Shown piece after piece: positions 1 to 64,000 of a DNA stretch of 64,000 bases (positions are counted from its first letter, which is position 1; the number at the start of each line of letters is the position of its first letter). This stretch comes from Methanomassiliicoccaceae archaeon DOK (GTDB taxonomy: Archaea > Thermoplasmatota > Thermoplasmata > Methanomassiliicoccales > Methanomethylophilaceae): NCBI GenBank assembly GCA_009911715.1, contig CP047880.1, forward strand, positions 1,612,001 through 1,676,000. The letters are read 5' to 3'. The position numbers were made by a program, and so were the translations under genes. The notes beneath the pieces are model-generated. The model was not told the origin of the DNA. It saw nothing but the letters and a program-made list of their open reading frames with translations, and made no database searches.

Positions 1-270
1 GACTGCGATATCAACAAGTTCGATCCTGACGACGTGTACGCCCTCGCCCTCTCCGAATCGACGAAGTGGACCGAGAAGGTGATCTATAAGGCGGTCTCCA
101 AGGGGCGTTTCTCCCCCGTAGAATTTCATCCTGCTCTTTCCAGACCACTCGCTGTCCCAAGCGGGCGGGCGGGCGCCCCCACAGCCGCACGGCAGGGGGC
201 GCGCCCGCACGCCGAGGGAGCCGCGGAGCGGCGACCGTGCCCGAGCGAAGCGAGGGCAGAGGGGCCGTAG
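1..270 (+). CDS. C-terminal part of a cut gene (unrecognised)
   Basis: Reading frame 1 is open from the window edge to a TAG at 268-270 (89 residues visible). The first 35-40 residues (about 1-115) look like ordinary protein with a charged helix. From about 130 on, the frame runs into GC-rich low-complexity sequence and the translation becomes Arg/Ala/Pro-rich, unlike real protein. The natural C-terminus was probably lost and replaced by sequence at the edge of the downstream accessory island. No family recognised. TAG is otherwise unused as a stop in this window, so this may not be a genuine end. Confidence 0.35.
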   Translation, partial: DCDINKFDPDDVYALALSESTKWTEKVIYKAVSKGRFSPVEFHPALSRPLAVPSGRAGAPTAARQGARPHAEGAAERRPCPSEARAEGP

Positions 271-330
271 CATCAGCGGAGGCCCCCAGGACGGAGCGCA
301 GCGACGTCCAGACTTGATAGAGAATACATG
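130..330. other. GC-rich, palindrome-rich island boundary
   Basis: GC-rich block with runs such as GCGGGCGGGCGGGCGCC, repeats of the GAGCGAAGCGAGG type, and a self-complementary GGGGCC...GGCCCC pair near 261-290. It stops abruptly near 320, where AT-rich sequence begins. It looks non-coding, possibly a structured RNA, a terminator cluster or the end of a mobile element. I could not match it to the tnpB element ends at 18.9 and 20.2 kb. Confidence 0.4.
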
Positions 331-614
331 AGTTAAAACCAAGTCACTAATCTTCTTCAGGCACTGTATCTGTTTGAGTCCTCTACTTTATAGAGGACAC
401 AGAATCTAGTTTACCAAAGACACAAAGTCAAGCGTAGGCTATTATCTGAGACATTTTGTGAGAAACTTGAATAAGAGAAAGCTTGTCTTCTACGCAAACC
501 TGATGGATGAGGATAATGTATGTCTGAACATTATCAAACTATAATCTTTTGACTAAAGCAGGTCATCCAAGCACAACATAGATACACAGGGACGTCGATG
601 CTTGTTTCGGTCAT
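271..614. other. AT-rich gene-free stretch with a perfect hairpin
   Basis: No convincing gene. Positions 378-398 form a perfect 8-bp stem (GTCCTCTA / TAGAGGAC) with a five-base loop CTTTA. AT-rich tracts near 500-550 may hold the promoter of the operon starting at 615, but I cannot pick one TATA box with certainty. Confidence 0.4.
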
Positions 615-905
615 ATGCCGATACTGATGGATGCGGAAGATTGCTCATTCGAAGGAAAGCCTGTGAGAATCTCTGAATCCGCAATAACTCATCTGAGGTA
701 CGAGGGGTTCGACGTTTACACGCTCTGCGATATGCTTGCAACCCCGGTGGACTGTCCGAAAAGGAAGGGTACTGGCAAACCATTCAGAAAAACTTCACGT
801 AGAGTCTGTTCGCGCAGAAATGGACATACATACAACATAATCCTCGATCCGTATCCCCCCAATGATATGGAATACTGGAGCGTGTCGCATCTGGAGCCGA
901 TATGA
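615..905 (+). CDS. small basic protein, possible toxin (DUF4258-like)
   Basis: 96 residues, ATG start. The order of elements (a His-containing helix ITHLRYEGFDVYTL, a basic Lys/Arg/Cys-rich middle, a short beta strand NGHTYNIIL, and a Trp-containing end) loosely recalls small DUF4258/RelE-type RNase-fold proteins, but I do not recognise a diagnostic motif. Its stop overlaps the next start (ATGA at 902-905), so it is translationally coupled to the Panacea-like gene. That arrangement is typical of toxin-antitoxin pairs. The toxin role is inferred from context. Confidence 0.6.
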   Translation: MPILMDAEDCSFEGKPVRISESAITHLRYEGFDVYTLCDMLATPVDCPKRKGTGKPFRKTSRRVCSRRNGHTYNIILDPYPPNDMEYWSVSHLEPI

Positions 906-1537
906 TGAGTAAGAAGGATGACTGCCAATGCAACAGCATGGAGCGCGTGGAAAGAACGCTCCCCGACGGGTTCTCTTACTATTACTATCAGTGCCCACGT
1001 TGCAACCGTGTTGACTACCCTCCCTGCGAAGCCCAGAAACTTCTAGAGTATTCAAAGACCCATACATTCTTGTTCCTTGACGATTGGATACTTCTCTGGT
1101 TGTATATCGGTGACGGAGCCCCTGTTTGCGGGATCACAAAACTCCAGAAAGACATTTTCATCGTCACGATGGAGTTCGCACAGAAGAACAACATCCCTTC
1201 TGAGAACCCTGGATTCAAGGCATACAAATTCGGCCCCTATACTGAGAGGATTGATCGTAGTATAGACACCTTGACAAAAATGGGCCTTGTTAAGAGCGTA
1301 GGTCGCCTCAACACAGACGTAGAAAGATTCTTCCTCACAGAATCGGGAATTAACGTTGCTGCCAAGCTATCGAGAAGTCTGACTCAAGAGCAAATGAAAG
1401 CTCTAAGGGAACTCAGGGAGGACCTCCAACAGTTCAGCGCCCAAGGGGAAATGACGTATGTATACGCTCATTATCCAGAATACACTGACGAATCCGTAGT
1501 GTTCGAACGCACACTCCATCGCCGGAGGAACCGATGA
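902..1537 (+). CDS. Panacea/SocA-like (DUF4065) protein with N-terminal Zn-binding cysteines
   Basis: 211 residues. The N-terminus has a cysteine cluster (CQC near residue 8, CPRC near 31, later PPC) that could bind zinc. Residues about 60-150 have the Panacea/DUF4065 pattern: ITKLQKDIF helix, then FKAYKFGPYTERIDRSID, then a GLV turn and a winged-helix-like end. Panacea proteins are known as interchangeable antitoxins (PanA) and as phage or plasmid regulators. It overlaps the upstream small gene (ATGA) and the downstream gene (ATGATGG at 1534), so all three form one operon. An antitoxin or regulatory role is inferred. Confidence 0.6.
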   Translation: MMSKKDDCQCNSMERVERTLPDGFSYYYYQCPRCNRVDYPPCEAQKLLEYSKTHTFLFLDDWILLWLYIGDGAPVCGITKLQKDIFIVTMEFAQKNNIPSENPGFKAYKFGPYTERIDRSIDTLTKMGLVKSVGRLNTDVERFFLTESGINVAAKLSRSLTQEQMKALRELREDLQQFSAQGEMTYVYAHYPEYTDESVVFERTLHRRRNR

Positions 1538-2706
1538 TGGAAATCATCAGAGTGGATCCGGGCGAGTCAACCCTTTCAGGAAAAGGCGGGCGTGTCGTCA
1601 GCGTACGCGTGAGCAGCTCTGTATCCTTCGACACTCCTGTAAGGCCATTATCCATCGCCGAAACTATTGCCAAGGACTATCTCGGATACAGAGGCATCTT
1701 GGAATCACCGATAGCTATCATGCCTATAGACCTCCAGTCCAACGACGGATACACTAAGTTTCTTAGAAAGAACGGTTTCATTCACGAGAATCAGAACAAC
1801 CTCCAATCTTTCACAGACCGCAACCACGGCAAACCGTGCGCCCCTCTACTCCAACTACCACCTTTAGATTTTGATGACAGGGTCCCATTCAAGATTGCTT
1901 TCGATATGCAGAAAGATGTTGATGGACTGGCATTCATGTGTATGCCAGAGGTAGATGTCGAATACGACGATTATGAAAAGGCAGTAAGGGACTGGTGCTC
2001 CAGCTGCGAGGACTACGGAAAAGAAGGCATCGTCCAGCTATCCCTATCTGACAATCCAGAGGTGTTCAAAAGGAGACTTCAAATCCTGAGCGAACTCTCC
2101 CACACAGGAGAGGTCCAAATTATCAACATTAGATATTCACCAAGAAGCACCATCCAGCTCTCAGAACTCTGGAACAAAAAAGGAGAAATCAACGCCGTCA
2201 TCAACTGCTCTGAAGTACCGACGACAATCCAACAGAAGGTGATTGAAGGCGTCGAGAGAGACATCGAGTATGATTTGCTCAGCCATGGATTTGATTCCAT
2301 CACCCGTAAGAAAAAGAAAGTGAACTCTAAGTTCATGGCAAGACGTAACTTCGCCGACCCTCCAACGACTCTAGACGGAATCGACAAATTCAAAGTGGCC
2401 ACCCATCAGGCAGCCGTGATGATCGGCAGTGATATTTGGAGACACATGGAGCACAGCCCCGAATGCAAATGTTCTGTATGCAGAGGCAACTCAAAGTTGG
2501 CGTTGATTGACAAATTTGCCTATAAAGACAACGGAGATATCGACCCGTCTGGAATGAGATACTTCGCACGTCTTCACGATCATCAATCTGACAATATTGA
2601 GTTGGATGTACTTAGGAAGTACATCCGCGAACGCGACACCCCCGACTACGAAACACGTTTGGATAAGAATCTAGACGGAATCGTGGACAAAATCAAACAA
2701 TCCTGA
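1534..2706 (+). CDS. possible tRNA-guanine-transglycosylase-fold protein (TGT/DpdA-like)
   Basis: 390 residues, start overlapping the previous stop. The N-terminus (GRVVSVRVSSSVSFDTPVRP) resembles the beta-hairpin and TP motif that opens TGT enzymes. The middle alternates strands and helices as in a TIM barrel. The C-terminal third has a C-x-C-x2-C motif (CKCSVC) followed about 30 residues later by LHDH, close to the zinc site of TGT enzymes. Within that superfamily DpdA acts on DNA. I could not place the catalytic aspartates with certainty. With a Panacea-like partner and an AT-rich island around it, a nucleic-acid modification or defence role is an inference. Confidence 0.45.
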   Translation: MMEIIRVDPGESTLSGKGGRVVSVRVSSSVSFDTPVRPLSIAETIAKDYLGYRGILESPIAIMPIDLQSNDGYTKFLRKNGFIHENQNNLQSFTDRNHGKPCAPLLQLPPLDFDDRVPFKIAFDMQKDVDGLAFMCMPEVDVEYDDYEKAVRDWCSSCEDYGKEGIVQLSLSDNPEVFKRRLQILSELSHTGEVQIINIRYSPRSTIQLSELWNKKGEINAVINCSEVPTTIQQKVIEGVERDIEYDLLSHGFDSITRKKKKVNSKFMARRNFADPPTTLDGIDKFKVATHQAAVMIGSDIWRHMEHSPECKCSVCRGNSKLALIDKFAYKDNGDIDPSGMRYFARLHDHQSDNIELDVLRKYIRERDTPDYETRLDKNLDGIVDKIKQS

Positions 2707-2806
2707 GAATATTTGATTGGATTGCTAACATCATTATTACCTAGCAGAAAGTATAGAGTCGTTAGAATAAATGTCCCCCACAACTCACCGATGACGACAA
2801 CTCTGG

Positions 2807-3136
2807 TCAAAACGAACCATCATTAGAACCTATCCTTCTCATCTCTTCCTCCAGATCCCTCACCGACTCCATCTTTTCGTTGAGTTCTGCTTGGGCGACC
2901 TCCGCCTGCTCCGGCTTCATCATGCCGATCTCGATCTGCCTCTTCCTGGCCCACTCCCAGAAGTCATCGTTATTGTACCTAATCCCACCCTTGCTGCTAT
3001 CCGGAAGGACCTTCCTGAGGATGATCCCGCCGTTGTCGATGTAAAACATCACATGGTCCTGGGGCCTGAGCTCTAGGATCTCCGCCACCTCCTTAATCAG
3101 CGTTATGCGCTTGGAGCCGTCCACCTCCGGATTCAT
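2807..3136 (-). CDS. AbrB/SpoVT (MazE-type) DNA-binding protein
   Basis: 109 residues. The first 45 residues follow the swapped-hairpin AbrB pattern: KRITLIKEVAEILEL, then RPQDHVMFYIDNGGIILRKV. The C-terminal half is a charged helix rich in Glu, probably for dimerisation or partner binding. It is divergent from the helix-turn-helix gene at 3194 with a 57-bp shared intergenic region. AbrB-type proteins usually autoregulate or act as antitoxins. No toxin is adjacent on the same strand, so a transition-state-type regulator is equally possible. Confidence 0.75.
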   Translation of the reverse strand: MNPEVDGSKRITLIKEVAEILELRPQDHVMFYIDNGGIILRKVLPDSSKGGIRYNNDDFWEWARKRQIEIGMMKPEQAEVAQAELNEKMESVRDLEEEMRRIGSNDGSF

Positions 3137-3160
3137 CCTTTTCGATAGTGTTATCTCGAG

Positions 3161-3185
3161 TTATTCTAATCCATTTCTCAGATTT
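3161..3185 (+). promoter_or_regulatory. 25-bp repeat, copy 1
   Basis: Begins TTATTCTAAT and ends AGATTT, just upstream of the ATG at 3194. It matches 21 of 25 bases with 3714-3738, which sits at a similar distance before the next gene. It is probably an operator or promoter element shared by the two genes; the alternative is the flank of a small mobile element. Confidence 0.5.
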
Positions 3186-3193
3186 GAAGTGAA

Positions 3194-3673
3194 ATGGCCA
3201 GAAAGGAGTCTATTCTAATTGACAAAACTGTTCCCCTTAGTACTATTGAGAGTGAGATAGATCGTCTCAGAACCACCGGCTCCAAATCCGATGCTGCGAT
3301 GGCCCGCCGTCTCGAGCTCATCAGATACCGTTACAAAGGACTGTCCGTCGTTCAATCGGCCGACCTGCTGAGGGTCAACATCCAATCCGGATACAACTGG
3401 CAGGCTGCATGGAACCGTGGTGGAATCGAAGCCCTCAGATCCGGAACCAGTACTGGAAGGCCTCCACTGGTCACCCCCCATCAGCTTGAATCCGTTGCCA
3501 TTCGTGCTCATTTCGAAAAATGGAACACGAGACAGGTTCGCCAATACATCAAACTCCAGTTCGGTGTGGACTACACCCCGGCACAGATCAGGGACAAGCT
3601 CACCGGCATCGGCATGAGATTCGTTCAGAACGACGATTCGGACAAGAACGACGACGGTTTTTGGACATTCTGA
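3194..3673 (+). CDS. IS630-type helix-turn-helix protein (transposase N-terminal part or regulator)
   Basis: 159 residues. It carries the two tandem helix-turn-helix units of IS630/Tc1-type transposases: RLELIRYRYKGLSVVQSADL, then the GRPPLVT linker, then a winged helix ending FGVDYTPAQIRDKLTGIGM. The DDE catalytic domain that normally follows is absent: the frame ends in an acidic tail (DDSDKNDDGF). It is therefore either a decayed transposase or a domesticated DNA-binding protein. Similar 25-bp repeats lie before this gene and before the next one, consistent with autoregulation or with element ends. Confidence 0.7.
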   Translation: MARKESILIDKTVPLSTIESEIDRLRTTGSKSDAAMARRLELIRYRYKGLSVVQSADLLRVNIQSGYNWQAAWNRGGIEALRSGTSTGRPPLVTPHQLESVAIRAHFEKWNTRQVRQYIKLQFGVDYTPAQIRDKLTGIGMRFVQNDDSDKNDDGFWTF

Positions 3674-3713
3674 TTCTTTTTCCACGCCTATCCCTGTCAA
3701 TTTATAAATAGAA

Positions 3714-3738
3714 TTATTCTAATTCTTTTTTTAGATTT
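3714..3738 (+). promoter_or_regulatory. 25-bp repeat, copy 2, downstream of a TATA box
   Basis: TTATTCTAATTC...AGATTT, the near-identical partner of 3161-3185. A good TATA box (TTTATAAATA, 3701-3710) lies just upstream, so this copy overlaps the probable transcription start of the gene at 3754. A protein bound here would block or tune that promoter. Confidence 0.5.
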
Positions 3739-3753
3739 CACGGAGGACCTACT

Positions 3754-4188
3754 GTGTACGTGGAAGGCAGAAGGAAGGGACTCGTTGCGATGTGTTGCCT
3801 GTGGATCGTCGTACCATTGATCACAGCCTATCTTCTTGTCAATGGCATTATGGACTATGAAGTGGCGATCGCGATGCTGGTCAGCGGGGGATTCAGTGCC
3901 ATAGGCATTGCGTATTTCGCAGGCAAGTGTGAGATTATGAGCGGGTTCTCAACGATGAGCATCGACGAAATCGTCAAGTACGACATGAAGAAGCTGACGT
4001 AGTTCTCCGGAGTGTGGCTTTACATAAGCTCAATGGCGTTCTTCTTCCTCTTCCTGTTCATTTCCATGTTGATGGGGAGTTTTACCGGACTTCTCGCTTC
4101 CGTGGTCGTTTTAATAGCCCTCCTTGCAATCTGGGCAGTGATAATATCAACGAGCAGGTTCAAAGTCACAAATTGTAATGACATATGA
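3754..4188 (+). CDS. DUF3784-type membrane protein with in-frame TAG (possible pyrrolysine)
   Basis: GTG start. The first 82 residues hold two membrane helices and the DUF3784 signature (IMSGFSTMSIDEIVKYDMKKL). A TAG follows at 4000-4002 (codon 83). Past it the same frame continues (FSGVWLYISS, then two strongly hydrophobic segments) to TGA at 4186-4188, giving about 144 residues and four helices. DUF3784 proteins normally continue from the YDxKKL motif straight into the next membrane helix, so the TAG falls inside the conserved domain. In a pyrrolysine-using archaeon the codon may be read through. Otherwise this is an 82-residue truncated product. Function of the family unknown. Confidence 0.7.
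4000..4002 (+). other. in-frame amber codon, candidate pyrrolysine site
   Basis: TAG between the DUF3784 motif and the third membrane helix. All other complete genes checked in the window stop at TGA or TAA, so TAG avoidance as a stop is visible here. No clear stem-loop of the PYLIS type was identified directly after it. Confidence 0.55.
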
Positions 4189-4448
4189 ATCGGTTGGAAG
4201 AGCCAATTAAATTCTTTGATTGATAACAGAAACATATCCTGATAAGACCTGTAGGCTCGGCTGCCATGGGTGGCCATCAATTCTTACGGGCAATGGATAT
4301 ATTCTCTATGATTACACTCTTGGGTGATATTAGACCAGGGCGTATGGCGGATAGACAACACACCAGCCAAACATCCGTGCTTCCATCATCTTCTCTGGAT
4401 TCGTACTGACACAGAACCGTTAAACGCCTCCCCTTCGGTTCCGTGCTC

Positions 4449-4877
4449 ATGGCCTACAAGGAATGCCGCTGTCCGAACTGCACTCTGCCCACAGTCTTCA
4501 ACGATGCGAGGATGCAGTGCTACTGCATCAACTGCGGATTCCTGATCCGGAAGGAGGACGCCGGCGACGTAGAGCCTGTGGTGTCCTCCGAGGCACCCTG
4601 TGACGCCCCGACCGCCAGACCCTCGGAACAATCCGACGGCCTGGTGACGGTCATGGTGTCGGTCCCGGACAAGGCACAGCCGTTCATGATCTTCATCGAC
4701 GACGAGGAGGTGCTGAAGTCCACCGGGGGCAGCTACCGCGTCAGGACGACGCCGGGGAGACACTCCCTGCGGGTGAGGCAGAACCTGTTCTCGGAGACCG
4801 TGGACATCGATGCATCGGAAGGCACGAGGGTCGACGTGACCGTCGGGATCATGGGGCTGAAGGTCAACATCCACTGA
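4449..4877 (+). CDS. zinc-ribbon protein with C-terminal PEGA-like domain
   Basis: 142 residues from ATG 4449 (GTG 4443 is possible). The N-terminus has two CxxC knuckles (CPNC, CINC) forming a zinc ribbon. A low-complexity acidic linker follows, then residues about 75-140 resemble a PEGA beta-sandwich: a strand VTVMVSVPD, an inserted DDEE turn, GGSYRVRTTPGRHSLRV, and further strands. It has no signal or membrane segment. High-GC codon use marks the return to core chromosome. Binding partner unknown. Confidence 0.65.
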   Translation: MAYKECRCPNCTLPTVFNDARMQCYCINCGFLIRKEDAGDVEPVVSSEAPCDAPTARPSEQSDGLVTVMVSVPDKAQPFMIFIDDEEVLKSTGGSYRVRTTPGRHSLRVRQNLFSETVDIDASEGTRVDVTVGIMGLKVNIH

Positions 4878-4912
4878 CAACCGTCATATCCGATGAGCCC
4901 ATCGGCCCAGGC

Positions 4913-5935
4913 ATGTGGAGGATCGGAGACCTCAAGGTCGACGGGCGCGTGGTCCTGGGACCCATGTCCGGATACACCTCGGAGGCGTACAGGAGGTTCA
5001 TGAAGCCGTTCGGCGTGGCCCTCGCCTACACCGAGATGGTCTCCGACAGCGCCATGATGCACAACAGGCGCAGCGACGAGTACCTCATGTTCGACAGATG
5101 TCCGCTCACGGGGATACAGCTCTTCGGCAGCGATCCCGAGAGAATGGGCGATGCCGCCGCTGAGTGCGTCAGACGGAACCCCAACGTCGACCTCTTCGAC
5201 GTGAACATGGGGTGCCCTGTGGAGAAGGTCGTCCGCAGGGGCGCCGGCTCCGCTCTGATGGCCGATCCTGCCAGATGCGGGAGGATCGTCAGGACCGTCA
5301 AGGAACGCACCGGGCTCCCGGTCACGGCCAAGATACGCCTCGGACAGGGGGAGGACTCCCTGAACTTCAGAGATGTCATCGCGGAGCTGGAGGCGTCCGG
5401 CGTCGACGCCATCACCGTCCATGCGCGCACGAGGAAGCAGCGCTACGCCGGCATGCCTCGCTACGACCTCATGAGGGACCTTAGAAAGGAGATGTCCGTG
5501 CCCCTGATCGTCTCCGGCAACATATTCTCGCTGGACGATGCCATCGGGTACACCGCGATAACGGGGGCGGACGGGGTCATGGTCGCCCGCGGCGGAGTGG
5601 GCAACCCGTACCTGGTCACCCAGATTGACCGCTGGTTCCGCGAAGGGACCAGACTGCCGAACCCCACCGTGTCACAGCAGGTGGACTGGTGCAAGGACCT
5701 TGCCGACCTGATGTACGCCGAGAAGGGGGACGAGGTCGCCTCCAAGAAGATGCGCAGCATCGCCCCCAAGTTCATCGTCGGCTGCAGGAGGAGCCGCGAG
5801 TTCAGGTACAGGCTGGCGACGGAGATCGACACCCGCGGGGACCTGGACCGCATCCTGGAGGAGGTCCGCGAGCGTCTCGGCGACAGGACCGTGCGCACCC
5901 TCGGGTACAGGACGTCCGTACCCGAGGATGAATGA
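4913..5935 (+). CDS. dus: tRNA-dihydrouridine synthase
   Basis: 340 residues, FMN-dependent TIM barrel reducing uridine to dihydrouridine in tRNA D loops. The opening LGPMSGYTSEAYR matches the Dus PM-x-G-x-T/S pattern. The active-site Cys is C101 in FDVNMGCPVEKVVRRGAG. The FMN/substrate motifs ITVHARTRKQRY and the phosphate-binding end VSGNIFSLDDA...GADGVMVARGGVGNPYL are present. Length is normal. It stands alone, followed by the convergent ABC permease gene. Confidence 0.92.
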   Translation: MWRIGDLKVDGRVVLGPMSGYTSEAYRRFMKPFGVALAYTEMVSDSAMMHNRRSDEYLMFDRCPLTGIQLFGSDPERMGDAAAECVRRNPNVDLFDVNMGCPVEKVVRRGAGSALMADPARCGRIVRTVKERTGLPVTAKIRLGQGEDSLNFRDVIAELEASGVDAITVHARTRKQRYAGMPRYDLMRDLRKEMSVPLIVSGNIFSLDDAIGYTAITGADGVMVARGGVGNPYLVTQIDRWFREGTRLPNPTVSQQVDWCKDLADLMYAEKGDEVASKKMRSIAPKFIVGCRRSREFRYRLATEIDTRGDLDRILEEVRERLGDRTVRTLGYRTSVPEDE

Positions 5936-5941
5936 AGCCGT

Positions 5942-6778
5942 TTAGAACTCCCTCCTGGAGAAGGCCAGGTACGAGAGCATCAGGGTTGCGGCGCCCCAGG
6001 CGAGCATGACCGCACCCGAACGCAGGCAGTCGGCGGGCTCGACCAGCGCCCCTTCCATGGAAACTCCGAGGCCCGATCCGATCTCCCCCATCATCTCGTT
6101 GGCGCCGGACACGTACTCCGGTACGGAGTTCGAGATCGCGTTAGACGCGGAGTCCAGCATGAACCATGGGTCCGTACCGGCGACGGAGATGACCGAGGAG
6201 ACCACCGACACCAGCAACAGGATCGTGATGAACGTCATCACGGCGGATGCCCCGCCCCTACTCATCACCGAGCTTATCAGCATCGCCACGCCCGTGGTCG
6301 CGAACACGTACGCCAGGCACATGGCGAGGGACGGCAGGAACGACGTCACCAGGTCGCCCGTCACCGCGAAGGCGACCGCGACCGCCACCAGGTAGTAGAC
6401 GACCATCACGGCTGCAGTCAGGACGAAGCACGCCGCGAACTTGCCGAGGAAGATCGTCAACCTCCTGATGGGCCTGGTGAACAGGACCAGCGCGGTCCTC
6501 TCCTCGAACTCCGAGACTATGGTGTAGGAGGCGAACAGCGTCGCGCCCAGGAGGACGATGAACGAGGAGTACCCTATGTAGTTGGAGAACACGTCCCCTG
6601 CCGATCCGGAGATCCCACTCCCGATAGCGTACGGCAGCAGGGTTGTGAGGGCCAACAGGGCGACGACCAACGCTCCGAACATGAGGAACTTCCTGGAGCG
6701 GATGAACTTCAGCATCTCGTTCCCGGCGACCGTGACCGTCTGCATGAAATCTCCGGTTCTGTCTGCGTTGGCGAACAT
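5942..6778 (-). CDS. ABC-2 type transporter permease
   Basis: 278 residues from the ATG at 6778, which overlaps the TGA of the upstream ATPase gene (TGATG), so the two are translationally coupled. A short cytoplasmic N-terminus precedes the first helix (FLMFGALVVALLALTTLLPYA). Five to six membrane segments follow, with an extracytoplasmic loop rich in Ser/Gly/Glu between the last two. This is the ABC-2 permease layout of small exporters such as bacitracin/lantibiotic efflux or NatB-type systems. Substrate unknown. Confidence 0.85.
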   Translation of the reverse strand: MFANADRTGDFMQTVTVAGNEMLKFIRSRKFLMFGALVVALLALTTLLPYAIGSGISGSAGDVFSNYIGYSSFIVLLGATLFASYTIVSEFEERTALVLFTRPIRRLTIFLGKFAACFVLTAAVMVVYYLVAVAVAFAVTGDLVTSFLPSLAMCLAYVFATTGVAMLISSVMSRGGASAVMTFITILLLVSVVSSVISVAGTDPWFMLDSASNAISNSVPEYVSGANEMMGEIGSGLGVSMEGALVEPADCLRSGAVMLAWGAATLMLSYLAFSRREF

Positions 6779-7707
6779 CAGCTCGACTCCTTGATGATCT
6801 CGAGGTACTTCGACTCCAGACTGTCCCCCTCGGACAGGCTGTACGCGCCGATGCCAAGCCCGGCGATGTCCGTGAACAGCGCAGAGCGGCTCCCGCGGAA
6901 GCGGACCACCGTGTCCGCTCCATCCGAATCGACGGTGACTACGCTGGAAAGGGACCTGAGCCTGTCGTGCACGGACGCCTCGGGGACCCCCTCCGTCTTG
7001 AGAACCATCGTCTTCAGGCCCGCGATGGAGCCAACCGCCTCGATGTCGTCGTTGAACACGAGTCTGCCGTGGTTGACCATGGCGACGCGGTCGCACAGGT
7101 CCTGCACCTCGTGGAGGATGTGCGAGGACGTCAGGACGGTCAGCCCTCTTGCGTGGCCGCGGAACTCCTTCATGATCGCCCTCATCTCGGCCATGCCGCG
7201 GGGGTCCAGACCCGATGTCGGCTCGTCCAGTATCACGATGTCCGGATCGCCGAGCAGCGCCTGTCCTATGGCGATCCTCTGGCGCATGCCCTTCGAGAAC
7301 GTGGACATCCTCTTGTCCGCCCATCCGGACATCCTGACCTTCTCCAGGACCTCGTCCGTCTGGGCGGAGATCGACTCGGGGGGCATGCCGATGATGCCCC
7401 CGATGTAGCGCAGGTTCTCGCGAGGGGTCATGTATCCGTAGAACTCCGGGGTCTCGATGACCGTCCCGACCCCTGCCAGGGCCTCCTTCGGATCCTCTGT
7501 CACGTCGTATCCGTTGATGAACACATGTCCTGACGTCGGACGGATCAGATTCGTGATCATCTTCAGGGTGGTGCTCTTGCCGGCACCGTTGGGTCCCAGA
7601 AGCCCTGTGAAGCTGTTGCGGGCTATTCCCAGCGACAGGTCATCCACCGCCGTGAACCGCCCGTACTCCTTGCGCAGGCATACGAGTTCGATGGGATTCT
7701 TGTCCAT
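6778..7707 (-). CDS. ABC transporter ATP-binding protein (exporter type)
   Basis: 309 residues from the ATG at 7707 (MDKNPIEL). Walker A is GPNGAGKST (about residues 38-46), the signature TFSKGMRQRIAIGQ, Walker B IVILDEPTSGLDP, and the switch His is in SSHILHEV. A C-terminal about 80-residue extension is typical of CcmA/NatA/BcrA-type exporters. It pairs with the downstream permease. The promoter region is shared with the divergent DUF2975 gene and contains the palindrome at 7741-7759, so both directions may be controlled together. Confidence 0.9.
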   Translation of the reverse strand: MDKNPIELVCLRKEYGRFTAVDDLSLGIARNSFTGLLGPNGAGKSTTLKMITNLIRPTSGHVFINGYDVTEDPKEALAGVGTVIETPEFYGYMTPRENLRYIGGIIGMPPESISAQTDEVLEKVRMSGWADKRMSTFSKGMRQRIAIGQALLGDPDIVILDEPTSGLDPRGMAEMRAIMKEFRGHARGLTVLTSSHILHEVQDLCDRVAMVNHGRLVFNDDIEAVGSIAGLKTMVLKTEGVPEASVHDRLRSLSSVVTVDSDGADTVVRFRGSRSALFTDIAGLGIGAYSLSEGDSLESKYLEIIKESS

Positions 7708-7740
7708 TTTATCTCCAGTCTTGTCATTTATCATGAAATA

Positions 7741-7759
7741 TTTAATGATTAACATTAAA
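7741..7759. promoter_or_regulatory. palindromic operator in a divergent promoter
   Basis: TTTAATG-ATTAA-CATTAAA, a perfect 7-bp inverted repeat with a 5-bp centre. It lies between the ABC exporter operon (minus) and the DUF2975 gene (plus), overlapping the AT-rich tracts that should act as their TATA boxes. Related ATTAAAT elements flank it at 7732-7740 and 7774-7781. Confidence 0.5.
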
Positions 7760-7815
7760 TCGTACATGAGTTTCATTAAATATGGAAACATGCATGACTT
7801 CTCTGGTCTGATATC

Positions 7816-8328
7816 TTGGAAGCCGACAGGGAGCTGAGGAGGCTGAGGACGTTCAGCAGGGGGTCGTCAGCTCTGCTGCTGTTGATCACCGCAGTCATGG
7901 TCGTCCTGACGGTCGTCATTGCCCTCGGTGTGGCCCAGATCCTCTCCGACACGCCGAGCTTCGAGGAGCAGTTCGGAATGACCTTCTGGCAGACCGTCCT
8001 GTTCGGAGCGACCCTGGTCGCCGCCCTCGTCCTCGTCACGGTGACGTTCGGGATCATCTTCTGGGTCATGCGCAGGATGTCCAGGGACTACAGCCCCTTC
8101 ACTGAGAGGAACGTGAGGCTCATCACGGTCTTATCCGTGATCTACCTGGTGATGCCGGTGGTCCTGACGGTGTCCATGTGCACCGGGGAGAGCGACTGGA
8201 CGCTCATAGCCGTGGCCGCGGCGATAATCTTCCTGCCGTCACTGTTCGTGGCCGCCCTCCTTTACATGCTGGCACTGGTGTTCCGCTACGGGTGCTGGCT
8301 GCAGAAGGAGTCCGACGAGACGCTCTGA
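7816..8328 (+). CDS. DUF2975 membrane protein (YoaS-like), lacks a linked regulator
   Basis: 170 residues, TTG start about 40 bases after a TATA-like TTAAATAT (7774-7781). Four membrane helices in the DUF2975 order: an N-terminal charged stretch, helices 1-2 separated by a short outside loop, the cytoplasmic motif RDYSPFTERNVRLI, helices 3-4, and the conserved end FRYGCWLQKESDETL. DUF2975 genes usually precede a YozG-type helix-turn-helix gene. Here none follows. The last 56 bases are identical to those of the paralogue ending at 12605. Function unknown; possibly membrane stress sensing. Confidence 0.75.
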   Translation: MEADRELRRLRTFSRGSSALLLLITAVMVVLTVVIALGVAQILSDTPSFEEQFGMTFWQTVLFGATLVAALVLVTVTFGIIFWVMRRMSRDYSPFTERNVRLITVLSVIYLVMPVVLTVSMCTGESDWTLIAVAAAIIFLPSLFVAALLYMLALVFRYGCWLQKESDETL

Positions 8329-8427
8329 GGGCATCACCGTCCTCGGGAGGCTATGTATCTTCCATAGACCGCCGTAGTTACCATATACCCACACTCACTC
8401 CGAGTGCCCAGTGATTCATTGAGTTTC

Positions 8428-9822
8428 ATGGACGTACTAGACTTCATCGACACGTACATCTGGTACGTGGCGTTCGTCCTGATCATCTGCGTCGGCGTTT
8501 ACGCGACGGTCCGCCTCAGGGGGATCCAGGTCGCTGGCTTCAAGGAGATGGTCAAGGTCACCTTCCTGAACAGAGGGGACCGCAGGGAGGGGAAGCTCTC
8601 CTCCTTCCAGGTCTTTTGCATGAGCATGGGTTCCCGCATAGGAGTCGGGAACATCACCGGTCCCATCCTGGCCATCCTCGTCGGAGGCCCCGGGGCAATC
8701 CTGTGGATGTGGGTGTTCGCACTCATCGGCATGGCCACCAGCTTCCTGGAGACCACCGTGGCCCAGATCTACAAGGTTCCCAAGGAGAACGGAGGTTACC
8801 GCGGAGGCCCCGCGTACACCCTGTTCCACGGACTCGGGATGAAACGTCTCGGCATGATCGCGGCCTTCGTGATGATCCTGATGTACCTCGTCGGGTTCAT
8901 CTCCGGAGAGGTCATCAGCATGTCCGAGGCCGTCCACAACGCGTTCGACTTCGACGGCATCAACCTCGTGTTCGCCGTCCTGCTGACTGCCGCCACCGCG
9001 CTCCTCCTCGTCGGAGGGGTTTACAAGATCGCGGACCTCTCGGTCAAGGTCGTCCCCCTCATGGCCATCGCATGGTTCGCGGTGTGCATCGTGTCCATCG
9101 CATTCGGTCCCGAGGGAGTCCTCAACGGAATCTACTCCATCTTCGAGTACGCGTTCAACATCCCCTCCGTCATCGGCGGAGGAGTGGGTGCCATCATCAT
9201 CACCGGGATGCAGAGGGGCGTGTGGTCCAACGAGGCGGGTATCGGTACCATCACCAACCTGTCCGGAATGGCGGACGTCAAGCACCCCGTGTCCCAGGGA
9301 TACACCCAGGCGATCGGTGTCCTCATCGACACCCTCGTGAGCACCATGACCGCGCTGGTCGTCCTCTCCTACGCGGACATCAACGCGCTGGTCGGATCCG
9401 GCCTGGAGTCCATACCCCTGCTGCAGAGCATCTTCACGGACACCCTCGGATCCGTCGCTCCGTACGTGGTCATGATCTTCATGTTCATCTTCGCGTTCAC
9501 CTGCCTGATGTCGGACATCGTCATCGGGGAGGGCAACCTGATGCTGATCAAGGAGAGCAAGGTCGCCAAGTGGGGCATGTGGGTCCTTCTGCTCGCCGTC
9601 GTGTTCCTTTCCAGCTTCTACGCGTCCGATGCGCTCGTCGTCATCATGGACATACTGCTCGCGGTGTGCGCGTTCTTCAACACGTTCATCATGATCAAGC
9701 TGGCACGGCGCGGTATCGAGGCGTTCAGGGACTACAGGAGACAGAAGGCGGAGGGCGTTGAGGAACCCGTGTTCCACAAGAGCTGCCTCTCCGACGACTC
9801 CGGAGTGACCGAGTGGGACTGA
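8428..9822 (+). CDS. agcS: amino acid carrier protein, AGCS family (alanine/glycine:sodium symporter)
   Basis: 464 residues from ATG 8428; GTG 8404 would add eight residues. About 10-11 membrane helices. Family signatures seen: SRIGVGNITGPILAI in the first third (sodium/substrate site), GGPAYTLFHGLG, and GVWSNEAGIGTITNLSGMADVKHP, the near-invariant SNEAG motif. The family imports alanine or glycine with sodium. It appears monocistronic. The preceding gap has a small inverted repeat CACTC/GAGTG at about 8391-8405. Confidence 0.92.
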   Translation: MDVLDFIDTYIWYVAFVLIICVGVYATVRLRGIQVAGFKEMVKVTFLNRGDRREGKLSSFQVFCMSMGSRIGVGNITGPILAILVGGPGAILWMWVFALIGMATSFLETTVAQIYKVPKENGGYRGGPAYTLFHGLGMKRLGMIAAFVMILMYLVGFISGEVISMSEAVHNAFDFDGINLVFAVLLTAATALLLVGGVYKIADLSVKVVPLMAIAWFAVCIVSIAFGPEGVLNGIYSIFEYAFNIPSVIGGGVGAIIITGMQRGVWSNEAGIGTITNLSGMADVKHPVSQGYTQAIGVLIDTLVSTMTALVVLSYADINALVGSGLESIPLLQSIFTDTLGSVAPYVVMIFMFIFAFTCLMSDIVIGEGNLMLIKESKVAKWGMWVLLLAVVFLSSFYASDALVVIMDILLAVCAFFNTFIMIKLARRGIEAFRDYRRQKAEGVEEPVFHKSCLSDDSGVTEWD

Positions 9823-9899
9823 CGCTCCCACGCAAACCCCTTCCAAACCATTTCATCCCGTTTTCCGCTCGCATCCTTTAATACGTCCTTCTCGTTCTC

Positions 9900-10574
9900 A
9901 TGACGATGGCAAACGAAGCGACCCTCTACAAGTACAGGCAGAAGATCGGGCAGATGGAGACCGCGGCGCTGCGCGACGAGATTGTCAAGCTCGAGGACAA
10001 CCTGGTCAGGGTCGCAGGGGAGCTCTACGCCCTCGACAACAGCCCAGAATCGCTCAACCAGGACAAGTCGTACAAGTTCAAGGTCATGTCCAGGACGAAC
10101 AACCAGACCATGTGGGACGGGAAGCTCGACGCGGCCATCAGCGAGCTCAAGTCCCGCGGCGAGCAGTACGCCCCGTCCGAGGAGTACGGGAAGATGTGCA
10201 GCGTCGCCGGTGACGTGTACAACGCCGTCAGGGTCGTGTTCGCCGAGAGGGGCGAGGACGGCAAGTCCTACGGATACGACTTCATCCTGGAGCCCGCTGG
10301 GTTCCTGGCGAAGGCGTCCGGATACGGGCCGTTCAACACCGAGACGATCCCCGTGGCAGGAAGCACGAGGGCCATACTCATCAACAGCCTCCTCAACAAC
10401 TACGTCTTCGGATGGGGCGGAAGCTACATGATGAAGGGTTCGAAGAGCAGGGCCCGCTGGATACTGGACATATACACCAGGGACGGCGGATGCATCTCCT
10501 ACAAGGGCAACGTCTACCACCCGTACAACTTCCAGTCCGTCCTCATGGCCATAGGTTCCGTTGCTAGGATGTGA
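9900..10574 (+). CDS. conserved-looking hypothetical protein
   Basis: 224 residues, ATG 9900 (or 9906). The N-terminal 60 residues are a probable coiled helix (LYKYRQKIGQMETAALRDEI). The rest is mixed alpha/beta with many aromatic residues and glycine-rich turns (NNYVFGWGGSYMMKG). No signal, membrane helix or metal motif. The stop overlaps the upstream frame of the Eis-like gene, but that gene probably starts later at 10653. Not recognised. Confidence 0.6.
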   Translation: MTMANEATLYKYRQKIGQMETAALRDEIVKLEDNLVRVAGELYALDNSPESLNQDKSYKFKVMSRTNNQTMWDGKLDAAISELKSRGEQYAPSEEYGKMCSVAGDVYNAVRVVFAERGEDGKSYGYDFILEPAGFLAKASGYGPFNTETIPVAGSTRAILINSLLNNYVFGWGGSYMMKGSKSRARWILDIYTRDGGCISYKGNVYHPYNFQSVLMAIGSVARM

Positions 10575-11875
10575 ACCCGACCGCGACGCACGTCCTGTTC
10601 TCCGCACTCTTTATATCCATTGGCATCCACTGGAAACAGCGGAGGACCCCCCGTGGACGGAGAAGAGGACCAGTTTCCATACCAGATCGCGACCTGACCA
10701 CCGATGACCTGGATCAGTACAACGCGCTCCTGCGTTATGCCTTCCAGGTCACGGAGAAACAGCTCATGGAGGCTGGATGGAGGGATGACGAGATCATGCA
10801 GTCCAAGTTCCCCATCCTCGAGAGAGCGGATGTCCTCGGCAGCTACGACGGTGACAACCTGATCTCGCAGATCGCCGTGTACCCCCTCCAGATGAACATC
10901 CACGACGAGATCTACCCGATAGGTTACGTGACCAGCGTGAACACGTACCCCGAGTACTCCGGGCGCGGGATCATCCGCGTGCTGATGCACAGGAGCCTCG
11001 CCAGGATGAGGGAGAAGGGGCAGTCCGTCGCACTGCTGTATCCTTATTCGATCCCCATGTACAGGAAGTTCGGATGGGAGATCATCTCCAACAAGATCTC
11101 GTACAAGATCAAGGACAGCCAGATCATCCCCCGCAGGAAGAGGGCCACGGATGGCTACGTCAGAAGGGTGGACTGGAACAACCCCGATTTCATGAGCCTC
11201 CACGCACAGTTCGCCCTGCGCACGCACGGATGCCTCCTGAGGAACGCCTCCGCCTGGGAGGAGTACTGGAGATGGGACTCCGACGACACCACCGTCGCGG
11301 TGTACTACAGCAAGCAGGGGAAGCCCCTCGGATACATGGTCTACCTGATCAAGGAGGATGTGATGTACATCAAGGAGATGATCTACCTCAACAGGGAGGC
11401 CCAGAAGGGTCTCTGGGACTACATCAGCGCCCACTACTCCATGATAGACGAGGTCCGCGGCAACACCTATCAGAACGAACTGCTGGCGTTCTACCTGGAG
11501 GACGGCAACATCACCGAGACGATCAAGCCGTACATCATGGGGAGGATCGTGGATGTGGAGGCATTCTTCATGAGATACCGCTGCGACCCCACGGAGGAGG
11601 ACGTCTGCTTCAGGTTCGAGATAGAGGACGACTTCCTCGACTGGAACAACCGCGGGTTCAACGTCTACTTCCACGACGGGAAGGCGACCGTCACCGACCG
11701 GGAGCCCAGATACACCGTGAGGATGTCCATCGGCACCCTGTCCACGCTCCTCCTCGGATACATGACGGCGATTCAGCTGTTCAGACTCGAGAGGATCGAG
11801 GGGACGCCTGAGGCCGTCCAGATCCTGGATGAGGTCGTCATCCATCAGATCCCGTACATCTCCGACTTCATCTGA
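10571..11875 (+). CDS. Eis-like GNAT N-acetyltransferase, probable frameshift near its start
   Basis: The frame gives 434 residues. Homology-like sequence begins at RDLTTDDLDQYNALLRYAF (from about 10688). The Eis layout is present: a first GNAT fold with the acetyl-CoA loop YPEYSGRGIIRVLM, a second degenerate GNAT fold, and a C-terminal SCP-like domain. A ribosome site GGAGG (10641-10645) and GTG (10653) give a plausible start in a different frame (VDGEEDQFPYQI) that hits TGA at 10695. Restoring one base near 10688 would join it to the main frame. The ATG at 10571 is therefore unlikely to be the real start. A TATA box lies at about 10606-10613. Confidence 0.8.
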   Translation: MNPTATHVLFSALFISIGIHWKQRRTPRGRRRGPVSIPDRDLTTDDLDQYNALLRYAFQVTEKQLMEAGWRDDEIMQSKFPILERADVLGSYDGDNLISQIAVYPLQMNIHDEIYPIGYVTSVNTYPEYSGRGIIRVLMHRSLARMREKGQSVALLYPYSIPMYRKFGWEIISNKISYKIKDSQIIPRRKRATDGYVRRVDWNNPDFMSLHAQFALRTHGCLLRNASAWEEYWRWDSDDTTVAVYYSKQGKPLGYMVYLIKEDVMYIKEMIYLNREAQKGLWDYISAHYSMIDEVRGNTYQNELLAFYLEDGNITETIKPYIMGRIVDVEAFFMRYRCDPTEEDVCFRFEIEDDFLDWNNRGFNVYFHDGKATVTDREPRYTVRMSIGTLSTLLLGYMTAIQLFRLERIEGTPEAVQILDEVVIHQIPYISDFI

Positions 11876-12036
11876 GCCCCTTCAGGAAGGGCATGACGAA
11901 GATGCCCAGGGGGAGGTCTGCGGATTCCACATCGTGCATGGTAGACACCTCTATGCCGGGTCCCGGACGACACCGCCATGACGGCGAAACCGCCTCCGCC
12001 CGACTGTATGAAACATCTTTCATTAATTATTTAATG
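11876..12036. other. intergenic stretch, no clear gene
   Basis: On the minus strand a 23-residue ORF (start near 11939) overlaps the end of the Eis-like gene. The wider minus-strand translation contains PGIEVST, as in PHP phosphoesterases, which may be a remnant or chance. Short GC inverted repeats occur near 11970-11985. Nothing else can be supported. Confidence 0.3.
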
Positions 12037-12070
12037 TTTATCGATAAATCATAGATGCATATCGATAAAT
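12037..12070. promoter_or_regulatory. two ATCGATAAA operator-like sites 22 bp apart
   Basis: Perfect palindrome TTTATCGATAAA at 12037-12048 and a second near-copy ATATCGATAAAT at 12059-12070. The 22-bp spacing is two DNA turns, so two dimers could bind the same face. They lie just upstream of the DUF2975/YozG-like pair, a natural place for autoregulation by the YozG-like protein. Confidence 0.5.
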
Positions 12071-12104
12071 ACCGTGAACACCTGGTACACTCGGAGACCG
12101 ACCC

Positions 12105-12605
12105 ATGGACAATGACCTGAGGAGACTGAAGACCCTCTGCGGAGGACTGTTCTTCGTCCTTCTCCTGCTCACCGTGATCATCGCGATGGCGATCTGCGTG
12201 GTCGTCTCAGGGACGGTCATCGAGATGAGCGATCCGGGGCTGGTCTCGGACTACCTCGGCGTCTCCAGCGACAGGTTTGTCGTGATCGCCGGATTCGGAG
12301 CCGTCGTGATGGGCGTCAGCCTCGTGGTCCTCGTGATGATGTTGAACATCACCAACGCGATCTACAGAGAGTACTCCCCGTTCACAATCAAAAACGTAAA
12401 ACGTCTGGAAGTGATTTCCCTGGCCTATCTGCTGTTACCCGTGATCGTATCCCCTATGATCTATGCGGTGATCGGTGAGCTCACGGCTCTGGAAGTCATC
12501 ATCCTCAGCTTCTCGTCGGTGCTGATGGCTGCGATATTCTACTGCCTGTCACTGGTGTTCCGCTACGGGTGCTGGCTGCAGAAGGAGTCCGACGAGACGC
12601 TCTGA
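12105..12605 (+). CDS. DUF2975 membrane protein (YoaS-like)
   Basis: 166 residues, four membrane helices. Cytoplasmic motif REYSPFTIKNVKRLEVIS between helices 2 and 3; C-terminal FRYGCWLQKESDETL. It is a paralogue of the 7816 gene: the protein bodies differ widely but the last 56 bases, including the stop, are identical. It is followed 10 bp later by a YozG-like regulator, the usual pairing. The pair may form a membrane sensor and a transcription factor, as proposed from context for yoaS/yozG; no biochemical role is known to me. Confidence 0.8.
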   Translation: MDNDLRRLKTLCGGLFFVLLLLTVIIAMAICVVVSGTVIEMSDPGLVSDYLGVSSDRFVVIAGFGAVVMGVSLVVLVMMLNITNAIYREYSPFTIKNVKRLEVISLAYLLLPVIVSPMIYAVIGELTALEVIILSFSSVLMAAIFYCLSLVFRYGCWLQKESDETL

Positions 12606-12615
12606 TGGGGATAGC

Positions 12616-12837
12616 ATGGCGATAATACTGAGACTTGACCGTGTCATGGCTGACAGGAAGATGTCCCTGAACGAGCTGGCGCGCCATGTCGGGATATCCA
12701 ACGTCAATCTCTCCAACATCAAGACCGGGAAGATCTCCGCCATCAGATTCTCAACGCTCAACGGCATCTGCAAGGCCCTGGACTGCCAGCCCGGGGACAT
12801 CCTGGAGTACGTCGAGGACGACGACGGGACCGAATGA
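12616..12837 (+). CDS. YozG-like helix-turn-helix regulator (XRE family, HTH_26)
   Basis: 73 residues. Near-complete Cro/C1 helix-turn-helix: RVMADRKMSLNELARHVG, ISNVNLSNIKTGK, then FSTLNGICKALDCQPGDILEY, the typical end of HTH_26 proteins. It lies 10 bp behind the DUF2975 gene and is probably co-transcribed. The palindromes at 12037-12070 are the likely binding sites. Confidence 0.88.
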   Translation: MAIILRLDRVMADRKMSLNELARHVGISNVNLSNIKTGKISAIRFSTLNGICKALDCQPGDILEYVEDDDGTE

Positions 12838-12926
12838 GCCGGACACCCCGTTCACAGAGGGGTGCCGCCGGACCCTGTGAAGAACAATATATATGACAAT
12901 CAATCTAACACACCCTGGGTGGGTGC

Positions 12927-14711
12927 TTGGAAGAGCTAGCGTTACTGACCAGTCTGGCAGTGTTCACGCTGCTCGCTGCAGCCTGCTCCATCATTTTCAA
13001 CAAGATCCGGCTGCCTCCGCTCATCGGATACATCGTCGCCGGGATCATCATCGCGAACGTCTGGACGATAACGAACGACAGCGAACAGATAGTCAGCATC
13101 CTGTCGGACATAGGCCTGGTCATGCTGATGTTCTGCATCGGCCTCGAGATAAACCTACGGAAGATTCGCAAACAGGGCCTGTTCGCCATGGGCGTGGTCA
13201 TCATCCAACTGCCACTGATGATGCTGGGCGGCATAGTAGCCGGGATGCTCCTCGGATACGACATGGTCCAGTGCATCTGCCTGGGAGCCATCATCTCCGG
13301 ATCCAGCACCGCCGTCGTCATGGCGGTCCTCAAATCCCAGAAGGAGCTGGACGCCGACCACAAGGAGTCCCTGGTACTGGTCCTGATCATGGAGGACATC
13401 GGCCAGGTCATCATCCTGTCCATGATCACACCCATCATGGCCAGCAACGACCCGTCCGTCGACGTCAACAGCCTCATAGTGATGATTGTCAGCATCATCG
13501 TGTTCATGGTGGCCAGCATAGTCGTCGGCCTGAAGCTGATACCGAGAGCCATCAACTGGGTCTCCGACAACGTCTCGGACGAGATCCTGACCGTCTTCTC
13601 CGTCGGCCTGGCCTTCGGCATGGCGCTCCTCTCGATCTACATCGGCCTGTCCATGGCCATCGGAGCGTTCCTGATGGGGATGATGATAGCCGGGAGCAGA
13701 AAGAGCAAGGAGATCAACCATAAGATAGAGCCAATGCGCGATCTGTTCATGGCCATATTCTTCATCTCGATAGGGATGGAGATCACGGTGTCCTCGCTGA
13801 TCGACAACATAGGCACTATCATCGTGCTCTACCTGATCTTCCTCATCCTCATCGTCGTGGCGGTGTTCATCGCGTACTGGTTCGAAAACGAGACCTGCCG
13901 CAACGGGTTCCTGTCCGCAGTCAGCCTCGCGACCATGGGCGAGTTCGCATTCATCATCGCCTCCGAGGCACTGGGATTCGGAGCGATAGACCAGTCGTTC
14001 TACACATCTGTGGTCGGTGCCGCCCTGCTGTCCATGGTAATACTGCCTTTCCTGAGCAGGTACTCCCCCCGCATCTGGGACAAATCCGTCGAGAAGTGCC
14101 CGCGCCCCATCTACGCCACATGCTGCAGGCTCAACGAGACCAGAGAGAGGGTCTACAGCAGAGTCTACGCGACCTCCAAGAAGTCCCGTAAGGCAATGTA
14201 CAGGAGCATGACCCACTCCTACATCAACATCCTGGCAATCGCCGCCATCGAGATCGCGTTCTACTTCCTGATCCCGGTGTGCGTCGACTGGATCACCGCC
14301 AACTTCGGAGGCACCCGCGACCTGTGGAGCATCGTGATGCTCATGGTCAACTTCGCCGTCCTCATGATGCCGGTGTACCACCTGGTCAACAACGTGAAGT
14401 TCCTTGACGAGATGATCATCGGAGGGGCCCGCCGCATCGCAAAGAGGGAGGGGAACCTCAGCGAACCGGGTGCTATATACCAGCGGTTCCTGGAGATCAA
14501 CACCTACATCATGGTGCTGATAATCGTGGCGCTGATCGTCATAATATGCCCCAACTCCGTGGGGCTGTGGCAGCACCTGGTAGTCCTGGGGCTGGCCGCC
14601 ATCGTCCTGGCGGTGTTCTATCTGAAGAGGCTCAGGGACGACAGGAAGAAGCCCCCCTCCGCTCAGAGGACCCAGACGCCAGATCAGGACGACGAAGGCG
14701 ACGATCTCTGA
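12927..14711 (+). CDS. CPA2-type cation:proton antiporter (first of a tandem pair)
   Basis: 594 residues, TTG start, with AATATATATG as probable TATA at 12886-12895. The first about 380 residues are the Na_H_Exchanger fold: FNKIRLPPLIGYIVAGI, LMLMFCIGLEINLRKI, GAIISGSSTAVVMAVL, MAIGAFLMGMMIAGSRKSK and FFISIGMEI. After a positively charged cytoplasmic stretch (about 395-430) come three more membrane segments and a hydrophilic tail. No TrkA-N/RCK domain is present, unlike KefB/KefC. Likely K+ or Na+/H+ exchange. It is followed by a close paralogue on the same strand. Confidence 0.9.
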   Translation: MEELALLTSLAVFTLLAAACSIIFNKIRLPPLIGYIVAGIIIANVWTITNDSEQIVSILSDIGLVMLMFCIGLEINLRKIRKQGLFAMGVVIIQLPLMMLGGIVAGMLLGYDMVQCICLGAIISGSSTAVVMAVLKSQKELDADHKESLVLVLIMEDIGQVIILSMITPIMASNDPSVDVNSLIVMIVSIIVFMVASIVVGLKLIPRAINWVSDNVSDEILTVFSVGLAFGMALLSIYIGLSMAIGAFLMGMMIAGSRKSKEINHKIEPMRDLFMAIFFISIGMEITVSSLIDNIGTIIVLYLIFLILIVVAVFIAYWFENETCRNGFLSAVSLATMGEFAFIIASEALGFGAIDQSFYTSVVGAALLSMVILPFLSRYSPRIWDKSVEKCPRPIYATCCRLNETRERVYSRVYATSKKSRKAMYRSMTHSYINILAIAAIEIAFYFLIPVCVDWITANFGGTRDLWSIVMLMVNFAVLMMPVYHLVNNVKFLDEMIIGGARRIAKREGNLSEPGAIYQRFLEINTYIMVLIIVALIVIICPNSVGLWQHLVVLGLAAIVLAVFYLKRLRDDRKKPPSAQRTQTPDQDDEGDDL

Positions 14712-14813
14712 AAAAGTCTGGACACGGACAGCGAAGGCTCCGTTTTGTCACTACGTAAACACCATCCCACGGTTAGTTTGGAGCGTGTTCACATCCAATA
14801 ATATAGTCTTCGA

Positions 14814-14828
14814 CGTATACTGTATACG
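14814..14828. promoter_or_regulatory. perfect 15-bp palindrome before the second antiporter
   Basis: CGTATAC-T-GTATACG, ending about 10 bp before the GTG start at 14838 and downstream of an AT-rich TATA-like AATAATATAG (about 14798-14807). Its position at the transcription/translation start suggests a repressor site. No counterpart is seen before the first antiporter, which has only CACCC-T-GGGTG. Confidence 0.5.
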
Positions 14829-14837
14829 GGTGGATAC

Positions 14838-16616
14838 GTGGATGAGACGACGCTTCTGACTAGCTTGGCAGTCTTCACATTACTTGCTGCGGCCTGTTCG
14901 ATCATCTTCAACAAGATCAAACTTCCACCCCTGATAGGATACATCGTCGCCGGGATCATCATCGCGAACGTCTGGGTGGTGACCGCCGAAGGCGAGATGG
15001 TCATAGAGATCCTGTCGGACATAGGTCTGGTCATGCTGATGTTCTGCATCGGCCTCGAGATCAATCTGAAGAAGATCAGGAAACAGGGGATATTCGCCAT
15101 AGAGGTCGCCGTCATCCAACTGCCACTGATGGTCCTGGGAGGCGTCGTTGCCGGGACGTTCATGGGATTCGACATGGTCCAGTGCATCTGCCTGGGCGCC
15201 ATCATCTCCGGATCAAGCACCGCCGTCGTCATGGCGGTCCTGAAGGCTCAGAAGCGTCTCGACAAGGAGCACATCGAGATGCTCGTCCTCATCACGATCA
15301 TGGAAGACATCGGCCAGGTCATCATCCTATCCATGATCACACCCATCATGGCCAGCAACGACCCGTCGATCGACGTCAACAGCCTCATAGTGATGATAGC
15401 CAGCATCATCGTGTTCATGGTGGCCAGCCTCCTGGTTGGACTGAGACTCATCCCCAGGATGATCAACTGGGTCTCCGACAACGTCTCGGACGAGATCCTG
15501 ACCGTGTTCTCCGTCGGCCTGGCCTTCGGCATGGCGCTCCTCTCGATCTACATCGGCCTGTCCATGGCCATCGGAGCGTTCCTGATGGGGATGATGATCG
15601 CGGCCAGCAGGAAGAGCAAGGACATCAACCACAAGATAGAGCCCATGCGCGATCTGTTCATGGCGATGTTCTTCATCTCGATAGGGATGGAGATTACCCT
15701 GTCCTCCATCGTGGACAACATCGCGATGATCCTGATCATCTACCTGCTGTTCGCTGTCCTGAAGATCTCCACCGTGTTCCTGGCATACTGGATCGGCGGA
15801 GAGACATGCCGCAACGGGTTCCTGTCGGCCACCGGCCTGGTGGCGATGGGTGAGTTCGCGTTCATCATCGCTGCGGAGGCGCTGGACTTCGGGGTGGTGG
15901 ACAACGCGTTCTACACGTCGGTGGTCGGAGCCGCCCTCGTCTCGATGGTCATGCTGCCGTTCCTCACCAAGTACGCCGCGCAGATATGGGACAAGTCGGT
16001 CGAGAAGTGCCCGAAGCCCGTGTACGCGGCATGCTGCAACATCAACTCCTCGAGGGACAGGTTCTACGAGCGCCTGCACGCTTCATCCAAGAAGTCGCGC
16101 AAGGCGATGTACAGGAGCATGACCCACACATACATCAACATCCTGGTGATCGTCGCCGTTCAGATAGTGTTCCATTTCGCCACACCCCTGGCGGTGGACT
16201 GGCTGACGACCAACTTCGGCGGGAACACGACCGTCTGGAGCATCACGATGCTCTTCGTCAACTTCGCGATACTCATCGTACCGGTGTACCACCTGGTCAA
16301 CAACGTGAAGTTCCTGGACGAGGTCATAATAAGCGGTGCCCGCCACCTTGCCGTCAGAGAGGGGACCGGCGATGAGCCGGGCGTGATCTACCACCGCATC
16401 CTGGAGGTCAACACCTACCTGATGGTGATCCTGATAGACGTGCTGATAATCATAGTGACACCGAACTCCGTCGGCATCTGGCTGCATCTGGTGATGCTCG
16501 CCGTGGCGATCGTCGCCCTGCTGCTGTACTATTTCAGCAGGAGACGGGAGGACAAGAGCGGCAAGGAGCCGGAACCCGACGAATACGACGAGAACGAGGA
16601 CAGCGACGACCTCTGA
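14838..16616 (+). CDS. CPA2-type cation:proton antiporter (second of a tandem pair)
   Basis: 592 residues, GTG start. It has the same architecture and motifs as the upstream copy (FNKIKLPPLIGYIVAGI, CIGLEINLKKI, GSSTAVVMAVL, FFISIGMEITL), with the extra C-terminal membrane region and acidic tail. The DNA is a patchwork: stretches such as 15470-15597 match 13560-13687 with a single difference, while other stretches differ at many positions. That points to duplication followed by gene conversion or strong local constraint. Its own promoter and palindrome suggest it is regulated separately. Confidence 0.9.
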   Translation: MDETTLLTSLAVFTLLAAACSIIFNKIKLPPLIGYIVAGIIIANVWVVTAEGEMVIEILSDIGLVMLMFCIGLEINLKKIRKQGIFAIEVAVIQLPLMVLGGVVAGTFMGFDMVQCICLGAIISGSSTAVVMAVLKAQKRLDKEHIEMLVLITIMEDIGQVIILSMITPIMASNDPSIDVNSLIVMIASIIVFMVASLLVGLRLIPRMINWVSDNVSDEILTVFSVGLAFGMALLSIYIGLSMAIGAFLMGMMIAASRKSKDINHKIEPMRDLFMAMFFISIGMEITLSSIVDNIAMILIIYLLFAVLKISTVFLAYWIGGETCRNGFLSATGLVAMGEFAFIIAAEALDFGVVDNAFYTSVVGAALVSMVMLPFLTKYAAQIWDKSVEKCPKPVYAACCNINSSRDRFYERLHASSKKSRKAMYRSMTHTYINILVIVAVQIVFHFATPLAVDWLTTNFGGNTTVWSITMLFVNFAILIVPVYHLVNNVKFLDEVIISGARHLAVREGTGDEPGVIYHRILEVNTYLMVILIDVLIIIVTPNSVGIWLHLVMLAVAIVALLLYYFSRRREDKSGKEPEPDEYDENEDSDDL

Positions 16617-16617
16617 G

Positions 16618-17550
16618 TCAGCGCTTCCCGATCTCGCGTATGCGGGTCTCGATCTCCGCGGCGGTCTCGACGAAATCGTTGGTCATACCCTTCACCGCTA
16701 CGGCGGCCTTCCTGGCCCCGCGGTCCGCCGACCTCACGGCCTGGTTCGTCTGGACCATGATGGCTGAAGGGGAATGGAGCATGAACTTCCCGAGTGACGC
16801 CGATGCCATCTGGACCTTCTTGGGGACGGTCTTCTCCAAGCCGACCACATCCACGCGGCGCCTGATCACGTCGTTGAGGAACTCGTCCACGGTCGACGCG
16901 GAGGACACAGTCACGACGTTACCGACCTCGTTCAGGGTGTGGCCGTCCGTGCCGCCGGTGTAGCCGATGCCGTATCTGCGGGCGGCCGCCAGGGCCCGAC
17001 GGTTCGAGTCGCGCGTCATCCCGCTGCATACGACCTCGTAGGCGTTCAGACGCTTCGCGACGTCCTCGCCCAGGTAGCCCTTGCGGATGCAGACCTCCAC
17101 GCCCTTGTTGGTTCCGAAGTATCCGGCAGGATGCGCCGCGGACACGACGCAGTTCTCCTTCTCCAGGAGGTCGAGTAGCCTCTCGGTGGGACAGTCCCTC
17201 AGCGCCAGCCACGGGCACTCCTGCAGCCTGGGCCGGATGCTGCGGTACCAGAACCTCTCCAGGTCAGAGAGGTCGTAGAAGTAGACCAGGATGTGGGGGC
17301 CGTCCGAGGTGCTGACCTCCATCCCCGGGATCACCGGGATGGGCGTATCCTCACCTTTGATCCTCACAAGCGACTCGATGAGGTTGTGATCCGTGATCGC
17401 CACTCCGACGCCCCTCTCGGCGGCCAGCCTGACGGCCGCCCTCACATCTGTGAAGGAGTCGGAGCAACTGGTGTGGAAGTGCATGTCCACGGCCATGTCA
17501 CCGCTCTCGCGGATGGCACCCCAGTCCGGTCTCTCGAATCTTACCGACAT
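16618..17550 (-). CDS. PHP-domain phosphoesterase
   Basis: 310 residues. The PHP metal motifs are in order: DMHFHTSCSD (HxH), ITDHN, IPGMEVST, SAAHP, and GTDGH near residue 225. These bind two or three metal ions in phosphoesterases of the polymerase-and-histidinol-phosphatase family. The last 70 residues are a basic helical extension. It lies 1 bp after the amidohydrolase stop on the same strand, so the two are in one operon. Substrate unknown; nucleotide or sugar phosphate is possible. Confidence 0.85.
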   Translation of the reverse strand: MSVRFERPDWGAIRESGDMAVDMHFHTSCSDSFTDVRAAVRLAAERGVGVAITDHNLIESLVRIKGEDTPIPVIPGMEVSTSDGPHILVYFYDLSDLERFWYRSIRPRLQECPWLALRDCPTERLLDLLEKENCVVSAAHPAGYFGTNKGVEVCIRKGYLGEDVAKRLNAYEVVCSGMTRDSNRRALAAARRYGIGYTGGTDGHTLNEVGNVVTVSSASTVDEFLNDVIRRRVDVVGLEKTVPKKVQMASASLGKFMLHSPSAIMVQTNQAVRSADRGARKAAVAVKGMTNDFVETAAEIETRIREIGKR

Positions 17551-17551
17551 C

Positions 17552-18841
17552 TCATCTCAGGCAGAGGGACCTCCACGCGTCCTCGGATCCCGCCAGCACC
17601 TCCTCCGTGTCGAGCGTTGTGATCCTGCCGTCCTCGACGACCATGTCGCCCTGGCAGAAGACGGTCTTCACATTGAGGCTGTTGCCCGAGTAGACGATGT
17701 TGGCGATGATGTTCTCGGGAACCAGAGGCCTGAGGTTGGGCGCCTTGCCGTCCAGAATGACCACGTCGGCGTACTTGCCGGGTTCGATGGACCCTATGGA
17801 GTCCTGCATGCCGACGGCCTTCGCACCGTTGATGGTCGCGAAATCGATGAGCTCCTGGGCATTGGCCACGACAGGATCCCATCTGCTGGACTTCTGCAGG
17901 AGGCCGAGGGTCTTCATCTCCGCGAACATGTCCAGGGTGTTGTTGGTGGTGTTCCCGTCGGTTCCGATGGAGACGTTGACGCCGTACTTCTGGAACTCCG
18001 GCACGGGTGCGACACCTCCTGTGGCGAGTTTCATGTTGGATACCGGACAGGACGAGATGGACATGCCGGCCTCGCCCATGAGCCTGACCTCCCTGAGCGT
18101 CAGCCAAGCCGAGTGGGCCGCGACCCCCCTCGGACCCAGGACCCCGATGCTGGAGAGCCACTCTGCCGGGCGCATGCCGGTCTTCTTCTTGTGGTCGTTG
18201 ACCTCCCCTCTGGTCTCCGAGAGATGGAAGTTCATGGGCGCTCCGACCTCGTCGGAGAACTCCTTCGCTCCCACGCAGGTCTCCTCGTTGCACACGTAGA
18301 CGCCCTGGAGGCCCACTCCGGGAACTATCTTGCGTTCGTCCTTGAACCTCCTGTGGAAGTCCTTGCAGTTCTGGAGGGGGTTGCCCTTCTGCGTCGTGCA
18401 CTCCTGGTCCAGGACGCACCAGCAGAGGACGCCCCTGATGCCCGCCTCCTGGGTGGCCCTGGCGATGACGTCCTCGGAGTAGTAGAGGTCCATGAACGTC
18501 GTGGTTCCGCCGCGCATCATCTCCATGCATCCGAGCTTGGTTCCCAGGGCGAGGTCCTCGTCGGTCCTGTCGGAATCGATCTTGAACACCTTGTCAAGGA
18601 AATCGGGGAACGTCAGATCGTCGACGACGCCCTTCATCACGGACATCGCCACATGGGTGTGGGTGTTGATCATTCCGGGCATCACTATGTCGCCGGTGGC
18701 GTCGATCTCCCTGTCTGCCGTGCCGTCATATGCGGGGCCGACCGAGACGATTCTCTCGCCGTCGATAACCACATCACCCCTGAGAATGCGTCTGGACTCG
18801 TCTTGTGTGACGATCCATGCGTTGCGGATCGCTGTAATCAT
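17552..18841 (-). CDS. mtaD: amidohydrolase, MTA/SAH or 5'-deoxyadenosine deaminase family
   Basis: 429 residues. Metal motifs: MPGMINTHTHVAMSVMKG (HxH), FHLSET, AAHSAW, and SIGTDGNTTNNTLDMFAEMK, the last being very characteristic of MtaD/DadD-type deaminases. In methanogens this family deaminates S-adenosylhomocysteine, methylthioadenosine or 5'-deoxyadenosine, recycling by-products of methyltransferases and radical SAM enzymes. A TATA-like TTTATTA lies about 28 bp before the ATG, preceded by one copy of the 30-nt repeat. The PHP gene follows directly. Confidence 0.88.
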   Translation of the reverse strand: MITAIRNAWIVTQDESRRILRGDVVIDGERIVSVGPAYDGTADREIDATGDIVMPGMINTHTHVAMSVMKGVVDDLTFPDFLDKVFKIDSDRTDEDLALGTKLGCMEMMRGGTTTFMDLYYSEDVIARATQEAGIRGVLCWCVLDQECTTQKGNPLQNCKDFHRRFKDERKIVPGVGLQGVYVCNEETCVGAKEFSDEVGAPMNFHLSETRGEVNDHKKKTGMRPAEWLSSIGVLGPRGVAAHSAWLTLREVRLMGEAGMSISSCPVSNMKLATGGVAPVPEFQKYGVNVSIGTDGNTTNNTLDMFAEMKTLGLLQKSSRWDPVVANAQELIDFATINGAKAVGMQDSIGSIEPGKYADVVILDGKAPNLRPLVPENIIANIVYSGNSLNVKTVFCQGDMVVEDGRITTLDTEEVLAGSEDAWRSLCLR

Positions 18842-18872
18842 GAGGATGCGATTGATGGCATCAATAATAAAG

Positions 18873-18902
18873 GGCTCTTAGGGATTGGGGGTGGATGGCC
18901 CC
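18873..18902 (-). repeat. 30-nt inverted repeat, copy at the tnpB 3' side
   Basis: Read on the minus strand it starts GGGGCCATCCACCCCCAATC and ends AAGAGCC. It matches the plus strand at 20175-20204 in 26 of 30 positions. The two copies point outward from tnpB. Both contain a short stem whose arms differ yet still pair (GGGGG/CCCCC here, GGGT/ACCC there). Confidence 0.7.
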
Positions 18903-18952
18903 CGACCCCATGTCGTCCGGTGTCATCCGGACGGTTCTGCGGATCCCCGCAG
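18887..18952 (-). ncRNA. candidate omega-RNA / right-end hairpins of the tnpB element
   Basis: Three consecutive stem-loops in the direction of tnpB transcription: 18952-18937 (CTGCGG/CCGCAG, 4-base loop), 18931-18916 (TCCGG/CCGGA) and 18903-18887 (GGGGG/CCCCC). They overlap the last tnpB codons and run into the downstream repeat, which is where omega-RNAs of TnpB proteins are encoded. The sequence below 18887 would then act as guide. Not tested; terminator hairpins are the alternative. Confidence 0.4.
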
Positions 18953-20059
18953 GGTTCCCATGCCGGAACCCAGGATGTTCAGCGCCGCGTTATGGTCACG
19001 GTCCATTTCGAGCCCGCACCGCGGGCACGAGAACACCCTCTGAGTCAGAGGCATTTTCTCACCCACTAGCCCGCAGCACGAGCATGTGCGTGTGGTGTAC
19101 GCCGGGTCGACCTTGACCAGGGGGATGCAAGCTCTTTCAGCCTTCGCCTCCACCTTCCTCACAAGGATTCCCAGAGCGACCTCCGTGAACAGTTTCCTTC
19201 TCGGAGCGGGACAGTCGTCCCGCTCCATCATCCTCCTAAGCCTGAGATCCTCCAGGATCACGGCCGAATGGCCGGACACCATGCGGTTGGCGACCCTGTC
19301 CAGATATCCGTCGCGTCTGCGACGGATCCTCTCGTGCAGTGCGGAGAGGCGTCTCTGCTTCCTCCTGCGCTTCGGTCCGTCCTCCATCGACTCGATCTGC
19401 CGCTGGAGCCTGGCGATCTCGTTCTCGTGTCTCGCGTAGAGGTCGGGGGCCTCGGGCTGCGCGGGTTCTGACAGGTCGATCTCGCCGCGATATCTTTTGT
19501 CGATCTCGAAGGTGATGTGCACGTACCACCTGCCGCTCCCTTTGCGGACGACCCTGGCCGTGACGACCCTCCCGCCCTCGGGCCTGTGGAGCCTGCGGCT
19601 CCTGTCGAGGTTCCCGCATCTGAGTCCCATCCACTTACCCAGGACGATGCGCCTGCCGTCGAACCTAACGCCCCTCGGATCGATGGCCAGGGAACGGTAT
19701 CTGGATTCGGACTTGAAGCGGGGGAGCCGCAGCTCTCCGGACCTAGCCGACAGCTTCGCGAAGCTCGTCATGGCCGCATGCACCCTCAGGGGCGCGTCCC
19801 TGAGGGTGAACACGGCCACAGACCTCAGTATCGCATCCTGGCCCCTCATCACGGTGATCCCCTTGTTCATCTCCCTCGGGGTCGGGAACCTGTCCCCCTC
19901 CACGACGTCGGCGATGCATTCCGCGAGGAAATGGTTGTAAAGGCCGCGGACGACGTCGAGCGTCCTCAGGAGCTCGCGCTCCTGAGCGCCGTTCGGGTAT
20001 GCAGGGTACACTACTGTGACGTGCCCCTTCTCTGCGGATCCCCCCTCCATTTCTTCCAT
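18923..20059 (-). CDS. tnpB: TnpB-family protein (IS605 OrfB-like), RuvC motif I degenerate
   Basis: 378 residues from the ATG at 20059, about 27 bp downstream of TATA box CTTATAAG, so probably leaderless. Layout: N-terminal helix LLRTLDVVRGLYNHFLAE, central beta region, RuvC-like part with E270 in AVILEDLRL, a zinc ribbon (CSCCG, CPRCG) and D355 in MDRDHNAALNI. The usual first RuvC motif (GIDLGxxN) is replaced by RGEIDLSEPAQPEAPDLY and the region is about 8 residues shorter than in active TnpB. D195 may remain, but the glycine and following residues are gone. No tnpA is present. It may be an immobile, catalytically weak or RNA-guided regulatory protein. Confidence 0.85.
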   Translation of the reverse strand: MEEMEGGSAEKGHVTVVYPAYPNGAQERELLRTLDVVRGLYNHFLAECIADVVEGDRFPTPREMNKGITVMRGQDAILRSVAVFTLRDAPLRVHAAMTSFAKLSARSGELRLPRFKSESRYRSLAIDPRGVRFDGRRIVLGKWMGLRCGNLDRSRRLHRPEGGRVVTARVVRKGSGRWYVHITFEIDKRYRGEIDLSEPAQPEAPDLYARHENEIARLQRQIESMEDGPKRRRKQRRLSALHERIRRRRDGYLDRVANRMVSGHSAVILEDLRLRRMMERDDCPAPRRKLFTEVALGILVRKVEAKAERACIPLVKVDPAYTTRTCSCCGLVGEKMPLTQRVFSCPRCGLEMDRDHNAALNILGSGMGTLRGSAEPSG

Positions 20060-20080
20060 GATATCCCGACCGACCATCCG

Positions 20081-20090
20081 GCTTATAAGC
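20081..20090 (-). promoter_or_regulatory. TATA box of tnpB
   Basis: GCTTATAAGC, a symmetric TATA element centred about 27 bp before the ATG at 20059. It fixes the start choice and implies a transcript with essentially no leader. Confidence 0.55.
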
Positions 20091-20174
20091 CTCACAGAGG
20101 GAGGTCCCCGAACAAGGTCCCATCCCCCGAGACGTCTGGCCATGCCCGGAAAGGGCCGAATAACCCTCCGGTAT

Positions 20175-20204
20175 GGGGTCATCTACCCTCAATCCCGAAG
20201 AGCC
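20175..20204 (+). repeat. 30-nt inverted repeat, copy at the tnpB 5' side
   Basis: Starts GGGGTCATCTACCCTCAATC and ends AAGAGCC, 29 bp before the start of the metallo-beta-lactamase gene. Its partner at 18873-18902 sits 32 bp before the amidohydrolase start. The pair may be element ends or a shared promoter-upstream element of the two outer genes. Confidence 0.7.
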
Positions 20205-20232
20205 GAAATACTCCGCGCACATTCCAGCTCTC

Positions 20233-21066
20233 ATGAGCTTCCGCATAACATTCCTCGGAACCGGTGGTGGTCGTCACACCACCATGTACCAGGTACGTTC
20301 CACGGGCGGCATGCTCATCGAGCATGACGGCAGGTTCCTTCATGTGGACCCCGGACCCGGCGCGCTGACGCAGATGCACAGGATCAGGTACGACCTCACC
20401 AGGACGGAGTCGCTGATCGTGTCCCACTGCCACCCCGACCACTACTCGGATGCCGAGAGCGTTCTGGAGGGCATGTCCAGAGGGGGATGGGTCAAGCACG
20501 GCCACCTCTACGGGTCGGAGACCGTCATAAACGGGAACGGGAGGCTGGGCCCATGCATCTCGGACTACCACAAGGGCATCGTGGAGGACGTCACGGTCTT
20601 CACTCCCGGCGACGTCCTGGATGTGGACGGCCTGAAGGTGGACATCTGCAGGGCGATCCACAGCGACCCGACCAACGTGGGGTTCAGGTTCCACACGGAG
20701 CACGGCATCGTCTCCTACGTGAGCGACACCGAGTACACGGACGAGCTGGCAGACCAGTACGTCGGAACCAGGGTCCTCCTTCTGCCTGTGACCACCCCCA
20801 CGGGGAACAGGATCAAATACCATCTATGCACCGACGACGCGATAACATTCGTCGACCGCGTCAAGCCGGAACTGGCCATCTTCATCCACCTCGGCGTCGT
20901 GATCATCCGCCGCGGCCCGGACGCGGAGGCCGCATCGGTCGAGGATGCCACGGGCGTCAGGACCATCGCCGCCCACGACCTCATGACCCTCGACGTGGGC
21001 GAAGAGCTCACCGTCTCCGACGCGGAGACCTTCGACGGCGAATGGATACCCGACTCGTCACCCTGA
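20233..21066 (+). CDS. metallo-beta-lactamase-fold hydrolase
   Basis: 277 residues from ATG 20233. The HxHxDH metal motif is SHCHPDHYSD (about residue 64). Further ligands are in AIHSDPTNVGF and SYVSDTEYT. The C-terminal strand IFIHLGVVII carries the last His region. The fold is that of RNase Z/PhnP-like small hydrolases; the substrate cannot be told. The 3' end overlaps the convergent transglutaminase gene by 9 bp. Confidence 0.85.
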   Translation: MSFRITFLGTGGGRHTTMYQVRSTGGMLIEHDGRFLHVDPGPGALTQMHRIRYDLTRTESLIVSHCHPDHYSDAESVLEGMSRGGWVKHGHLYGSETVINGNGRLGPCISDYHKGIVEDVTVFTPGDVLDVDGLKVDICRAIHSDPTNVGFRFHTEHGIVSYVSDTEYTDELADQYVGTRVLLLPVTTPTGNRIKYHLCTDDAITFVDRVKPELAIFIHLGVVIIRRGPDAEAASVEDATGVRTIAAHDLMTLDVGEELTVSDAETFDGEWIPDSSP

Positions 21067-22179
21067 GACGGGATAGAACCCCGTAGTGCCCCAGAACGTG
21101 TTGTCGCCGAAGGCCGTCCAGGTCGTGTACCCGACCGGCGTCTGACCCCTTATCGTCTCCACGGCATAGTAGACGGTCCCGTCCGTCCCTCCGACCGCGG
21201 TGTTCATGGTCAGCGTGAGGTAGCCGACACCGAGATCGTCCAGACGCGAGTCGGGAACCTCCTCGAATCCCTCCAGCGCGACCCCTGCGAAGACATGGCC
21301 GCTCTTCCCGCCCATGGCAACCTGGTACCCAGCCTCGATGTACAGGGCGCAGAGCAGCGCGGAGTTGTCCTCGCAGTCCCCGTACAGGTGGTACAGGGTC
21401 TCCTGCGGGAGCGCCCAGTACTCGTCGGCACCGTAGACCCCGTAGTCCCACCCGCGGACGGACCCGTCCTCGCGTATCGTCCCAGGATACCGGACATTCA
21501 GCTGGACGAACGATGCGATGAAGTCGAGATACCCCTGGACGTCCGAAGCGTCCCCGCCGATCCTGACGTACTCGTCCGACAGGGCCCTCTCCACGGCGTC
21601 GGTCAGGCTGTCTGTGACCACCATCTCCGGGAGAAGGTCGAACGACGCAGACGTGCCGTTGTTGTAAGCGGAGTTGAACCCGCGGCTGGACTCCGTCGAC
21701 GACAGGAGGTCCCCCAGGCTGATGGTGTACTCGATGGCGGCCTCGACCGGAACACCGTCCATGTCGTAAGTCCAGCTGACTGACCTGACGATGTCTCCGT
21801 ACACGACGACGGTGAACTCGCATCCGTCAGCGGTGACGGTGTACGCACCGACATCCAGGGTCAGTGATGGAGATGTGACGTCGTATCCTGAGTAGCGTTC
21901 GGTGAACGATCCCGAGCCGGAGACGTCGTAGAATGTGTGGAAGCTGTCGGTCACATGCCATGTCACCTCTCCGGGAGCCACTATCGTGTCGTCGCCGGAG
22001 ACGGAATATCTCTCCGGAAGCCCCGTCACGTGGATTCCGGCGAGGCCCTCCCCGGGTTCTTCCGGTGCCGGCCCGTCAGAGGACCCGTTCCCGGAACCGT
22101 GCATGACGGACACCGCATATGCAGCCAGCGCCAGGATGACGACCACGGATATGACGGCTATTGCTGACCCCGCCCTCAC
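21058..22179 (-). CDS. membrane-anchored transglutaminase-like protein (second of pair)
   Basis: 373 residues, GTG start at 22179 overlapping the upstream stop (GTGA). One N-terminal membrane anchor (AVISVVVILALAAYAVSV) is followed by a Ser/Gly/Glu-rich linker, two beta-rich segments (about residues 50-130), then a transglutaminase-like core: YWALPQETLYHLYGDCEDNSALLCALY (shown here in part: catalytic Cys in GDCEDNS) and the His in KSGHVFAGV. It faces outside. Likely role: surface proteolysis, crosslinking or cell-envelope turnover. Same fold as the upstream gene. Confidence 0.82.
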   Translation of the reverse strand: MRAGSAIAVISVVVILALAAYAVSVMHGSGNGSSDGPAPEEPGEGLAGIHVTGLPERYSVSGDDTIVAPGEVTWHVTDSFHTFYDVSGSGSFTERYSGYDVTSPSLTLDVGAYTVTADGCEFTVVVYGDIVRSVSWTYDMDGVPVEAAIEYTISLGDLLSSTESSRGFNSAYNNGTSASFDLLPEMVVTDSLTDAVERALSDEYVRIGGDASDVQGYLDFIASFVQLNVRYPGTIREDGSVRGWDYGVYGADEYWALPQETLYHLYGDCEDNSALLCALYIEAGYQVAMGGKSGHVFAGVALEGFEEVPDSRLDDLGVGYLTLTMNTAVGGTDGTVYYAVETIRGQTPVGYTTWTAFGDNTFWGTTGFYPVSG

Positions 22180-23423
22180 GCGGACGCAGCCCCCTTTGTG
22201 GTCACGACAGGGGCCACGAAGGCGTACTGCCTTATGTCCGACACCTCGAGATCGGATTTGATGTTCAGAAGACCGACCGGGACGTACTGGTCGTAGGAGG
22301 TCTCGCACAGCCAAAGATGCGTGCCGTCGAGAGTTACATCGGATATCCGGAGATGGTTCGCATAGAACCCGTCCGGCTCGAACAGGTCTAGCTCGACACC
22401 GACGACCATATGGCCGGAAACCCGGATGGTCGACGACGTGTACCCGCTCGCCGAGTACAGGGAGGCCAGCAGGAACGATGTGTCCTCGCAGTCGCCCATC
22501 CTGTGGTAGAGAGTCTCCATCGGATACGCCCAGTACTCCTCCGTGCCGTACAGGTACAGGTCGCCGTTGCCTCCGGACACCGGCACGAACTCGCCATCCT
22601 CGTACTCCAGCTCTATCGGATACTGTATTGCGAACTGGACGAAGGAGAGCAGATAGTCGGCGTAATCCTGCCCGTTCCTCTGCGCATCCGGACCATACAC
22701 AGCCTCGTACTCGTCCGCCAGCGCATCGGCGAGACGCATGATGGCGTCGTCGACGACAGCGAATCTGCCGTCGCTCAGCCCGCTCTGCGCATGACGTACG
22801 GCGCTCTCCTCGGCATAACGCTGGTACTCTTCGAACATGTAGGTGAAGGTGATGCCGTAGTAGACGTAGTCCCCGTCGATGAAACGGCTCCACTCGTACT
22901 TGTCCTGGATCTCCCCGTCCACCACCGCGCGACCCGCGGCGACGACAGATCCGTCCACGAATAGGACGACTTCGTACTCGCCCGGCTCTTGGAAGCTAAT
23001 GGTGTTGTCATAGGAGCGCGTCGCTTTGCGGAACTCGTAGTGGTCGCCGACGGCGATCATGTCGGTGTCGCTCAGATCGGTGCTGAGCCACTCCACATCC
23101 GAACCCGGGCCCGTGTACTCCAGCTCCGGTTCCCCGCCTGCGGAAACCATCGTGATGTACTCGCTGTGGAGCCCGCTGTTGATGGTGAGATTCCCCTCCG
23201 TGTACTCGCGGTCTTCCCATCCCACAGGCTCCTCGGCGCCCATGAGCATCAGAGCGGAGACGGCGAAGAACAACGCAGAGATCGCCAGAAGGACCGACAC
23301 CGTACGGTACGTCCTCCGGGAGACCCCTGCGGGCACGGTGCCCTCGCGGCTGCATCCAACGGTGTCGCTGGACTGCTCTGATTCATTGTGTTCCGGATCG
23401 GAATCCCGGGCGGACGAACTCAT
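22176..23423 (-). CDS. membrane-anchored transglutaminase-like protein (first of pair)
   Basis: 415 residues. A cytoplasmic, acidic N-terminus of about 40 residues precedes one membrane anchor (VSVLLAISALFFAVSALMLM). The outside part has beta-rich domains, then the transglutaminase core with Cys in GDCEDTSFLLASLY and His in SGHMVVGVEL. It is translationally coupled to the next gene (GTGA overlap), so the two proteins are made together and may form a complex. It follows the SIMPL gene by 6 bp on the same strand. Confidence 0.82.
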   Translation of the reverse strand: MSSSARDSDPEHNESEQSSDTVGCSREGTVPAGVSRRTYRTVSVLLAISALFFAVSALMLMGAEEPVGWEDREYTEGNLTINSGLHSEYITMVSAGGEPELEYTGPGSDVEWLSTDLSDTDMIAVGDHYEFRKATRSYDNTISFQEPGEYEVVLFVDGSVVAAGRAVVDGEIQDKYEWSRFIDGDYVYYGITFTYMFEEYQRYAEESAVRHAQSGLSDGRFAVVDDAIMRLADALADEYEAVYGPDAQRNGQDYADYLLSFVQFAIQYPIELEYEDGEFVPVSGGNGDLYLYGTEEYWAYPMETLYHRMGDCEDTSFLLASLYSASGYTSSTIRVSGHMVVGVELDLFEPDGFYANHLRISDVTLDGTHLWLCETSYDQYVPVGLLNIKSDLEVSDIRQYAFVAPVVTTKGAASA

Positions 23424-23429
23424 ACAAGG

Positions 23430-24044
23430 TCAGATGATCTCCCACTGAATAGTGACCGAATCGTGGAACTCCGCATCCTTGGGTACTGCGTCGACGGCCA
23501 TCGCAGAGAACATCCTCGCCCTGGGGGATACCGAACAGTTGTTTGAGGCGTAGCTTATGGAGACGATTCCGCCAAGCTTCACATCGGCAGCGAGAGCCAG
23601 CTCCCTTGCCCTGTGCTTCGCGTCCTTGACCGCCGCCTGCCTCGCCTCCCTCATGGGCTCCGAGGGGTCCCTGACGATGTACGATACCCTGAACTCGGGG
23701 GCTTGGCTGCATGACGTGAGGGCCTGCAGAAGCCTTCCGAGGGATTCGCCATCCGCGTCGGTGGTTATCGATATCCCGTGCATGTAACGGTACCCGGCGA
23801 ACTCGGCTGTGCCGGCGCTGCCGTTCTTGTACACGGTGTCGACCGAGAAATTGGTGGTCTTGAGATCGTCCATGTCGAATCCCGCCTCACCGATCGACTT
23901 CCTGATTGACGTGAGGGCTTCCGCCGAGGACCTCACCGCTTCGGAGTAATCCGCAACGGTTCCGATGATCTCCCCGTTGACGACGGCCGCATCGGGTGTG
24001 GCGTATGCCGTTCCCGAACCTGTTACTGTGATTGTCTTGTCCAT
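23430..24044 (-). CDS. SIMPL-domain (DUF541) protein
   Basis: 204 residues, full DUF541/SIMPL domain: ITVTGSGTAYATPDAAVVN at the start, the helix LTSIRKSIGEAG, the KTTNFSV strand, and the helical segment AVKDAKHRARELALAADVKLG before GGIVSISY. No signal peptide is visible although bacterial members are often exported. It is first in a probable operon with the two transglutaminase-like genes. A paralogue lies at 59079. Biochemical function unknown. Confidence 0.85.
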   Translation of the reverse strand: MDKTITVTGSGTAYATPDAAVVNGEIIGTVADYSEAVRSSAEALTSIRKSIGEAGFDMDDLKTTNFSVDTVYKNGSAGTAEFAGYRYMHGISITTDADGESLGRLLQALTSCSQAPEFRVSYIVRDPSEPMREARQAAVKDAKHRARELALAADVKLGGIVSISYASNNCSVSPRARMFSAMAVDAVPKDAEFHDSVTIQWEII

Positions 24045-24281
24045 GTGCCGTCATTCCTCCTTGGGTAATTTAAGAACGACCGATATAATTAGTTCTTCCG
24101 TCTTTGTATCATCGAATGGTAAATTCATCGAATACATAATCGAACGTATAATCCAATATATCACTACGTATCGATCCCTCGGACCGTGCAAACACCCGTC
24201 CAGTCCGACCAGCGCAGACTTTCGCATACGCGGACGCCGACGATACGGATAGCGGGTCACTCTAAGTTTAAATCCGATACA
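24045..24281. other. intergenic region with divergent promoters
   Basis: AT-rich between 24060 and 24170, with several ATCGAAT/ATAATC motifs. TTTAAATC (about 24267-24274) lies only about 15 bp before the ThiL ATG, too close for a normal TATA position, so the true thiL start could be the ATG at 24294 or 24297. No gene. Confidence 0.35.
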
Positions 24282-25232
24282 ATGGTAACAGACATGATGG
24301 CAAGGATTGGCGACATCGGCGAGAGACAGCTCATAGAAGACTTCAGGAGCTTCATCAGACCGGAGGGCATGATTGGCCCCGGCGACGATGCCGCCGTCAT
24401 CGAGAACGGAACGGTCGTGACGACTGATGTTGTGACCTTCGACAGGCACTTCCCCGCGGGGATGTCGTACGAACAGTTCGGATGGTACGCCGCCGCCGTG
24501 AACTTCAGCGACCTGGCGGCGATGGGTGCGAGACCTATCGGGTTCCTGGCGGCGCTCGCACTCCCCCTGGACCTCGAGACCCAGGCCGCTTACGACATCA
24601 TGAGCGGCATCGACCAGTGCTGCGAGTTCTGCGGCACAGGGATCGTCGGCGGGGACACCAAGACCGGCCCCGGGATCGTGGCGGGGACCGCGCTCGGCAC
24701 GATGGACGGGAGGCTCCCCATGAGAAGGTCCGGCGCCCGTCCCGGGGACATTGTGGCTGTGACCGGCCCGGTGGGCGGACCTGCGGCCGCGTTCATCGCC
24801 CTGGAGAAAGGCCTGGAGGCCCCCGAGGCGAAGGAGGCCCTGTATGTGCCCATCCCCCGCGTGGAGGAGGGGGTCGCCATGGCCAAATCGGGAGCGGTGA
24901 CCTCCTGCATGGACCTGTCGGACGGCCTCGGCACCGCTCTGAACACCATATGCTCGGCATCCGGGGTCGGTATCGACGTGGAACTGGACTTCATCCCCCG
25001 CGGACCCTGCGTTGACGAGATGGCAGAAGCGTCAGGCAGGCCGGCCAAGGACCTCCTGCTCGGATGGGGTGGCGAGTACGAGCTCCTCTTCACGGCTGAC
25101 AGGGAACGCCTGGACAGACTGTACGACGCCGAGGTGGAGTTCTCCATCATAGGCATGGTGAACGACTCCGGGAGGCCCAGCCTCGTGGAGGACGGGAAGA
25201 GGTCCGTGATCCCCTATGGCGAATACCGAGCG
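24282..25232 (+). CDS. thiL: thiamine-monophosphate kinase (ThiL), normal stop missing
   Basis: Converts thiamine phosphate to thiamine diphosphate with ATP. Motifs: IGDIGERQLIEDF, GPGDDAAVI (Mg/ATP), VTTDVVTFDRHF, VNFSDLAAMGARP, GGDTKTGPGI, VTGPVGGP, and MDLSDGLGTAL. Family-like sequence ends near IPYGEY, about residue 315, the usual length. No stop occurs there: the frame stays open to 26444, 1.2 kb into the next gene, giving arginine-rich nonsense. Either the stop was lost, an indel is present, or the sequence has an error. Start ATG 24282; 24294 or 24297 possible. Confidence 0.8.
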
Positions 25233-26232
25233 TGTCGAATCCAGGTTCTACACTCGCGACGGCGACGCGTACGTCTGCGGACTGTGCCCCCACGGATGCA
25301 GGCTCAGGCCGGGGCAGTACGGCAGGTGCGGGTCCCGGAGGGCCGACGAGGACATGCTGGTGGCGTATTCCTACGGAAAGGTGTCGTCCATAGCCGTAGA
25401 TCCCATCGAGAAGAAGCCGCTCTACCACTACAGACCGCGCTCGAGGTGCTTCTCGGTGGGGAGCGTCGGCTGCAACATGAGATGCAGACACTGCCAGAAC
25501 TATTCCATCTCCATGATGTCCTACGGCAAGAAGCGCACCACGTACGAGTCCCCGGAGGAGCTGGTGGCGATGTGCAGGCACGAGGGGCTCGACACCATCG
25601 CGTTCACCTACAACGAACCGGGTATCTGGTTCGAGTACATCATGGATGTCATGAGGGCCGACCCGGACCTGCATCTGGTGCTTGTGACCAACGGGTTCCT
25701 GAACGAGGAGCCCCTGAGGCAGCTCTGCGGGGTCGCCGACGCGATCAACCTGGACGTCAAAGGGTTCACCGAGGATTTCTACGGCAGGATATGCGAGGGG
25801 CGCCTCGCGGATGTGATGCGCTCGGCCCGCATCATCCGCGACGAAGGAGTCCACCTAGAGCTCACCTACCTCGTGATCCCGGGACACAACGACTCGGAGG
25901 ACGAGGTCGGATCGTTCTGCGGATGGGTCCGCGACGAACTCGGCGCGGACGTGCCCGTCCACTTCACCAGGTTCCATCCGGACTTCGAGATGATGGACGT
26001 CCCCATGACCCCTGTGGAGACTGTCATGAGATGCAGGGAGATCGGGATGGAGTGCGGGCTAGAGTACGTCTTCGTGGGGAACGTGGTCACCGAGCATGCG
26101 GACAACACATACTGCCCCGGTTGCGGGGCCATGCTCGTGAGCCGCCTGGGATACCTCGTGGACATCGTCGGCCTGGACGGCGACAGGTGCTCCTCCTGCG
26201 GACGCAGGATCCCCATCAGGCTCCGATCATAA
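25216..26232 (+). CDS. amrS: AmmeMemoRadiSam-system radical SAM enzyme
   Basis: 338 residues. N-terminal cysteine motif VCGLCPHGCRL, then GRCGSR, then the radical SAM cluster CNMRCRHC in SVGCNMRCRHCQNYSIS. Later motifs FTYNEPGIWFEY and VDVKGF-type NLDVKGFTEDFY are standard for AmrS (PflA-like). A C-terminal zinc ribbon (CPGCG, CSSCG) is present. Members occur with AmmeMemoRadiSam AmrA/AmrB proteins, which are not seen here. It overlaps the open ThiL frame. Confidence 0.9.
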   Translation: MANTERVESRFYTRDGDAYVCGLCPHGCRLRPGQYGRCGSRRADEDMLVAYSYGKVSSIAVDPIEKKPLYHYRPRSRCFSVGSVGCNMRCRHCQNYSISMMSYGKKRTTYESPEELVAMCRHEGLDTIAFTYNEPGIWFEYIMDVMRADPDLHLVLVTNGFLNEEPLRQLCGVADAINLDVKGFTEDFYGRICEGRLADVMRSARIIRDEGVHLELTYLVIPGHNDSEDEVGSFCGWVRDELGADVPVHFTRFHPDFEMMDVPMTPVETVMRCREIGMECGLEYVFVGNVVTEHADNTYCPGCGAMLVSRLGYLVDIVGLDGDRCSSCGRRIPIRLRS

Positions 26233-27073
26233 GTGCCAAAGGACTCCCCAGAACCGTTGTGACGGCGAAAGCCGCCGCCAGCGGGAGGATAAACGGTATC
26301 ATCGGCGTGACGCGTACGTCGGCGACTCCCGCCGCCTCCAGAGCGTCCAGCACATCCCCCTTGTCGAGACAGCGGCAACATTGGACGGTTCCCTTCTCCC
26401 CGAAACGCTCGGCCGGCCACACGTGCGCGTCCCTGGCCTCCTGAACTGGCATTGAGTATGTGGTCAGCATGCGGCGTCCGAAGCAGCGTCTGCGAACGTT
26501 GACCGAGAGCACCCATATCGCACAGGCCATCGACAGCACAAGGCCGACCACTAAGGTCGAGACCGCCGGACTGAATATCAGCGATTCAGGGTATGCGACA
26601 TCCCAGATTGCAGGGGTCCACGGAGTCTCAGGGTACACGGGGAACGCAAGTGCCAGCGTCATGAGGCACTTGGCATCGGCACCACCCTGCAGGAGCCCGA
26701 CCAGATACATCCCGTAGAACAAGAAGAACACCACGGCCGATGCGAGACCCGCCGTCGCGAAGGGATCCCCCGACTCCACTGTGAGGGGGACCGCGTAGAA
26801 GACGAGTGCCGCAATGACCATGGACGCCCGAACCAGTGCCGGCGGATCGGTCAGCATGTACGTCGTCAGGAGGACCGCACCTACTACGAGGCAGACCGCT
26901 GCGCACACCCCCGCCTCATCGAGGCAGGACAGGGAGCACAGGACCGAACCGAGCACGCCGATGACCGCCCAGTGCCAATCCGGTACCTCGCGGGTCCTGA
27001 CATCGCATACCGCCCCGTGGACCAGGACGAACGCCGGGACGAGTACCCACATCAGAGTTAGAACGGCCTCCAT
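26216..27073 (-). CDS. A24-type prepilin/preflagellin peptidase
   Basis: 285 residues from ATG 27073; a slightly longer N-terminus is possible. About six membrane helices. The two catalytic aspartates are in DVRTREVPDW (first) and GGADAKCLM (the GxGD motif in its G-A-D form). The order matches archaeal FlaK/EppA-like aspartic peptidases that process class III signal peptides of pili or archaella. A cytoplasmic loop and an extra pair of helices follow. The 3' end overlaps amrS by 17 bp. No pilin gene is next to it. Confidence 0.85.
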   Translation of the reverse strand: MEAVLTLMWVLVPAFVLVHGAVCDVRTREVPDWHWAVIGVLGSVLCSLSCLDEAGVCAAVCLVVGAVLLTTYMLTDPPALVRASMVIAALVFYAVPLTVESGDPFATAGLASAVVFFLFYGMYLVGLLQGGADAKCLMTLALAFPVYPETPWTPAIWDVAYPESLIFSPAVSTLVVGLVLSMACAIWVLSVNVRRRCFGRRMLTTYSMPVQEARDAHVWPAERFGEKGTVQCCRCLDKGDVLDALEAAGVADVRVTPMIPFILPLAAAFAVTTVLGSPLALMIGA

Positions 27074-27205
27074 GAAGGGCCGACACACCAGGATTCTTAA
27101 AACCATCGCATTGGAATCATTGTAACGAGACAAATCCGCGATTTCCTGCGGGATAGCTCGGCATTTTCACAACTTGTTTAAATACAACCTGTAAATGCGA
27201 ATAGC

Positions 27206-28837
27206 ATGGATGTCAGGAGGACCACGTACGTTCTGCTGCTGGTGCTCATGCTGTCGGTAGCCGTGCCCGTCGCGATGGGTGGAGACAGCGATGCGGCAGA
27301 GCAGAGCGATGTCATAGTCAATGTCGACGGGAGCGGGGATTCCATCACCCTGGACATGGAAAGTGGCACGTCCAAGACCGCGACGCTGTACATCACCAAC
27401 AACTCGGACAGCTACCTCAGCCTGGACGTTCCGACGTACGATTCCGACCTGATATTGAGCAGCGCCAAAATCACCGTCAACGGGGCCGAGTCGAACCTCA
27501 TCTACCCCAAAGGAGACTCGGACGGCAGGCACATCGCCGTGGTGACCATCACGGTCTCGGTCGACCGCCTGACGGACACCCAGACCGTGGAAGGAAATCT
27601 GACTCTCAGGTTCACGGACGTGACAGTCGAATCGACCGACGGAAGCAACGTCTTCGAACGCCAGGTGCCGTTCACGGTCAACGTCAACTCCGTCTACACA
27701 TCGGAAGGTTCCTACAACCAGTTCTTCGGCCTGTTCCCGAACACACTCCCTGCGCCCCTCAACGAACCGTGGTTCACCGCCGTGGTCACACTCGTCCTCT
27801 GGATCGTCATAACGATCGTGGTGTGCGAACTGGTCATACCTCAGCTCACCAAGATCGTCGGGTCCAGAAAGACCGCGACAGAGAAGAAGAAGCTCACCCA
27901 GACCCTCACCAAGACGATCTCGGTCCTGATGTTCGTCGTGGCTGTGAACGAGTGCCTGAACATCATCGGCACCAGCGCGGAGATCATGAGCATGGTGTCC
28001 ACGTGGTCGCTGGTCCTCTACGTCCTGATCGGTTCGGTCCTCGCCTGGCAGGTCTACATATTCCTCGTCACGGCCATCATCAACGGTCTGGACGACGCCG
28101 TGGATGTGGACGGCATAGACTCGTCCCTCATCCCCCTGTTCAGGCTCATAGGGAAGGTCGTCATCTGTGTGCTCGCCGCGACCATCATCCTCGCGGCGTT
28201 CGGAGTGGACCTCGCGGGCATCATGGTCAGCGCCGGCGTCATCACGCTGGGAATCACCTTCGGAGCGCAGGAGATCATCAGCCAGTTCTTCTCCGGAATC
28301 GTCCTGCTGTCCACGAGACCGTTCAAGAAGGGCGACTACATCAGCCTGAACGGCACGACGTACATCGTCCACAAGGTCAGGATCATGTACACGGAGTTCG
28401 AGAACTGGGACAGGGACCAGATCGTGACCATGCCCAACAACGCCGTCACCTCGGCGACGATGATCAACTACACCAAGGGGGACCCCCGCACCAGGATCTT
28501 CATCTACGTGTCGGTGGCGTACGACGCGGACCTGACCCTCGCGAAGGAGCTCATGATCAAGGCCGCCAACATGCACCCCCATGTGATAAAGGACAAGAGC
28601 TGCGTCCCGCCGAACACCAGGCTCACCAACTTCCTGGACTCCGGCATCGAGTACAGGCTGGCATGCTACGTCGACGACTACGACCTCAGCGCCCACTACG
28701 CCGGCCAGATCCGCGAGATCATATACAAGCTGTTCAAGGACAACGGCGTGGAGATCCCGTACAACAGGCTCCAGATCGACATCCTGAGCGACTGCGACGG
28801 CAAGAAGAGACCGGACGACAAGACCCCGGACGACTGA
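27206..28837 (+). CDS. MscS-family mechanosensitive channel with extracytoplasmic domain
   Basis: 543 residues. A signal peptide (YVLLLVLMLSVAVPVAMG) precedes a beta-rich outside domain (about residues 30-180), then four to five membrane helices, the pore helix (AGIMVSAGVITLGITFGAQEI in part; SQFFSGIVLL), and the cytoplasmic MscS beta/alpha cage (FKKGDYISLNG, VTMPNNAVTSATMINYT). It ends with an acidic/basic tail. It should open under membrane tension to release solutes. A TATA-like TTTAAATA is at about 27177-27184. Possible functional link to the two antiporters is only thematic. Confidence 0.88.
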   Translation: MDVRRTTYVLLLVLMLSVAVPVAMGGDSDAAEQSDVIVNVDGSGDSITLDMESGTSKTATLYITNNSDSYLSLDVPTYDSDLILSSAKITVNGAESNLIYPKGDSDGRHIAVVTITVSVDRLTDTQTVEGNLTLRFTDVTVESTDGSNVFERQVPFTVNVNSVYTSEGSYNQFFGLFPNTLPAPLNEPWFTAVVTLVLWIVITIVVCELVIPQLTKIVGSRKTATEKKKLTQTLTKTISVLMFVVAVNECLNIIGTSAEIMSMVSTWSLVLYVLIGSVLAWQVYIFLVTAIINGLDDAVDVDGIDSSLIPLFRLIGKVVICVLAATIILAAFGVDLAGIMVSAGVITLGITFGAQEIISQFFSGIVLLSTRPFKKGDYISLNGTTYIVHKVRIMYTEFENWDRDQIVTMPNNAVTSATMINYTKGDPRTRIFIYVSVAYDADLTLAKELMIKAANMHPHVIKDKSCVPPNTRLTNFLDSGIEYRLACYVDDYDLSAHYAGQIREIIYKLFKDNGVEIPYNRLQIDILSDCDGKKRPDDKTPDD

Positions 28838-28935
28838 CCGTCCTCTGCGGATTCCGCAGAACGCTGAAACCGTTTACCCCCTTTTCCCCTACGGATTCTG
28901 TGAAATCCGCCCACGAGACCACGGATTCCTACAGT

Positions 28936-28945
28936 TTATATAATA
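28936..28945 (+). promoter_or_regulatory. TATA box of the lysine operon
   Basis: TTTATATAAT, about 50 bp before the Lrp-type gene. The expected start of transcription is near 28965, leaving a leader of about 25 bases with a G-rich ribosome site (ATGCGGGGG) before ATG 28990. Confidence 0.5.
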
Positions 28946-28989
28946 TCAAAGAATGCCAGCAACCATAGCCGAAAGGATGCGGGGGTTTT

Positions 28990-29412
28990 ATGATAGACAA
29001 CCTTGACAAGAGGATCATCGAGATAATGAAGAAGGACTCCAGATGCCCCTTCGTCGAGATAGCCAACCAGCTTGGGGTCTCCGAAGGCACCGTCCGCAGC
29101 AGGGTGCACAGGATGACCGAGGAGGGCATCATCCGCGGGTTCACGATCAAGACCAGTTCCCGCAACGTGAAGGCGCTGGTGGAGATCCGCATCGACGTCA
29201 ACACCGACACCCAGGAGATCGCCAAAGAACTGGCGGGCTACGACGGTGTCACCGAAGTCTTCGAGGTTACCGGCGACCAGGACATCATCGCCATCGTCGA
29301 CGTCGAATCATCCCAGCATCTCAACGACATCATAGAGAGGGTGAGGCGCTACGACAACATCCTCAGCACGAGGACCCGCCTCATTCTCAAGGAGCATTTC
29401 GGGGAGGCATGA
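28990..29412 (+). CDS. Lrp/AsnC-family regulator, first gene of the lysine operon
   Basis: 140 residues. N-terminal helix-turn-helix: DKRIIEIMKKDSRCPFVEIANQLGVSEG, TVRSRVHRMTEEGII. C-terminal RAM effector domain: VKALVEIRIDV, VTEVFEVTGDQDIIAIVDV, ILSTRTRLILKEHF. The position directly before dapA (1 bp gap) suggests it senses lysine or diaminopimelate and controls this operon, like LysM in other archaea. This is inferred from place, not from ligand residues. Confidence 0.9.
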   Translation: MIDNLDKRIIEIMKKDSRCPFVEIANQLGVSEGTVRSRVHRMTEEGIIRGFTIKTSSRNVKALVEIRIDVNTDTQEIAKELAGYDGVTEVFEVTGDQDIIAIVDVESSQHLNDIIERVRRYDNILSTRTRLILKEHFGEA

Positions 29413-29413
29413 C

Positions 29414-30286
29414 ATGTTCGCAGGCACAGGAACCGCACTTATCACCCCGTTCACCAGGGACGGGCAGGTAGACGAGGAATCCCTCAGGAGGCTGGTCAAC
29501 TTCCAGGAGGACAACGGTGTGAACACCCTTGTCCCCTGCGGATCGACCGGGGAGTCGGCTATGCTCAGCCACGAGGAGCACCTCAGGGTCATCAGCATAG
29601 TCAGGGACGAGGCCAAGAAGGCGAAGGTCCTCGCAGGGGCAGGGAGCAACTGCACCACCGAGGCGGTGGGCCTCAGCAAGAGCGCCGAGGACATCGGCGC
29701 GGACGGGATCCTGTCCATATCCCCCTACTACGTCAAGCCCACGCAGGAGGGGATCTACCAGCATTACAAGGCCATCGAGGAGGCCATCGACATCCCCATC
29801 GTCGTGTACAACATCCCCGGCAGGACCGGATCCAACATCACCGTCGACACGATGCTGAGGCTCGCTGAGCTGGACGGGATCGTCGGTGTGAAGGAGGCCA
29901 GCGGCAACATGTCCCAGATCCAGAACATCATCGCCAGGAGGCCCGACGGATTCGAGGTGCTGTCCGGCGACGACAGCATCACCCTCGCCCTCATGAGCAT
30001 GGGCGCCGACGGCGTGATCTCCGTGACGTCCAACTGCTGTCCCGGCCTGGTGTCCGAGATGGTCCGCAACGCCCAGTCGGACAAGTTCGAGATCGCCAAA
30101 TCCATCCACAACAAGCTCCTCCCGATCTTCGGAGCACTGTTCTGCGAGTCCAACCCCATCCCAATCAAGTACGTCATGGGCATCATGGGCTACGGCAACG
30201 GAAGCCCCAGGCTCCCGCTCACGCCGCTGTCGGAAAGCGGCAGGGCGATCCTGGACCCCATCCTGAAGGACCTCGGGATAGCATGA
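29414..30286 (+). CDS. dapA: 4-hydroxy-tetrahydrodipicolinate synthase
   Basis: 290 residues, class I aldolase condensing pyruvate with aspartate semialdehyde. Motifs: GTALITPFT, PCGSTGESAMLSHEEH, the proton-relay Tyr in VVYNIPGRTGSNI, the Schiff-base Lys in GVKEASGN, and SGDDSITL. Normal length, first enzyme of the lysine branch. It follows the Lrp gene by 1 bp. Confidence 0.96.
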   Translation: MFAGTGTALITPFTRDGQVDEESLRRLVNFQEDNGVNTLVPCGSTGESAMLSHEEHLRVISIVRDEAKKAKVLAGAGSNCTTEAVGLSKSAEDIGADGILSISPYYVKPTQEGIYQHYKAIEEAIDIPIVVYNIPGRTGSNITVDTMLRLAELDGIVGVKEASGNMSQIQNIIARRPDGFEVLSGDDSITLALMSMGADGVISVTSNCCPGLVSEMVRNAQSDKFEIAKSIHNKLLPIFGALFCESNPIPIKYVMGIMGYGNGSPRLPLTPLSESGRAILDPILKDLGIA

Positions 30287-30368
30287 GCGTCCTCGGCGTC
30301 GCTGACGACGGACGGACCGCCGCCCCCCAACCCATTTCCCATCGCATCTACAACGAGGTGATTCAATC

Positions 30369-31724
30369 ATGATCACAGTAATGAAGTTCGGCGGCACCAG
30401 CGTGGGCTCCGCCGAGGCCCTCAAGAGGGTGGCGAACATCGTCGCCGACAAGGAGGGCGAGAAGGTCGTGGTCGTCTCCGCCATGTCCGGGATAACCAAC
30501 TACCTCGTCAGCATCGTGGACAACCCACTGACCGACCTGGACGGGATCCTGGAGCAGTTCGCCACCAAGCACCTGGCGACCGCCGCCCAGCTGTTCGAGG
30601 GCGAGACCCTGGACGAGTTCAGGAGCGAGTTCGAGGCCAGGATGGCCGGCCTCAGGGCCGCCATCGAGGCGGACAGGGACGACCCGTTCTACGGGGACGC
30701 CGTGGTGTCCCAGGGCGAGAGGTTCTCCTCCCTGCTCCTGGCGTACGTCCTGAGGTCGATGGGCCACAAGTCGGTGGCTCTCACGTCAGAGGACGCCGGC
30801 ATCGTGGCGGTCGGACAGCCCATGTCGGGCTCCGCGGACCTGCTGAACACCGCCACCGGCATGACCATGAAGGTCAAGCCCCTGCTGGCCATGGGCGTCA
30901 TCCCCATAATAACCGGGTTCTACGGCGTCAACTCCCAGAAGAGGCCCCTGACGTTCGGCAGGGGTGGATCGGACTACTCCGCTGCGGTCGTCGCCAACGC
31001 CATCGACGCCGACATGCTGGAGATCTGGACGGATGTCGACGGCTTCATGTCGGCCGACCCCAGGATTATCCCCGACGCCGTGAAGATCGACGAGATGAAC
31101 TTCGGCGAGGCGGCCGAGCTGGCATACTTCGGAGCCAAGGTCCTGCACCCCAGGACCATCGAGCCCGTGAGGCTCAAGCACATCCCCTTGAAGGTCAAGA
31201 ACTCCTTCAAGCCGGACGAGCCCGGCACCCTGATCCACCACCTCAGGAAGTCCAAGAACGAGCTCCTGAGGAGCGTCGCGGCGAAGACCGACCTGTCGAT
31301 CATCACCATAAGCTCCGCGGAGATCGCATACAGGCCCGCGATGGTCGCCAGGATCATCGAGAAGATCGCCGAGATCAACGTCATCATCTACTCCATATCC
31401 ACGTCCCTGTCCACCGTGGCCTTCCTGGTCCACAACAACGACGTGAAGATCACACTCAGGCAGCTCAACGGCCTGAGCGGGGGCGACATCGAGAGGATAG
31501 ACGTGAAGAACAACGTGGCGCTCATCTGCGCCGTCGGGGACAACCTCCTCGACAAGTGCGGCGTTTCCGGGGACATATTCTCCGCCGTGAAGGAGGCGGA
31601 GGCCAACGTGGAGATGATCTCCGAAGGGGCGTCCGACGTGTCGCTCAACTTCGTCGTCCCGATGAACAAGGTCGTCGAAGTGGTGAAGATACTGCATGAC
31701 AAGTACATCGGTGTGATTGAATGA
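30369..31724 (+). CDS. lysC: aspartate kinase
   Basis: 451 residues. Kinase motifs: MKFGGTSVGSAEALKRVA at the start, VVVSAMSGITNYLV, GFYGVN, the aspartate-binding FGRGGSDYSAAVVA, and LEIWTDVDGFMSADPR. The C-terminal third has two ACT domains (ITISSAEIAYRPAMVARI and NVALICAVGDNLLDKCGV), the usual site of feedback inhibition, probably by lysine given the operon. It overlaps lysA by 4 bp (ATGA). Confidence 0.95.
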   Translation: MITVMKFGGTSVGSAEALKRVANIVADKEGEKVVVVSAMSGITNYLVSIVDNPLTDLDGILEQFATKHLATAAQLFEGETLDEFRSEFEARMAGLRAAIEADRDDPFYGDAVVSQGERFSSLLLAYVLRSMGHKSVALTSEDAGIVAVGQPMSGSADLLNTATGMTMKVKPLLAMGVIPIITGFYGVNSQKRPLTFGRGGSDYSAAVVANAIDADMLEIWTDVDGFMSADPRIIPDAVKIDEMNFGEAAELAYFGAKVLHPRTIEPVRLKHIPLKVKNSFKPDEPGTLIHHLRKSKNELLRSVAAKTDLSIITISSAEIAYRPAMVARIIEKIAEINVIIYSISTSLSTVAFLVHNNDVKITLRQLNGLSGGDIERIDVKNNVALICAVGDNLLDKCGVSGDIFSAVKEAEANVEMISEGASDVSLNFVVPMNKVVEVVKILHDKYIGVIE

Positions 31725-32980
31725 TGAGGGAATTCGAGGGAAAGGACGGGGTCATGATGATCGGCGGCAAGTCCGCCGTGGAGATAGCCGAGGAGTTCGG
31801 CACCCCCGTGTACGTCACTGACGAGCAGAGGCTCAGAGAGAACTACAGGCGCATCTACGGCGCCTTCTCCAGGTTTATGGACACCAGGATCCACTACGCC
31901 TGCAAGGCGAACACCAACCTGGCGATCCTCAAGATCCTGGAGCAGGAGGGCTCCGGCATCGACGCGGTCTCCATCGGGGAGGTCAAGAGCTGCCTGAAGG
32001 CCGGATACACCCCGGACAGGATCATGTACACCGGAGTCAACGTCAGCGACGCCGAGCTCAAGGCCGTCTCCGACCTGGGGGTCATGATCAACCTGGACTC
32101 CGTCTCCGAGATGGAGAGGCTCGCGGACATCGCCCCGGGCACAGACGTGTCCTTCAGGGTGACGCCCGGGGTCGGCTCGGGCCACAGCGCCAAGGTCATC
32201 ACCGGGTCCAAGGGTGCCAAGTTCGGCATCCCCCTGGACGAGGTCATAAACACGTACGCCAGGGCCAAGGACCTCGGGTTCAACATCAAGGGGATCCACG
32301 CCCACATAGGCTCCGGCGGACAGGTCGTCGAGCCGTTCATGGACATGATGGAGGTGCTCATCGAGCTGGTCAACGAGATCCAGAGCATCGGTATCGACCT
32401 GGAATTCATCGACATGGGCGGAGGCATCGGCGTGCCCTACAAGCCCCAGGAGGAGGAGATGGACGTGGAGGAGCTGGCATCCAACCTCACGGCGATGATA
32501 GAAGAGGAGACGGACATCAAGACCCTGATCCTCGAGCCCGGAAGGTACATCGTCTGCGACACCACGGTTCTGCTCACCAGGGTGAACGACGTCAAGGACG
32601 CCGGAACCAAGAAGTACGTCGGCTGCGACGCCGGGTTCAACACGCTGATCAGACCCGCCATGTACGACTCGTACCACTACGTGGCCCTGGCCAACAAGTT
32701 CGGCAAGGCCTGCACCGACAAGTACGACGTCGTGGGGCCGATCTGCGAGTCCGGCGACTACCTCGCCCACGACAGGGTCCTGCCCGACCCGCACGAGGGT
32801 GACCTGGTCGCCGTGTACAACGCGGGCGCCTACGGCTTCTCCATGTCCAGCAACTACAACTCCCGCCCCCTGTGCGCAGAGGTCCTCGTCAACGACGGCA
32901 AGGCGGAGCTCATCCGCGAGGCCGAGACCGAGGAGGAGCAGTGGAGGCACCAGATCATCCCCGAGAGGCTTCTGAGATGA
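31721..32980 (+). CDS. lysA: diaminopimelate decarboxylase
   Basis: 419 residues, PLP enzyme making lysine from meso-diaminopimelate. The PLP Lys is in HYACKANTNLAILK. Gly-rich phosphate site EFIDMGGGIGVPY; EPGRYIV; the active-site Cys region VVGPICESGDYLA; and AGAYGFSMSSNYNSRP. Start and stop overlap its neighbours (ATGA on both sides), so the operon is tightly coupled. Confidence 0.96.
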   Translation: MMREFEGKDGVMMIGGKSAVEIAEEFGTPVYVTDEQRLRENYRRIYGAFSRFMDTRIHYACKANTNLAILKILEQEGSGIDAVSIGEVKSCLKAGYTPDRIMYTGVNVSDAELKAVSDLGVMINLDSVSEMERLADIAPGTDVSFRVTPGVGSGHSAKVITGSKGAKFGIPLDEVINTYARAKDLGFNIKGIHAHIGSGGQVVEPFMDMMEVLIELVNEIQSIGIDLEFIDMGGGIGVPYKPQEEEMDVEELASNLTAMIEEETDIKTLILEPGRYIVCDTTVLLTRVNDVKDAGTKKYVGCDAGFNTLIRPAMYDSYHYVALANKFGKACTDKYDVVGPICESGDYLAHDRVLPDPHEGDLVAVYNAGAYGFSMSSNYNSRPLCAEVLVNDGKAELIREAETEEEQWRHQIIPERLLR

Positions 32981-33810
32981 GGTTCTGGAAGTACCACGGC
33001 CTGGGCAACGACTTCATCCTGATCGACGGGACGAAGGGAGGGGTCGTCATCGACTCGGGATGGTGCGAGGCGATGTGCGACCGCCACTTCGGCATCGGAG
33101 CGGACGGCGTCCTCTACGTCATGCCCGGCGAGGGTACCGACATCACGATGCGCATCATCAACGCCGACGGAAGCGAGGCGGAGATGTGCGGCAACGGGAT
33201 CAGATGCGTCGCCAAGTACGCCTACGACAAGGGCCTGGTGGACCGGACGGTGTTCTCGATTCACACGCTAGCCGGCGACCTCGAGGCCACCGTCACACTG
33301 GAGGACGGCGAGGTCGGGACCGTCAGGATCAACATGGGTGCGCCCATCCTCGACGGGAGGAAGGTCCCCGTGGACTTCGACGGAAGGTTCATCGACCAGC
33401 CCTTCGAGGCCGACGGCGTGAGGTTCAGGGCCAACGCCGTATCGATGGGCAACCCCCACTTCATCACCTTCACCGAGATGGACGACGGGACCGTCGACAG
33501 GCTCGGGCCGGTGCTGGAGTGCCACCCGTTCTTCCCCCGCAAGACCAACGTGGAGTTCTGCAGGGTCGAGGACGGAAAGATATACATACGCGTTTACGAG
33601 AGGGGAGCCGCATGGACCCTCGCCTGCGGGACGGGGGCGTGCGCCAGCACCACCGCGGCGGCCCTCAACGGACTGGTCCCGTTCGGCGTGCCCGTGGACG
33701 TCCACCTGCCGGGCGGATGGCTCAAGATAACCGTGGACAAGGATCTCGGATACGTCCTCATGGAGGGGCCGGCGGAGCTGGTCTTCGAGGGCGAGACGGA
33801 GGCGATATGA
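32977..33810 (+). CDS. dapF: diaminopimelate epimerase
   Basis: 277 residues from ATG 32977, overlapping the lysA stop. Converts LL- to meso-diaminopimelate without cofactor. The two catalytic cysteines are in AEMCGNGIRC and ACGTGACAS. Also KYHGLGNDFILID at the N-terminus and MGNPHFI in the middle. Length is standard. Confidence 0.96.
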   Translation: MRFWKYHGLGNDFILIDGTKGGVVIDSGWCEAMCDRHFGIGADGVLYVMPGEGTDITMRIINADGSEAEMCGNGIRCVAKYAYDKGLVDRTVFSIHTLAGDLEATVTLEDGEVGTVRINMGAPILDGRKVPVDFDGRFIDQPFEADGVRFRANAVSMGNPHFITFTEMDDGTVDRLGPVLECHPFFPRKTNVEFCRVEDGKIYIRVYERGAAWTLACGTGACASTTAAALNGLVPFGVPVDVHLPGGWLKITVDKDLGYVLMEGPAELVFEGETEAI

Positions 33811-34973
33811 TGACTACTTTCGAACAGGCAGATAGACTGAAACAGATCCCCCCGTACCTCTTCGTCAGGCTGGAGAAGCTCTCCGCCGAGAAGAGGGCGG
33901 CTGGATGGGACATGATCGACTTCGGCATCGGAGACCCCGACCTGCCCACCCCCGACTGCATCGTTGAGGAGATGTGCAGACAGGCCGGAGTCAACGAGAA
34001 CCAGAAGTACTCCTCTTCCCAGGGGGAGAAGGACCTCAGGAGGGCCGTCGCGGCCTGGTACAAGAAGAGGTTCGGCCTGGACATCGACCCCGACACCCAG
34101 GTGTGCATCACCATCGGATCCAAGGAAGGGATCTTCAACATCGCCCAGGCGTTCGTGAACGCCGGGGAGACCATCATCGCGCCCTCGCCCGGATACCCCG
34201 TGTACTCCGGGGCGGCCACCATCTTCAACGAGGCCAAATGCGTGAAGGTCCCCCTGAGGGCCGAGAAGAACTGGCTCCTGGACGTGGACGAGTGCCCGAA
34301 GGATGCCAGGATGCTGTACATCAACTACCCGAACAACCCCACCGGCGCCACATGCGACCTCGACTACCTGAAAAAGGTCTACGACTGGTGCCAGGAGAAC
34401 GGGACCATCCTGTGCTACGACGCCGCCTACTCCGAGATGTGCTACGACGGATACCAGGCGCCGTCCATCCTGCAGGTGGGCCCCGACGCCATCGAGTTCG
34501 GGTCGTTCTCCAAGACGTTCAACATGACCGGGTTCAGACTCGGATACGCGGTCGGACACCCCGACCTCATCGCCGGACTGACCAAGTGCAAGGGCCAGAC
34601 CGACTCCGGAGCCCCCATCTTCATCCAGAAGGCCGGCATCAAGGCCCTGGAGATGTACGGGGACGACGGAAAGGCCCCCAAGGCCATCGCCGACAACATG
34701 GCGATCTACGCCGAGAGGAGGAAGGTCCTCGTCGAGGGGCTCAGGAAGCTCGGATACGACGTCGTCATGCCCAAGGGCACGTTCTACGTCTGGTTCAACT
34801 GCGGTATGTCCTCCGCGGAGTTCACCCAGAAGATGATCGACATCGGTGTGATCGTCACCCCCGGATCTGGATTCGGCGAGAGCGCCGACGGATACATCAG
34901 AATGACCGTCACCGAGCCCGTCGAGCGCATCAGGATCGCGCTCGAGAGGATGGAGCGCGGCTCCTACCAGTGA
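33807..34973 (+). CDS. dapL: LL-diaminopimelate aminotransferase
   Basis: 388 residues, class I PLP aminotransferase converting tetrahydrodipicolinate directly to LL-DAP with glutamate. Motifs: FGIGDPDLPTPDCIVEEM, KYSSSQGEKDLRRAVA, YINYPNNPTGA, YDAAYSEMCYDG, and the PLP Lys in SFSKTFNMTGFRLGYA. This is the DapL route known from methanogens and some bacteria, avoiding succinylated intermediates. The start overlaps the dapF stop. A strong hairpin follows 10 bp after the stop. Confidence 0.94.
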   Translation: MMTTFEQADRLKQIPPYLFVRLEKLSAEKRAAGWDMIDFGIGDPDLPTPDCIVEEMCRQAGVNENQKYSSSQGEKDLRRAVAAWYKKRFGLDIDPDTQVCITIGSKEGIFNIAQAFVNAGETIIAPSPGYPVYSGAATIFNEAKCVKVPLRAEKNWLLDVDECPKDARMLYINYPNNPTGATCDLDYLKKVYDWCQENGTILCYDAAYSEMCYDGYQAPSILQVGPDAIEFGSFSKTFNMTGFRLGYAVGHPDLIAGLTKCKGQTDSGAPIFIQKAGIKALEMYGDDGKAPKAIADNMAIYAERRKVLVEGLRKLGYDVVMPKGTFYVWFNCGMSSAEFTQKMIDIGVIVTPGSGFGESADGYIRMTVTEPVERIRIALERMERGSYQ

Positions 34974-34982
34974 CCTTAAAAG

Positions 34983-35001
34983 CCGCCCCGCTCCGGGGCG
35001 G
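34983..35001 (+). terminator. GC hairpin after the lysine operon
   Basis: CCGCCCCG-CTC-CGGGGCGG, a perfect 8-bp stem with 3-base loop, followed by a pyrimidine-rich stretch (TCCCTTCCTTATATTTG). Its place right after dapL suggests the end of the operon. Confidence 0.6.
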
Positions 35002-35161
35002 TCCCTTCCTTATATTTGTAATCGACACTGTGCACGCACGTTCACGGGCTTCGGGGACGTGCCTGACTTAACCATCGTTAATGGTTATTCGGCATATTCG
35101 GTCACCCCCTGAATCCGATTAAATACCCAATGGTCGTTGGAAGTAACGGAGGGAAATCCCA

Positions 35162-36103
35162 ATGGTCACCAAAACCCTTGAAGACATACCAGGAGTAGGA
35201 CCAGCCATAGCAGAGAAACTCCGTGAAGCAGGATACAACGAGCTGATGGCCATTGCAGTGGCTTCTCCCAAAGAACTCGCCGAGACGTGCGAGATAGGGG
35301 AGAAGAAGGCATCGGACATCATCGAGGGTGCCAAGCTTTGCGCTGACATTGGCGGTTTCGAGACAGGAGAGGACATCCTAGAGAGACGCAAGGCCGTGAC
35401 TAAGCTCACGACCGGATCCAAGGCGTTCGACGAGCTCCTTGCGGGGGGACTGGAGAGCCAGTCCATCGTGGAGTTCTTCGGCGAGTTCGGAAGCTGCAAG
35501 ACACAGGTCTGCTTCCAGCTCGCAGTGAACGCGACCCTGCCCGAGGACAGGGGCGGACTCGATTCGGATGTCATCATCATAGACACTGAGAACACATTCA
35601 GGCCGGAGAGGATCATCCAGATGGCGACGTACTTGGGCGTGGACCCGGACGAGACCCTGAGAAGGATCCATGTAGCCAGGGCGTTCAACTCCCAGCACCA
35701 GGTGCTGCTGGTCGACAAGGCCATGGAGCTCGCCCAGACCACGAAAGTCAGGCTCCTGATCGTGGACTCGCTCACATCGCACTTCAGGGCGGAGTACGTC
35801 GGGAGAGGGGCGCTCGCAGAGAGACAGCAGATCCTCAACCGTCACATGCATGACCTGCTTAACTTCGCCACCGTCAACAACGCCGTCATCGCCGTGACCA
35901 ATCAGGTGGCGGCAAAGCCCGACGCGTTCTTCGGAGACCCCACGAGGCCCATCGGAGGGCACATCGTGGGACACACCGCCACGTTCCGCATATACCTCAG
36001 GAAGGGCAAGGCCGGCAAGAGGATTGCCAGGCTGATCGACTCGCCCAACCTGCCCGAGGGCGAGGCGGTCTTCATGGTCACCGAAGATGGAATAAAGGAC
36101 TGA
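35162..36103 (+). CDS. radA: DNA repair and recombination protein RadA
   Basis: 313 residues, archaeal RecA/Rad51 recombinase forming filaments on single-stranded DNA. An N-terminal helix-hairpin-helix domain ([20 protein letters not shown]) precedes the ATPase core. Walker A reads GEFGSCKTQ with Cys112 where the last P-loop glycine usually stands. Walker B is [17 protein letters not shown], and the L2 region is [23 protein letters not shown]-like GATTAAATAC lies about 45 bp upstream and GGAGGG precedes the ATG. Otherwise normal. Confidence 0.95.
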
Positions 36104-36119
36104 AACCTAACCCGGGGGC

Positions 36120-37109
36120 ATGAGCCCCCAATTCTTCTTCGAACTCTCAGGGGAGTCCAAGGACATGCCCCTGGCCGAAGCCGTCAGATGCCTTGAAGCG
36201 GAGACAGACTCGTTCGAGGTCGTGAAGACCGGCCCGGGATACATGGTCGCATCCTTCGACGAGAGGTTCCTGCAGGGGGTCGCAGACCGCATCGCCCTGA
36301 CACACAGCATGGGACTCTACCTGGGCGAATACACCCCGGATGACACCTCGGGGCTCGAGAGCGTCGTCCTCCCCCAGGGGAGCTTCGCTGTGCGCGCCAA
36401 AAGGTTCGAGGGCATGATGAAGGACGTCGACTCACAGGGGCTCATCAGAAGGATCGGAGGCATACTGTCCAAGCACAACGACGTGAACCTCCGCGAACCG
36501 GACGTTGTCGTCAGGATGCAGATGTGCGACGCCGTGCACCTGTACCTGGAACAGCACGTCACCGACACCGACCTGCTGGAGAAGAGGAAGGTCGGTGAGA
36601 GACCGTTCTTCTCGCCCATATCCCTGCATCCCAAGTACGCCAGGGCTCTGATCAACCTAACAGGCGTCAAGAGGGGCGGGACCGTCCTGGACCCGTTCTG
36701 CGGAACAGGCGGGATAGTCATCGAGGCAGCTGAGATGGGCATGAGGGCCGTGGCGTCGGACTTCGATGAGGAGATGGTCATCGGATGCCAGGAGAACATG
36801 GACTTCTACGGTCTGGAACTGGCGGACTTCGAGACCATAGACATCGGTGAGATAGGGGAGAGGTTCCCGGAGATGGACGCCATCTGCACGGATCCGCCCT
36901 ACGGGAGGTCCACCAAGACCGGCGGGGAGAACATAGACCACATCTACGCCAGGGCTGGCGAATCCATCCCGCAGTCGCTGAAGAAGGGTGCCAGGGCAGG
37001 GGTGGTTCTCCCGCACGCCGTGGAGTTCCCGACGATGACCCTGGAGAACATCTACCTCCAGAAGGTGCACGGGTCCCTGTCCAGACACTATCACGTGTTC
37101 AGGAACTGA
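36120..37109 (+). CDS. tRNA (guanine-N2) methyltransferase, Trm-G10/Trm11 type
   Basis: 329 residues. An N-terminal THUMP-like RNA-binding half (about 1-160) is followed by a class I methyltransferase: SAM-binding VLDPFCGTGGIVIEAAEMG, then SDFDEEMVIGCQENM, and the N-methyltransferase catalytic motif DPPYGRS. This is the archaeal enzyme methylating G10 of tRNA. It follows radA by 16 bp and may be co-transcribed. Confidence 0.9.
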   Translation: MSPQFFFELSGESKDMPLAEAVRCLEAETDSFEVVKTGPGYMVASFDERFLQGVADRIALTHSMGLYLGEYTPDDTSGLESVVLPQGSFAVRAKRFEGMMKDVDSQGLIRRIGGILSKHNDVNLREPDVVVRMQMCDAVHLYLEQHVTDTDLLEKRKVGERPFFSPISLHPKYARALINLTGVKRGGTVLDPFCGTGGIVIEAAEMGMRAVASDFDEEMVIGCQENMDFYGLELADFETIDIGEIGERFPEMDAICTDPPYGRSTKTGGENIDHIYARAGESIPQSLKKGARAGVVLPHAVEFPTMTLENIYLQKVHGSLSRHYHVFRN

Positions 37110-37112
37110 CAG

Positions 37113-37457
37113 TCACTCGAACTCGTCGGTGACGTCGTCCCATTTGGTGACCACCGGGTCCCAGCCGTCGAAGTAGGCACGGAACGCACTGTAGATCGTG
37201 TTGAAGTCCTTAGTCTTCATCCTGTAGTGACGGGCCCCGTGCTCCGTCGAGATGCTTATCTCCGTCACGTAGCTCGGACGCAGGATGACTCCCGAGTTCC
37301 ACATGGACGTCTGTATGTAGTCGTCCCCGAACTCGCCTTTCGACAGAACCACGAACTCCGTCCCACCCGACATGACGTCGGCCAGGGCGCGGCCTATGTC
37401 CTCCCAGTTCTGAGTGGGCCTCGCCTCCTCCGTGTCGGTCATCAGGAAGAATTCCAT
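37113..37457 (-). CDS. hypothetical protein
   Basis: 114 residues, soluble, acidic. Alternating short strands and helices, including TEFVVLSKGEFGDDYIQTSMW and HYRMKTKDFNTIYSAFRAYF (each given in part). No cysteine, no known motif. Convergent with the methyltransferase gene, 3 bp between stops. Not recognised. The start ATG 37457 could be replaced by the next Met (residue 6). Confidence 0.6.
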   Translation of the reverse strand: MEFFLMTDTEEARPTQNWEDIGRALADVMSGGTEFVVLSKGEFGDDYIQTSMWNSGVILRPSYVTEISISTEHGARHYRMKTKDFNTIYSAFRAYFDGWDPVVTKWDDVTDEFE

Positions 37458-37837
37458 CGAGCGGGGGAATCATGCAACGTTTATTATTTTGGCGTGGCGG
37501 ACCTCGCAGTATCCGACGACCGCATTACACGACTAGATCCATGTGATTGATCGGCAAGTGTCAAATTGACCGAGGACAGAATCAAACACAGCGGAACACC
37601 CCTGATAATCCATAGAACTGAGATCTGATGCCGTTTCAAAGCGTCATATATCACTACATACAAATGAACACATCCGGGCAGGACTGGCACTTCCCGGAAA
37701 TAGTGCCTCGGGAAGGAACTCTTAATCGCGCGCATCCTTTTATAGTGTCCCTACATAGTGTCTGCAGAGCCTTCTGAGACTCTCCACGGGCGCCTTTGCA
37801 CCACGATGCGCGACGCCCCTAATTCGGTGTGATCGGA
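37458..37837. other. gene-free region before the GGGP synthase
   Basis: Moderately AT-rich without a credible ORF. The octamer ATAGTGYC occurs three times between 37699 and 37761. CTTTTATAGT at about 37738-37747 could be a TATA box, which would give a leader of some 65 bases before the start near 37838. No tRNA or recognised RNA was found. Confidence 0.35.
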
Positions 37838-38575
37838 ATGACGGTAAAACAGTACCTCCTCGACAGGATGTCCGAAGGGACCCTCCACATCGCCCTCCTC
37901 GACCCTGACAAGCAGCCCGCATCAAAGGCGGGCGAGATGGCAAGGCACATGAAGGAGGCGGGAACCGATGCAGTTTTCATCGGCGGATCCACCGGCGTCA
38001 CCACACAGAACCTTTCTGAGACGGCGAAAGCGATCAAGGAGGCCTCCGGTCTGCCGGCCATACTGTTCCCAGGGAACGGGGAGGCCATATCGGCGGACAT
38101 CGACGCGCTCCTCTTCATGAGCCTCATGAACAGCACGGACCTCGGATGGGTCAACAGGGCCCAGGTCCAGGCGGCGCCGTACATCAGGAAGCTCGGCATC
38201 GAGACCATCCCCATGGGATACATCGTGGTCGAGCCCGGAATGAAGGTCGGGGAGGTCGGCAAGGCCGCCCTCGTCAGACGCGACGACATCAAGGGCGCCG
38301 TCGCCTACGCCACAGCCTGCGAGATGTTCGGGATGGACCTCGCCTACCTGGAGGCGGGCTCCGGTGCGGGACAGCCCGTTCCCCCAGAGATGATCTCCGC
38401 CGTCAAGGAGTCCATCTCCATACCCCTCGTCGTCGGCGGAGGCATCAGGACCCCCGAGGCCGCCCAGGCGGCCAGGGAGGCGGGTGCGGACATAATCGTC
38501 ACCGGCACCCTGATCGAGCAGTGCGACGACCTGGACAAGCTCAGGGCAGTCGTCAAGGCCGCCAAGGGGATCTGA
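37838..38575 (+). CDS. geranylgeranylglyceryl phosphate synthase
   Basis: 245 residues from ATG 37838 (GTG 37829 possible). A (beta/alpha)8 barrel of the GGGPS/PcrB family that forms the first ether bond of archaeal lipids between sn-glycerol-1-phosphate and geranylgeranyl diphosphate. Motifs: HIALLDPDKQ at the first strand, FIGGSTGVT, ILFPGNGEAIS, YLEAGSGAGQPV, and VGGGIRTPEAA with GADIIVTGT at the end. Length fits the group II family. It is followed by a zinc-finger gene 1 bp later. Confidence 0.94.
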   Translation: MTVKQYLLDRMSEGTLHIALLDPDKQPASKAGEMARHMKEAGTDAVFIGGSTGVTTQNLSETAKAIKEASGLPAILFPGNGEAISADIDALLFMSLMNSTDLGWVNRAQVQAAPYIRKLGIETIPMGYIVVEPGMKVGEVGKAALVRRDDIKGAVAYATACEMFGMDLAYLEAGSGAGQPVPPEMISAVKESISIPLVVGGGIRTPEAAQAAREAGADIIVTGTLIEQCDDLDKLRAVVKAAKGI

Positions 38576-38576
38576 C

Positions 38577-38942
38577 ATGAGCTACGATTACGACGAGAGG
38601 CCGTCATACAACACGCCCATCTCCCCCAGAGCACCCATGTGGCTCACCCCCGAGGAGAGAGCGGCAGGCATCCACAAGGACCTGAAGATCGCCGCGAGGA
38701 GGTTCCTGTGTCCCAACTGCGGACACGAGTTCAGCCTCTTCCAGTCAAGGGCCGTCGCATGCAAGGCATGCCCCCAGGCGAACCAGAACTGCCCCTATGT
38801 GAGATGCCCCTACTGCGACTCCGAGTATCCCATCAAGGGATTCATCGTCCCCGACAGCAAGGAGGACCAGGTCCACATGTCCGCCTACGCGGACAAGGTC
38901 TTCAACAAGTGGCAGGACTCCTACGGGAACAACAGGAGGTAA
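38577..38942 (+). CDS. small zinc-ribbon protein
   Basis: 121 residues. Cysteine pairs CPNC (about 43), CKAC, and CPYC with an extra Cys in NQNCPYVRC form one or two zinc ribbons. N- and C-terminal ends are hydrophilic. It lies in one operon with GGGP synthase. It may bind nucleic acid or protein; the target is unknown. It stops with TAA, uncommon in this window. Confidence 0.75.
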   Translation: MSYDYDERPSYNTPISPRAPMWLTPEERAAGIHKDLKIAARRFLCPNCGHEFSLFQSRAVACKACPQANQNCPYVRCPYCDSEYPIKGFIVPDSKEDQVHMSAYADKVFNKWQDSYGNNRR

Positions 38943-38978
38943 GATCCGATCCGCCCCGGCCGGACATCGGCCGGGACT

Positions 38979-40598
38979 TCACCTTTTCTGGATGCAGAGC
39001 ATCTGCGGATGCCTGTTCAGGACCGCCGCCAGGTCCATTGGTCTCGGGTGGGCCCTGTGCATGGAACCCCCGTTCTCGGGGTCGTACGCCATCACCGCGT
39101 CCACTGCGAGTCTGCAGACCTCCTCCATCGACCTGGAACCGTCCATTAGCTCCTTGGCGACCACGATCGCATCGGCGACCGCACGGGTCTGCGCGGTGTC
39201 GAAGAGACCGGACACGGGGACGCTGACCCTGTACTCCCCGATCTCCACGGTCCTGACTCCCTGGGCGGAGGTACTGACCTCCTTGCGACCCTTCTCGAAG
39301 ACCATGTTCTTGGACACCGGGTACCTGGTGTTGGGCCTGGTGTATACGCGGTCCGAACGCCTCGGCTCCACCGAAGCTTCGGACACATGGTATCCCTCGA
39401 CCCTGAGGACACGGTCCGCCAACTCCGCCGCACACCTGTCCCCGGACACCATCACGATCGACACTCCCGCCTCCCCCATGGATCTTCCCAGCTCCGACAG
39501 GGGGATCAGGTCGTCATCCTCGGCGAGGAAGCCCCTCCTGATGATGCAGGGGTTGGAGTACTCCTCATCGACCAGTATGAGCCTGCTGCCCATCTCCACA
39601 GCCTCGGATATCGCGACCAGCTCCGACATGGGTGACGGGACCGACGGCGACTCCACCCTGGTGCTCTCCTCTCCGGGAAGGAAGGAGGACACATCGACGG
39701 CGTCGGCGGGGCGGCCCGCCTCGGACATTATGTACGACGCGTCGGAAACGGAGACGACGTACTCCCTCCCGTCTCCCGGGATGTGGTCGTGTACGCCTGC
39801 CAGTATCGCGTCCAGGAGAACCGACTTGCCGGCACGGCTGCAGCCGGCGAGCACAGTGAACCCCTCTCTGATCCCGAGGCCCGTGACAGGCTCCCCATGG
39901 GGGACCGCCATCGTGACCTTCAGGCATTCGTCGCAGTCGAAGGGAACCGCATCCGTCAGCGGCGCCAGGTCGTCGTCCCTCCTCGGCAGAACGGCGCCGG
40001 TCGCGACGAAGGCCACGAGACCCATCTCGGGCAGCATCGACCTTATGAACTCGGCGTTGTCCGCCGTATGAATGTGATTGTACAGCTTTGCGGGCTTGTA
40101 TGCCCTGTACATGAGGGATTCGGCGACGATCCTGCCTATCCTCCCGAAGATCAGCTCCTCGGCTGCCAGTGCGTTGACCTTGCCGCCGGAGGACGGGAGG
40201 TCCGCCGTGAAGGAGGCTTCGACGTAGTGCTCCGTCACGGTCACGCTGCCCCTCTCGAGAATCTCCTGCCCCGGACGCGGGATGTACACTATCCCTCCGT
40301 CCGTCTTCGGAATCGGGGAGCGCGCATATGTGCGGGCGCTCTCCCAGAAGCGCCTTGCGATCAGGTCCGCCAGGGCCATCCTCCTCACGGGGGTGGACCA
40401 TGTGTCCTCCGGGAACCCGGCACGCCACATGGGGACCCTGACCCTCATACGGGAATGCCCTGCCCTGTCGTTCTGGACCTCGTCCACCAGGAGCTCGAAG
40501 GCCTCGGTGGTGAAGAAGTTGGTTATGCCCTTGTACTTGGCGAACGGCTTCCCGTCCGCGTTGCGAAGCGTCTTATGAAGGATCTCCTCAGATGCCAT
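38979..40598 (-). CDS. predicted ATPase of the ABC class (PF09818 type)
   Basis: 539 residues. An N-terminal about 200-residue lid region (FTTEAFELLVDEVQNDRAG in part) precedes the ATPase core. Walker A is AGCSRAGKSVLLDAI, followed by HIPGDGREYVVSVSDA, a family hallmark. Walker B is RLILVDEEYSNP where relatives usually have DEDTSAT. A region resembling GVSIVMVSGD follows. The role of the family is unknown. Its start overlaps the PPC-domain gene by 76 bp. Confidence 0.8.
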   Translation of the reverse strand: MASEEILHKTLRNADGKPFAKYKGITNFFTTEAFELLVDEVQNDRAGHSRMRVRVPMWRAGFPEDTWSTPVRRMALADLIARRFWESARTYARSPIPKTDGGIVYIPRPGQEILERGSVTVTEHYVEASFTADLPSSGGKVNALAAEELIFGRIGRIVAESLMYRAYKPAKLYNHIHTADNAEFIRSMLPEMGLVAFVATGAVLPRRDDDLAPLTDAVPFDCDECLKVTMAVPHGEPVTGLGIREGFTVLAGCSRAGKSVLLDAILAGVHDHIPGDGREYVVSVSDASYIMSEAGRPADAVDVSSFLPGEESTRVESPSVPSPMSELVAISEAVEMGSRLILVDEEYSNPCIIRRGFLAEDDDLIPLSELGRSMGEAGVSIVMVSGDRCAAELADRVLRVEGYHVSEASVEPRRSDRVYTRPNTRYPVSKNMVFEKGRKEVSTSAQGVRTVEIGEYRVSVPVSGLFDTAQTRAVADAIVVAKELMDGSRSMEEVCRLAVDAVMAYDPENGGSMHRAHPRPMDLAAVLNRHPQMLCIQKR

Positions 40599-41047
40599 CG
40601 GCGAATCTCCAGTAGTTTGGCGTCTATCCTCGGGTCGGAGACGATCCTCACTGGACCTGTCCCGACTATCTCACGGATGACGACCTCCATGACGAGCCAG
40701 ACGACCATCCTGACACGGAAGCACCCCGTGGATGAGCGTCCCTCCCTCCCGATGGACCCGTGCATGTGCATTACCGGGTTCCCATCCTCGTCCGGGAAGA
40801 TTGTGCCTGTGCCCGTCAACTCGCTCGGCGCTTCGACGGTGCAGACGATGGGGACGATGGGGCCCTCGATGGGCACGGTCGGCCCCGACACGTAACGGGA
40901 GCCCGCGTCCACACCGCCCACAGCGGTGACGGTGGCGTTGACGACCCCGTGCTCCCTGCAGAATGATTCAACGGCTTCGTGCAGGACCTCGCCTTCCTCC
41001 AGGCGCAGGACGAACACCCTGCCCTCCCTGAGTTCGGCGGACCTCAT
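40523..41047 (-). CDS. PPC-domain (DUF296) DNA-binding protein
   Basis: 174 residues. PPC core: FVLRLEEGEVLHEAVESFC, NATVTAVGGVDAGSRYV, GPIVPIVCTVEAPS, and the metal-binding HMHGSIGR. The family forms trimers and occurs in archaea and as AT-hook partners in plants. The last 25 residues (Arg-rich) overlap the next gene's start; the core would end near KLLEIRRWH, so the tail may be an overlap product. It lies upstream of the ABC-class ATPase on the same strand. Confidence 0.82.
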   Translation of the reverse strand: MRSAELREGRVFVLRLEEGEVLHEAVESFCREHGVVNATVTAVGGVDAGSRYVSGPTVPIEGPIVPIVCTVEAPSELTGTGTIFPDEDGNPVMHMHGSIGREGRSSTGCFRVRMVVWLVMEVVIREIVGTGPVRIVSDPRIDAKLLEIRRWHLRRSFIRRFATRTGSRSPSTRA

Positions 41048-41056
41048 GATCCCGCC

Positions 41057-41422
41057 TCAGCGCCAGCGGCTGTACCTGTCCAGGAGCTTGCAGATCTTGT
41101 CGAACTCGTCCTTGGTCAGGTCGCCGGATTCCAGGAATGTCTTGACGAAGTCCTTGGCGTCCTTGGTCGATACGCGGGACGCCTTGGCTATGACGGAGGC
41201 CAGGAACGATGAGGCCTTGGAGGGGTCCATGGACGACGCCTCGAGGATCTCGTTCATGTCGTACTTGAACGGGTTGATCCTGTGCGTGTTCAGCATCGCC
41301 TGTCTCTTGGTGGACTCCTTCGTCCTCTGCTGCTTGTTCTTCCTGGCTCCTTTGTCGCCGTACTGCCCGGACGGGGCCGGATGGTTCACGACGACCTTGT
41401 TCTTCTTCACTTCACCTGGCAA
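41057..41422 (-). CDS. hypothetical basic protein
   Basis: 121 residues, TTG start (a GTG at codon 5 is possible). The first 40 residues are very basic with runs such as ARKNKQQRTKESTKRQ and probably bind nucleic acid. The rest is helical with repeats of acidic/basic residues (VSTKDAKDFVKTFLESGDLT), ending LLDRYSRWR. It shares a TATA region with the divergent gene at 41531 and lies 9 bp before the PPC gene. No family recognised. Confidence 0.65.
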   Translation of the reverse strand: MPGEVKKNKVVVNHPAPSGQYGDKGARKNKQQRTKESTKRQAMLNTHRINPFKYDMNEILEASSMDPSKASSFLASVIAKASRVSTKDAKDFVKTFLESGDLTKDEFDKICKLLDRYSRWR

Positions 41423-41455
41423 GAATATTACTCCGTTGAGCGTCGAATCGAGAGA

Positions 41456-41471
41456 CGGTATTTATAATAAT
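41456..41471. promoter_or_regulatory. shared TATA region of two divergent genes
   Basis: ACGGTATTTATAATAATC reads as a TATA box on both strands. It lies about 40 bp before the TTG at 41422 (minus) and about 65 bp before the ATG at 41531 (plus). Confidence 0.45.
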
Positions 41472-41530
41472 CGCGTACGCGACGAATCGTGCGTGCGAAT
41501 GTAATTAAGACACGCCGTGGTTTCACAAAC

Positions 41531-42739
41531 ATGGACAACCGGGACGTGGAGTACTCCAACAAGCGCCTGAAGGGATTCGCCAAGGCCCTGTACGTCGGCA
41601 TGCTTATGGCCACCCTTGTGGTCGCCATCGGATCGATCGCTGTTGGGGAGACCCGCGACCTCGTCCTCACCCTGCCCATCATCGTGATCCTGGCTATGAC
41701 CATGTTCACCGACAGGCACATCGTCCACATCCCCCCGCTCATCATCATGATGATGTGCGCGACGTTCTTCATATCGGTGCTGGGAAGGTTCCTGGTAGAC
41801 GGCACTGTGGTCATGATGATCGTCAACTTCCTCGTGGGGGTCAACTTCGGCCTGCTCGGTCTGATCCTCGTCTACATGCTCCTAAAGTCCATGCCCGGCG
41901 TCCGCAACGAGAACCAGATGATGGTCCTCCTGTTCATGATGTCGGTTTCCGTCTCGATGTACATCTTGATGAGGATGCTCCAGTACTACATCGCTAACGT
42001 CTGGACCGAGATCGAGGGGATCGGACTTAACGATCTCATGAACGAGACCCTCATGGTCATCCTCGGCACCGCCGTGGTCTGCATCCTGTACTACGAGGAC
42101 GACAGGCACAACCTCTTCAAGTACACCCTGGGATCGTTCCTGGAGGAGAACTCGGAGGCCCTCGGGCTCGAGAACAGGCAGAAGGAGGACATCCAGAGAC
42201 TCATCCGTGACGGGGAGTCCAACAGACTGGAGTTCAAGTCCACGCTCCGCACCAACCTCGAAACCGGGGAGACGGACAAGAGGATGGAGAAGGCCGTCCT
42301 CAAGACGATAGTCGCGTTCCTGAACACCGACGGAGGCAACCTCCTGATTGGTGTGGACGACGACGGCGACATAATCGGGGCTGACATCCAGAGCTTCGAG
42401 AACAAGGACAAGATGGGACTCCACCTCACGAACCTGATAGCCAGCAAGATCGGCAACAGCTTCCTGCCCTTCATCACGTTCAACCTGATAGACTTCGACG
42501 ACAAGGTGGTAATAAGGGTGAAGTGCGACCCGTGTCCAATGCCGGTGTTCTACAAGGACGGGAAGATCGAGATATTCTACGTCCGTTCGGGTCCCAGAAC
42601 GGAGGAGCTGACGGGGATGACACTGATCAGCTACATCAGGAACCGCGAGAGCGACAAGAGGATGAGGAAGCTGATGAAGAGGTTTAAGGACATCGAGCCG
42701 GACCTCTCGCAGAGGTGCGACGACTCGGACGGAGCCTGA
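41531..42739 (+). CDS. membrane-anchored AlbA_2/Schlafen-type ATP-binding protein
   Basis: 402 residues from ATG 41531 (GTG 41489 would add 14). Six hydrophobic segments fill the first about 190 residues. After a charged linker the AlbA_2 (Schlafen AAA_4) domain follows: ESNRLEFKSTLRTN, then VLKTIVAFLNTDGGNLLIGV, DDDGDIIGAD, and YVRSGPRTEEL. The domain is usually soluble in transcription regulators and in Schlafen-type nucleases. The membrane anchor makes it unusual. The function could be sensing or defence. Confidence 0.8.
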   Translation: MDNRDVEYSNKRLKGFAKALYVGMLMATLVVAIGSIAVGETRDLVLTLPIIVILAMTMFTDRHIVHIPPLIIMMMCATFFISVLGRFLVDGTVVMMIVNFLVGVNFGLLGLILVYMLLKSMPGVRNENQMMVLLFMMSVSVSMYILMRMLQYYIANVWTEIEGIGLNDLMNETLMVILGTAVVCILYYEDDRHNLFKYTLGSFLEENSEALGLENRQKEDIQRLIRDGESNRLEFKSTLRTNLETGETDKRMEKAVLKTIVAFLNTDGGNLLIGVDDDGDIIGADIQSFENKDKMGLHLTNLIASKIGNSFLPFITFNLIDFDDKVVIRVKCDPCPMPVFYKDGKIEIFYVRSGPRTEELTGMTLISYIRNRESDKRMRKLMKRFKDIEPDLSQRCDDSDGA

Positions 42740-42742
42740 GAC

Positions 42743-43018
42743 TCACTCCTTGTTCTCCTCTTTGACGAGGTGGAGGGCCTTCTTCGCCTTGGAAAGCGAC
42801 CTGGAGATGAGCAGGGTCATGATGACCGCGATGATCGTCACGATCACTGCGTAGACAAGCATACCGACCAGATCGTCCTCGGTTCCGAACACCGCCTTGA
42901 TGGCGGCCTTGATTGTGTCGTTCCAGGCCAGAGCCGCGACGAGACCGAACGCCGCTGTGATCAGGGAGGCGAACGTCTCTAGAAGCTGGACCTTGAACTC
43001 GTCGGATTTCTCGGACAT
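42743..43018 (-). CDS. DUF5654 small membrane protein
   Basis: 91 residues, two membrane helices. The N-terminal LLETFASLITAAFGLVAALAWNDTI is typical of DUF5654, with AVIVTIIAVIMTLLIS as the second helix and a basic C-terminus. The family is archaeal with unknown function. Convergent with the AlbA_2 gene, 3 bp between stops. Confidence 0.75.
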   Translation of the reverse strand: MSEKSDEFKVQLLETFASLITAAFGLVAALAWNDTIKAAIKAVFGTEDDLVGMLVYAVIVTIIAVIMTLLISRSLSKAKKALHLVKEENKE

Positions 43019-43280
43019 AGTTGTCGGATTTCCGTCACGGATTAAAATGGTTCATGTTCAAACATGCACAGTTGTACCAGGACACTCCTTTAATGGTGAA
43101 ACGGATTAGACATCGACCGTTGCGATTGTTTGGAATCTGTCGATGCAGGAGCGGTCGTTTTGATCTGAAAGAACCTGAACCACCCCTGTCCGAGCAGACG
43201 GGCTGTTGTCCGGATGTGACGAACGCCCCTTCATCGGATGACATGAATGGCGATTGTCGGGGCATCGAGTGTTTCCATGA

Positions 43281-43366
43281 TGGTGCGGGAGAAGGGATTC
43301 GAACCCTTGAACCACTAAGGACGGGATCTTAAGTCCCGCGCCTTTGGCCAGCTCGGCCACTCCCGC
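43281..43366 (-). tRNA. tRNA-Leu (UAA)
   Basis: Read on the minus strand: acceptor GCGGGAG pairs with CTCCCGC, D arm TGGCCGAGCTGGCCA, anticodon loop CTTAAGA (anticodon TAA), a long variable arm (GTCCTTAGTGG), T loop GGTTCGAATCC, and encoded CCA. The long variable arm fits a class II tRNA. Confidence 0.95.
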
Positions 43367-43430
43367 GGATGTATGCGGTATCGTGCCACCGTTTTAATTG
43401 ATTGGGTTCCCCATAAATACGAACATCCCG

Positions 43431-43832
43431 ATGACCCGCCAGATGTCCTACAGGATCCCTTCGGAGGACGAGGTCGCCAAGGCGATCGAGAACGTCCTGG
43501 TACGCACACCGCACATGCGTTCGCAGAGGGAGCTCTGCGACGCGGTCTCGGCGGAGCTCATGTGCCTGGACACGGACTACCGCGTCGGGCCGGAGAGGAT
43601 CCGCAGGATAGGCATCTCCAGGCAGCTGTTCAAACTTGAGATAAAGTACGCGGACAAGGGGAGACCGGCGGGCAAATGGTGCCCGGTGTGCGGCTCGATC
43701 CTGCTGTCAGTAAGGAACAGGACCCTGGACGGGAAGACGGTGGAGCTCATGCGCAGATGCAAGGTCTGCGGATACTCCGCGAAGGGCAACTGCTCCAAGC
43801 CGGCGAGATACGTCATCGAGAGGAGGGTCTGA
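43431..43832 (+). CDS. zinc-ribbon protein, conserved archaeal type
   Basis: 133 residues from ATG 43431; the longer frame from 43398 crosses the promoter (TATA-like TTTTAATT at about 43392-43399). An N-terminal helical domain with a winged-helix look (RSQRELCDAVSAELMC) is followed by two Cys pairs, WCPVCGS and RRCKVCGYSAKG, forming a zinc ribbon. It is first of a short series of genes on this strand. Function unknown; nucleic-acid binding is likely. Confidence 0.75.
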   Translation: MTRQMSYRIPSEDEVAKAIENVLVRTPHMRSQRELCDAVSAELMCLDTDYRVGPERIRRIGISRQLFKLEIKYADKGRPAGKWCPVCGSILLSVRNRTLDGKTVELMRRCKVCGYSAKGNCSKPARYVIERRV

Positions 43833-43833
43833 C

Positions 43834-44103
43834 ACGGACAGAATCGAGAGAGCTGAGAAGCTCCGCGAGGCGGAGAGACTGTTGAACGAAGCGGCCGACC
43901 TGATCGACGAAGCCCTGCATATGTCCGGGATCGAGCAGCGGGCGGGTGGCGCCTCGGGCACAGTCCGCAGGATCGCATCCGACCCCTCCGACGGAGGGAG
44001 CCTGCACAACCTGGCTCTGGACCTGGAGAGGCTGGAGGAGGATCCCGGCTGGACCCAACCACTCGTGTCCCCAAAGAACCTCTTCGACCGCAAAGCTTTA
44101 TGA
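43834..44103 (+). CDS. small helical protein with uncertain start (ACG or TTG)
   Basis: A helical, acidic/basic protein (RIERAEKLREAERLLNEAAD, then LALDLERLEEDPGW). The first usual start codon is TTG 43882 (73 residues), with no ribosome site. The frame is open upstream, and GAGGAGGG at 43820-43827 stands 6-7 bases before an ACG at 43834, giving 89 residues with a continuous helix. An ATG changed to ACG, or a true ACG start, would explain this. Not recognised. Confidence 0.5.
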   Translation, partial: TDRIERAEKLREAERLLNEAADLIDEALHMSGIEQRAGGASGTVRRIASDPSDGGSLHNLALDLERLEEDPGWTQPLVSPKNLFDRKAL

Positions 44104-44136
44104 CGGCCGGGACATTCGAGTCGGCAGAGGGCTCAA

Positions 44137-45042
44137 ATGAAGATTTGGGAGTTTGCGAAAGTCAACGGTTCTTCGATCAAAGTGGACAGCTGGATGTCCG
44201 ACACGATGGGTCTCGTCGACGGGGGCTACGTGTACAGCACCATCTTCAAGCATCCCGCGGAGGGTCCCAAGGACTACGAGATAATCCTGTCCGTCTTCCC
44301 GCAGGAGAACTACCGCACGCTCACCCACATCACGATGTACCTGGATGACGTCCCCGGATCCAGCGCTCAGGCGGCCAACTTCCTGGCGTCCAAGGAGATC
44401 AACATCCTGAACTCCGCGTCCCTGAACGGCATCTCGGACACAGTCATCGTGTGGAAGCTCATGGCCGACATGAACTTCGCCGGAGAGGTCGACATCCTCA
44501 GGGACGAGTTCGAGGCCCTCAAGGCGAAGAACGACCCCAGTGTCTCCAAGATCAAGAGGATCGACTTCAAACCTGCAGAGATCGGAAGGTTATTCAAGGG
44601 CAACATGTCCGGCGGGAAGGAGGAGCTCCGCCGCGGATACCCCTCGAGCATCAAGAACGGATGCTTCGACGTCGCCGACCAGTACGGTGACATCCTCCCG
44701 GACATCGACGGGAAGAACGTCCTCATCACCATGGACGCGGACTCCTGGATCCTGTCCATCACATTCTTCAAGGAGCAGACCCGCCTGGTCAAGGTGGGCA
44801 TGGAGATCCCGGACTGCCCAGGCAGCATCACCCAGGCCCTCACGGTGATCGCAGACTGGAACGTCAACCTGATCTCCGTCTTCAGCAAGGTGAAGATCTG
44901 CTACGAGACCATGTATCTCGAGCTCGTCATGGACATATGCAAGAGCAACAAGTCCTTCCGCGAGATATGCGACACACTCCCCGCGGCGATGGACGAGCTG
45001 AACGGCATCTTCCTCGTCAAGGAGCTCACAGAGCTGAGCTGA
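44137..45042 (+). CDS. ACT-domain protein (two ACT-like modules)
   Basis: 301 residues. Both halves hold ACT-like patterns: HITMYLDDVPGSSAQAANFL with a strand NILNSASL in the first, and VGMEIPDCPGSITQALTVIA with VNLISVFSKVKI in the second. ACT domains bind amino acids or other small ligands. The middle (about 130-200) is basic. It is the first gene of the 44-46.5 kb cluster, 1 bp before the CdhD-like gene. It may sense the product of that pathway. Confidence 0.75.
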   Translation: MKIWEFAKVNGSSIKVDSWMSDTMGLVDGGYVYSTIFKHPAEGPKDYEIILSVFPQENYRTLTHITMYLDDVPGSSAQAANFLASKEINILNSASLNGISDTVIVWKLMADMNFAGEVDILRDEFEALKAKNDPSVSKIKRIDFKPAEIGRLFKGNMSGGKEELRRGYPSSIKNGCFDVADQYGDILPDIDGKNVLITMDADSWILSITFFKEQTRLVKVGMEIPDCPGSITQALTVIADWNVNLISVFSKVKICYETMYLELVMDICKSNKSFREICDTLPAAMDELNGIFLVKELTELS

Positions 45043-45043
45043 C

Positions 45044-45850
45044 ATGAGGCTGCCCAAGACGTCCCGCAGGCCGTGCGCTCCGCTCGGGGAGCTCTACCTC
45101 GGACGCGGCGACTACGTGGCCGGCGGGGCGCAGAGCCTCCCGTTCCTGGACCTGGACGGGGCCAGAAGGAGGAGGCCGCTGGTATTCGGCCAGGTCACGG
45201 ACGACCTCTCCTCGTACCCCTCCCTAGCGGCCGACATGTTCTCCGGCCGCCAGACCGACCCGGAGGAATGGGCGGTGATGTGGAAGGAGATCGGAGCTGA
45301 CGGTGTCTGGATCGACCTGAGAAGCGGGAACCCGGAAATCGTTCGCAGGATATACGAACGCACACGCCTTCCCGTCGCCGTCTCCGCAGACGATGATGTG
45401 CTGGAGGGGGTGTCTCGCATCGACGACTGCTCCATGATACTCATCGGCAGGAACGGGCCTTACGGAGGGCCTCGCGGACGCCACGCGACAGCTGTCGGCG
45501 GTTCCACCGCGGACGAGATATCAGAACGCTGCTCCGCCGCAGGCGACGGACAAGACATTGTTATCGACCTCGGAGGGTTCTCTATGGGCCAGGGACTGTC
45601 CCGCAGCGTGGAACTGGCGGAGGAGGTCCGCCGCAGAGCCCTGAACGATGATACGACCCTCAGACATCCCACCATGTGCAGCACCGTCCGCTGCTGGGAT
45701 GCAGGATTCCCCGATGCTAGGGTCGCATCCATGTGGGAGGCCGAGGCGGCTCTGGCCGCCATGATGGCCGGGACGGACATACTGATCGTGAGAGGCCCCG
45801 GCGCGGCGGATATGGCCCGCGTCTACGGGGAGGAGCTGGCGGACCTGTGA
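45044..45850 (+). CDS. CdhD-like TIM barrel (CODH/ACS delta-subunit fold), stand-alone
   Basis: 268 residues. It resembles the TIM barrel of CdhD, the corrinoid delta subunit of CO dehydrogenase/acetyl-CoA synthase: GAQSLPFLDLD near the start, then QVTDDLSSYPSLAADMF, DPEEWAVMWKEIGADGVWI, and a late MMAGTDILIVRGP strand. The Fe-S/corrinoid-partner residues cannot be confirmed, and the protein is shorter than typical CdhD. CODH/ACS is not known from Methanomassiliicoccales, so this is a diverged relative. It lies 1 bp after the ACT gene and 4 bp before the CdhE-like gene. Confidence 0.6.
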   Translation: MRLPKTSRRPCAPLGELYLGRGDYVAGGAQSLPFLDLDGARRRRPLVFGQVTDDLSSYPSLAADMFSGRQTDPEEWAVMWKEIGADGVWIDLRSGNPEIVRRIYERTRLPVAVSADDDVLEGVSRIDDCSMILIGRNGPYGGPRGRHATAVGGSTADEISERCSAAGDGQDIVIDLGGFSMGQGLSRSVELAEEVRRRALNDDTTLRHPTMCSTVRCWDAGFPDARVASMWEAEAALAAMMAGTDILIVRGPGAADMARVYGEELADL

Positions 45851-45854
45851 TACC

Positions 45855-46541
45855 ATGGCCGGGATAGAAGTCGACGGGGTTTGGGTTTCGCCGGAGGAAC
45901 GCGCCTTCGCATTGTCGGTGTCGGACATCCTGTACGGGGATATGCTGACAGACCGCATCTCCACGATCGCGGCCCTGGCCGCCGAACATCCCCGCCTGAG
46001 GTTCGTCTGCGTCAGGAACGACTCGATGGATCCGGCGCTGTTCTCCGCCGCGACCGAAGCTGCTGCGGGCACCGGACTCGGCCTGATCCTCGAATCGGCA
46101 GACCCCGTGTGCCTGCGCGAGGCGGCGTCAACGGTCCCCGGCCACAAGCCGCTCCTGTGCATCACGGACTCCGACCGCCTGGGGGAGACCGCTGTGCTGT
46201 CCGCCGTGACGTCGTGTCCGATGTCCGTGCCGGGCATGGACACCGAGTCCCTGATGGACAACGTGGAGACCTCTGAGGACTGCGGAGCCGCCGGGATCGT
46301 CCTGTGCCCCGGTTGCCCGAACATGAAGGGATGCCTGGAGATCAACACGGACCTGCAGAGGCTCGAGACCGAGCACTCCTTCCCACAGGCGTGCCATCCC
46401 GTGATGACCCGCACCTGGTCAGGGGAGTACGCCCTGTCTGTTGCCTCGGTGTCGGTGATGCGTCACGGAGCGCTTGTCGTACTGGACGACCTCGATGCCG
46501 ACGGCTGCGACGTGCTCCAGTCCCTTATGGATAATTTTTGA
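45855..46541 (+). CDS. CdhE-like barrel (CODH/ACS gamma-subunit fold), truncated
   Basis: 228 residues. It resembles the barrel part of CdhE (corrinoid Fe-S protein large subunit): FALSVSDILYGDMLTDRISTIAALAAEHP..RFVCVRNDSMDPALF (elements only), LGLILESADPVCLREA, KPLLCITDSDRL. It lacks the N-terminal 4Fe-4S domain and the C-terminal cobamide domain of real CdhE, although CPGCPNMKGC near residue 155 is Cys-rich. A methyl-group or corrinoid role is an inference from fold. Confidence 0.55.
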   Translation: MAGIEVDGVWVSPEERAFALSVSDILYGDMLTDRISTIAALAAEHPRLRFVCVRNDSMDPALFSAATEAAAGTGLGLILESADPVCLREAASTVPGHKPLLCITDSDRLGETAVLSAVTSCPMSVPGMDTESLMDNVETSEDCGAAGIVLCPGCPNMKGCLEINTDLQRLETEHSFPQACHPVMTRTWSGEYALSVASVSVMRHGALVVLDDLDADGCDVLQSLMDNF

Positions 46542-46581
46542 GCGATACAGGTTTTAAGTCATCATAGACCCATCCATCATC

Positions 46582-47166
46582 ATGCGCATCGCGAACTTCA
46601 GGAGAACGGACACCGTCTCCCTCCCCGGCCTGTACCTCTCATCGGTGGGCGTCTCCACCGACGACGGCCCCGGCGTCAACGAGACGGAGGTCGCCAACTC
46701 GATAAACGGGGACAAGGACTCCCTGGACGGGATCCTCTTCCGCGGCGTAGAGACGGACGTGCTGGAGGTGGACGGGATACACAAACTCATCCGTGTTCTG
46801 AGACCGCCTCATGCGAGATGCGTCATCGAGACCAACGGCTCCAGACCGACAGTCCTGGACGACCTCGTGGGCGCAGGTTACGCGGACATCGTGTCGTTCG
46901 TCTTCGACAGGTACCCCAAGAAATGCCAGCTGGACTCCATGAGGATCGCCAGGGACGGGGACTGCAGATTCGCGGTGACCGTCGTCACCGAGCCGCAGCG
47001 CCTGACGGTGGAGGACGTCCTGGACCTCGGCGACCACATAAAGGGCGCCATGCTCCTGCAGATAAAGCGCTCGTCGGAGCCCGGGGCCCTCCAGTACAAG
47101 AAAAGCGAGATATCCTCCCTGGCCAAGTCCATGAAGGGCACGGCCAAGGAGGTCAGGATTGTTTGA
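46582..47166 (+). CDS. radical-SAM-activase-like protein lacking the cluster motif
   Basis: 194 residues, TATA-like GTTTTAAG about 30 bp upstream, probably leaderless. The order of strands follows NrdG/PflA-type activases: an opening beta segment, ILFRGVETDVLEVDGIHKLI where GGEP would be expected, and CVIETNGSRPTVLDDLV as in the TNG motif, then ADIVSFVFDRYP. The CxxxCxxC motif that should lie near residues 20-40 is absent: no Cys occurs before residue 80. It cannot bind the usual 4Fe-4S cluster. Function unknown; it may be a binding or scaffold protein. Confidence 0.6.
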   Translation: MRIANFRRTDTVSLPGLYLSSVGVSTDDGPGVNETEVANSINGDKDSLDGILFRGVETDVLEVDGIHKLIRVLRPPHARCVIETNGSRPTVLDDLVGAGYADIVSFVFDRYPKKCQLDSMRIARDGDCRFAVTVVTEPQRLTVEDVLDLGDHIKGAMLLQIKRSSEPGALQYKKSEISSLAKSMKGTAKEVRIV

Positions 47167-47168
47167 GA

Positions 47169-48554
47169 TCACCTGCAGAACGAGGAGAGCACCGCGCCGT
47201 TGGCGGCTCCGAGGGAGCGGCTGCTGCAGTTGACGTACCTCAGGGGGACGTCGACCTCCTCCTTGAAGCGGGCGATGATCTTCGGATCCTTCGCGAACAT
47301 GCCTGCCGACAGACCGCATTCGGTGTTCTGGATCTCCTCAAACGCGGCGTCCAGGGAATCCACGACCTTGATGTTCAGGATGGGGAGGCCCGAGTCCATG
47401 TAGCTGAGGTCGTTCTCGTCGTCCAGACCGGACACGACGATGGGGGACACGTAGAGGTCGGACACGCCCATGGCGACAGGGGCCTTGGAGATGACGAACG
47501 GAAGGTTCTCCTGATAGAGCGAGACGAAGCGCTTTGCCGCGTCCTTGCTTATGATCGGTCCGGTGAAGGTCACATCGTCCACGGGGTCACCCACGCGCAG
47601 ATCCTTCATGATCTCGGAGACCGCCTCGACGAGACGCTTCTGCTCATCCATGGTGACTATGACCTTGGAGCAGGAGTACAGACGCTGACCGCTGTACGCG
47701 AACGCGGAATCGACGATTGACCTCGCCGCGGCCTTCATGTCGGCCGGCCTGTAGACTATGGCGGGGTTCATGCCCTTGATGTCGTTGATGAACCTCAGCT
47801 CGTCGTCCACCTGGAGGAACATGAGGTCCTCGAGCCTGTCCCCGGATCCGCTCGCCGCGATGCCCACGACGCGCATGTCGTTCGCCAGGGCCTCCGTGGA
47901 CTCGTCCTTCCTGTCGACGACCAGGTTCAGGACGCCGTCAGGCAGACCGTACCTCTCCATGGACTCGTAGAACGAGTAGACCGGCAGAGGGCAGTGCTTG
48001 GACGGGTTCATGACGACGGTGTTTCCCGCGACCATGGCCGCCACAGCGTACGCGACGGGGGATGCCATGGGAGAGTTGTGGGCGGAGATGACCGCCCAGA
48101 CACCCAGCGGCTTGCCCTTGTGGGAAGCCGCGTCCGCCAGAATCCCCTCCACTGCTGCGATGAGCGAGTCGACCTCGGAGACAGCGTCCTCGCGGACCAT
48201 GCCCGAGCTCACGGTGACCATGGCGGCGTAATACAGCCTCCTGGCCTTCAGCAGCGTCAGGTACTTCTCGAAGTACGCCGCGCGCTCCGACACCGGGACC
48301 TCCGACCATGTCTCGAAGGCCTTCTTCGCCGCCTCGACGGCCTCGGCCATGATGCCCTCCTCGGGCTCCTGGAACCTGCCGTACGTGATGGAGTCGTCTA
48401 TCGGGCTGGAGACGATGAAATCCGTTCCGGATGCGACCTTCATCCCACCGTAGTAGCTGGGGAAGTCCCTCTTCTCTCCGCCGAGGACCTGGTCGATCAT
48501 CTTCTCGTACTCCCTGCCCTCATCGGTGGTCTGCAAATCTGGGTAGTCTGACAT
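47169..48554 (-). CDS. aldehyde dehydrogenase-family protein without the catalytic Cys
   Basis: 461 residues, ALDH fold nearest the pyrroline-5-carboxylate dehydrogenase type. NAD-site-like VWAVISAHNSPMASPVAYAVA and NTVVMNPSKHCP are recognisable. At the active site, AYSGQRLYSCSKVIV has Leu292 where the nucleophilic Cys belongs (GQxC); Cys295 is three residues on. The usual ELGGKNP is NDIKGMNP, so Glu is replaced by Asp258. Either a new activity or a pseudoenzyme. It converges with the radical-SAM-like gene, 2 bp between stops. Confidence 0.8.
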   Translation of the reverse strand: MSDYPDLQTTDEGREYEKMIDQVLGGEKRDFPSYYGGMKVASGTDFIVSSPIDDSITYGRFQEPEEGIMAEAVEAAKKAFETWSEVPVSERAAYFEKYLTLLKARRLYYAAMVTVSSGMVREDAVSEVDSLIAAVEGILADAASHKGKPLGVWAVISAHNSPMASPVAYAVAAMVAGNTVVMNPSKHCPLPVYSFYESMERYGLPDGVLNLVVDRKDESTEALANDMRVVGIAASGSGDRLEDLMFLQVDDELRFINDIKGMNPAIVYRPADMKAAARSIVDSAFAYSGQRLYSCSKVIVTMDEQKRLVEAVSEIMKDLRVGDPVDDVTFTGPIISKDAAKRFVSLYQENLPFVISKAPVAMGVSDLYVSPIVVSGLDDENDLSYMDSGLPILNIKVVDSLDAAFEEIQNTECGLSAGMFAKDPKIIARFKEEVDVPLRYVNCSSRSLGAANGAVLSSFCR

Positions 48555-48624
48555 GATGGCAGACGTATCGGAAGAATCGGATTAAGATGTTACCGCCGAA
48601 AGACGATGCAGGAAAATCGGGAGA

Positions 48625-48700
48625 TGGTGGACCCGGCCGGATTTGAACCGGCGACCTCCGCCGTGTGAAGGCGACGTCATAACCCCTAGACCACGAGTCC
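48625..48700 (-). tRNA. tRNA-Val (CAC)
   Basis: Acceptor GGACTCG/CGGGTCC, D arm with TCTAGGGGTTATGA, anticodon loop TTCACAC (anticodon CAC), T arm GCCGGTTCAAATCCGGC, encoded CCA. 76 bases. Confidence 0.95.
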
Positions 48701-48757
48701 GTTAGCCCCCCGAGAACATGACCTTATTTAAAACTAAGGCTGAGTCGGAGAACCACA

Positions 48758-48833
48758 TGGTGGGCCCGGCCGGATTTGAACCGGCGACCTTCGCCTTGTA
48801 AGGGCGACGTCATAACCCCTAGACCACGGGCCC
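48758..48833 (-). tRNA. tRNA-Val (UAC)
   Basis: Acceptor GGGCCCG/CGGGCCC, anticodon loop CTTACAA (anticodon TAC), same D and T arms as the neighbouring tRNA-Val, encoded CCA. 76 bases. The two genes differ in the acceptor and anticodon arms. Confidence 0.95.
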
Positions 48834-48922
48834 GTGATTGCTGGAATATGACTATAATATAAAAACCCGTATGGAACACGACGTCGTTTGTTAAATACCA
48901 GAACCTCATTGGCTCTTCCTAG

Positions 48923-48997
48923 GCGATTGTAGTCCAGCGGTTAGGACGGGAGCTTCCCAAGCTTCTGACCCGGGTTCGATTCCCGGCAATCGCACCA
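48923..48997 (+). tRNA. tRNA-Gly (CCC)
   Basis: Acceptor GCGATTG/CAATCGC, D arm TAGTCCAGCGGTTAGGA, anticodon loop TTCCCAA (anticodon CCC), T arm CCCGGGTTCGATTCCCGG, encoded CCA. 75 bases, opposite strand to the tRNA-Val genes. Confidence 0.95.
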
Positions 48998-49089
48998 TCT
49001 CTTCTAATTTCGATGCTTTTGATGGGGGTTTCCCGTCGCCGGAGGAAAATAGAGGGCAACGGTAAGCGGTTTGGTGAGAGTGGACCTGT

Positions 49090-49413
49090 TCAGTCGTCGC
49101 CCGTCCTGATCCTTATCGACCTCTCCACCGGGATGACGAATATCCTGCCGTCACCCGGATTCCCTGTCTCGGCGGACCTGCGGATCGTCTCGATGACCCT
49201 TTCCACATCCCCGTCATCCACGACCGACTCGATCTTCACCTTCTCGATCTCGTCGACGACGAACTCTCCGACCCTGGTCGTGAAGGTGAGGCCCATCTGC
49301 TCCCCGCGTCCGGTGACGTGGGATATCGTCATGCCGTTGATCCCGATGTCCCTCAGCGCGTCCTTCACGCACTGGAGGCGCTCGGGCCTTATCACTGCCA
49401 TTACCATCTTCAT
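49090..49413 (-). CDS. glnK: P-II nitrogen regulator (GlnK type), atypical T-loop
   Basis: 107 residues from ATG 49413; a GTG 9 bases earlier is possible. P-II trimer protein: VMAVIRPERLQCVKDALRDIGINGMT, GRGEQMG, VKIESVVDD, and GDGRIFVIPVERSIRIRTG. The T-loop reads LTFTTRVGEF; the Tyr modified in bacteria (Tyr51) is Thr here. It follows amtB on the same strand by about 10 bp, with GAGGTGAT as ribosome site. It should block AmtB when nitrogen is sufficient. Confidence 0.92.
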   Translation of the reverse strand: MKMVMAVIRPERLQCVKDALRDIGINGMTISHVTGRGEQMGLTFTTRVGEFVVDEIEKVKIESVVDDGDVERVIETIRRSAETGNPGDGRIFVIPVERSIRIRTGDD

Positions 49414-49423
49414 CTCGATCACC

Positions 49424-50758
49424 TCACATCAGGTAGGACGGCTCCCCGTGCTCGATCGTGTCGGCACCGATCATCTGCTCGCTCTCGGTGAGCGCCGCAC
49501 CCTTCCTGCTTCCCGCGTTCCTCAGAACATAGTCGATGGCCTTCATTATGACGAAGGACACGACGAAGCAGTACACCATTGTGATGACGACCGAGACCAC
49601 CTGCCCGGCGAACAGGTTCACGGAACCCTCGATGAGTCCGCCGTAGCCCGCGTAGGATGCAGTGGCGAATATCCCCACCGAGATCGCACCCCATATGCCT
49701 CCAAAGCCATGGACGCCCATGACGTCGAGCGCATCATCGATGCCGCTGCGACCACGCATGAATATGATTCCGAAGTAGCACACGACGGCCGCGACCGCGC
49801 CGATTGGGACTGCCGCCCAGGGTTCCACGTATCCGCATCCGGGCGTGATCCCGACCAGTCCTGCCAGAACGCCGGCGCACAGACCTGTCACGCTGACACG
49901 TCCTACGTGGAGGTACTGGACCACGATCCACACGACGGTCGAGACGCAAGAGGCAACGAACGTGTTGACGCCTGCCAGGACCGCGATGTCGTTGAACGAC
50001 CCTGCGGAACCGCAGTTGAACCCGAACCATCCGACCCACAGGGCCGCGCAGCCGATGAACATCAGGGGGACGTTGTGGGACCTGCCCTTGGAGATCCTCC
50101 CGCTCCTGCCGCCTATCGCAATCGCCGCGGCTAAGCCGCTGACTCCGGAGCAGATGTGGACGACCGTCCCTCCGGCGAAATCGACGTTGGGGAGACCGAC
50201 CTCGGCCAGGGAGTGTATGAGACCTCCTCCCCAGACCATGTGCGCCATCGGGGCGTACACCGCCAGGGACCACAGCGCCATGAACACCAGGATCGCGGAG
50301 TACCTGACCCTCTCGGCCGTGGCACCGAAGACTATGCAGGCTGTCAGCAGGGCGAAGGTCCCCTGGAAGAGCATGTACTCGTAGGACGGGATGCCACCGT
50401 CCTCCCCTGTGAGGGAGAGTCCGGATCCGAACAGAGCGTCGAGCCCTCCGACGAGGGGCCCGTCGCCTGTGAGTGCCAGGGAGTATCCGACGGCCCACCA
50501 CACGACCCCTGACACGGCCATGACACCGATGCACTGGGCAATGATGGACGTCATGCTCTGCTTCCTCAGCATGCCACCGTAGAACAGTGCGATCGCCGGG
50601 GACATGATGAACACCAGCATCGTGCAGAGGAAGATGAAGACGGACGAGACCACATCCGTCGTGGAATCCTCGGTCGCCGCGGACACCTCCGGGATCACGA
50701 ACATCGTGATGGCCAGAAGTGCGACAAGAGCCGAGGCGACCCATGCAATCATCTTCAA
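49424..50758 (-). CDS. amtB: ammonium transporter
   Basis: 444 residues. A cleavable or first-helix signal (WVASALVALLAITMFVIPEVSA) is followed by eleven membrane helices. Amt signatures: FYGGMLRKQSMTSIIAQCIG, FAGGTVVHICSGVSGLAAA, GWFGFNCGSAGS, and MGVHGFGGIWGAISVG. The paired pore histidines are in VVHI and MGVHG. Operon with glnK downstream. The upstream region (50759-50950) has two matching palindromes. Confidence 0.95.
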   Translation of the reverse strand: MKMIAWVASALVALLAITMFVIPEVSAATEDSTTDVVSSVFIFLCTMLVFIMSPAIALFYGGMLRKQSMTSIIAQCIGVMAVSGVVWWAVGYSLALTGDGPLVGGLDALFGSGLSLTGEDGGIPSYEYMLFQGTFALLTACIVFGATAERVRYSAILVFMALWSLAVYAPMAHMVWGGGLIHSLAEVGLPNVDFAGGTVVHICSGVSGLAAAIAIGGRSGRISKGRSHNVPLMFIGCAALWVGWFGFNCGSAGSFNDIAVLAGVNTFVASCVSTVVWIVVQYLHVGRVSVTGLCAGVLAGLVGITPGCGYVEPWAAVPIGAVAAVVCYFGIIFMRGRSGIDDALDVMGVHGFGGIWGAISVGIFATASYAGYGGLIEGSVNLFAGQVVSVVITMVYCFVVSFVIMKAIDYVLRNAGSRKGAALTESEQMIGADTIEHGEPSYLM

Positions 50759-50803
50759 ATTTATTCACCTTTTGAATGTTTGAATCCTTTCATCAGGATA
50801 TTC

Positions 50804-50817
50804 TGGACAAATGTCTA
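50804..50817. promoter_or_regulatory. operator-like palindrome, copy 1 (amtB proximal)
   Basis: TGGACAAATGTCTA: arms GGACA/TGTCT-type around an AA centre. It matches the copy at 50928-50941 and lies about 46 bp before the amtB start, near its promoter. Confidence 0.5.
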
Positions 50818-50927
50818 ATCATATTTCAAGATTATCTGTGAATATCTAGGATTTCAACTAAAATAAAGATGGAATGACATAAAATCAGACTAAAATTGGA
50901 TGTTAATACTGTCCATATGGATCGAAA

Positions 50928-50941
50928 TAGACATTTGTCTA
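50928..50941. promoter_or_regulatory. operator-like palindrome, copy 2 (distal)
   Basis: TAGACA-TT-TGTCTA, a perfect 6-bp inverted repeat. Between the two copies (124 bp apart) lies an AT-rich, gene-free stretch. The motif is not the published NrpR operator pattern (GGAA-N6-TTCC). Confidence 0.5.
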
Positions 50942-51008
50942 ATTGAAAAACAGGAAGGCCGTTTAAGATGGGAGAATGTGAAAGGGTTTGCTGCTGTGGC
51001 CTGAGAGG

Positions 51009-51521
51009 TCACAGGAGGGACTTGGCCTCGTCGGGCGTCATGTCCAGGGCCTTGAGCATGTACTCGAGGGCTTTCTTGCCGTACGGGGCACGGGCCTTAG
51101 GGTCCTCCATAATCTCGCCGTAGGTGGCCATGACGTTGTTGTAGTACTCTATAGCGAACTCCGAGTACAGGGATGCGGACATGGACTCGTCCATCTCGGC
51201 GGCCTCGCAGTAGGCCTTCTCAGCCTCGTCGTACTTGTTGACGGAGATGCAGAACAGGCCGTAGGACTGGTAGTAGTCCACGCGGTCCCCGTCGAGCTCG
51301 ATGGCCTTCTTGTAGGCGTCCATGATCTCCTGGACATCCACCTTCGCACCGAACATGCCGGAAGCATAGTTGCCGCACTCGGCCTTGTAGTACCAGACAT
51401 CGGCGTTGTCGGGGAGCTCCGCTGCGAGCTTCTTGAACGCCGTGTACGCTTTTTTGAAATCTCCCTCGTCCATCGCCTTCATCGCGTTGGCGATCTTCTT
51501 CTCGGGGGTTGCCTCTGCCAT
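51009..51521 (-). CDS. tetratricopeptide-repeat protein
   Basis: 170 residues, all helical. At least three TPR-like units: MKAMDEGDFKKAYTAFKKLA, ADVWYYKAECGNYASGMFG, and NKYDEAEKAYCEAAEMDESM. No membrane segment. A likely adaptor for protein binding. It lies alone, convergent to nothing, with its promoter towards the DUF2284 gene. Confidence 0.82.
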   Translation of the reverse strand: MAEATPEKKIANAMKAMDEGDFKKAYTAFKKLAAELPDNADVWYYKAECGNYASGMFGAKVDVQEIMDAYKKAIELDGDRVDYYQSYGLFCISVNKYDEAEKAYCEAAEMDESMSASLYSEFAIEYYNNVMATYGEIMEDPKARAPYGKKALEYMLKALDMTPDEAKSLL

Positions 51522-51595
51522 GGACGGGCAGTTAACCAGGGACCGATATATATGCTACCGATAAGGCTTATAAACGGACCCTCGGATGGATTCCC

Positions 51596-52126
51596 ATGAG
51601 ACCCTGGGAGACCGCTCTGTCCGGACTCAACCTGTCCGGCTTCTCCGTGCGCGAGACCTCGATCCCGCCCTATGACGGCCAGACTGTCGCGAGATGCAGG
51701 AGGATGTGCGAGGACAACCTGTGCGGCAAGTACGGGACCAACTGGGCCTGCCCACCCGGGTTCGACGAGCACATGGACACGCTCGCGGAGGGATTCTCGT
51801 CCGCCCTCCTGGTAAGCAGGACGTTCCCCTGCGACCCGCACGACGAGGGGAAGGTCCAGGAGTTCAACACGCTCATGAAGACGACGGTGAGGGGAATCCT
51901 GTCCAGGCTCCGCGACGCGGAGATCGGATGCAGGGGGTTCTCCGACGGGGGGTGCGACATCTGCCCGGAGTGCACCTACCCCGAGCCGTGCAGGCATCCG
52001 GACCTGGTGCTGCCGTCCGTGTCCATAGTGGGCATCGACATGGAGTCGTACCTCGCATCCGTGGGGGAGACGTTCGAGTTCAGGGACGACGCGGTCACGT
52101 TCTACGGCGTGATTCTCATCGCCTGA
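51596..52126 (+). CDS. DUF2284 metal-binding protein
   Basis: 176 residues. Cysteine-rich: CRRMCEDNLCGKYGTNWACPPG near the start (Cys positions only) and CDICPECTYPEPCRHP near residue 120, the DUF2284 pattern. The cysteines probably hold an Fe-S cluster or zinc. The family is common in methanogens with no settled function. A TATA-like CTTATAAAC sits about 30 bp before the ATG. Confidence 0.85.
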   Translation: MRPWETALSGLNLSGFSVRETSIPPYDGQTVARCRRMCEDNLCGKYGTNWACPPGFDEHMDTLAEGFSSALLVSRTFPCDPHDEGKVQEFNTLMKTTVRGILSRLRDAEIGCRGFSDGGCDICPECTYPEPCRHPDLVLPSVSIVGIDMESYLASVGETFEFRDDAVTFYGVILIA

Positions 52127-52224
52127 CCGTCCCATCACGTGCCCATGCGTCCGGGGTGGCGCACGCACACCCGCGCGATATTCTTTTAATAATTATCTCG
52201 GATAACCGCACGAAGGTCTTGACG

Positions 52225-52497
52225 ATGGACAGAGAAACCGTTGAGAGGGTCGCCCGTACGGCCCACATCAGACTCACAGAGGAGGAGATCGAGAGGTACA
52301 GCGCGGACCTCGGCGAGATCCTCGGATACTTCGAGCTTCTGGACGAGGCTCCGGAATCGGACAAGCGCGGCATCAACCCCATCGAGGTGGCGGACGTCCT
52401 CAGGGACGACGAGCCCCGCATGGACATCGACGCGGACGTCCTGCTCAGAGACATGGACACCTACGAGAGATACGTAAGGGGGCCGAGGCTGTCATGA
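52225..52497 (+). CDS. gatC: Asp-tRNA(Asn)/Glu-tRNA(Gln) amidotransferase subunit C
   Basis: 90 residues from ATG 52225. GatC pattern: TVERVARTAHIRLTEEEIERY, LGEILGYFELLDE, and VLRDDEP. GatC wraps around and stabilises GatA. A TATA-like TTTTAATAAT is at about 52184-52193. Overlaps gatA by 4 bp. Confidence 0.92.
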   Translation: MDRETVERVARTAHIRLTEEEIERYSADLGEILGYFELLDEAPESDKRGINPIEVADVLRDDEPRMDIDADVLLRDMDTYERYVRGPRLS

Positions 52498-53822
52498 GCA
52501 TGAGATCAGTCCTGGAGAGCCTCGAGTCCGTGAACTCGAAGTACGGGATGTTCCACGACAGGACCCACGAGACCGACCCCGGGGACGCGAAGTTCCTGTT
52601 CTCCGCCAAGGACAACCTGACGTCCAAGGACATGGAGACATGCGCGGGATCCAGAATCCTGGAGGGGTACCGCCCCGCGTTCGACGCCACCGCCATCGCC
52701 AGGATGAGGGAGGCGGGCGGCATGCTCATCGGAAAGACCAACATGGACGAGTTCGGGTTCGGTACGTTCTCGACCAACTCCGGATTCGAGATCCCCAGGA
52801 ACCCCTACGACCTGGAGAGGGCCTGCGGGGGCTCCTCCGGCGGATCCGCCTGTGCCGCGGCGGTCTTCGAGGACCACGTGTCGCTGGGAGTGTCCACCGG
52901 CGGATCGATCTGCTGCCCCGCCAGCTTCTGCGGGGTCTACGGCATCGCGCCCACGTACGGACGCGTGTCCAGATACGGACTCATCGACTACGGCAACTCC
53001 CTGGACAAGATCGGAGTGCTCTCCGCGAAGGCCGGGGACCTCAGGAAGTACATCGGCGTCATCGCCGGCAGGGACGAGAAGGACCCCACCTCCTGCGTCC
53101 AGCCGGAACTCGTCAACGCGGGCAGGAAGATGAAGTCGGTCGCCGTCCCGAAGGAGGGCATCGAGGGCCTCTCCAAGGATGTGGAGTCCGCCTTCAACAA
53201 GGCCCTGGACGAGCTCAGGCGCATGGGGATCGATGTCGAGACGGTCGACATGCCCTCCCTGAGGTACGCCATGCCCGCATACTACGTCCTGGCCACGTCC
53301 GAGGCGTCCACCAACCTCGCAAGGTACGTCGGCATGAGGTACGGCAGGCAGGACGGAGACCTGTCCCTGAAGTTCGACGACTGCTTCTCCGGCGTGCGTT
53401 CCAAATACTTCGGCGACGAGGCGAAGAGGAGGATCCTCTTAGGTACGTTCACCAGGATGGCCGGGTACAGCGACAGGTACTACTCCAAGGCCAGGCAGGT
53501 CAGGCAGGTCGTCATAGACGACTACAAGAGGGTTCTGAAGGACCACGACGCGGTCCTCGCGCCCACCATGCCGTTCACAGCCCCCAGGTTCGACGACATC
53601 TCGAAGATGTCCGCACTCGACAGCTACAAGGCGGACTATCTGACGGTCCCCGCCAACATAGCGGGAACCCCCCACATGTCGGTCCCCTGCGGATACGGAT
53701 CCGACGGCATGCCCATAGGCATGCAGTTCGTCGCCGACCACTGGGACGAGGACGTCCTCTTCTCCATGGCCGAGGCCTGGGAGAGGGAGTTCGATATCAG
53801 GAGACCGGAGGTGGCCCAATGA
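52494..53822 (+). CDS. gatA: Asp-tRNA(Asn)/Glu-tRNA(Gln) amidotransferase subunit A
   Basis: 442 residues, amidase-signature enzyme releasing ammonia from glutamine. The Ser-cisSer-Lys triad is visible: Lys in FSAKDNLTSKD, cis-Ser in ACGGSSGGSACAA, Ser nucleophile in GVSTGGSICCPASF. Normal length. Overlaps gatB by 4 bp (ATGA). It makes Asn-tRNA and/or Gln-tRNA by transamidation. Confidence 0.95.
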   Translation: MSMRSVLESLESVNSKYGMFHDRTHETDPGDAKFLFSAKDNLTSKDMETCAGSRILEGYRPAFDATAIARMREAGGMLIGKTNMDEFGFGTFSTNSGFEIPRNPYDLERACGGSSGGSACAAAVFEDHVSLGVSTGGSICCPASFCGVYGIAPTYGRVSRYGLIDYGNSLDKIGVLSAKAGDLRKYIGVIAGRDEKDPTSCVQPELVNAGRKMKSVAVPKEGIEGLSKDVESAFNKALDELRRMGIDVETVDMPSLRYAMPAYYVLATSEASTNLARYVGMRYGRQDGDLSLKFDDCFSGVRSKYFGDEAKRRILLGTFTRMAGYSDRYYSKARQVRQVVIDDYKRVLKDHDAVLAPTMPFTAPRFDDISKMSALDSYKADYLTVPANIAGTPHMSVPCGYGSDGMPIGMQFVADHWDEDVLFSMAEAWEREFDIRRPEVAQ

Positions 53823-55156
53823 AGATAGGTCTGGAGATACACGTTCAGCTGCCGACCAAGACGAAGATGTTCTGCTCCTGCCCGGCCACGGACGCCCCGG
53901 GGCCGAACACCCACGTGTGCCCCACATGCCTCGGTATGCCCGGGTCCAGGCCCGTCCTGAACAGGAAGGTGCTCGAGTACGGGATCATGCTCGCCAAGCT
54001 CCTCGGATGCAAGGTCGCCGACACGACCTGGTTCTCCAGGAAGACGTACTTCTACCCGGACATGTCGAAGAGCGTGCAGATCACGCAGTACGACAACCCC
54101 ATCGGGGAGGGTGGCGTCTACTACCTCAACGGCAAGAAACCGATCAGGATCACGAGGATCCACGTGGAGGAGGACCCTGGGAAGACCAAGAGGGTCGGGG
54201 ACCTGTCCTCCCTCGTGGACTACAACCGCTCGGGCATCCCCCTGGCGGAGATCGTCACTGAGCCGGACATATCCACCCCCGCCGAGGCCAGGGAGTTCCT
54301 CGGACAGCTGATCCAGGACATCAGGTGCGTCATCGACATCCCTGGCGACGGGGAGAGGAGCATCCGCTGCGACTGCAACATCTCCGTCGGCAAGGAGAGG
54401 GTCGAGGTCAAGAACGTCACCGGGCTGAAGAACGTCGAGAGGGCCCTGACCTTCGAGGTCGTCCGCCAGACGAAGATCCTCAAGGCCGGCGGGAAGATCG
54501 ACAGGGAGACCAGGCGCTTCGACGAGGAGCGCGGGGTCACCATCAGCGTCAGGAAGAAGGAGTTCGAAGCCGACTACGGCTACATCGACGAGCCCGACCT
54601 CGGGGTCTACCACATCAGGGAGATGGCCGAGTCCATCAAAATCAGGGAGAGCCCTCAGAAGATGACGGTCAGGCTGTCCCAGCAGTACGGCATCGACCAG
54701 AAGATGGCCAAGCAGCTCGTCAACACGTCCGTGACCCTGGCGGAGCTGTTCGAGGAGGTCGCCGCGAAGCACGGGACCCAGAACGCCGTGAAGTGGGTTG
54801 CCGGACCCGTCAGCTCCAACTGGAAGTCCCTGGAGACCAGCGGCGCCGACGTCCACGACGTCATCGGCATCGTGGACAGGTTCACCGCGGGCGAGATCAC
54901 CGACACCGAGTGCGGAATCGAGATCAAGTGCCTGATGACGGGCGAGGACCTCGAGTCCGTCAAGGGCGCGTCGGGAGACCTGGACAAGATCGTCAACGAC
55001 TACCTGGACCAGAACCCCGGCATCATCGAGGACTACAGGAAGAACGACAAGGCGGCCAACAAGGCCATCGGGTTCGTCATGAAGAACTCGGGCGGGAGCT
55101 ACTCCTCCGCCGAAGTCGTCGAGGCCGTAAAGAGGCTCATCGAGTCCAGGCTCTGA
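53819..55156 (+). CDS. gatB: Asp-tRNA(Asn)/Glu-tRNA(Gln) amidotransferase subunit B
   Basis: 445 residues from ATG 53819. Cradle domain: IGLEIHVQLPTKTKMFCSCP, HVCPTCLGMPGSRPVLN with zinc cysteines, RITRIHVEEDPGKT, and DYNRSGIPLAEIVTEPD. C-terminal helical and YqeY domains follow (AKQLVNTSVTLAELFEEVA, NKAIGFVMKNSGG). It kinases the tRNA-bound acid and transfers the amide. End of the gatCAB operon. Confidence 0.95.
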   Translation: MKIGLEIHVQLPTKTKMFCSCPATDAPGPNTHVCPTCLGMPGSRPVLNRKVLEYGIMLAKLLGCKVADTTWFSRKTYFYPDMSKSVQITQYDNPIGEGGVYYLNGKKPIRITRIHVEEDPGKTKRVGDLSSLVDYNRSGIPLAEIVTEPDISTPAEAREFLGQLIQDIRCVIDIPGDGERSIRCDCNISVGKERVEVKNVTGLKNVERALTFEVVRQTKILKAGGKIDRETRRFDEERGVTISVRKKEFEADYGYIDEPDLGVYHIREMAESIKIRESPQKMTVRLSQQYGIDQKMAKQLVNTSVTLAELFEEVAAKHGTQNAVKWVAGPVSSNWKSLETSGADVHDVIGIVDRFTAGEITDTECGIEIKCLMTGEDLESVKGASGDLDKIVNDYLDQNPGIIEDYRKNDKAANKAIGFVMKNSGGSYSSAEVVEAVKRLIESRL

Positions 55157-55414
55157 GAAACCAAAGGCGGCCGGGCCCGTCCCGGTCGTCATTTCTTTCC
55201 ACCTCCGCATCCGAATCGGACTGCACCCTGGCGCACGTGTTTTGCCGGAATCATCCACATAATCGCATCTCTACCATACCCCCACGCGGTATCTGGCTAT
55301 GATCAATCCGCAGAACACAGCGACCAGTTGGAAGCTACGTCCATCATACACGAACAACGGGTTTTTATAGAACGAATCTAGTTGTCACTATCATCCAACT
55401 GGAAGGTTGATAAA

Positions 55415-56536
55415 GTGAACACGAAACAGATTGCGGTCATCGCGGCCGTCATCGTCATCATCGTCGCCGCTGCGGCGGTTGCCCTCATGCCGAGGGACGG
55501 TGGCGAGAAGAAAGGTGGCCTGTACACGCTCGACGCGGACGTCGTCGAGGTCACGATGGGCGGGATCACGGCCAGCCCCAAGATCGTTGATTCCATCGAG
55601 AGCCTGTACTCCGACATCTACGGGGACCTGGTCGACGACACCCTCACCATCGAGGATGCGATGGCCGACACCGCGTTCTGGGATAAGTACTGCACGTACG
55701 AGCCCATGATCACCGACAACGGCGACGGCACGTTCACAGTGGTCTCCACTGACGGCAAGAACCCCGTCGAGATCGAGCTCGGGGTCATGGACAAGATGAT
55801 CTCCACCAGCACGATCTACCTCACCACGATATACTACCTGGTCTGCATGAAGTACGGGGAGACACCGTACTCCGAGGAGGCCCTCGCCAACGAGGCCCTT
55901 GTGGCGGAGTACCAGAGGGTCGTCGCAGGCGGCACCACCCTGGACTACATCCGCACGAACACCGAGCTCAGGGACTACTTCGACGCCGACAAGTACATCG
56001 ACGGAGGCGCCAACACCCTCAGCAACTACGAGACCGAGACCCTCGCCCAGAACATAAAGGACGCCGGTTCCGACGGCTCCAATGTGGTCCTCATCGCATC
56101 CGGGGGGATGCGCGCGTCCAGCGTGAACCTCCCGCTCGTCGACGAGACCGTGAGGGCGGCAGGCGGACAGGCAGGGATATTCCTGAGCGTCACCGACATC
56201 CCGGAGGCCTTCGCATCCATCGAGCTGCTCGGATACCTGTTCGGCTACGGCGACTACGTGGAGCCCATGATCCAGGATCTCCAGGAGAGGCTGTACAAGA
56301 TCTACTACTCCCTGCAGAACACGGAAGAGACCCACAAGATCTACTGGGAGACCTACGACGGCACGTCGGTCAGGCTCTCCGGCATGTCCGGGGAGATCGT
56401 GGACTTCTTCGGCTGGGACGACTCCCTCGTCACCGGAGGGGAGGTCGACACCGAGACCATCCTGATGGAGAAGCCGGACATACTCATATTCTACACCAAC
56501 GACCAGCGCTCCGACGATGAGAAGATGAGAGCCTGA
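55415..56536 (+). CDS. iron/cobalamin-type ABC binding protein, C-terminally short
   Basis: 373 residues, GTG start 55415 behind GGAAGG. One membrane anchor (IAVIAAVIVIIVAAAAVAL). The body resembles class III solute-binding proteins for iron chelates or B12: VVLIASGGMRASSVNLPLVD, LLGYLFGYGDYVEPMIQDL, GEIVDFFGWDDSLVTGG. It stops right after MEKPDILIFYTND, where relatives normally have another 50-70 residues of the C-terminal lobe. No matching sequence is found in other frames before the permease gene at 56586. Upstream TATA-like TTTTTATAG at about 55361-55369. Confidence 0.82.
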   Translation: MNTKQIAVIAAVIVIIVAAAAVALMPRDGGEKKGGLYTLDADVVEVTMGGITASPKIVDSIESLYSDIYGDLVDDTLTIEDAMADTAFWDKYCTYEPMITDNGDGTFTVVSTDGKNPVEIELGVMDKMISTSTIYLTTIYYLVCMKYGETPYSEEALANEALVAEYQRVVAGGTTLDYIRTNTELRDYFDADKYIDGGANTLSNYETETLAQNIKDAGSDGSNVVLIASGGMRASSVNLPLVDETVRAAGGQAGIFLSVTDIPEAFASIELLGYLFGYGDYVEPMIQDLQERLYKIYYSLQNTEETHKIYWETYDGTSVRLSGMSGEIVDFFGWDDSLVTGGEVDTETILMEKPDILIFYTNDQRSDDEKMRA

Positions 56537-56585
56537 CCGTTCAACCGAGGGGGCGACCCCTCACCTTTACCAGGACAGGACGGAA

Positions 56586-57638
56586 ATGAGCGAGATCACG
56601 GACTACGACGGGATCCAGGAGTTCAGGAGGAGGTCACGGCGCAGGGCGGCGGTGGCCATAGGAGCCACTGCGCTGTTCTTCGTCGCCGCCTTCCTGCTGT
56701 GCATGTGCCTCGGGAACTACACCATGTCCCCCAGCGAGGTCTTCAACGGGATCTTCGGCATCGGGGACGCAGGCTCGGTCCAGATAGCCCGCGACGTCCG
56801 TCTCCCCAGGGTCATATGCGCCGTGCTTGTAGGCGCCGCGCTCTCCGTGGCCGGCCTGACCATGCAGAGCCTTTTCAAGAACCCCATGGCCTCGCCGACG
56901 GTTCTGGGAATCTCCCACGGAGCGTCCTTCGGCGCCTCCATGGCCATCTCGTTCGGTATAGGTGCGGGCGTCTTCGGGACGTACAGCACGTCCGTGATGG
57001 CCTTCGTGTTCTGCTTCGTCACGATGGCTCTCGTCTACGCGATCGCCCGCACGAGGTACGGCATCTCGACCGTGACCCTGCTGCTGTCGGGGGTGGCGGT
57101 GGGAGCGTTCTTCAACGGGCTCGTCTCACTGATCCAGTACGTCGCGGACGAGGACACCCTGCAGGAGATTGTCTTCTGGACCATGGGCAGCTTCAACAAG
57201 TGCAACTGGGACTCCGTGCCCGTGGCGCTCATACCGATACTCATCGGGATCGTCATGACCGTCCTCATCAACAGGGAGCTCAACATGATCTCGGCCGGCG
57301 AGGAGCAGGCCGCCAACATGGGAGTGAACGTGCGCAACGTCCGCATCATCGCCATTGTGGCCACCTCCCTGTGCGTGGCCGGATCGGTCGCGGTGTCCGG
57401 GACCATAGGGTTCGTGGGTCTGATCATACCCCATGTGTTCAGGATGCTGGTCGGACCCAACCACAAGCTCCTGATCCCTCTCTGCATCTTCGGCGGTGCG
57501 GCGTTCCTGATGATTATGGACACCGTGGCCAAGGCCGGGTTCGAGATGTCGTTCCCGGTGGGCGTGCTCACCTCGCTCCTGGGCGCGCCCTTCTTCATAT
57601 ACATACTAAAAACACGCAAGAAGGAGGTGTGGGAGTAA
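56586..57638 (+). CDS. FecCD/BtuC-type ABC permease
   Basis: 350 residues, about ten membrane helices. Signatures: RLPRVICAVLVGAALSVAGL and QSLFKNPMASPTVLGISHGA near the start, and SGTIGFVGLIIPHVFRMLVG with the conserved IPH motif, all typical of FecCD/BtuC permeases for iron siderophores, haem or cobalamin. Belongs with the binding protein and the ATPase. Confidence 0.93.
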   Translation: MSEITDYDGIQEFRRRSRRRAAVAIGATALFFVAAFLLCMCLGNYTMSPSEVFNGIFGIGDAGSVQIARDVRLPRVICAVLVGAALSVAGLTMQSLFKNPMASPTVLGISHGASFGASMAISFGIGAGVFGTYSTSVMAFVFCFVTMALVYAIARTRYGISTVTLLLSGVAVGAFFNGLVSLIQYVADEDTLQEIVFWTMGSFNKCNWDSVPVALIPILIGIVMTVLINRELNMISAGEEQAANMGVNVRNVRIIAIVATSLCVAGSVAVSGTIGFVGLIIPHVFRMLVGPNHKLLIPLCIFGGAAFLMIMDTVAKAGFEMSFPVGVLTSLLGAPFFIYILKTRKKEVWE

Positions 57639-57639
57639 C

Positions 57640-58458
57640 ATGGTTGAGCTGGACATAGAGGATGTGTGCTTCTCTTACCCTTCCAGGGACATCCTTAAGG
57701 ACATCGAGTTCAAGGCAGAGCAGGGCGAGATCCTCGGGATCATAGGACAGAACGGCTGCGGGAAGACCACGCTGCTGAAATGCATAAACTCTACCCTCTC
57801 GCCGAAGAAGGGGATCGTGACCGTCGACGGCAAGGCCGTGGAGTCGATGACGAAGAAGGAGATAGCCCGCAGCATGGGGTTCGTCATGCAGACGACCAGC
57901 ACCACGTTCCCGTTCACAGTCTACGAGACCGTCATGATGGGGCGCTACTCCCGCAAGGACGCCCTCGACTCCGAGAAGGAGGAGGACACGCGGATAGTGT
58001 ACCAGGCGCTGAAGGACACCGGGACCCTGAAGTTCGCCGACCGCGACATAGACGAGCTCAGCGGGGGCGAGAGGCGCAGGGTGATGATAGCCAGGGCGCT
58101 GGTCCAGGAGCCCGACATCCTGCTGCTGGACGAACCCACGCTCCACCTCGACATCAACCACCAGTTCGACCTGATGGACCTCATCACCAAGCTCTCCAGG
58201 GAGAAGAGCATGCTCGTCGTGATCGTCACCCACGACCTCGTCCTGGCGGCGAGATACTGCGACAGGGTGATAGCGATAGAGCACGGCGAGATCGCCGCCA
58301 TGGGCAGGACGAGGGACGTCCTGACCACGGACAACATGCGCAGGATATTCGACATCGAGGCGGAGGTCAACGAGGATCCGCGTGTGGGCCTGAACGTCAC
58401 GATCCTGGGGAAATCCAAGACCGATCCCGAGGACTGCCGATATCGCACCGCGTCCTGA
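57640..58458 (+). CDS. iron/cobalamin ABC transporter ATP-binding protein
   Basis: 272 residues. Walker A IGQNGCGKTTLLKCI, Q-loop VMQTTSTTFPFTVYE, signature DELSGGERRRVMIARAL, Walker B PDILLLDEPTLHLDINHQ, switch His in VIVTHDL. Starts 1 bp after the permease stop. A C-terminal extension ends in a Lys/Pro tail. Cobalamin is an attractive substrate in a methyl-dependent methanogen, but the substrate is not shown. Confidence 0.94.
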   Translation: MVELDIEDVCFSYPSRDILKDIEFKAEQGEILGIIGQNGCGKTTLLKCINSTLSPKKGIVTVDGKAVESMTKKEIARSMGFVMQTTSTTFPFTVYETVMMGRYSRKDALDSEKEEDTRIVYQALKDTGTLKFADRDIDELSGGERRRVMIARALVQEPDILLLDEPTLHLDINHQFDLMDLITKLSREKSMLVVIVTHDLVLAARYCDRVIAIEHGEIAAMGRTRDVLTTDNMRRIFDIEAEVNEDPRVGLNVTILGKSKTDPEDCRYRTAS

Positions 58459-58470
58459 GGGCATCCTGGG

Positions 58471-58758
58471 TCACACCAGGAACCTCTCCACCTCCGCCGA
58501 GAGCGCATACCTGTTTTTGAGCGACGAAATCGCCGCCATGTTGTCCGAACGGGAGTGGGCGTCCAGAGCGGATTCGTCCTCCCAATGCTCTACGAGCAGC
58601 ACATGTCCCGGGTCTTCCATGGATGCGAAATACTCGTATCCCAGGCAGCCTCCCTCTGCACGTACCCTCTCCAGGACACCTTCGGATACCATGTCCTCTA
58701 CGAAACGACGCGCACTGTCACCGTCCCCTCTGTAGTGTACGTTGATTACCACTTTCAT
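58471..58758 (-). CDS. ABM-domain (antibiotic biosynthesis monooxygenase-like) protein
   Basis: 95 residues from ATG 58758 (MKVVINVHY). Ferredoxin-like ABM fold of YgiN type: RFVEDMVSEGVLERVRAEGG, LGYEYFASMEDPGHVLLVEHWED, ALDAHSRSDNMAAI. The family oxidises or binds small quinone-like molecules. Convergent to the ABC operon. A longer N-terminus (ATG 58803) is possible but lacks the family pattern. Confidence 0.8.
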   Translation of the reverse strand: MKVVINVHYRGDGDSARRFVEDMVSEGVLERVRAEGGCLGYEYFASMEDPGHVLLVEHWEDESALDAHSRSDNMAAISSLKNRYALSAEVERFLV

Positions 58759-58803
58759 CGGACCACGCGACGAGATGCCGTTCCGCCCATATGATGGCTG
58801 CAC

Positions 58804-58860
58804 TCAGTTGCCCTTCTTCGTGCCCTTGGTTCCCTTGATGTTCCTGATTCCCATAATCAT
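58804..58860 (-). other. candidate 18-residue basic peptide before the ABM gene
   Basis: Minus-strand frame from ATG 58860 to TGA 58804-58806 encodes MIMGIRNIKGTKGTKKGN, Lys/Gly-rich. It lies between hairpin 58884-58914 and the ABM gene. It may be a leader peptide, a tiny protein, or chance. No clear ribosome site seen. Confidence 0.25.
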
Positions 58861-58883
58861 GCATGACCCTCTAGATGGATGTT

Positions 58884-58933
58884 GGCCGGACCGCTGTACT
58901 CGTACGGTCCGGCCGTGCCGGAGCCGCCGGCAC
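58884..58933. terminator. two adjacent perfect hairpins
   Basis: 58884-58914: GGCCGGACCG / CGGTCCGGCC, 10-bp stem, 11-base loop. 58915-58933: GTGCCGG / CCGGCAC, 7-bp stem, 5-base loop. No spacer between them. GC-rich in an otherwise AT-rich gap. Transcript ends or a small structured RNA are both possible. Confidence 0.5.
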
Positions 58934-58973
58934 AATGTCACTGCATCCTACAACAACGCCTCCGTATTTATTT

Positions 58974-58989
58974 TTTAGGAATTCCTAAA
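58974..58989. promoter_or_regulatory. perfect 16-bp palindrome
   Basis: TTTAGGAATTCCTAAA between the hairpins and the SIMPL gene. A half-site (ATTCCTAAA) also lies before the Lrp-type gene at 62507-62515. This could be a binding site of that regulator. Confidence 0.5.
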
Positions 58990-59057
58990 CAATTGTTCTC
59001 ACATACATTACAAAGATTACAGTATAATGTTATTATATTTCAAAAGCATCTGGAACA

Positions 59058-59074
59058 TGTCAACATGATTGACA
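59058..59074. promoter_or_regulatory. inverted repeat at the SIMPL gene start
   Basis: TGTCAA-CATGA-TTGACA, perfect 6-bp arms, ending four bases before ATG 59079. It could be an operator, or fold in the mRNA and hide the ribosome site GGAAATGA. Confidence 0.4.
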
Positions 59075-59078
59075 GGAA

Positions 59079-59750
59079 ATGAAGATGGATAGAACGATCA
59101 ACGTCGCCGGAAGGTCAATGTACAAAGCACCTGCCGATCTGACACGTGTGACCTTGGACATCGAAGGCACCAACAGGACCTACGAAGGCGCGATAAGGGC
59201 ATGTGCCGACAACGGTCGCGAGATCAAGGACAGGCTGGAATCCATCGGTCTGAGACGGGAGTCTCTTAAGACGGTATCGCAGACCGTGAAACCGCATTAC
59301 AAGGAGATTTCCTACAGAGACGTCGACGGTGACAAGACATACAAAAGGGTCAAGGACGGTTTCGAGTTCAGCAACGTGCTGAGGTTCGAGTTCCCAAACG
59401 ATAACGAGATCCTAGCAAAGGCGATGGGGTCGATGATGGCTGCGACATGCCAACCGGACGTACGCATTTCGTTCCTCAACAGCGATCCCGTGCGCTGCAG
59501 GGAAGCGGCGATAGCCGATGCCGCCAAGGATGCCAGACGCAAAGCGGAGATCCTCGCGGAGGCGATGGGATGCAGGTTGGGACCTCTGATGGACGTGTCA
59601 TATGGCACCCAGATGAGCCGTGACCGCTACGAGAACGACGGTTTCGCCCTGTGCTGCGCCTCTGCCACAGAGGACCTGGACCTCGATATCGACCCGGAGG
59701 ACGTCACGTTCAACGAGACCGTCGATGCTGTATGGGGGATAGTGGACTGA
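59079..59750 (+). CDS. SIMPL-domain (DUF541) protein, second copy
   Basis: 223 residues (ATG 59079 or 59085). SIMPL pattern: INVAGRSMYKAPADLTRVTL, the helix IKDRLESIGLRRESLKT, SDPVRCREAAIADAAKDARR, and AEAMGCRLGPLMDVSYG. Only moderately similar to the 23430 copy. No signal peptide. Upstream sequence is AT-rich with two palindromes, suggesting its own regulation. Confidence 0.82.
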   Translation: MKMDRTINVAGRSMYKAPADLTRVTLDIEGTNRTYEGAIRACADNGREIKDRLESIGLRRESLKTVSQTVKPHYKEISYRDVDGDKTYKRVKDGFEFSNVLRFEFPNDNEILAKAMGSMMAATCQPDVRISFLNSDPVRCREAAIADAAKDARRKAEILAEAMGCRLGPLMDVSYGTQMSRDRYENDGFALCCASATEDLDLDIDPEDVTFNETVDAVWGIVD

Positions 59751-59792
59751 GAACGATGGAAATGGAAGGGGGTGACCCCTTCCGGTTTCGGA

Positions 59793-61610
59793 TCACTCCT
59801 CTGACAGGTCCTCGACATCGCTGAAGTCGATGTCGCCCGCCAGGGAGATGATCTGGAGCTCCTCGAGCTTGGAGTCGTCGACCTTCTCAGGGGAGCCGTC
59901 CAGCAGGGACACGGCCCTCTTGTTCTTGGGGAATGCGATGACCTCCCTGATGGTGTCCTTGTTCAGGAGGATGGCGCAGAGCCTGTCGACTCCGATGGCG
60001 ATTCCACCGTGCGGAGGAGCACCGTAGCTGAGGGCCTCCACGAAGAATCCGAAGTTCTCCTCGATCCTCTCGTCGTCCAGACCGAGCTTGTGGAACACCG
60101 CCTTCTGGAGGTCGGCGTTGTGGATACGAAGGGATCCCGAACCCAGCTCGTTGCCGTTCAGGCACAGGTCGAAGCATGCTCCTCCGACATACTCGTCATC
60201 GAGGTCGTTCTGGGGCAGGACGAACGGGTGGTGGAACGCGTCGTACTTACCGGAGACGGGGTCGATCTCGAACATGGGGCACTCGTCCATCCAGAAGAAC
60301 TGGAACTGGTTCTCGGGGATCAGTCCGAGGTCCTCGGCGATCTTCTTCCTGACGAAACCTCCGCCCTCGTAGGTGGCCTTCCAGGGTCCGGCGATGAGGA
60401 ACAGCACGTCGCCCTCCTCGGCGTTCATGGTGGTCTTGATGTTCTCGAGGATCTCGGGTGTGAAGTACTTCGTGATGTTGGACTCGAGCTTGCCGTTCTC
60501 GACCCACATCCATGTAAGTCCTCCGAGACCGACCTTCTTGGCGTAGTGGATGTACCTGTCCCTGTCGTTCCTTCCGATCTTGTCCCCGGCGATGTCCTTC
60601 TTCAGGTTCATTCCGGCGACGATGCCTCCCTCGGCGATGACGTTCTGGAAGATCTTGTAGGGAGCATCCCTCACGACGTCGGTCAGCTTGACGTACTCGA
60701 GACCGTACCTCATGTCGGGCTTGTCGGATCCGAACCTCTCCATGGCGTCGCGGTAGGCGATGTGGGGGAACGGGATCTTCAGCTCCTCGTTGTAGAGGCC
60801 CTTCCAGATGTAGGACATCATGCCCTCGATCATGTCCTGGATGTCCTTCATGTCCACGAACGACATCTCCATGTCCAGCTGGGTGAACTCGGGCTGCCTG
60901 TCCTTCCTTGAGTCCTCGTCGCGGAAGCACCTGGCCACCTGGTAGTAGCGGTCCATGCTGGCGACCATGAGCATCTGCTTGAACAGCTGAGGGGACTGGG
61001 GCAGGGCGTAGAACGTACCGGGGTGGACCCTGGACGGAACGATGTAGTCCCTGGCTCCCTCGGGTGTGGACCTTCCGAGCATGGGCGTCTCGATCTCGAG
61101 GAACCCGTTCTGCTCCAGATACTGCCTGGCGAGGTGGACGAGCTTGCTCCTGAAGACCATGGACTGGATCATCTCGGTCCTCCTGAGGTCCAGGTACCTG
61201 TATTTCATCCTGATGTCCTCGTCGGGGAGGACGCCCTCCTTCTGGTCTCCGAGCTCGAACGGAGGCAGAGCGGACCTGTTCAGGAGCTCGGCGTCCGTGA
61301 TGAGGACCTCGATCTCGCCGGTGGGGTTCCTGGCGTCCTCGGTGCCCTCGACCCTCTTCCTGACGATTCCGTTGATCTGCACGCAGGACTCGCGGGTGAA
61401 CGTCTTCATGACCGCATCCAGCTTCGCGGCGTCGGCCCCCTGGGGGAGGTCCTCTGGGTCGAAGACGACCTGTGTAATGCCGTATCTGTCCGCGAGGTCG
61501 ATGAACGCGACTCCGCCGTGGTCCCTGGAAAATCTGACCCAACCCTGGAGGCATACCTCCTTCCCGAGGTCGGAGGACCTCAGCTCACCGCAGGTGTTTG
61601 TTCTTCTCAT
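59793..61610 (-). CDS. aspS: aspartyl-tRNA synthetase, bacterial type
   Basis: 605 residues, much longer than the archaeal type (about 430). N-terminal anticodon-binding OB fold (VCLQGWVRFSRDHGGVAFID), class II motifs YRYLDLRR, FRDEDSRKDRQPEFTQLD (motif 2), and GVDRLCAILL (motif 3), with a large insertion (about 290-420) corresponding to the bacterial GAD domain. It should charge tRNA-Asp, and with GatCAB may also serve tRNA-Asn. The architecture points to transfer from bacteria in this lineage. Confidence 0.93.
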   Translation of the reverse strand: MRRTNTCGELRSSDLGKEVCLQGWVRFSRDHGGVAFIDLADRYGITQVVFDPEDLPQGADAAKLDAVMKTFTRESCVQINGIVRKRVEGTEDARNPTGEIEVLITDAELLNRSALPPFELGDQKEGVLPDEDIRMKYRYLDLRRTEMIQSMVFRSKLVHLARQYLEQNGFLEIETPMLGRSTPEGARDYIVPSRVHPGTFYALPQSPQLFKQMLMVASMDRYYQVARCFRDEDSRKDRQPEFTQLDMEMSFVDMKDIQDMIEGMMSYIWKGLYNEELKIPFPHIAYRDAMERFGSDKPDMRYGLEYVKLTDVVRDAPYKIFQNVIAEGGIVAGMNLKKDIAGDKIGRNDRDRYIHYAKKVGLGGLTWMWVENGKLESNITKYFTPEILENIKTTMNAEEGDVLFLIAGPWKATYEGGGFVRKKIAEDLGLIPENQFQFFWMDECPMFEIDPVSGKYDAFHHPFVLPQNDLDDEYVGGACFDLCLNGNELGSGSLRIHNADLQKAVFHKLGLDDERIEENFGFFVEALSYGAPPHGGIAIGVDRLCAILLNKDTIREVIAFPKNKRAVSLLDGSPEKVDDSKLEELQIISLAGDIDFSDVEDLSEE

Positions 61611-62018
61611 GGAAGTTCCTCTCTAATGAGGTTGCGATTATGCGTTCCCTATATAAGGGGTGCGCACGCACGGGCGCGATGCGCGACGGCATGACTCGAA
61701 CCCAGGGGGCCCGTTGAACTTCCGAACGATCCGTACGAACGTGAACGTCCTCGGAGCCGGAATCGGATGTCGCACTCCTTGTGCCAGACGGATGCAGGAG
61801 GCGCCATGCGGGGCCAGTCCGTCGACGGAGAATCATCAGAGGACGAGCCTTAGAAGACGTTCGTCTGATCGGGATGCGGACCGATCGGACCTGGGTGCCT
61901 GCTGAAGACAGCGGCATGGGCGGTTCCTGCCCAGGCACACTGCCCCGAAGACAGGGGGGGTTCATATGCGTCCGGAGCACAGAGCCACAGGTGCCAGAGC
62001 ACCCATCGGCAGCGACCC
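61611..62018. other. gene-free region with RNA-like inverted repeats
   Basis: No credible ORF, yet GC is not low. Several complementary segments lie in 61840-61970: GATCGGG...CCGATC at 61878-61899, GTGCCTG...CAGGCAC at about 61893-61941, and CTGCCCC...GGGG further on. A structured RNA or a decayed gene is possible. It does not match archaeal RNase P or SRP RNA landmarks I could check by eye. Confidence 0.35.
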
Positions 62019-62486
62019 TCATCTCTCGCCGAGGATCGGCGGGATGTAGGAGAACGGATCCTTCTTGATGTTCAGGATCACCGACGTGTTGGTCTTGTGG
62101 ACATCGGGTATCTTGTTGATCTCCTTCACGACGTCGGAGAACTCGTCCCTGTCGAGGCAGGCGATCCACGCCACGCAGTCGCTTTCCCCGGTCACGTCGA
62201 AAACCGAGATGACCTGCGGGATCTTTATGATCTCGTCCTGTACCGTCGTCACGTTGTCCGCGTAGATGCTGACCAGGCCCATGTACTCGAAGCCCAGCCT
62301 CATGTAGTCCACACTGGCACGGTACCCCTGGATGACGCCCTTGGCCTCCAGGTTCTTCACCCTCTGGATGAGTGTGGTGGGGTGGACGTCCAACTGCTTC
62401 GCGAGCTGCCTGTAGGAGCCCTGACTGGACCTGCAAAGAAGTTCGATTATACGTTTGTCCAGTTCGTCGTAGTCGGAGAGCGACAT
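62019..62486 (-). CDS. Lrp/AsnC-family regulator
   Basis: 155 residues. Helix-turn-helix DKRIIELLCRSSQGSYRQLAKQLDV, TTLIQRVKNLEAKGVI; then the RAM domain VFDVTGESDCVAWIACLDRDEF and IPDVHKTNTSVILNIKKD. It is divergent from the alanyl-tRNA editing gene. An ATTCCTAAA half-site lies in the shared intergenic region. Confidence 0.9.
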   Translation of the reverse strand: MSLSDYDELDKRIIELLCRSSQGSYRQLAKQLDVHPTTLIQRVKNLEAKGVIQGYRASVDYMRLGFEYMGLVSIYADNVTTVQDEIIKIPQVISVFDVTGESDCVAWIACLDRDEFSDVVKEINKIPDVHKTNTSVILNIKKDPFSYIPPILGER

Positions 62487-62560
62487 TTGAATCCCTTTCC
62501 CTACAAATTCCTAAAGACATTTATTAAGGTTCTGAATAACTGGAGGGGTCGGACGATACC

Positions 62561-63751
62561 ATGACGGACGAGATATTCAGACACGACGGATATGTCTTCG
62601 AGTTCGAGGCCAACGTCGTCTCCGTTAACGGGGACGAGGTCATCCTGGACAGCACTGCGTTCTACCCCGGGGGAGGGGGGCAGGTCTGCGACACCGGAGC
62701 CATTCGCGGAATACCCGTCACGGGGGCATTCTACAACAAGAACGGGGACATCGTCCACAGAGCGCCCGGGAACGACCTGCAGCCCGGCGAGAGGGTGTGG
62801 TGTAGCGTCGACTGGGACAGGCGCTACGGCCTGATGCAGGGGCACACGGGGGAGCACCTCCTGTTCTGCTCCCTGAAGAGGCAGTGCCCTGACCTGACCA
62901 TAACGAAGATCATGATCTCCCCCGAGAGCAAGTACGTCATCGTGAACCACGACCTGACCTGGGAGCAGATAAGGGACGCCCAGAGGTTCGCCAACCAGGC
63001 CATCGTCGACAACCTCGCCGTGACCAAGAGCATCATGGACAGGGACGACCCGGACCTGGAGAAGGTCAGGATCAAACTCGACAGGATTCCCGAGGATGAG
63101 GAGATCTCCGTCGTCGCTATCGGCGACATAGACCTGTCCGCTTGCAGCGGGGTGCACGTGATGGAGACCTCCGAGCTGGAGATGCTCATCGTCGACAGGA
63201 AGGTCTCCGCCGGCAAGGACGGCATCGCGATCCACTTCAAGGTCGGACAGGAGGCCAAGGACGCCGCCGCGGACCTGGCCAACATCGCACTGGAGATCGT
63301 CGACGGAATCGGATGCAAGACGGAGGACTCTGTCAGGGCTGTGGCCAACATGAGGCACGACCTGGACCTGGAGGGGAGGCTGCTGCGCAGGGCCGCCAAG
63401 GAGCTCGCGGCGTCCATCGTGCCGGAGGACGTCTGCGGCACGAAGGTGCTCTGCGCCGTGCTCCCGGGCACCGACCGCGCGGTCCTGACCGACGCCGCGG
63501 AATCGGTCAAATCCGATGGAGGCGTGGCGCTCATCGTGGGCGTCACCGACACCTTGGCGGTCATCATGGCCTCCGGAAACCCCGCGGTAGACTGCAGGAA
63601 GCTGCTCCCGGAGGTGCTCAGGCAGTTCAACGGAAGGGGAGGAGGCAAGCCAGACTTCGCACAGGGAGGGGTGACCGACCCGGCTCTGGCAGACGAGGTC
63701 CTAAAGGCCATGAGGTCCGCGGTGGAGAAATCGCTTTCTTCAAGTAGTTAA
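62561..63751 (+). CDS. alanyl-tRNA editing protein (AlaX-L type with DHHA1 domain)
   Basis: 396 residues. The opening DSTAFYPGGGGQVCDTGAI is typical of AlaRS editing domains. Zinc motifs are HTGEHLL (HxxxH) and CSGVHV (CxxxH). The C-terminal DHHA1 domain ends GRGGGKPDFAQGG. It hydrolyses Ser-tRNA(Ala) and related misacylated species. Ends in TAA and is followed 17 bp later by the NAC gene. Confidence 0.93.
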   Translation: MTDEIFRHDGYVFEFEANVVSVNGDEVILDSTAFYPGGGGQVCDTGAIRGIPVTGAFYNKNGDIVHRAPGNDLQPGERVWCSVDWDRRYGLMQGHTGEHLLFCSLKRQCPDLTITKIMISPESKYVIVNHDLTWEQIRDAQRFANQAIVDNLAVTKSIMDRDDPDLEKVRIKLDRIPEDEEISVVAIGDIDLSACSGVHVMETSELEMLIVDRKVSAGKDGIAIHFKVGQEAKDAAADLANIALEIVDGIGCKTEDSVRAVANMRHDLDLEGRLLRRAAKELAASIVPEDVCGTKVLCAVLPGTDRAVLTDAAESVKSDGGVALIVGVTDTLAVIMASGNPAVDCRKLLPEVLRQFNGRGGGKPDFAQGGVTDPALADEVLKAMRSAVEKSLSSSS

Positions 63752-63768
63752 AGGGGGATGGCGAGGAT

Positions 63769-64000
63769 ATGCCTGGAATGAGGATGAACGACCGTCAGAT
63801 GAAACAGGCCATGAAGAAGATGGGCATCAAACAGAGCTCCATCGACAACGTGACCGAGGTCATCATCAGGACGAACGAGAAGGAGATCGTCATCAGGAAC
63901 GCCGAGGTGATCTGCGTCGAGATGGGAGGCTCCAAGAGCTACCAGGTCTCGGGAATCGAAGAGGAGCGCATGCTCGGATCGGCACCCGAGGGGGAGGCCA
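63769..64000 (+). CDS. nac: nascent polypeptide-associated complex protein (partial, cut by window end)
   Basis: First 77 residues from ATG 63769: RMNDRQMKQAMKKMGIKQ, then VTEVIIRTNEKEIVIRNAEV and KSYQVSGIEEE, the archaeal NAC beta-barrel. It binds nascent chains at the ribosome exit tunnel. The C-terminal UBA domain lies beyond the window. Confidence 0.93.
   Translation, partial: MPGMRMNDRQMKQAMKKMGIKQSSIDNVTEVIIRTNEKEIVIRNAEVICVEMGGSKSYQVSGIEEERMLGSAPEGEA

Follow-up and report, generated by a model that had tools for sequence, protein, structure and literature searches.

The locus described here raises the question of why an archaeon keeps, in one place, barrels related to the CODH/ACS machinery together with proteins that have lost the residues of their chemistry. 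The window, i.e. the whole 64,000-nucleotide stretch analysed from Methanomassiliicoccaceae archaeon DOK, contains five such neighbouring genes, encoding an ACT protein, CdhD-like and CdhE-like barrels, a radical-SAM-like protein and an ALDH-like protein. An earlier note had taken them for a new cluster of CODH/ACS-fold proteins, and each of the five was found where that note placed it and with the defects it described (Table 1). The explanation preferred here, with about an even chance of being right, is that an ACS/methionine locus has been dismantled and that what is left of it persists as non-catalytic proteins, grouped probably about an ACT protein that senses amino acids.

Five neighbouring genes and their altered products

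The five-gene arrangement is present again at all 20 loci first fetched from other genomes of the genus, with the ALDH gene falling outside the contig or the fetched stretch in 2 of them. The co-occurrence looked for is seen across the genus, and chance or an annotation artefact is ruled out by this recurrence and by Ka/Ks. At the cdhD/cdhE junction about half of the species have an overlap of the ATGA type, and judging from the layout the two genes are likely to be translationally coupled.

Table 1. Positions in the window of the five genes and of the cdhD/cdhE junction
Feature	Position	Strand	Basis
Two-ACT protein, 301 aa	44137-45042	+	Open frame, profile matches, AF2 model
TIM-barrel protein of the CdhD type (CFeSP small subunit), shortened	45044-45850	+	Profile matches, motif comparison
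GGGGAGGAG	45827-45857	+	Within cdhD 3' end and cdhE start
CdhE (CFeSP large subunit), bare TIM barrel only	45855-46541	+	Profile match, AF2 model, Foldseek
NrdG2-type radical-SAM-like protein, CxxxCxxC deleted	46582-47166	+	TIGR02495 match
ALDH-like (P5C-dehydrogenase-type) pseudoenzyme, convergent to the other four	47169-48554	-	PF00171, 3QAN alignment

The ACT protein is an internal duplication (repeat E 9e-8) in which each half consists of a beta-rich N-terminal part and an ACT domain with a DxPG motif. Both ACT domains with DxPG are conserved in 32 sequences, and the protein occurs in 76 of 80 relatives. Single ACT domains matched at E 9e-4; with the Pfam ACT profile the window protein falls below the cut-off (19.5 vs 27) and one relative above it (37.8), and comparison of the ACT profile with PDB sequences gave weak ACT matches only. 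The nearest folds to the AF2 model (pLDDT 88) are amino-acid regulators, e.g. a GcvR-like protein and aspartokinase regulatory domains, with Foldseek TM-scores that are low for the whole protein (0.2-0.4). It is plausible that the ACT domains sense a ligand, which may be an amino acid.

CdhE is reduced to its barrel. Its match to the 450-residue CdhE profile (1.2e-19) is confined to positions 92-301, so that the N-terminal 4Fe-4S domain is absent, and all aligned members of the genus end after the barrel, without the C-terminal corrinoid-binding domain. The AF2 model (pLDDT 95.9) has the eight strands of a TIM barrel and superposes on 4djd_C with a TM-score of 0.85. CdhD is still recognised by PF03599 (5.8e-9) and by the NCBIfam CdhD subfamily (4e-17). 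Two motifs of its relatives, DPLMAxLGMGLxYSYSVxERIR and NLDxNLxKQ, are eroded in the genus; the former, the CFeSP small-subunit motif, is conserved at the 20 other loci with a related sequence in 4DJD, and is maintained in CFeSP small subunits from bacteria to the sister genera.

The radical-SAM-like protein matches TIGR02495 at 7e-5 and scores 22 bits, where the cut-off is 131. Its CxxxCxxC is found in no genus copy examined and is present in other ACS-bearing family members. The cysteines are missing at 0 of 14 ACS-bearing loci vs 36 of 50 loci without ACS, but the tree offers too few independent pairs for this association to reach significance. NrdD (PF13597) was detected in none of the 31 genus genomes, and an RNR of the PF02867 type is present in its place. 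Methanoplasma keeps the cysteines without NrdD, which leaves the assignment of NrdD as client incomplete.

The ALDH fold is clearly recognised (PF00171, 1.3e-66, 225 bits), and the protein aligns over the whole fold to 3QAN (E 3.5e-35). In the window Cys302 is replaced by Leu292, Lys192 by Asn183 and Glu399 by Asp387. The catalytic Cys302 and Lys192 are missing in 61 of 61 ALDH copies, and the NAD-contact positions Lys192 and Glu399 never hold Lys or Glu in these copies; the loss of the catalytic cysteine is family-wide.

Descent from an ACS locus

The assumption that the lineage lacks CODH/ACS does not hold, since ACS (PF03598) was found in 38 of 80 relatives and the order therefore has it. 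In other Methanomassiliicoccales a complete ACS cluster occupies the same locus. One strand there encodes ACT, ACS (alone or fused to CODH), CdhD and CdhE; the opposite strand encodes RACo, a methionine synthase resembling MesB and a CooC/AcsF-like ATPase. The NrdG2-type radical-SAM gene and the convergent ALDH gene are additions in relatives from the family. Genes of the ACS cluster are present at each of the 20 loci from outside the genus, and each of the 21 genus loci in the first set has the reduced form. Gene order, the protein families of the relatives and the intermediates show that the window cluster is a reduced form of the ACS locus and shares ancestry with CODH/ACS. Of the earlier reading, the two pseudoenzymes, as judged by sequence, and the conserved gene set stand; the new CODH/ACS-fold cluster becomes a reduced descendant of the ACS/CFeSP/MesB-like locus of sister genera.

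In the genus ACS was detected in 0 of 31 genomes by a PF03598 search in which the positive controls were detected, MesB is likewise found in 0 of 31, and RACo and the CooC/AcsF-like ATPase are missing from the locus. The window's own genome gives only 24 bits with the CODH catalytic subunit profile TIGR01702 (cut-off 478), within the range of weak matches seen family-wide, and profile searches found no remnant CODH or ACS elsewhere in it. No methionine synthase of the MetE/MesA type (PF01717), the MetH type (PF02574) or the MesB type was recognised elsewhere in this genome, and a loss of methionine synthesis is predicted for the genus.

Other lineages have been reduced differently. Sister genus g11 keeps ACS, the ATPase and a RACo-like protein and has lost CdhD and CdhE, and in Methanoplasma and similar genera only the ACT, radical-SAM and ALDH genes are left, the three that are retained through most of the family. 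Within the genus CdhD and CdhE were later lost in one subclade, and about a quarter of the members lack both. Together these loci form a stepwise natural series in the taking apart of an ancient metal enzyme complex, from full CODH-ACS through ACS lacking CODH, ACS lacking CFeSP and CFeSP barrels lacking ACS to the ACT, radical-SAM-like and ALDH-like proteins only.

Selection and possible roles of the remains

Substitution rates place all five proteins under purifying selection. Between the window and its closest informative partner Ka/Ks is 0.03 for ACT, 0.04 for ALDH, 0.15 for CdhD, 0.15 for CdhE and 0.18 for the radical-SAM-like protein, the reading frames are intact at 30-40% identity, and the CdhE model is a confidently predicted barrel. 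Recent, decaying pseudogenes, which the earlier note named as a refuting outcome, are thereby ruled out. These leftover genes under selection probably have a new, non-enzymatic role, and they show that the pieces of such a complex can outlive their chemistry.

The dismantling in the genus proceeded by loss of ACS, MesB, RACo and the ATPase from the locus, shrinkage of CdhE to its barrel and loss of the CFeSP motif from CdhD. The radical-SAM protein lost its cluster together with its presumed client NrdD, and the ALDH chemistry had disappeared before the family diversified. With its DxPG sites the ACT protein might bind an amino acid, and it might control an assembly of non-catalytic partners, the CdhD-CdhE barrel pair and the radical-SAM-like and ALDH-like proteins. 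Such an ACT-controlled regulatory complex of former enzymes, with an amino acid bound at DxPG, is put forward tentatively and is somewhat improbable as specified. Slightly more doubtful is a family-wide version composed entirely of former enzymes, namely CFeSP barrels, a radical-SAM activase lacking its cluster and an ALDH lacking its nucleophile. In it the duplicated ACT would act as gate, a pocket on the CdhE barrel would be re-shaped, and the radical-SAM protein would have been retained through several independent losses of its cluster.

A slow terminal decay, which would leave CdhD, CdhE and the radical-SAM-like protein as relics of little function and only the ACT and ALDH-like proteins functional, is given a minor chance. 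The first three change much more rapidly than the other two (identity within the genus 0.49, 0.39 and 0.36 for CdhD, CdhE and the radical-SAM-like protein, 0.79 for ACT and 0.66 for ALDH), and in the genus they evolve faster than in the sister genera, Ka/Ks of the radical-SAM-like protein reaches 0.5-0.6 in some pairs, and CdhD and CdhE are strongly diverged in G011 and G028. Because of this faster evolution and their absence from about a quarter of the genus, CdhD and CdhE may be on their way out. However, Ka/Ks is 0.12-0.18 for both in the closest informative pairs, their frames are unbroken, and CdhE has residues newly fixed in the genus (C52, P152, M157, W188, D214 and C218). The invariant residues of CdhE also cluster on the catalytic face, 18 of 29 lying at the C-terminal strand ends (Fisher p 7e-4), the usual place of a TIM-barrel active site. 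A new enzyme, with an active site newly acquired on this face (candidates D56, E80, K158, C160, E162, R186, W188, E191, D211, D212 and D214) and feedback control by the ACT protein, might be read from this clustering and from KDO8P synthase and dihydropteroate synthase as next-best structural neighbours. It is nevertheless unlikely, since several face residues also occur in the full-length CdhE of the sister genera, in which their role is in CFeSP, one subclade does without the gene and there is no hint of a substrate. Least probable is methyl-corrinoid handling, suggested in the earlier note; CdhD-CdhE would then dock a corrinoid protein encoded elsewhere and move methyl groups. The barrels do descend from CFeSP and organisms of this order generally live by corrinoid methyltransferases, but the proposal is contradicted by the loss of the corrinoid and 4Fe-4S domains, of the reactivator RACo from the locus and of the CdhD motif, by the lack of MesB in the genome, and by Methanoplasma, which has neither CdhD nor CdhE and retains the remaining three genes.

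Comparison with known systems

A literature search found no paper on such a remnant locus, and the present one provides a set of gut-methanogen pseudoenzymes that can be tested. ACS/CODH has been described in a lake Methanomassiliicoccales MAG (PMC6147122), and CdhDE is labelled in a figure legend (PMC7824343). The gut Methanosarcinales Methanimicrococcus and Methanolapillus, also gut-associated methanogens, have lost the CODH core and kept some Cdh subunits; truncated barrels, an ACT partner and pseudoenzyme neighbours are not reported in the parts of that source available (PMC11362671). NrdG2-type activases (TIGR02495) are homologous to the radical-SAM-like protein, and family relatives with CxxxCxxC score above the cut-off, in contrast to the window protein without cluster cysteines. 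L-glutamate gamma-semialdehyde (P5C) dehydrogenase (PDB 3QAN) is alike over the whole ALDH fold and differs at the three replaced residues.

Dehalococcoides has an incomplete Wood-Ljungdahl route that splits acetyl-CoA and so supplies the methyl group for methionine, made by the core methionine synthase MesB (PMC7005905, PMC7857596). The sister genera likewise have ACS, CFeSP and a protein resembling MesB, and several of them have no CODH; judged by gene content, the set of these CODH-less relatives appears to match that route. In contrast, the genus of the window has neither ACS nor MesB, and the ACT, radical-SAM and ALDH companions are lineage-specific as far as seen. Compared with CODH/ACS and its CFeSP (CdhD/CdhE = AcsD/AcsC; PDB 2H9A, 4DJD, 9FZY), the genus is without ACS, CODH, the 4Fe-4S and corrinoid domains and the CdhD motif, whereas the barrels are homologous and the gene order is inherited from the complete ACS locus.

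Origin of the five-gene cluster

The cluster in the window descends from an ACS locus whose catalytic genes and cofactor domains have since been lost. Pfam and NCBIfam bore out the five family assignments of the earlier note, and the reported absence of cluster cysteines from the radical-SAM-like protein and of the catalytic Cys from the ALDH was also confirmed: there is no CxxxCxxC in the former, and the latter, which aligns almost end to end with the P5C dehydrogenase 3QAN, has Leu, Asn and Asp in place of the catalytic Cys, the NAD lysine and Glu399, respectively. The CdhE-like match covers only the central barrel (profile positions 92-301 of 450).

Location and arrangement of the features
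Feature	Coordinates	Strand	Remarks
144 aa protein	window 43398-43832	plus	two CxxC-type pairs; directly upstream of ACT gene
Five-gene cluster	window 44137-48554		five intact open frames
ACT, CdhD-like, CdhE-like, radical-SAM-like		plus	in that order; short gaps of 1, 4 and 40 bases
ALDH		minus	convergent with the other four; stop 2 bases from theirs
CODH-ACS fusion	L058:4484-8587		one frame
ACT locus, order relative	L085:6893-13929		ACT gene adjoins biotin-protein ligase
ACT locus, order relative	L086:7544-14351		ACT gene adjoins biotin-protein ligase

A search of 80 related genomes with the CdhE barrel showed a sharp split in length, 210-260 amino acids in the window's genus versus about 440 (full length) in other genera and families, which is explained by the gene order in 40 loci. 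Outside the genus, genes for ACT, ACS, CdhD and CdhE follow each other on one strand, with RACo, MesB-like and CooC/AcsF-like genes on the opposite strand. NCBIfam and Pfam confirmed ACS (818 bits, above cut-off), CdhD, full CdhE and RACo/AcsV there, and a CODH fused to ACS in a single frame of 1367 residues in the related genome G049. "MesB-like" is named from its position beside the corrinoid iron-sulfur protein (CFeSP; CdhD and CdhE), the NCBIfam methionine synthase match being weak (PRK00957, 1.6e-4). Other genera of the family have an NrdG2-type radical-SAM gene with CxxxCxxC and a convergent ALDH gene added to the locus, and the window's gene order is exactly this family locus minus its middle. 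ACS (PF03598) was found in 38 of the 80 relatives and the MesB-like gene in 44, both being absent from the genus (ACS in 0 of 31 genomes). The earlier view of a lineage lacking CODH/ACS does not hold for the order.

Intermediate and further reduced loci exist. The sister genus g11 has lost CdhD and CdhE but kept ACS, the ATPase and a RACo-like protein; the A-cluster CxxC...C...C of its ACS is intact, with CGC changed to CSC. Its loci (L071, L113-L117) retain ACS without the methyl-donor protein. Only ACT, radical-SAM and ALDH are left in Methanoplasma and several other genera, and a subclade of the window's genus (G001, G017, G025, G026, G029, G006) is without CdhD and CdhE. The ACT protein is present in 76 of 80 genomes; the 80 loci kept from an ACT-alignment scan of the genome collection are all titled Methanomassiliicoccales or, less precisely, Thermoplasmata, Euryarchaeota or archaeal MAGs.

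Some further observations concern the relatives. CODH-ACS fusion frames of about 1360-1380 codons occur in several Methanomassiliicoccales of other families (L058, L064, L066). In L085 and L086 the biotin-protein ligase/ACT pair is separated from ACS by genes for an M16 peptidase and a subunit B of pyruvate-carboxylase type. CODH (TIGR01702 above cut-off) was found in two genomes without ACS (G033, G039), and L055, like probably other loci of the family, has a protein similar to the 144 aa one at the corresponding position.

Selection and loss of catalytic residues

All five genes are under continued selection. When the window was compared with G023, the relative closest to it, simple Nei-Gojobori Ka/Ks values were 0.03 (ACT), 0.04 (ALDH), 0.15 (CdhD), 0.15 (CdhE) and 0.18 (radical-SAM-like); in the same order, they were 0.02, 0.07, 0.12, 0.16 and 0.40 for L035 and L036, another close pair with Ks of 0.08-0.25. 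Conservation is higher within the genus than among other family genera for ACT (0.79 versus 0.58) and ALDH (0.66 versus 0.47) but lower for CdhD (0.49 versus 0.63), CdhE (0.39 versus 0.66) and the radical-SAM-like protein (0.36 versus 0.56). These figures indicate that all five are constrained, the latter three more loosely. Ka/Ks of the radical-SAM-like gene reaches 0.5-0.6 in several more distant pairs. With intact frames and these Ka/Ks values in the close pairs, the genes are not recent pseudogenes.

None of the 61 ALDH copies has the catalytic Cys or the NAD lysine, and all have Asp for Glu399, so these residues mark the protein as an old pseudoenzyme across the family. A neighbouring Cys (295 in the window) is fixed in the genus.

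The radical-SAM cysteine state has changed at least five times on the ACT tree, by deletion in the window's genus, by substitution in a UBA78/1R26-type clade, and again in the loci L130 and L160. The cysteines are kept in 14 of 14 ACS-bearing loci with a scored radical-SAM gene and absent in 36 of 50 without ACS. In G032 and G035, where NrdD is present, the copy at this locus is likely to be its activase because it is the sole NrdG2 above cut-off. No genome of the window's genus has NrdD or an NrdG2 match above cut-off; most, including the window's own, have the PF02867 ribonucleotide reductase. Methanoplasma has kept the cysteines without NrdD, so loss of NrdD alone is insufficient to explain the pattern.

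Structure of the retained proteins

CdhE was modelled as a full barrel of eight strands (pLDDT 95.9), for which the best structural matches are the large subunits of CFeSP (TM 0.85 to 4djd_C), followed by KDO8P and dihydropteroate synthases. Active sites of TIM barrels lie at the C-terminal ends of the strands, where 18 of the 29 CdhE residues with a conservation of 90% or more within the genus are found (Fisher p 7e-4, with the face as defined in this analysis); six conserved residues (C52, P152, M157, W188, D214, C218) are unlike those of sister genera. CdhD in the genus has lost the block DPLMAxLGMGLxYSYSVxERIR seen in other loci and, in related form, in 4DJD. The 3' end of cdhD bears GGGGAGGAG, and in roughly half of the species an ATGA overlap can provide the start of cdhE, which is consistent with coupled translation of the two genes. 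The ACT protein (model pLDDT 88) consists of two tandem repeats (hhalign E 9e-8), and both of its DxPG motifs, the putative ligand sites, are conserved. Its nearest folds, at low global TM, are amino-acid-binding regulators (GcvR-like, and the regulatory domains of aspartokinase and acetohydroxyacid synthase).

Proposed function and comparison with known systems

In Dehalococcoides, acetyl-CoA is split by ACS, and a core methionine synthase transfers the methyl group, carried by CFeSP, to homocysteine (PMC7005905, PMC7857596). The combination of ACS, CFeSP and MesB-like protein without CODH above cut-off is an archaeal parallel, observed in six genomes (G035, G046, G042, G047, G034 and G032; loci L051, L052, L053, L054, L055 and L062 respectively). 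The ancestral set in such relatives would have worked in the same direction, from acetyl-CoA to methionine, with the ACT protein at its head as amino-acid regulator. No ACS, MesB, PF01717 or PF02574 methionine synthase was recognised in the window's own genome, which predicts methionine auxotrophy or another route. After loss of the route, the ACT protein would most simply have been kept, together with its non-catalytic partners, as a regulatory or scaffold assembly. The CdhE barrel may have a new enzymatic role. The methyl-corrinoid handling suggested in the earlier note is unlikely, since the locus no longer has its corrinoid-related parts.

Several lineages of methanogens are described as having lost CODH/ACS (PMC8621161), and gut Methanosarcinales are known to have kept some of its subunits after loss of the core (PMC11362671). 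Two features, on neither of which our literature search found a paper, look new in comparison: a CFeSP cut down until only barrels under selection remain, with two more pseudoenzymes next to it, and a radical-SAM cluster that was lost repeatedly.
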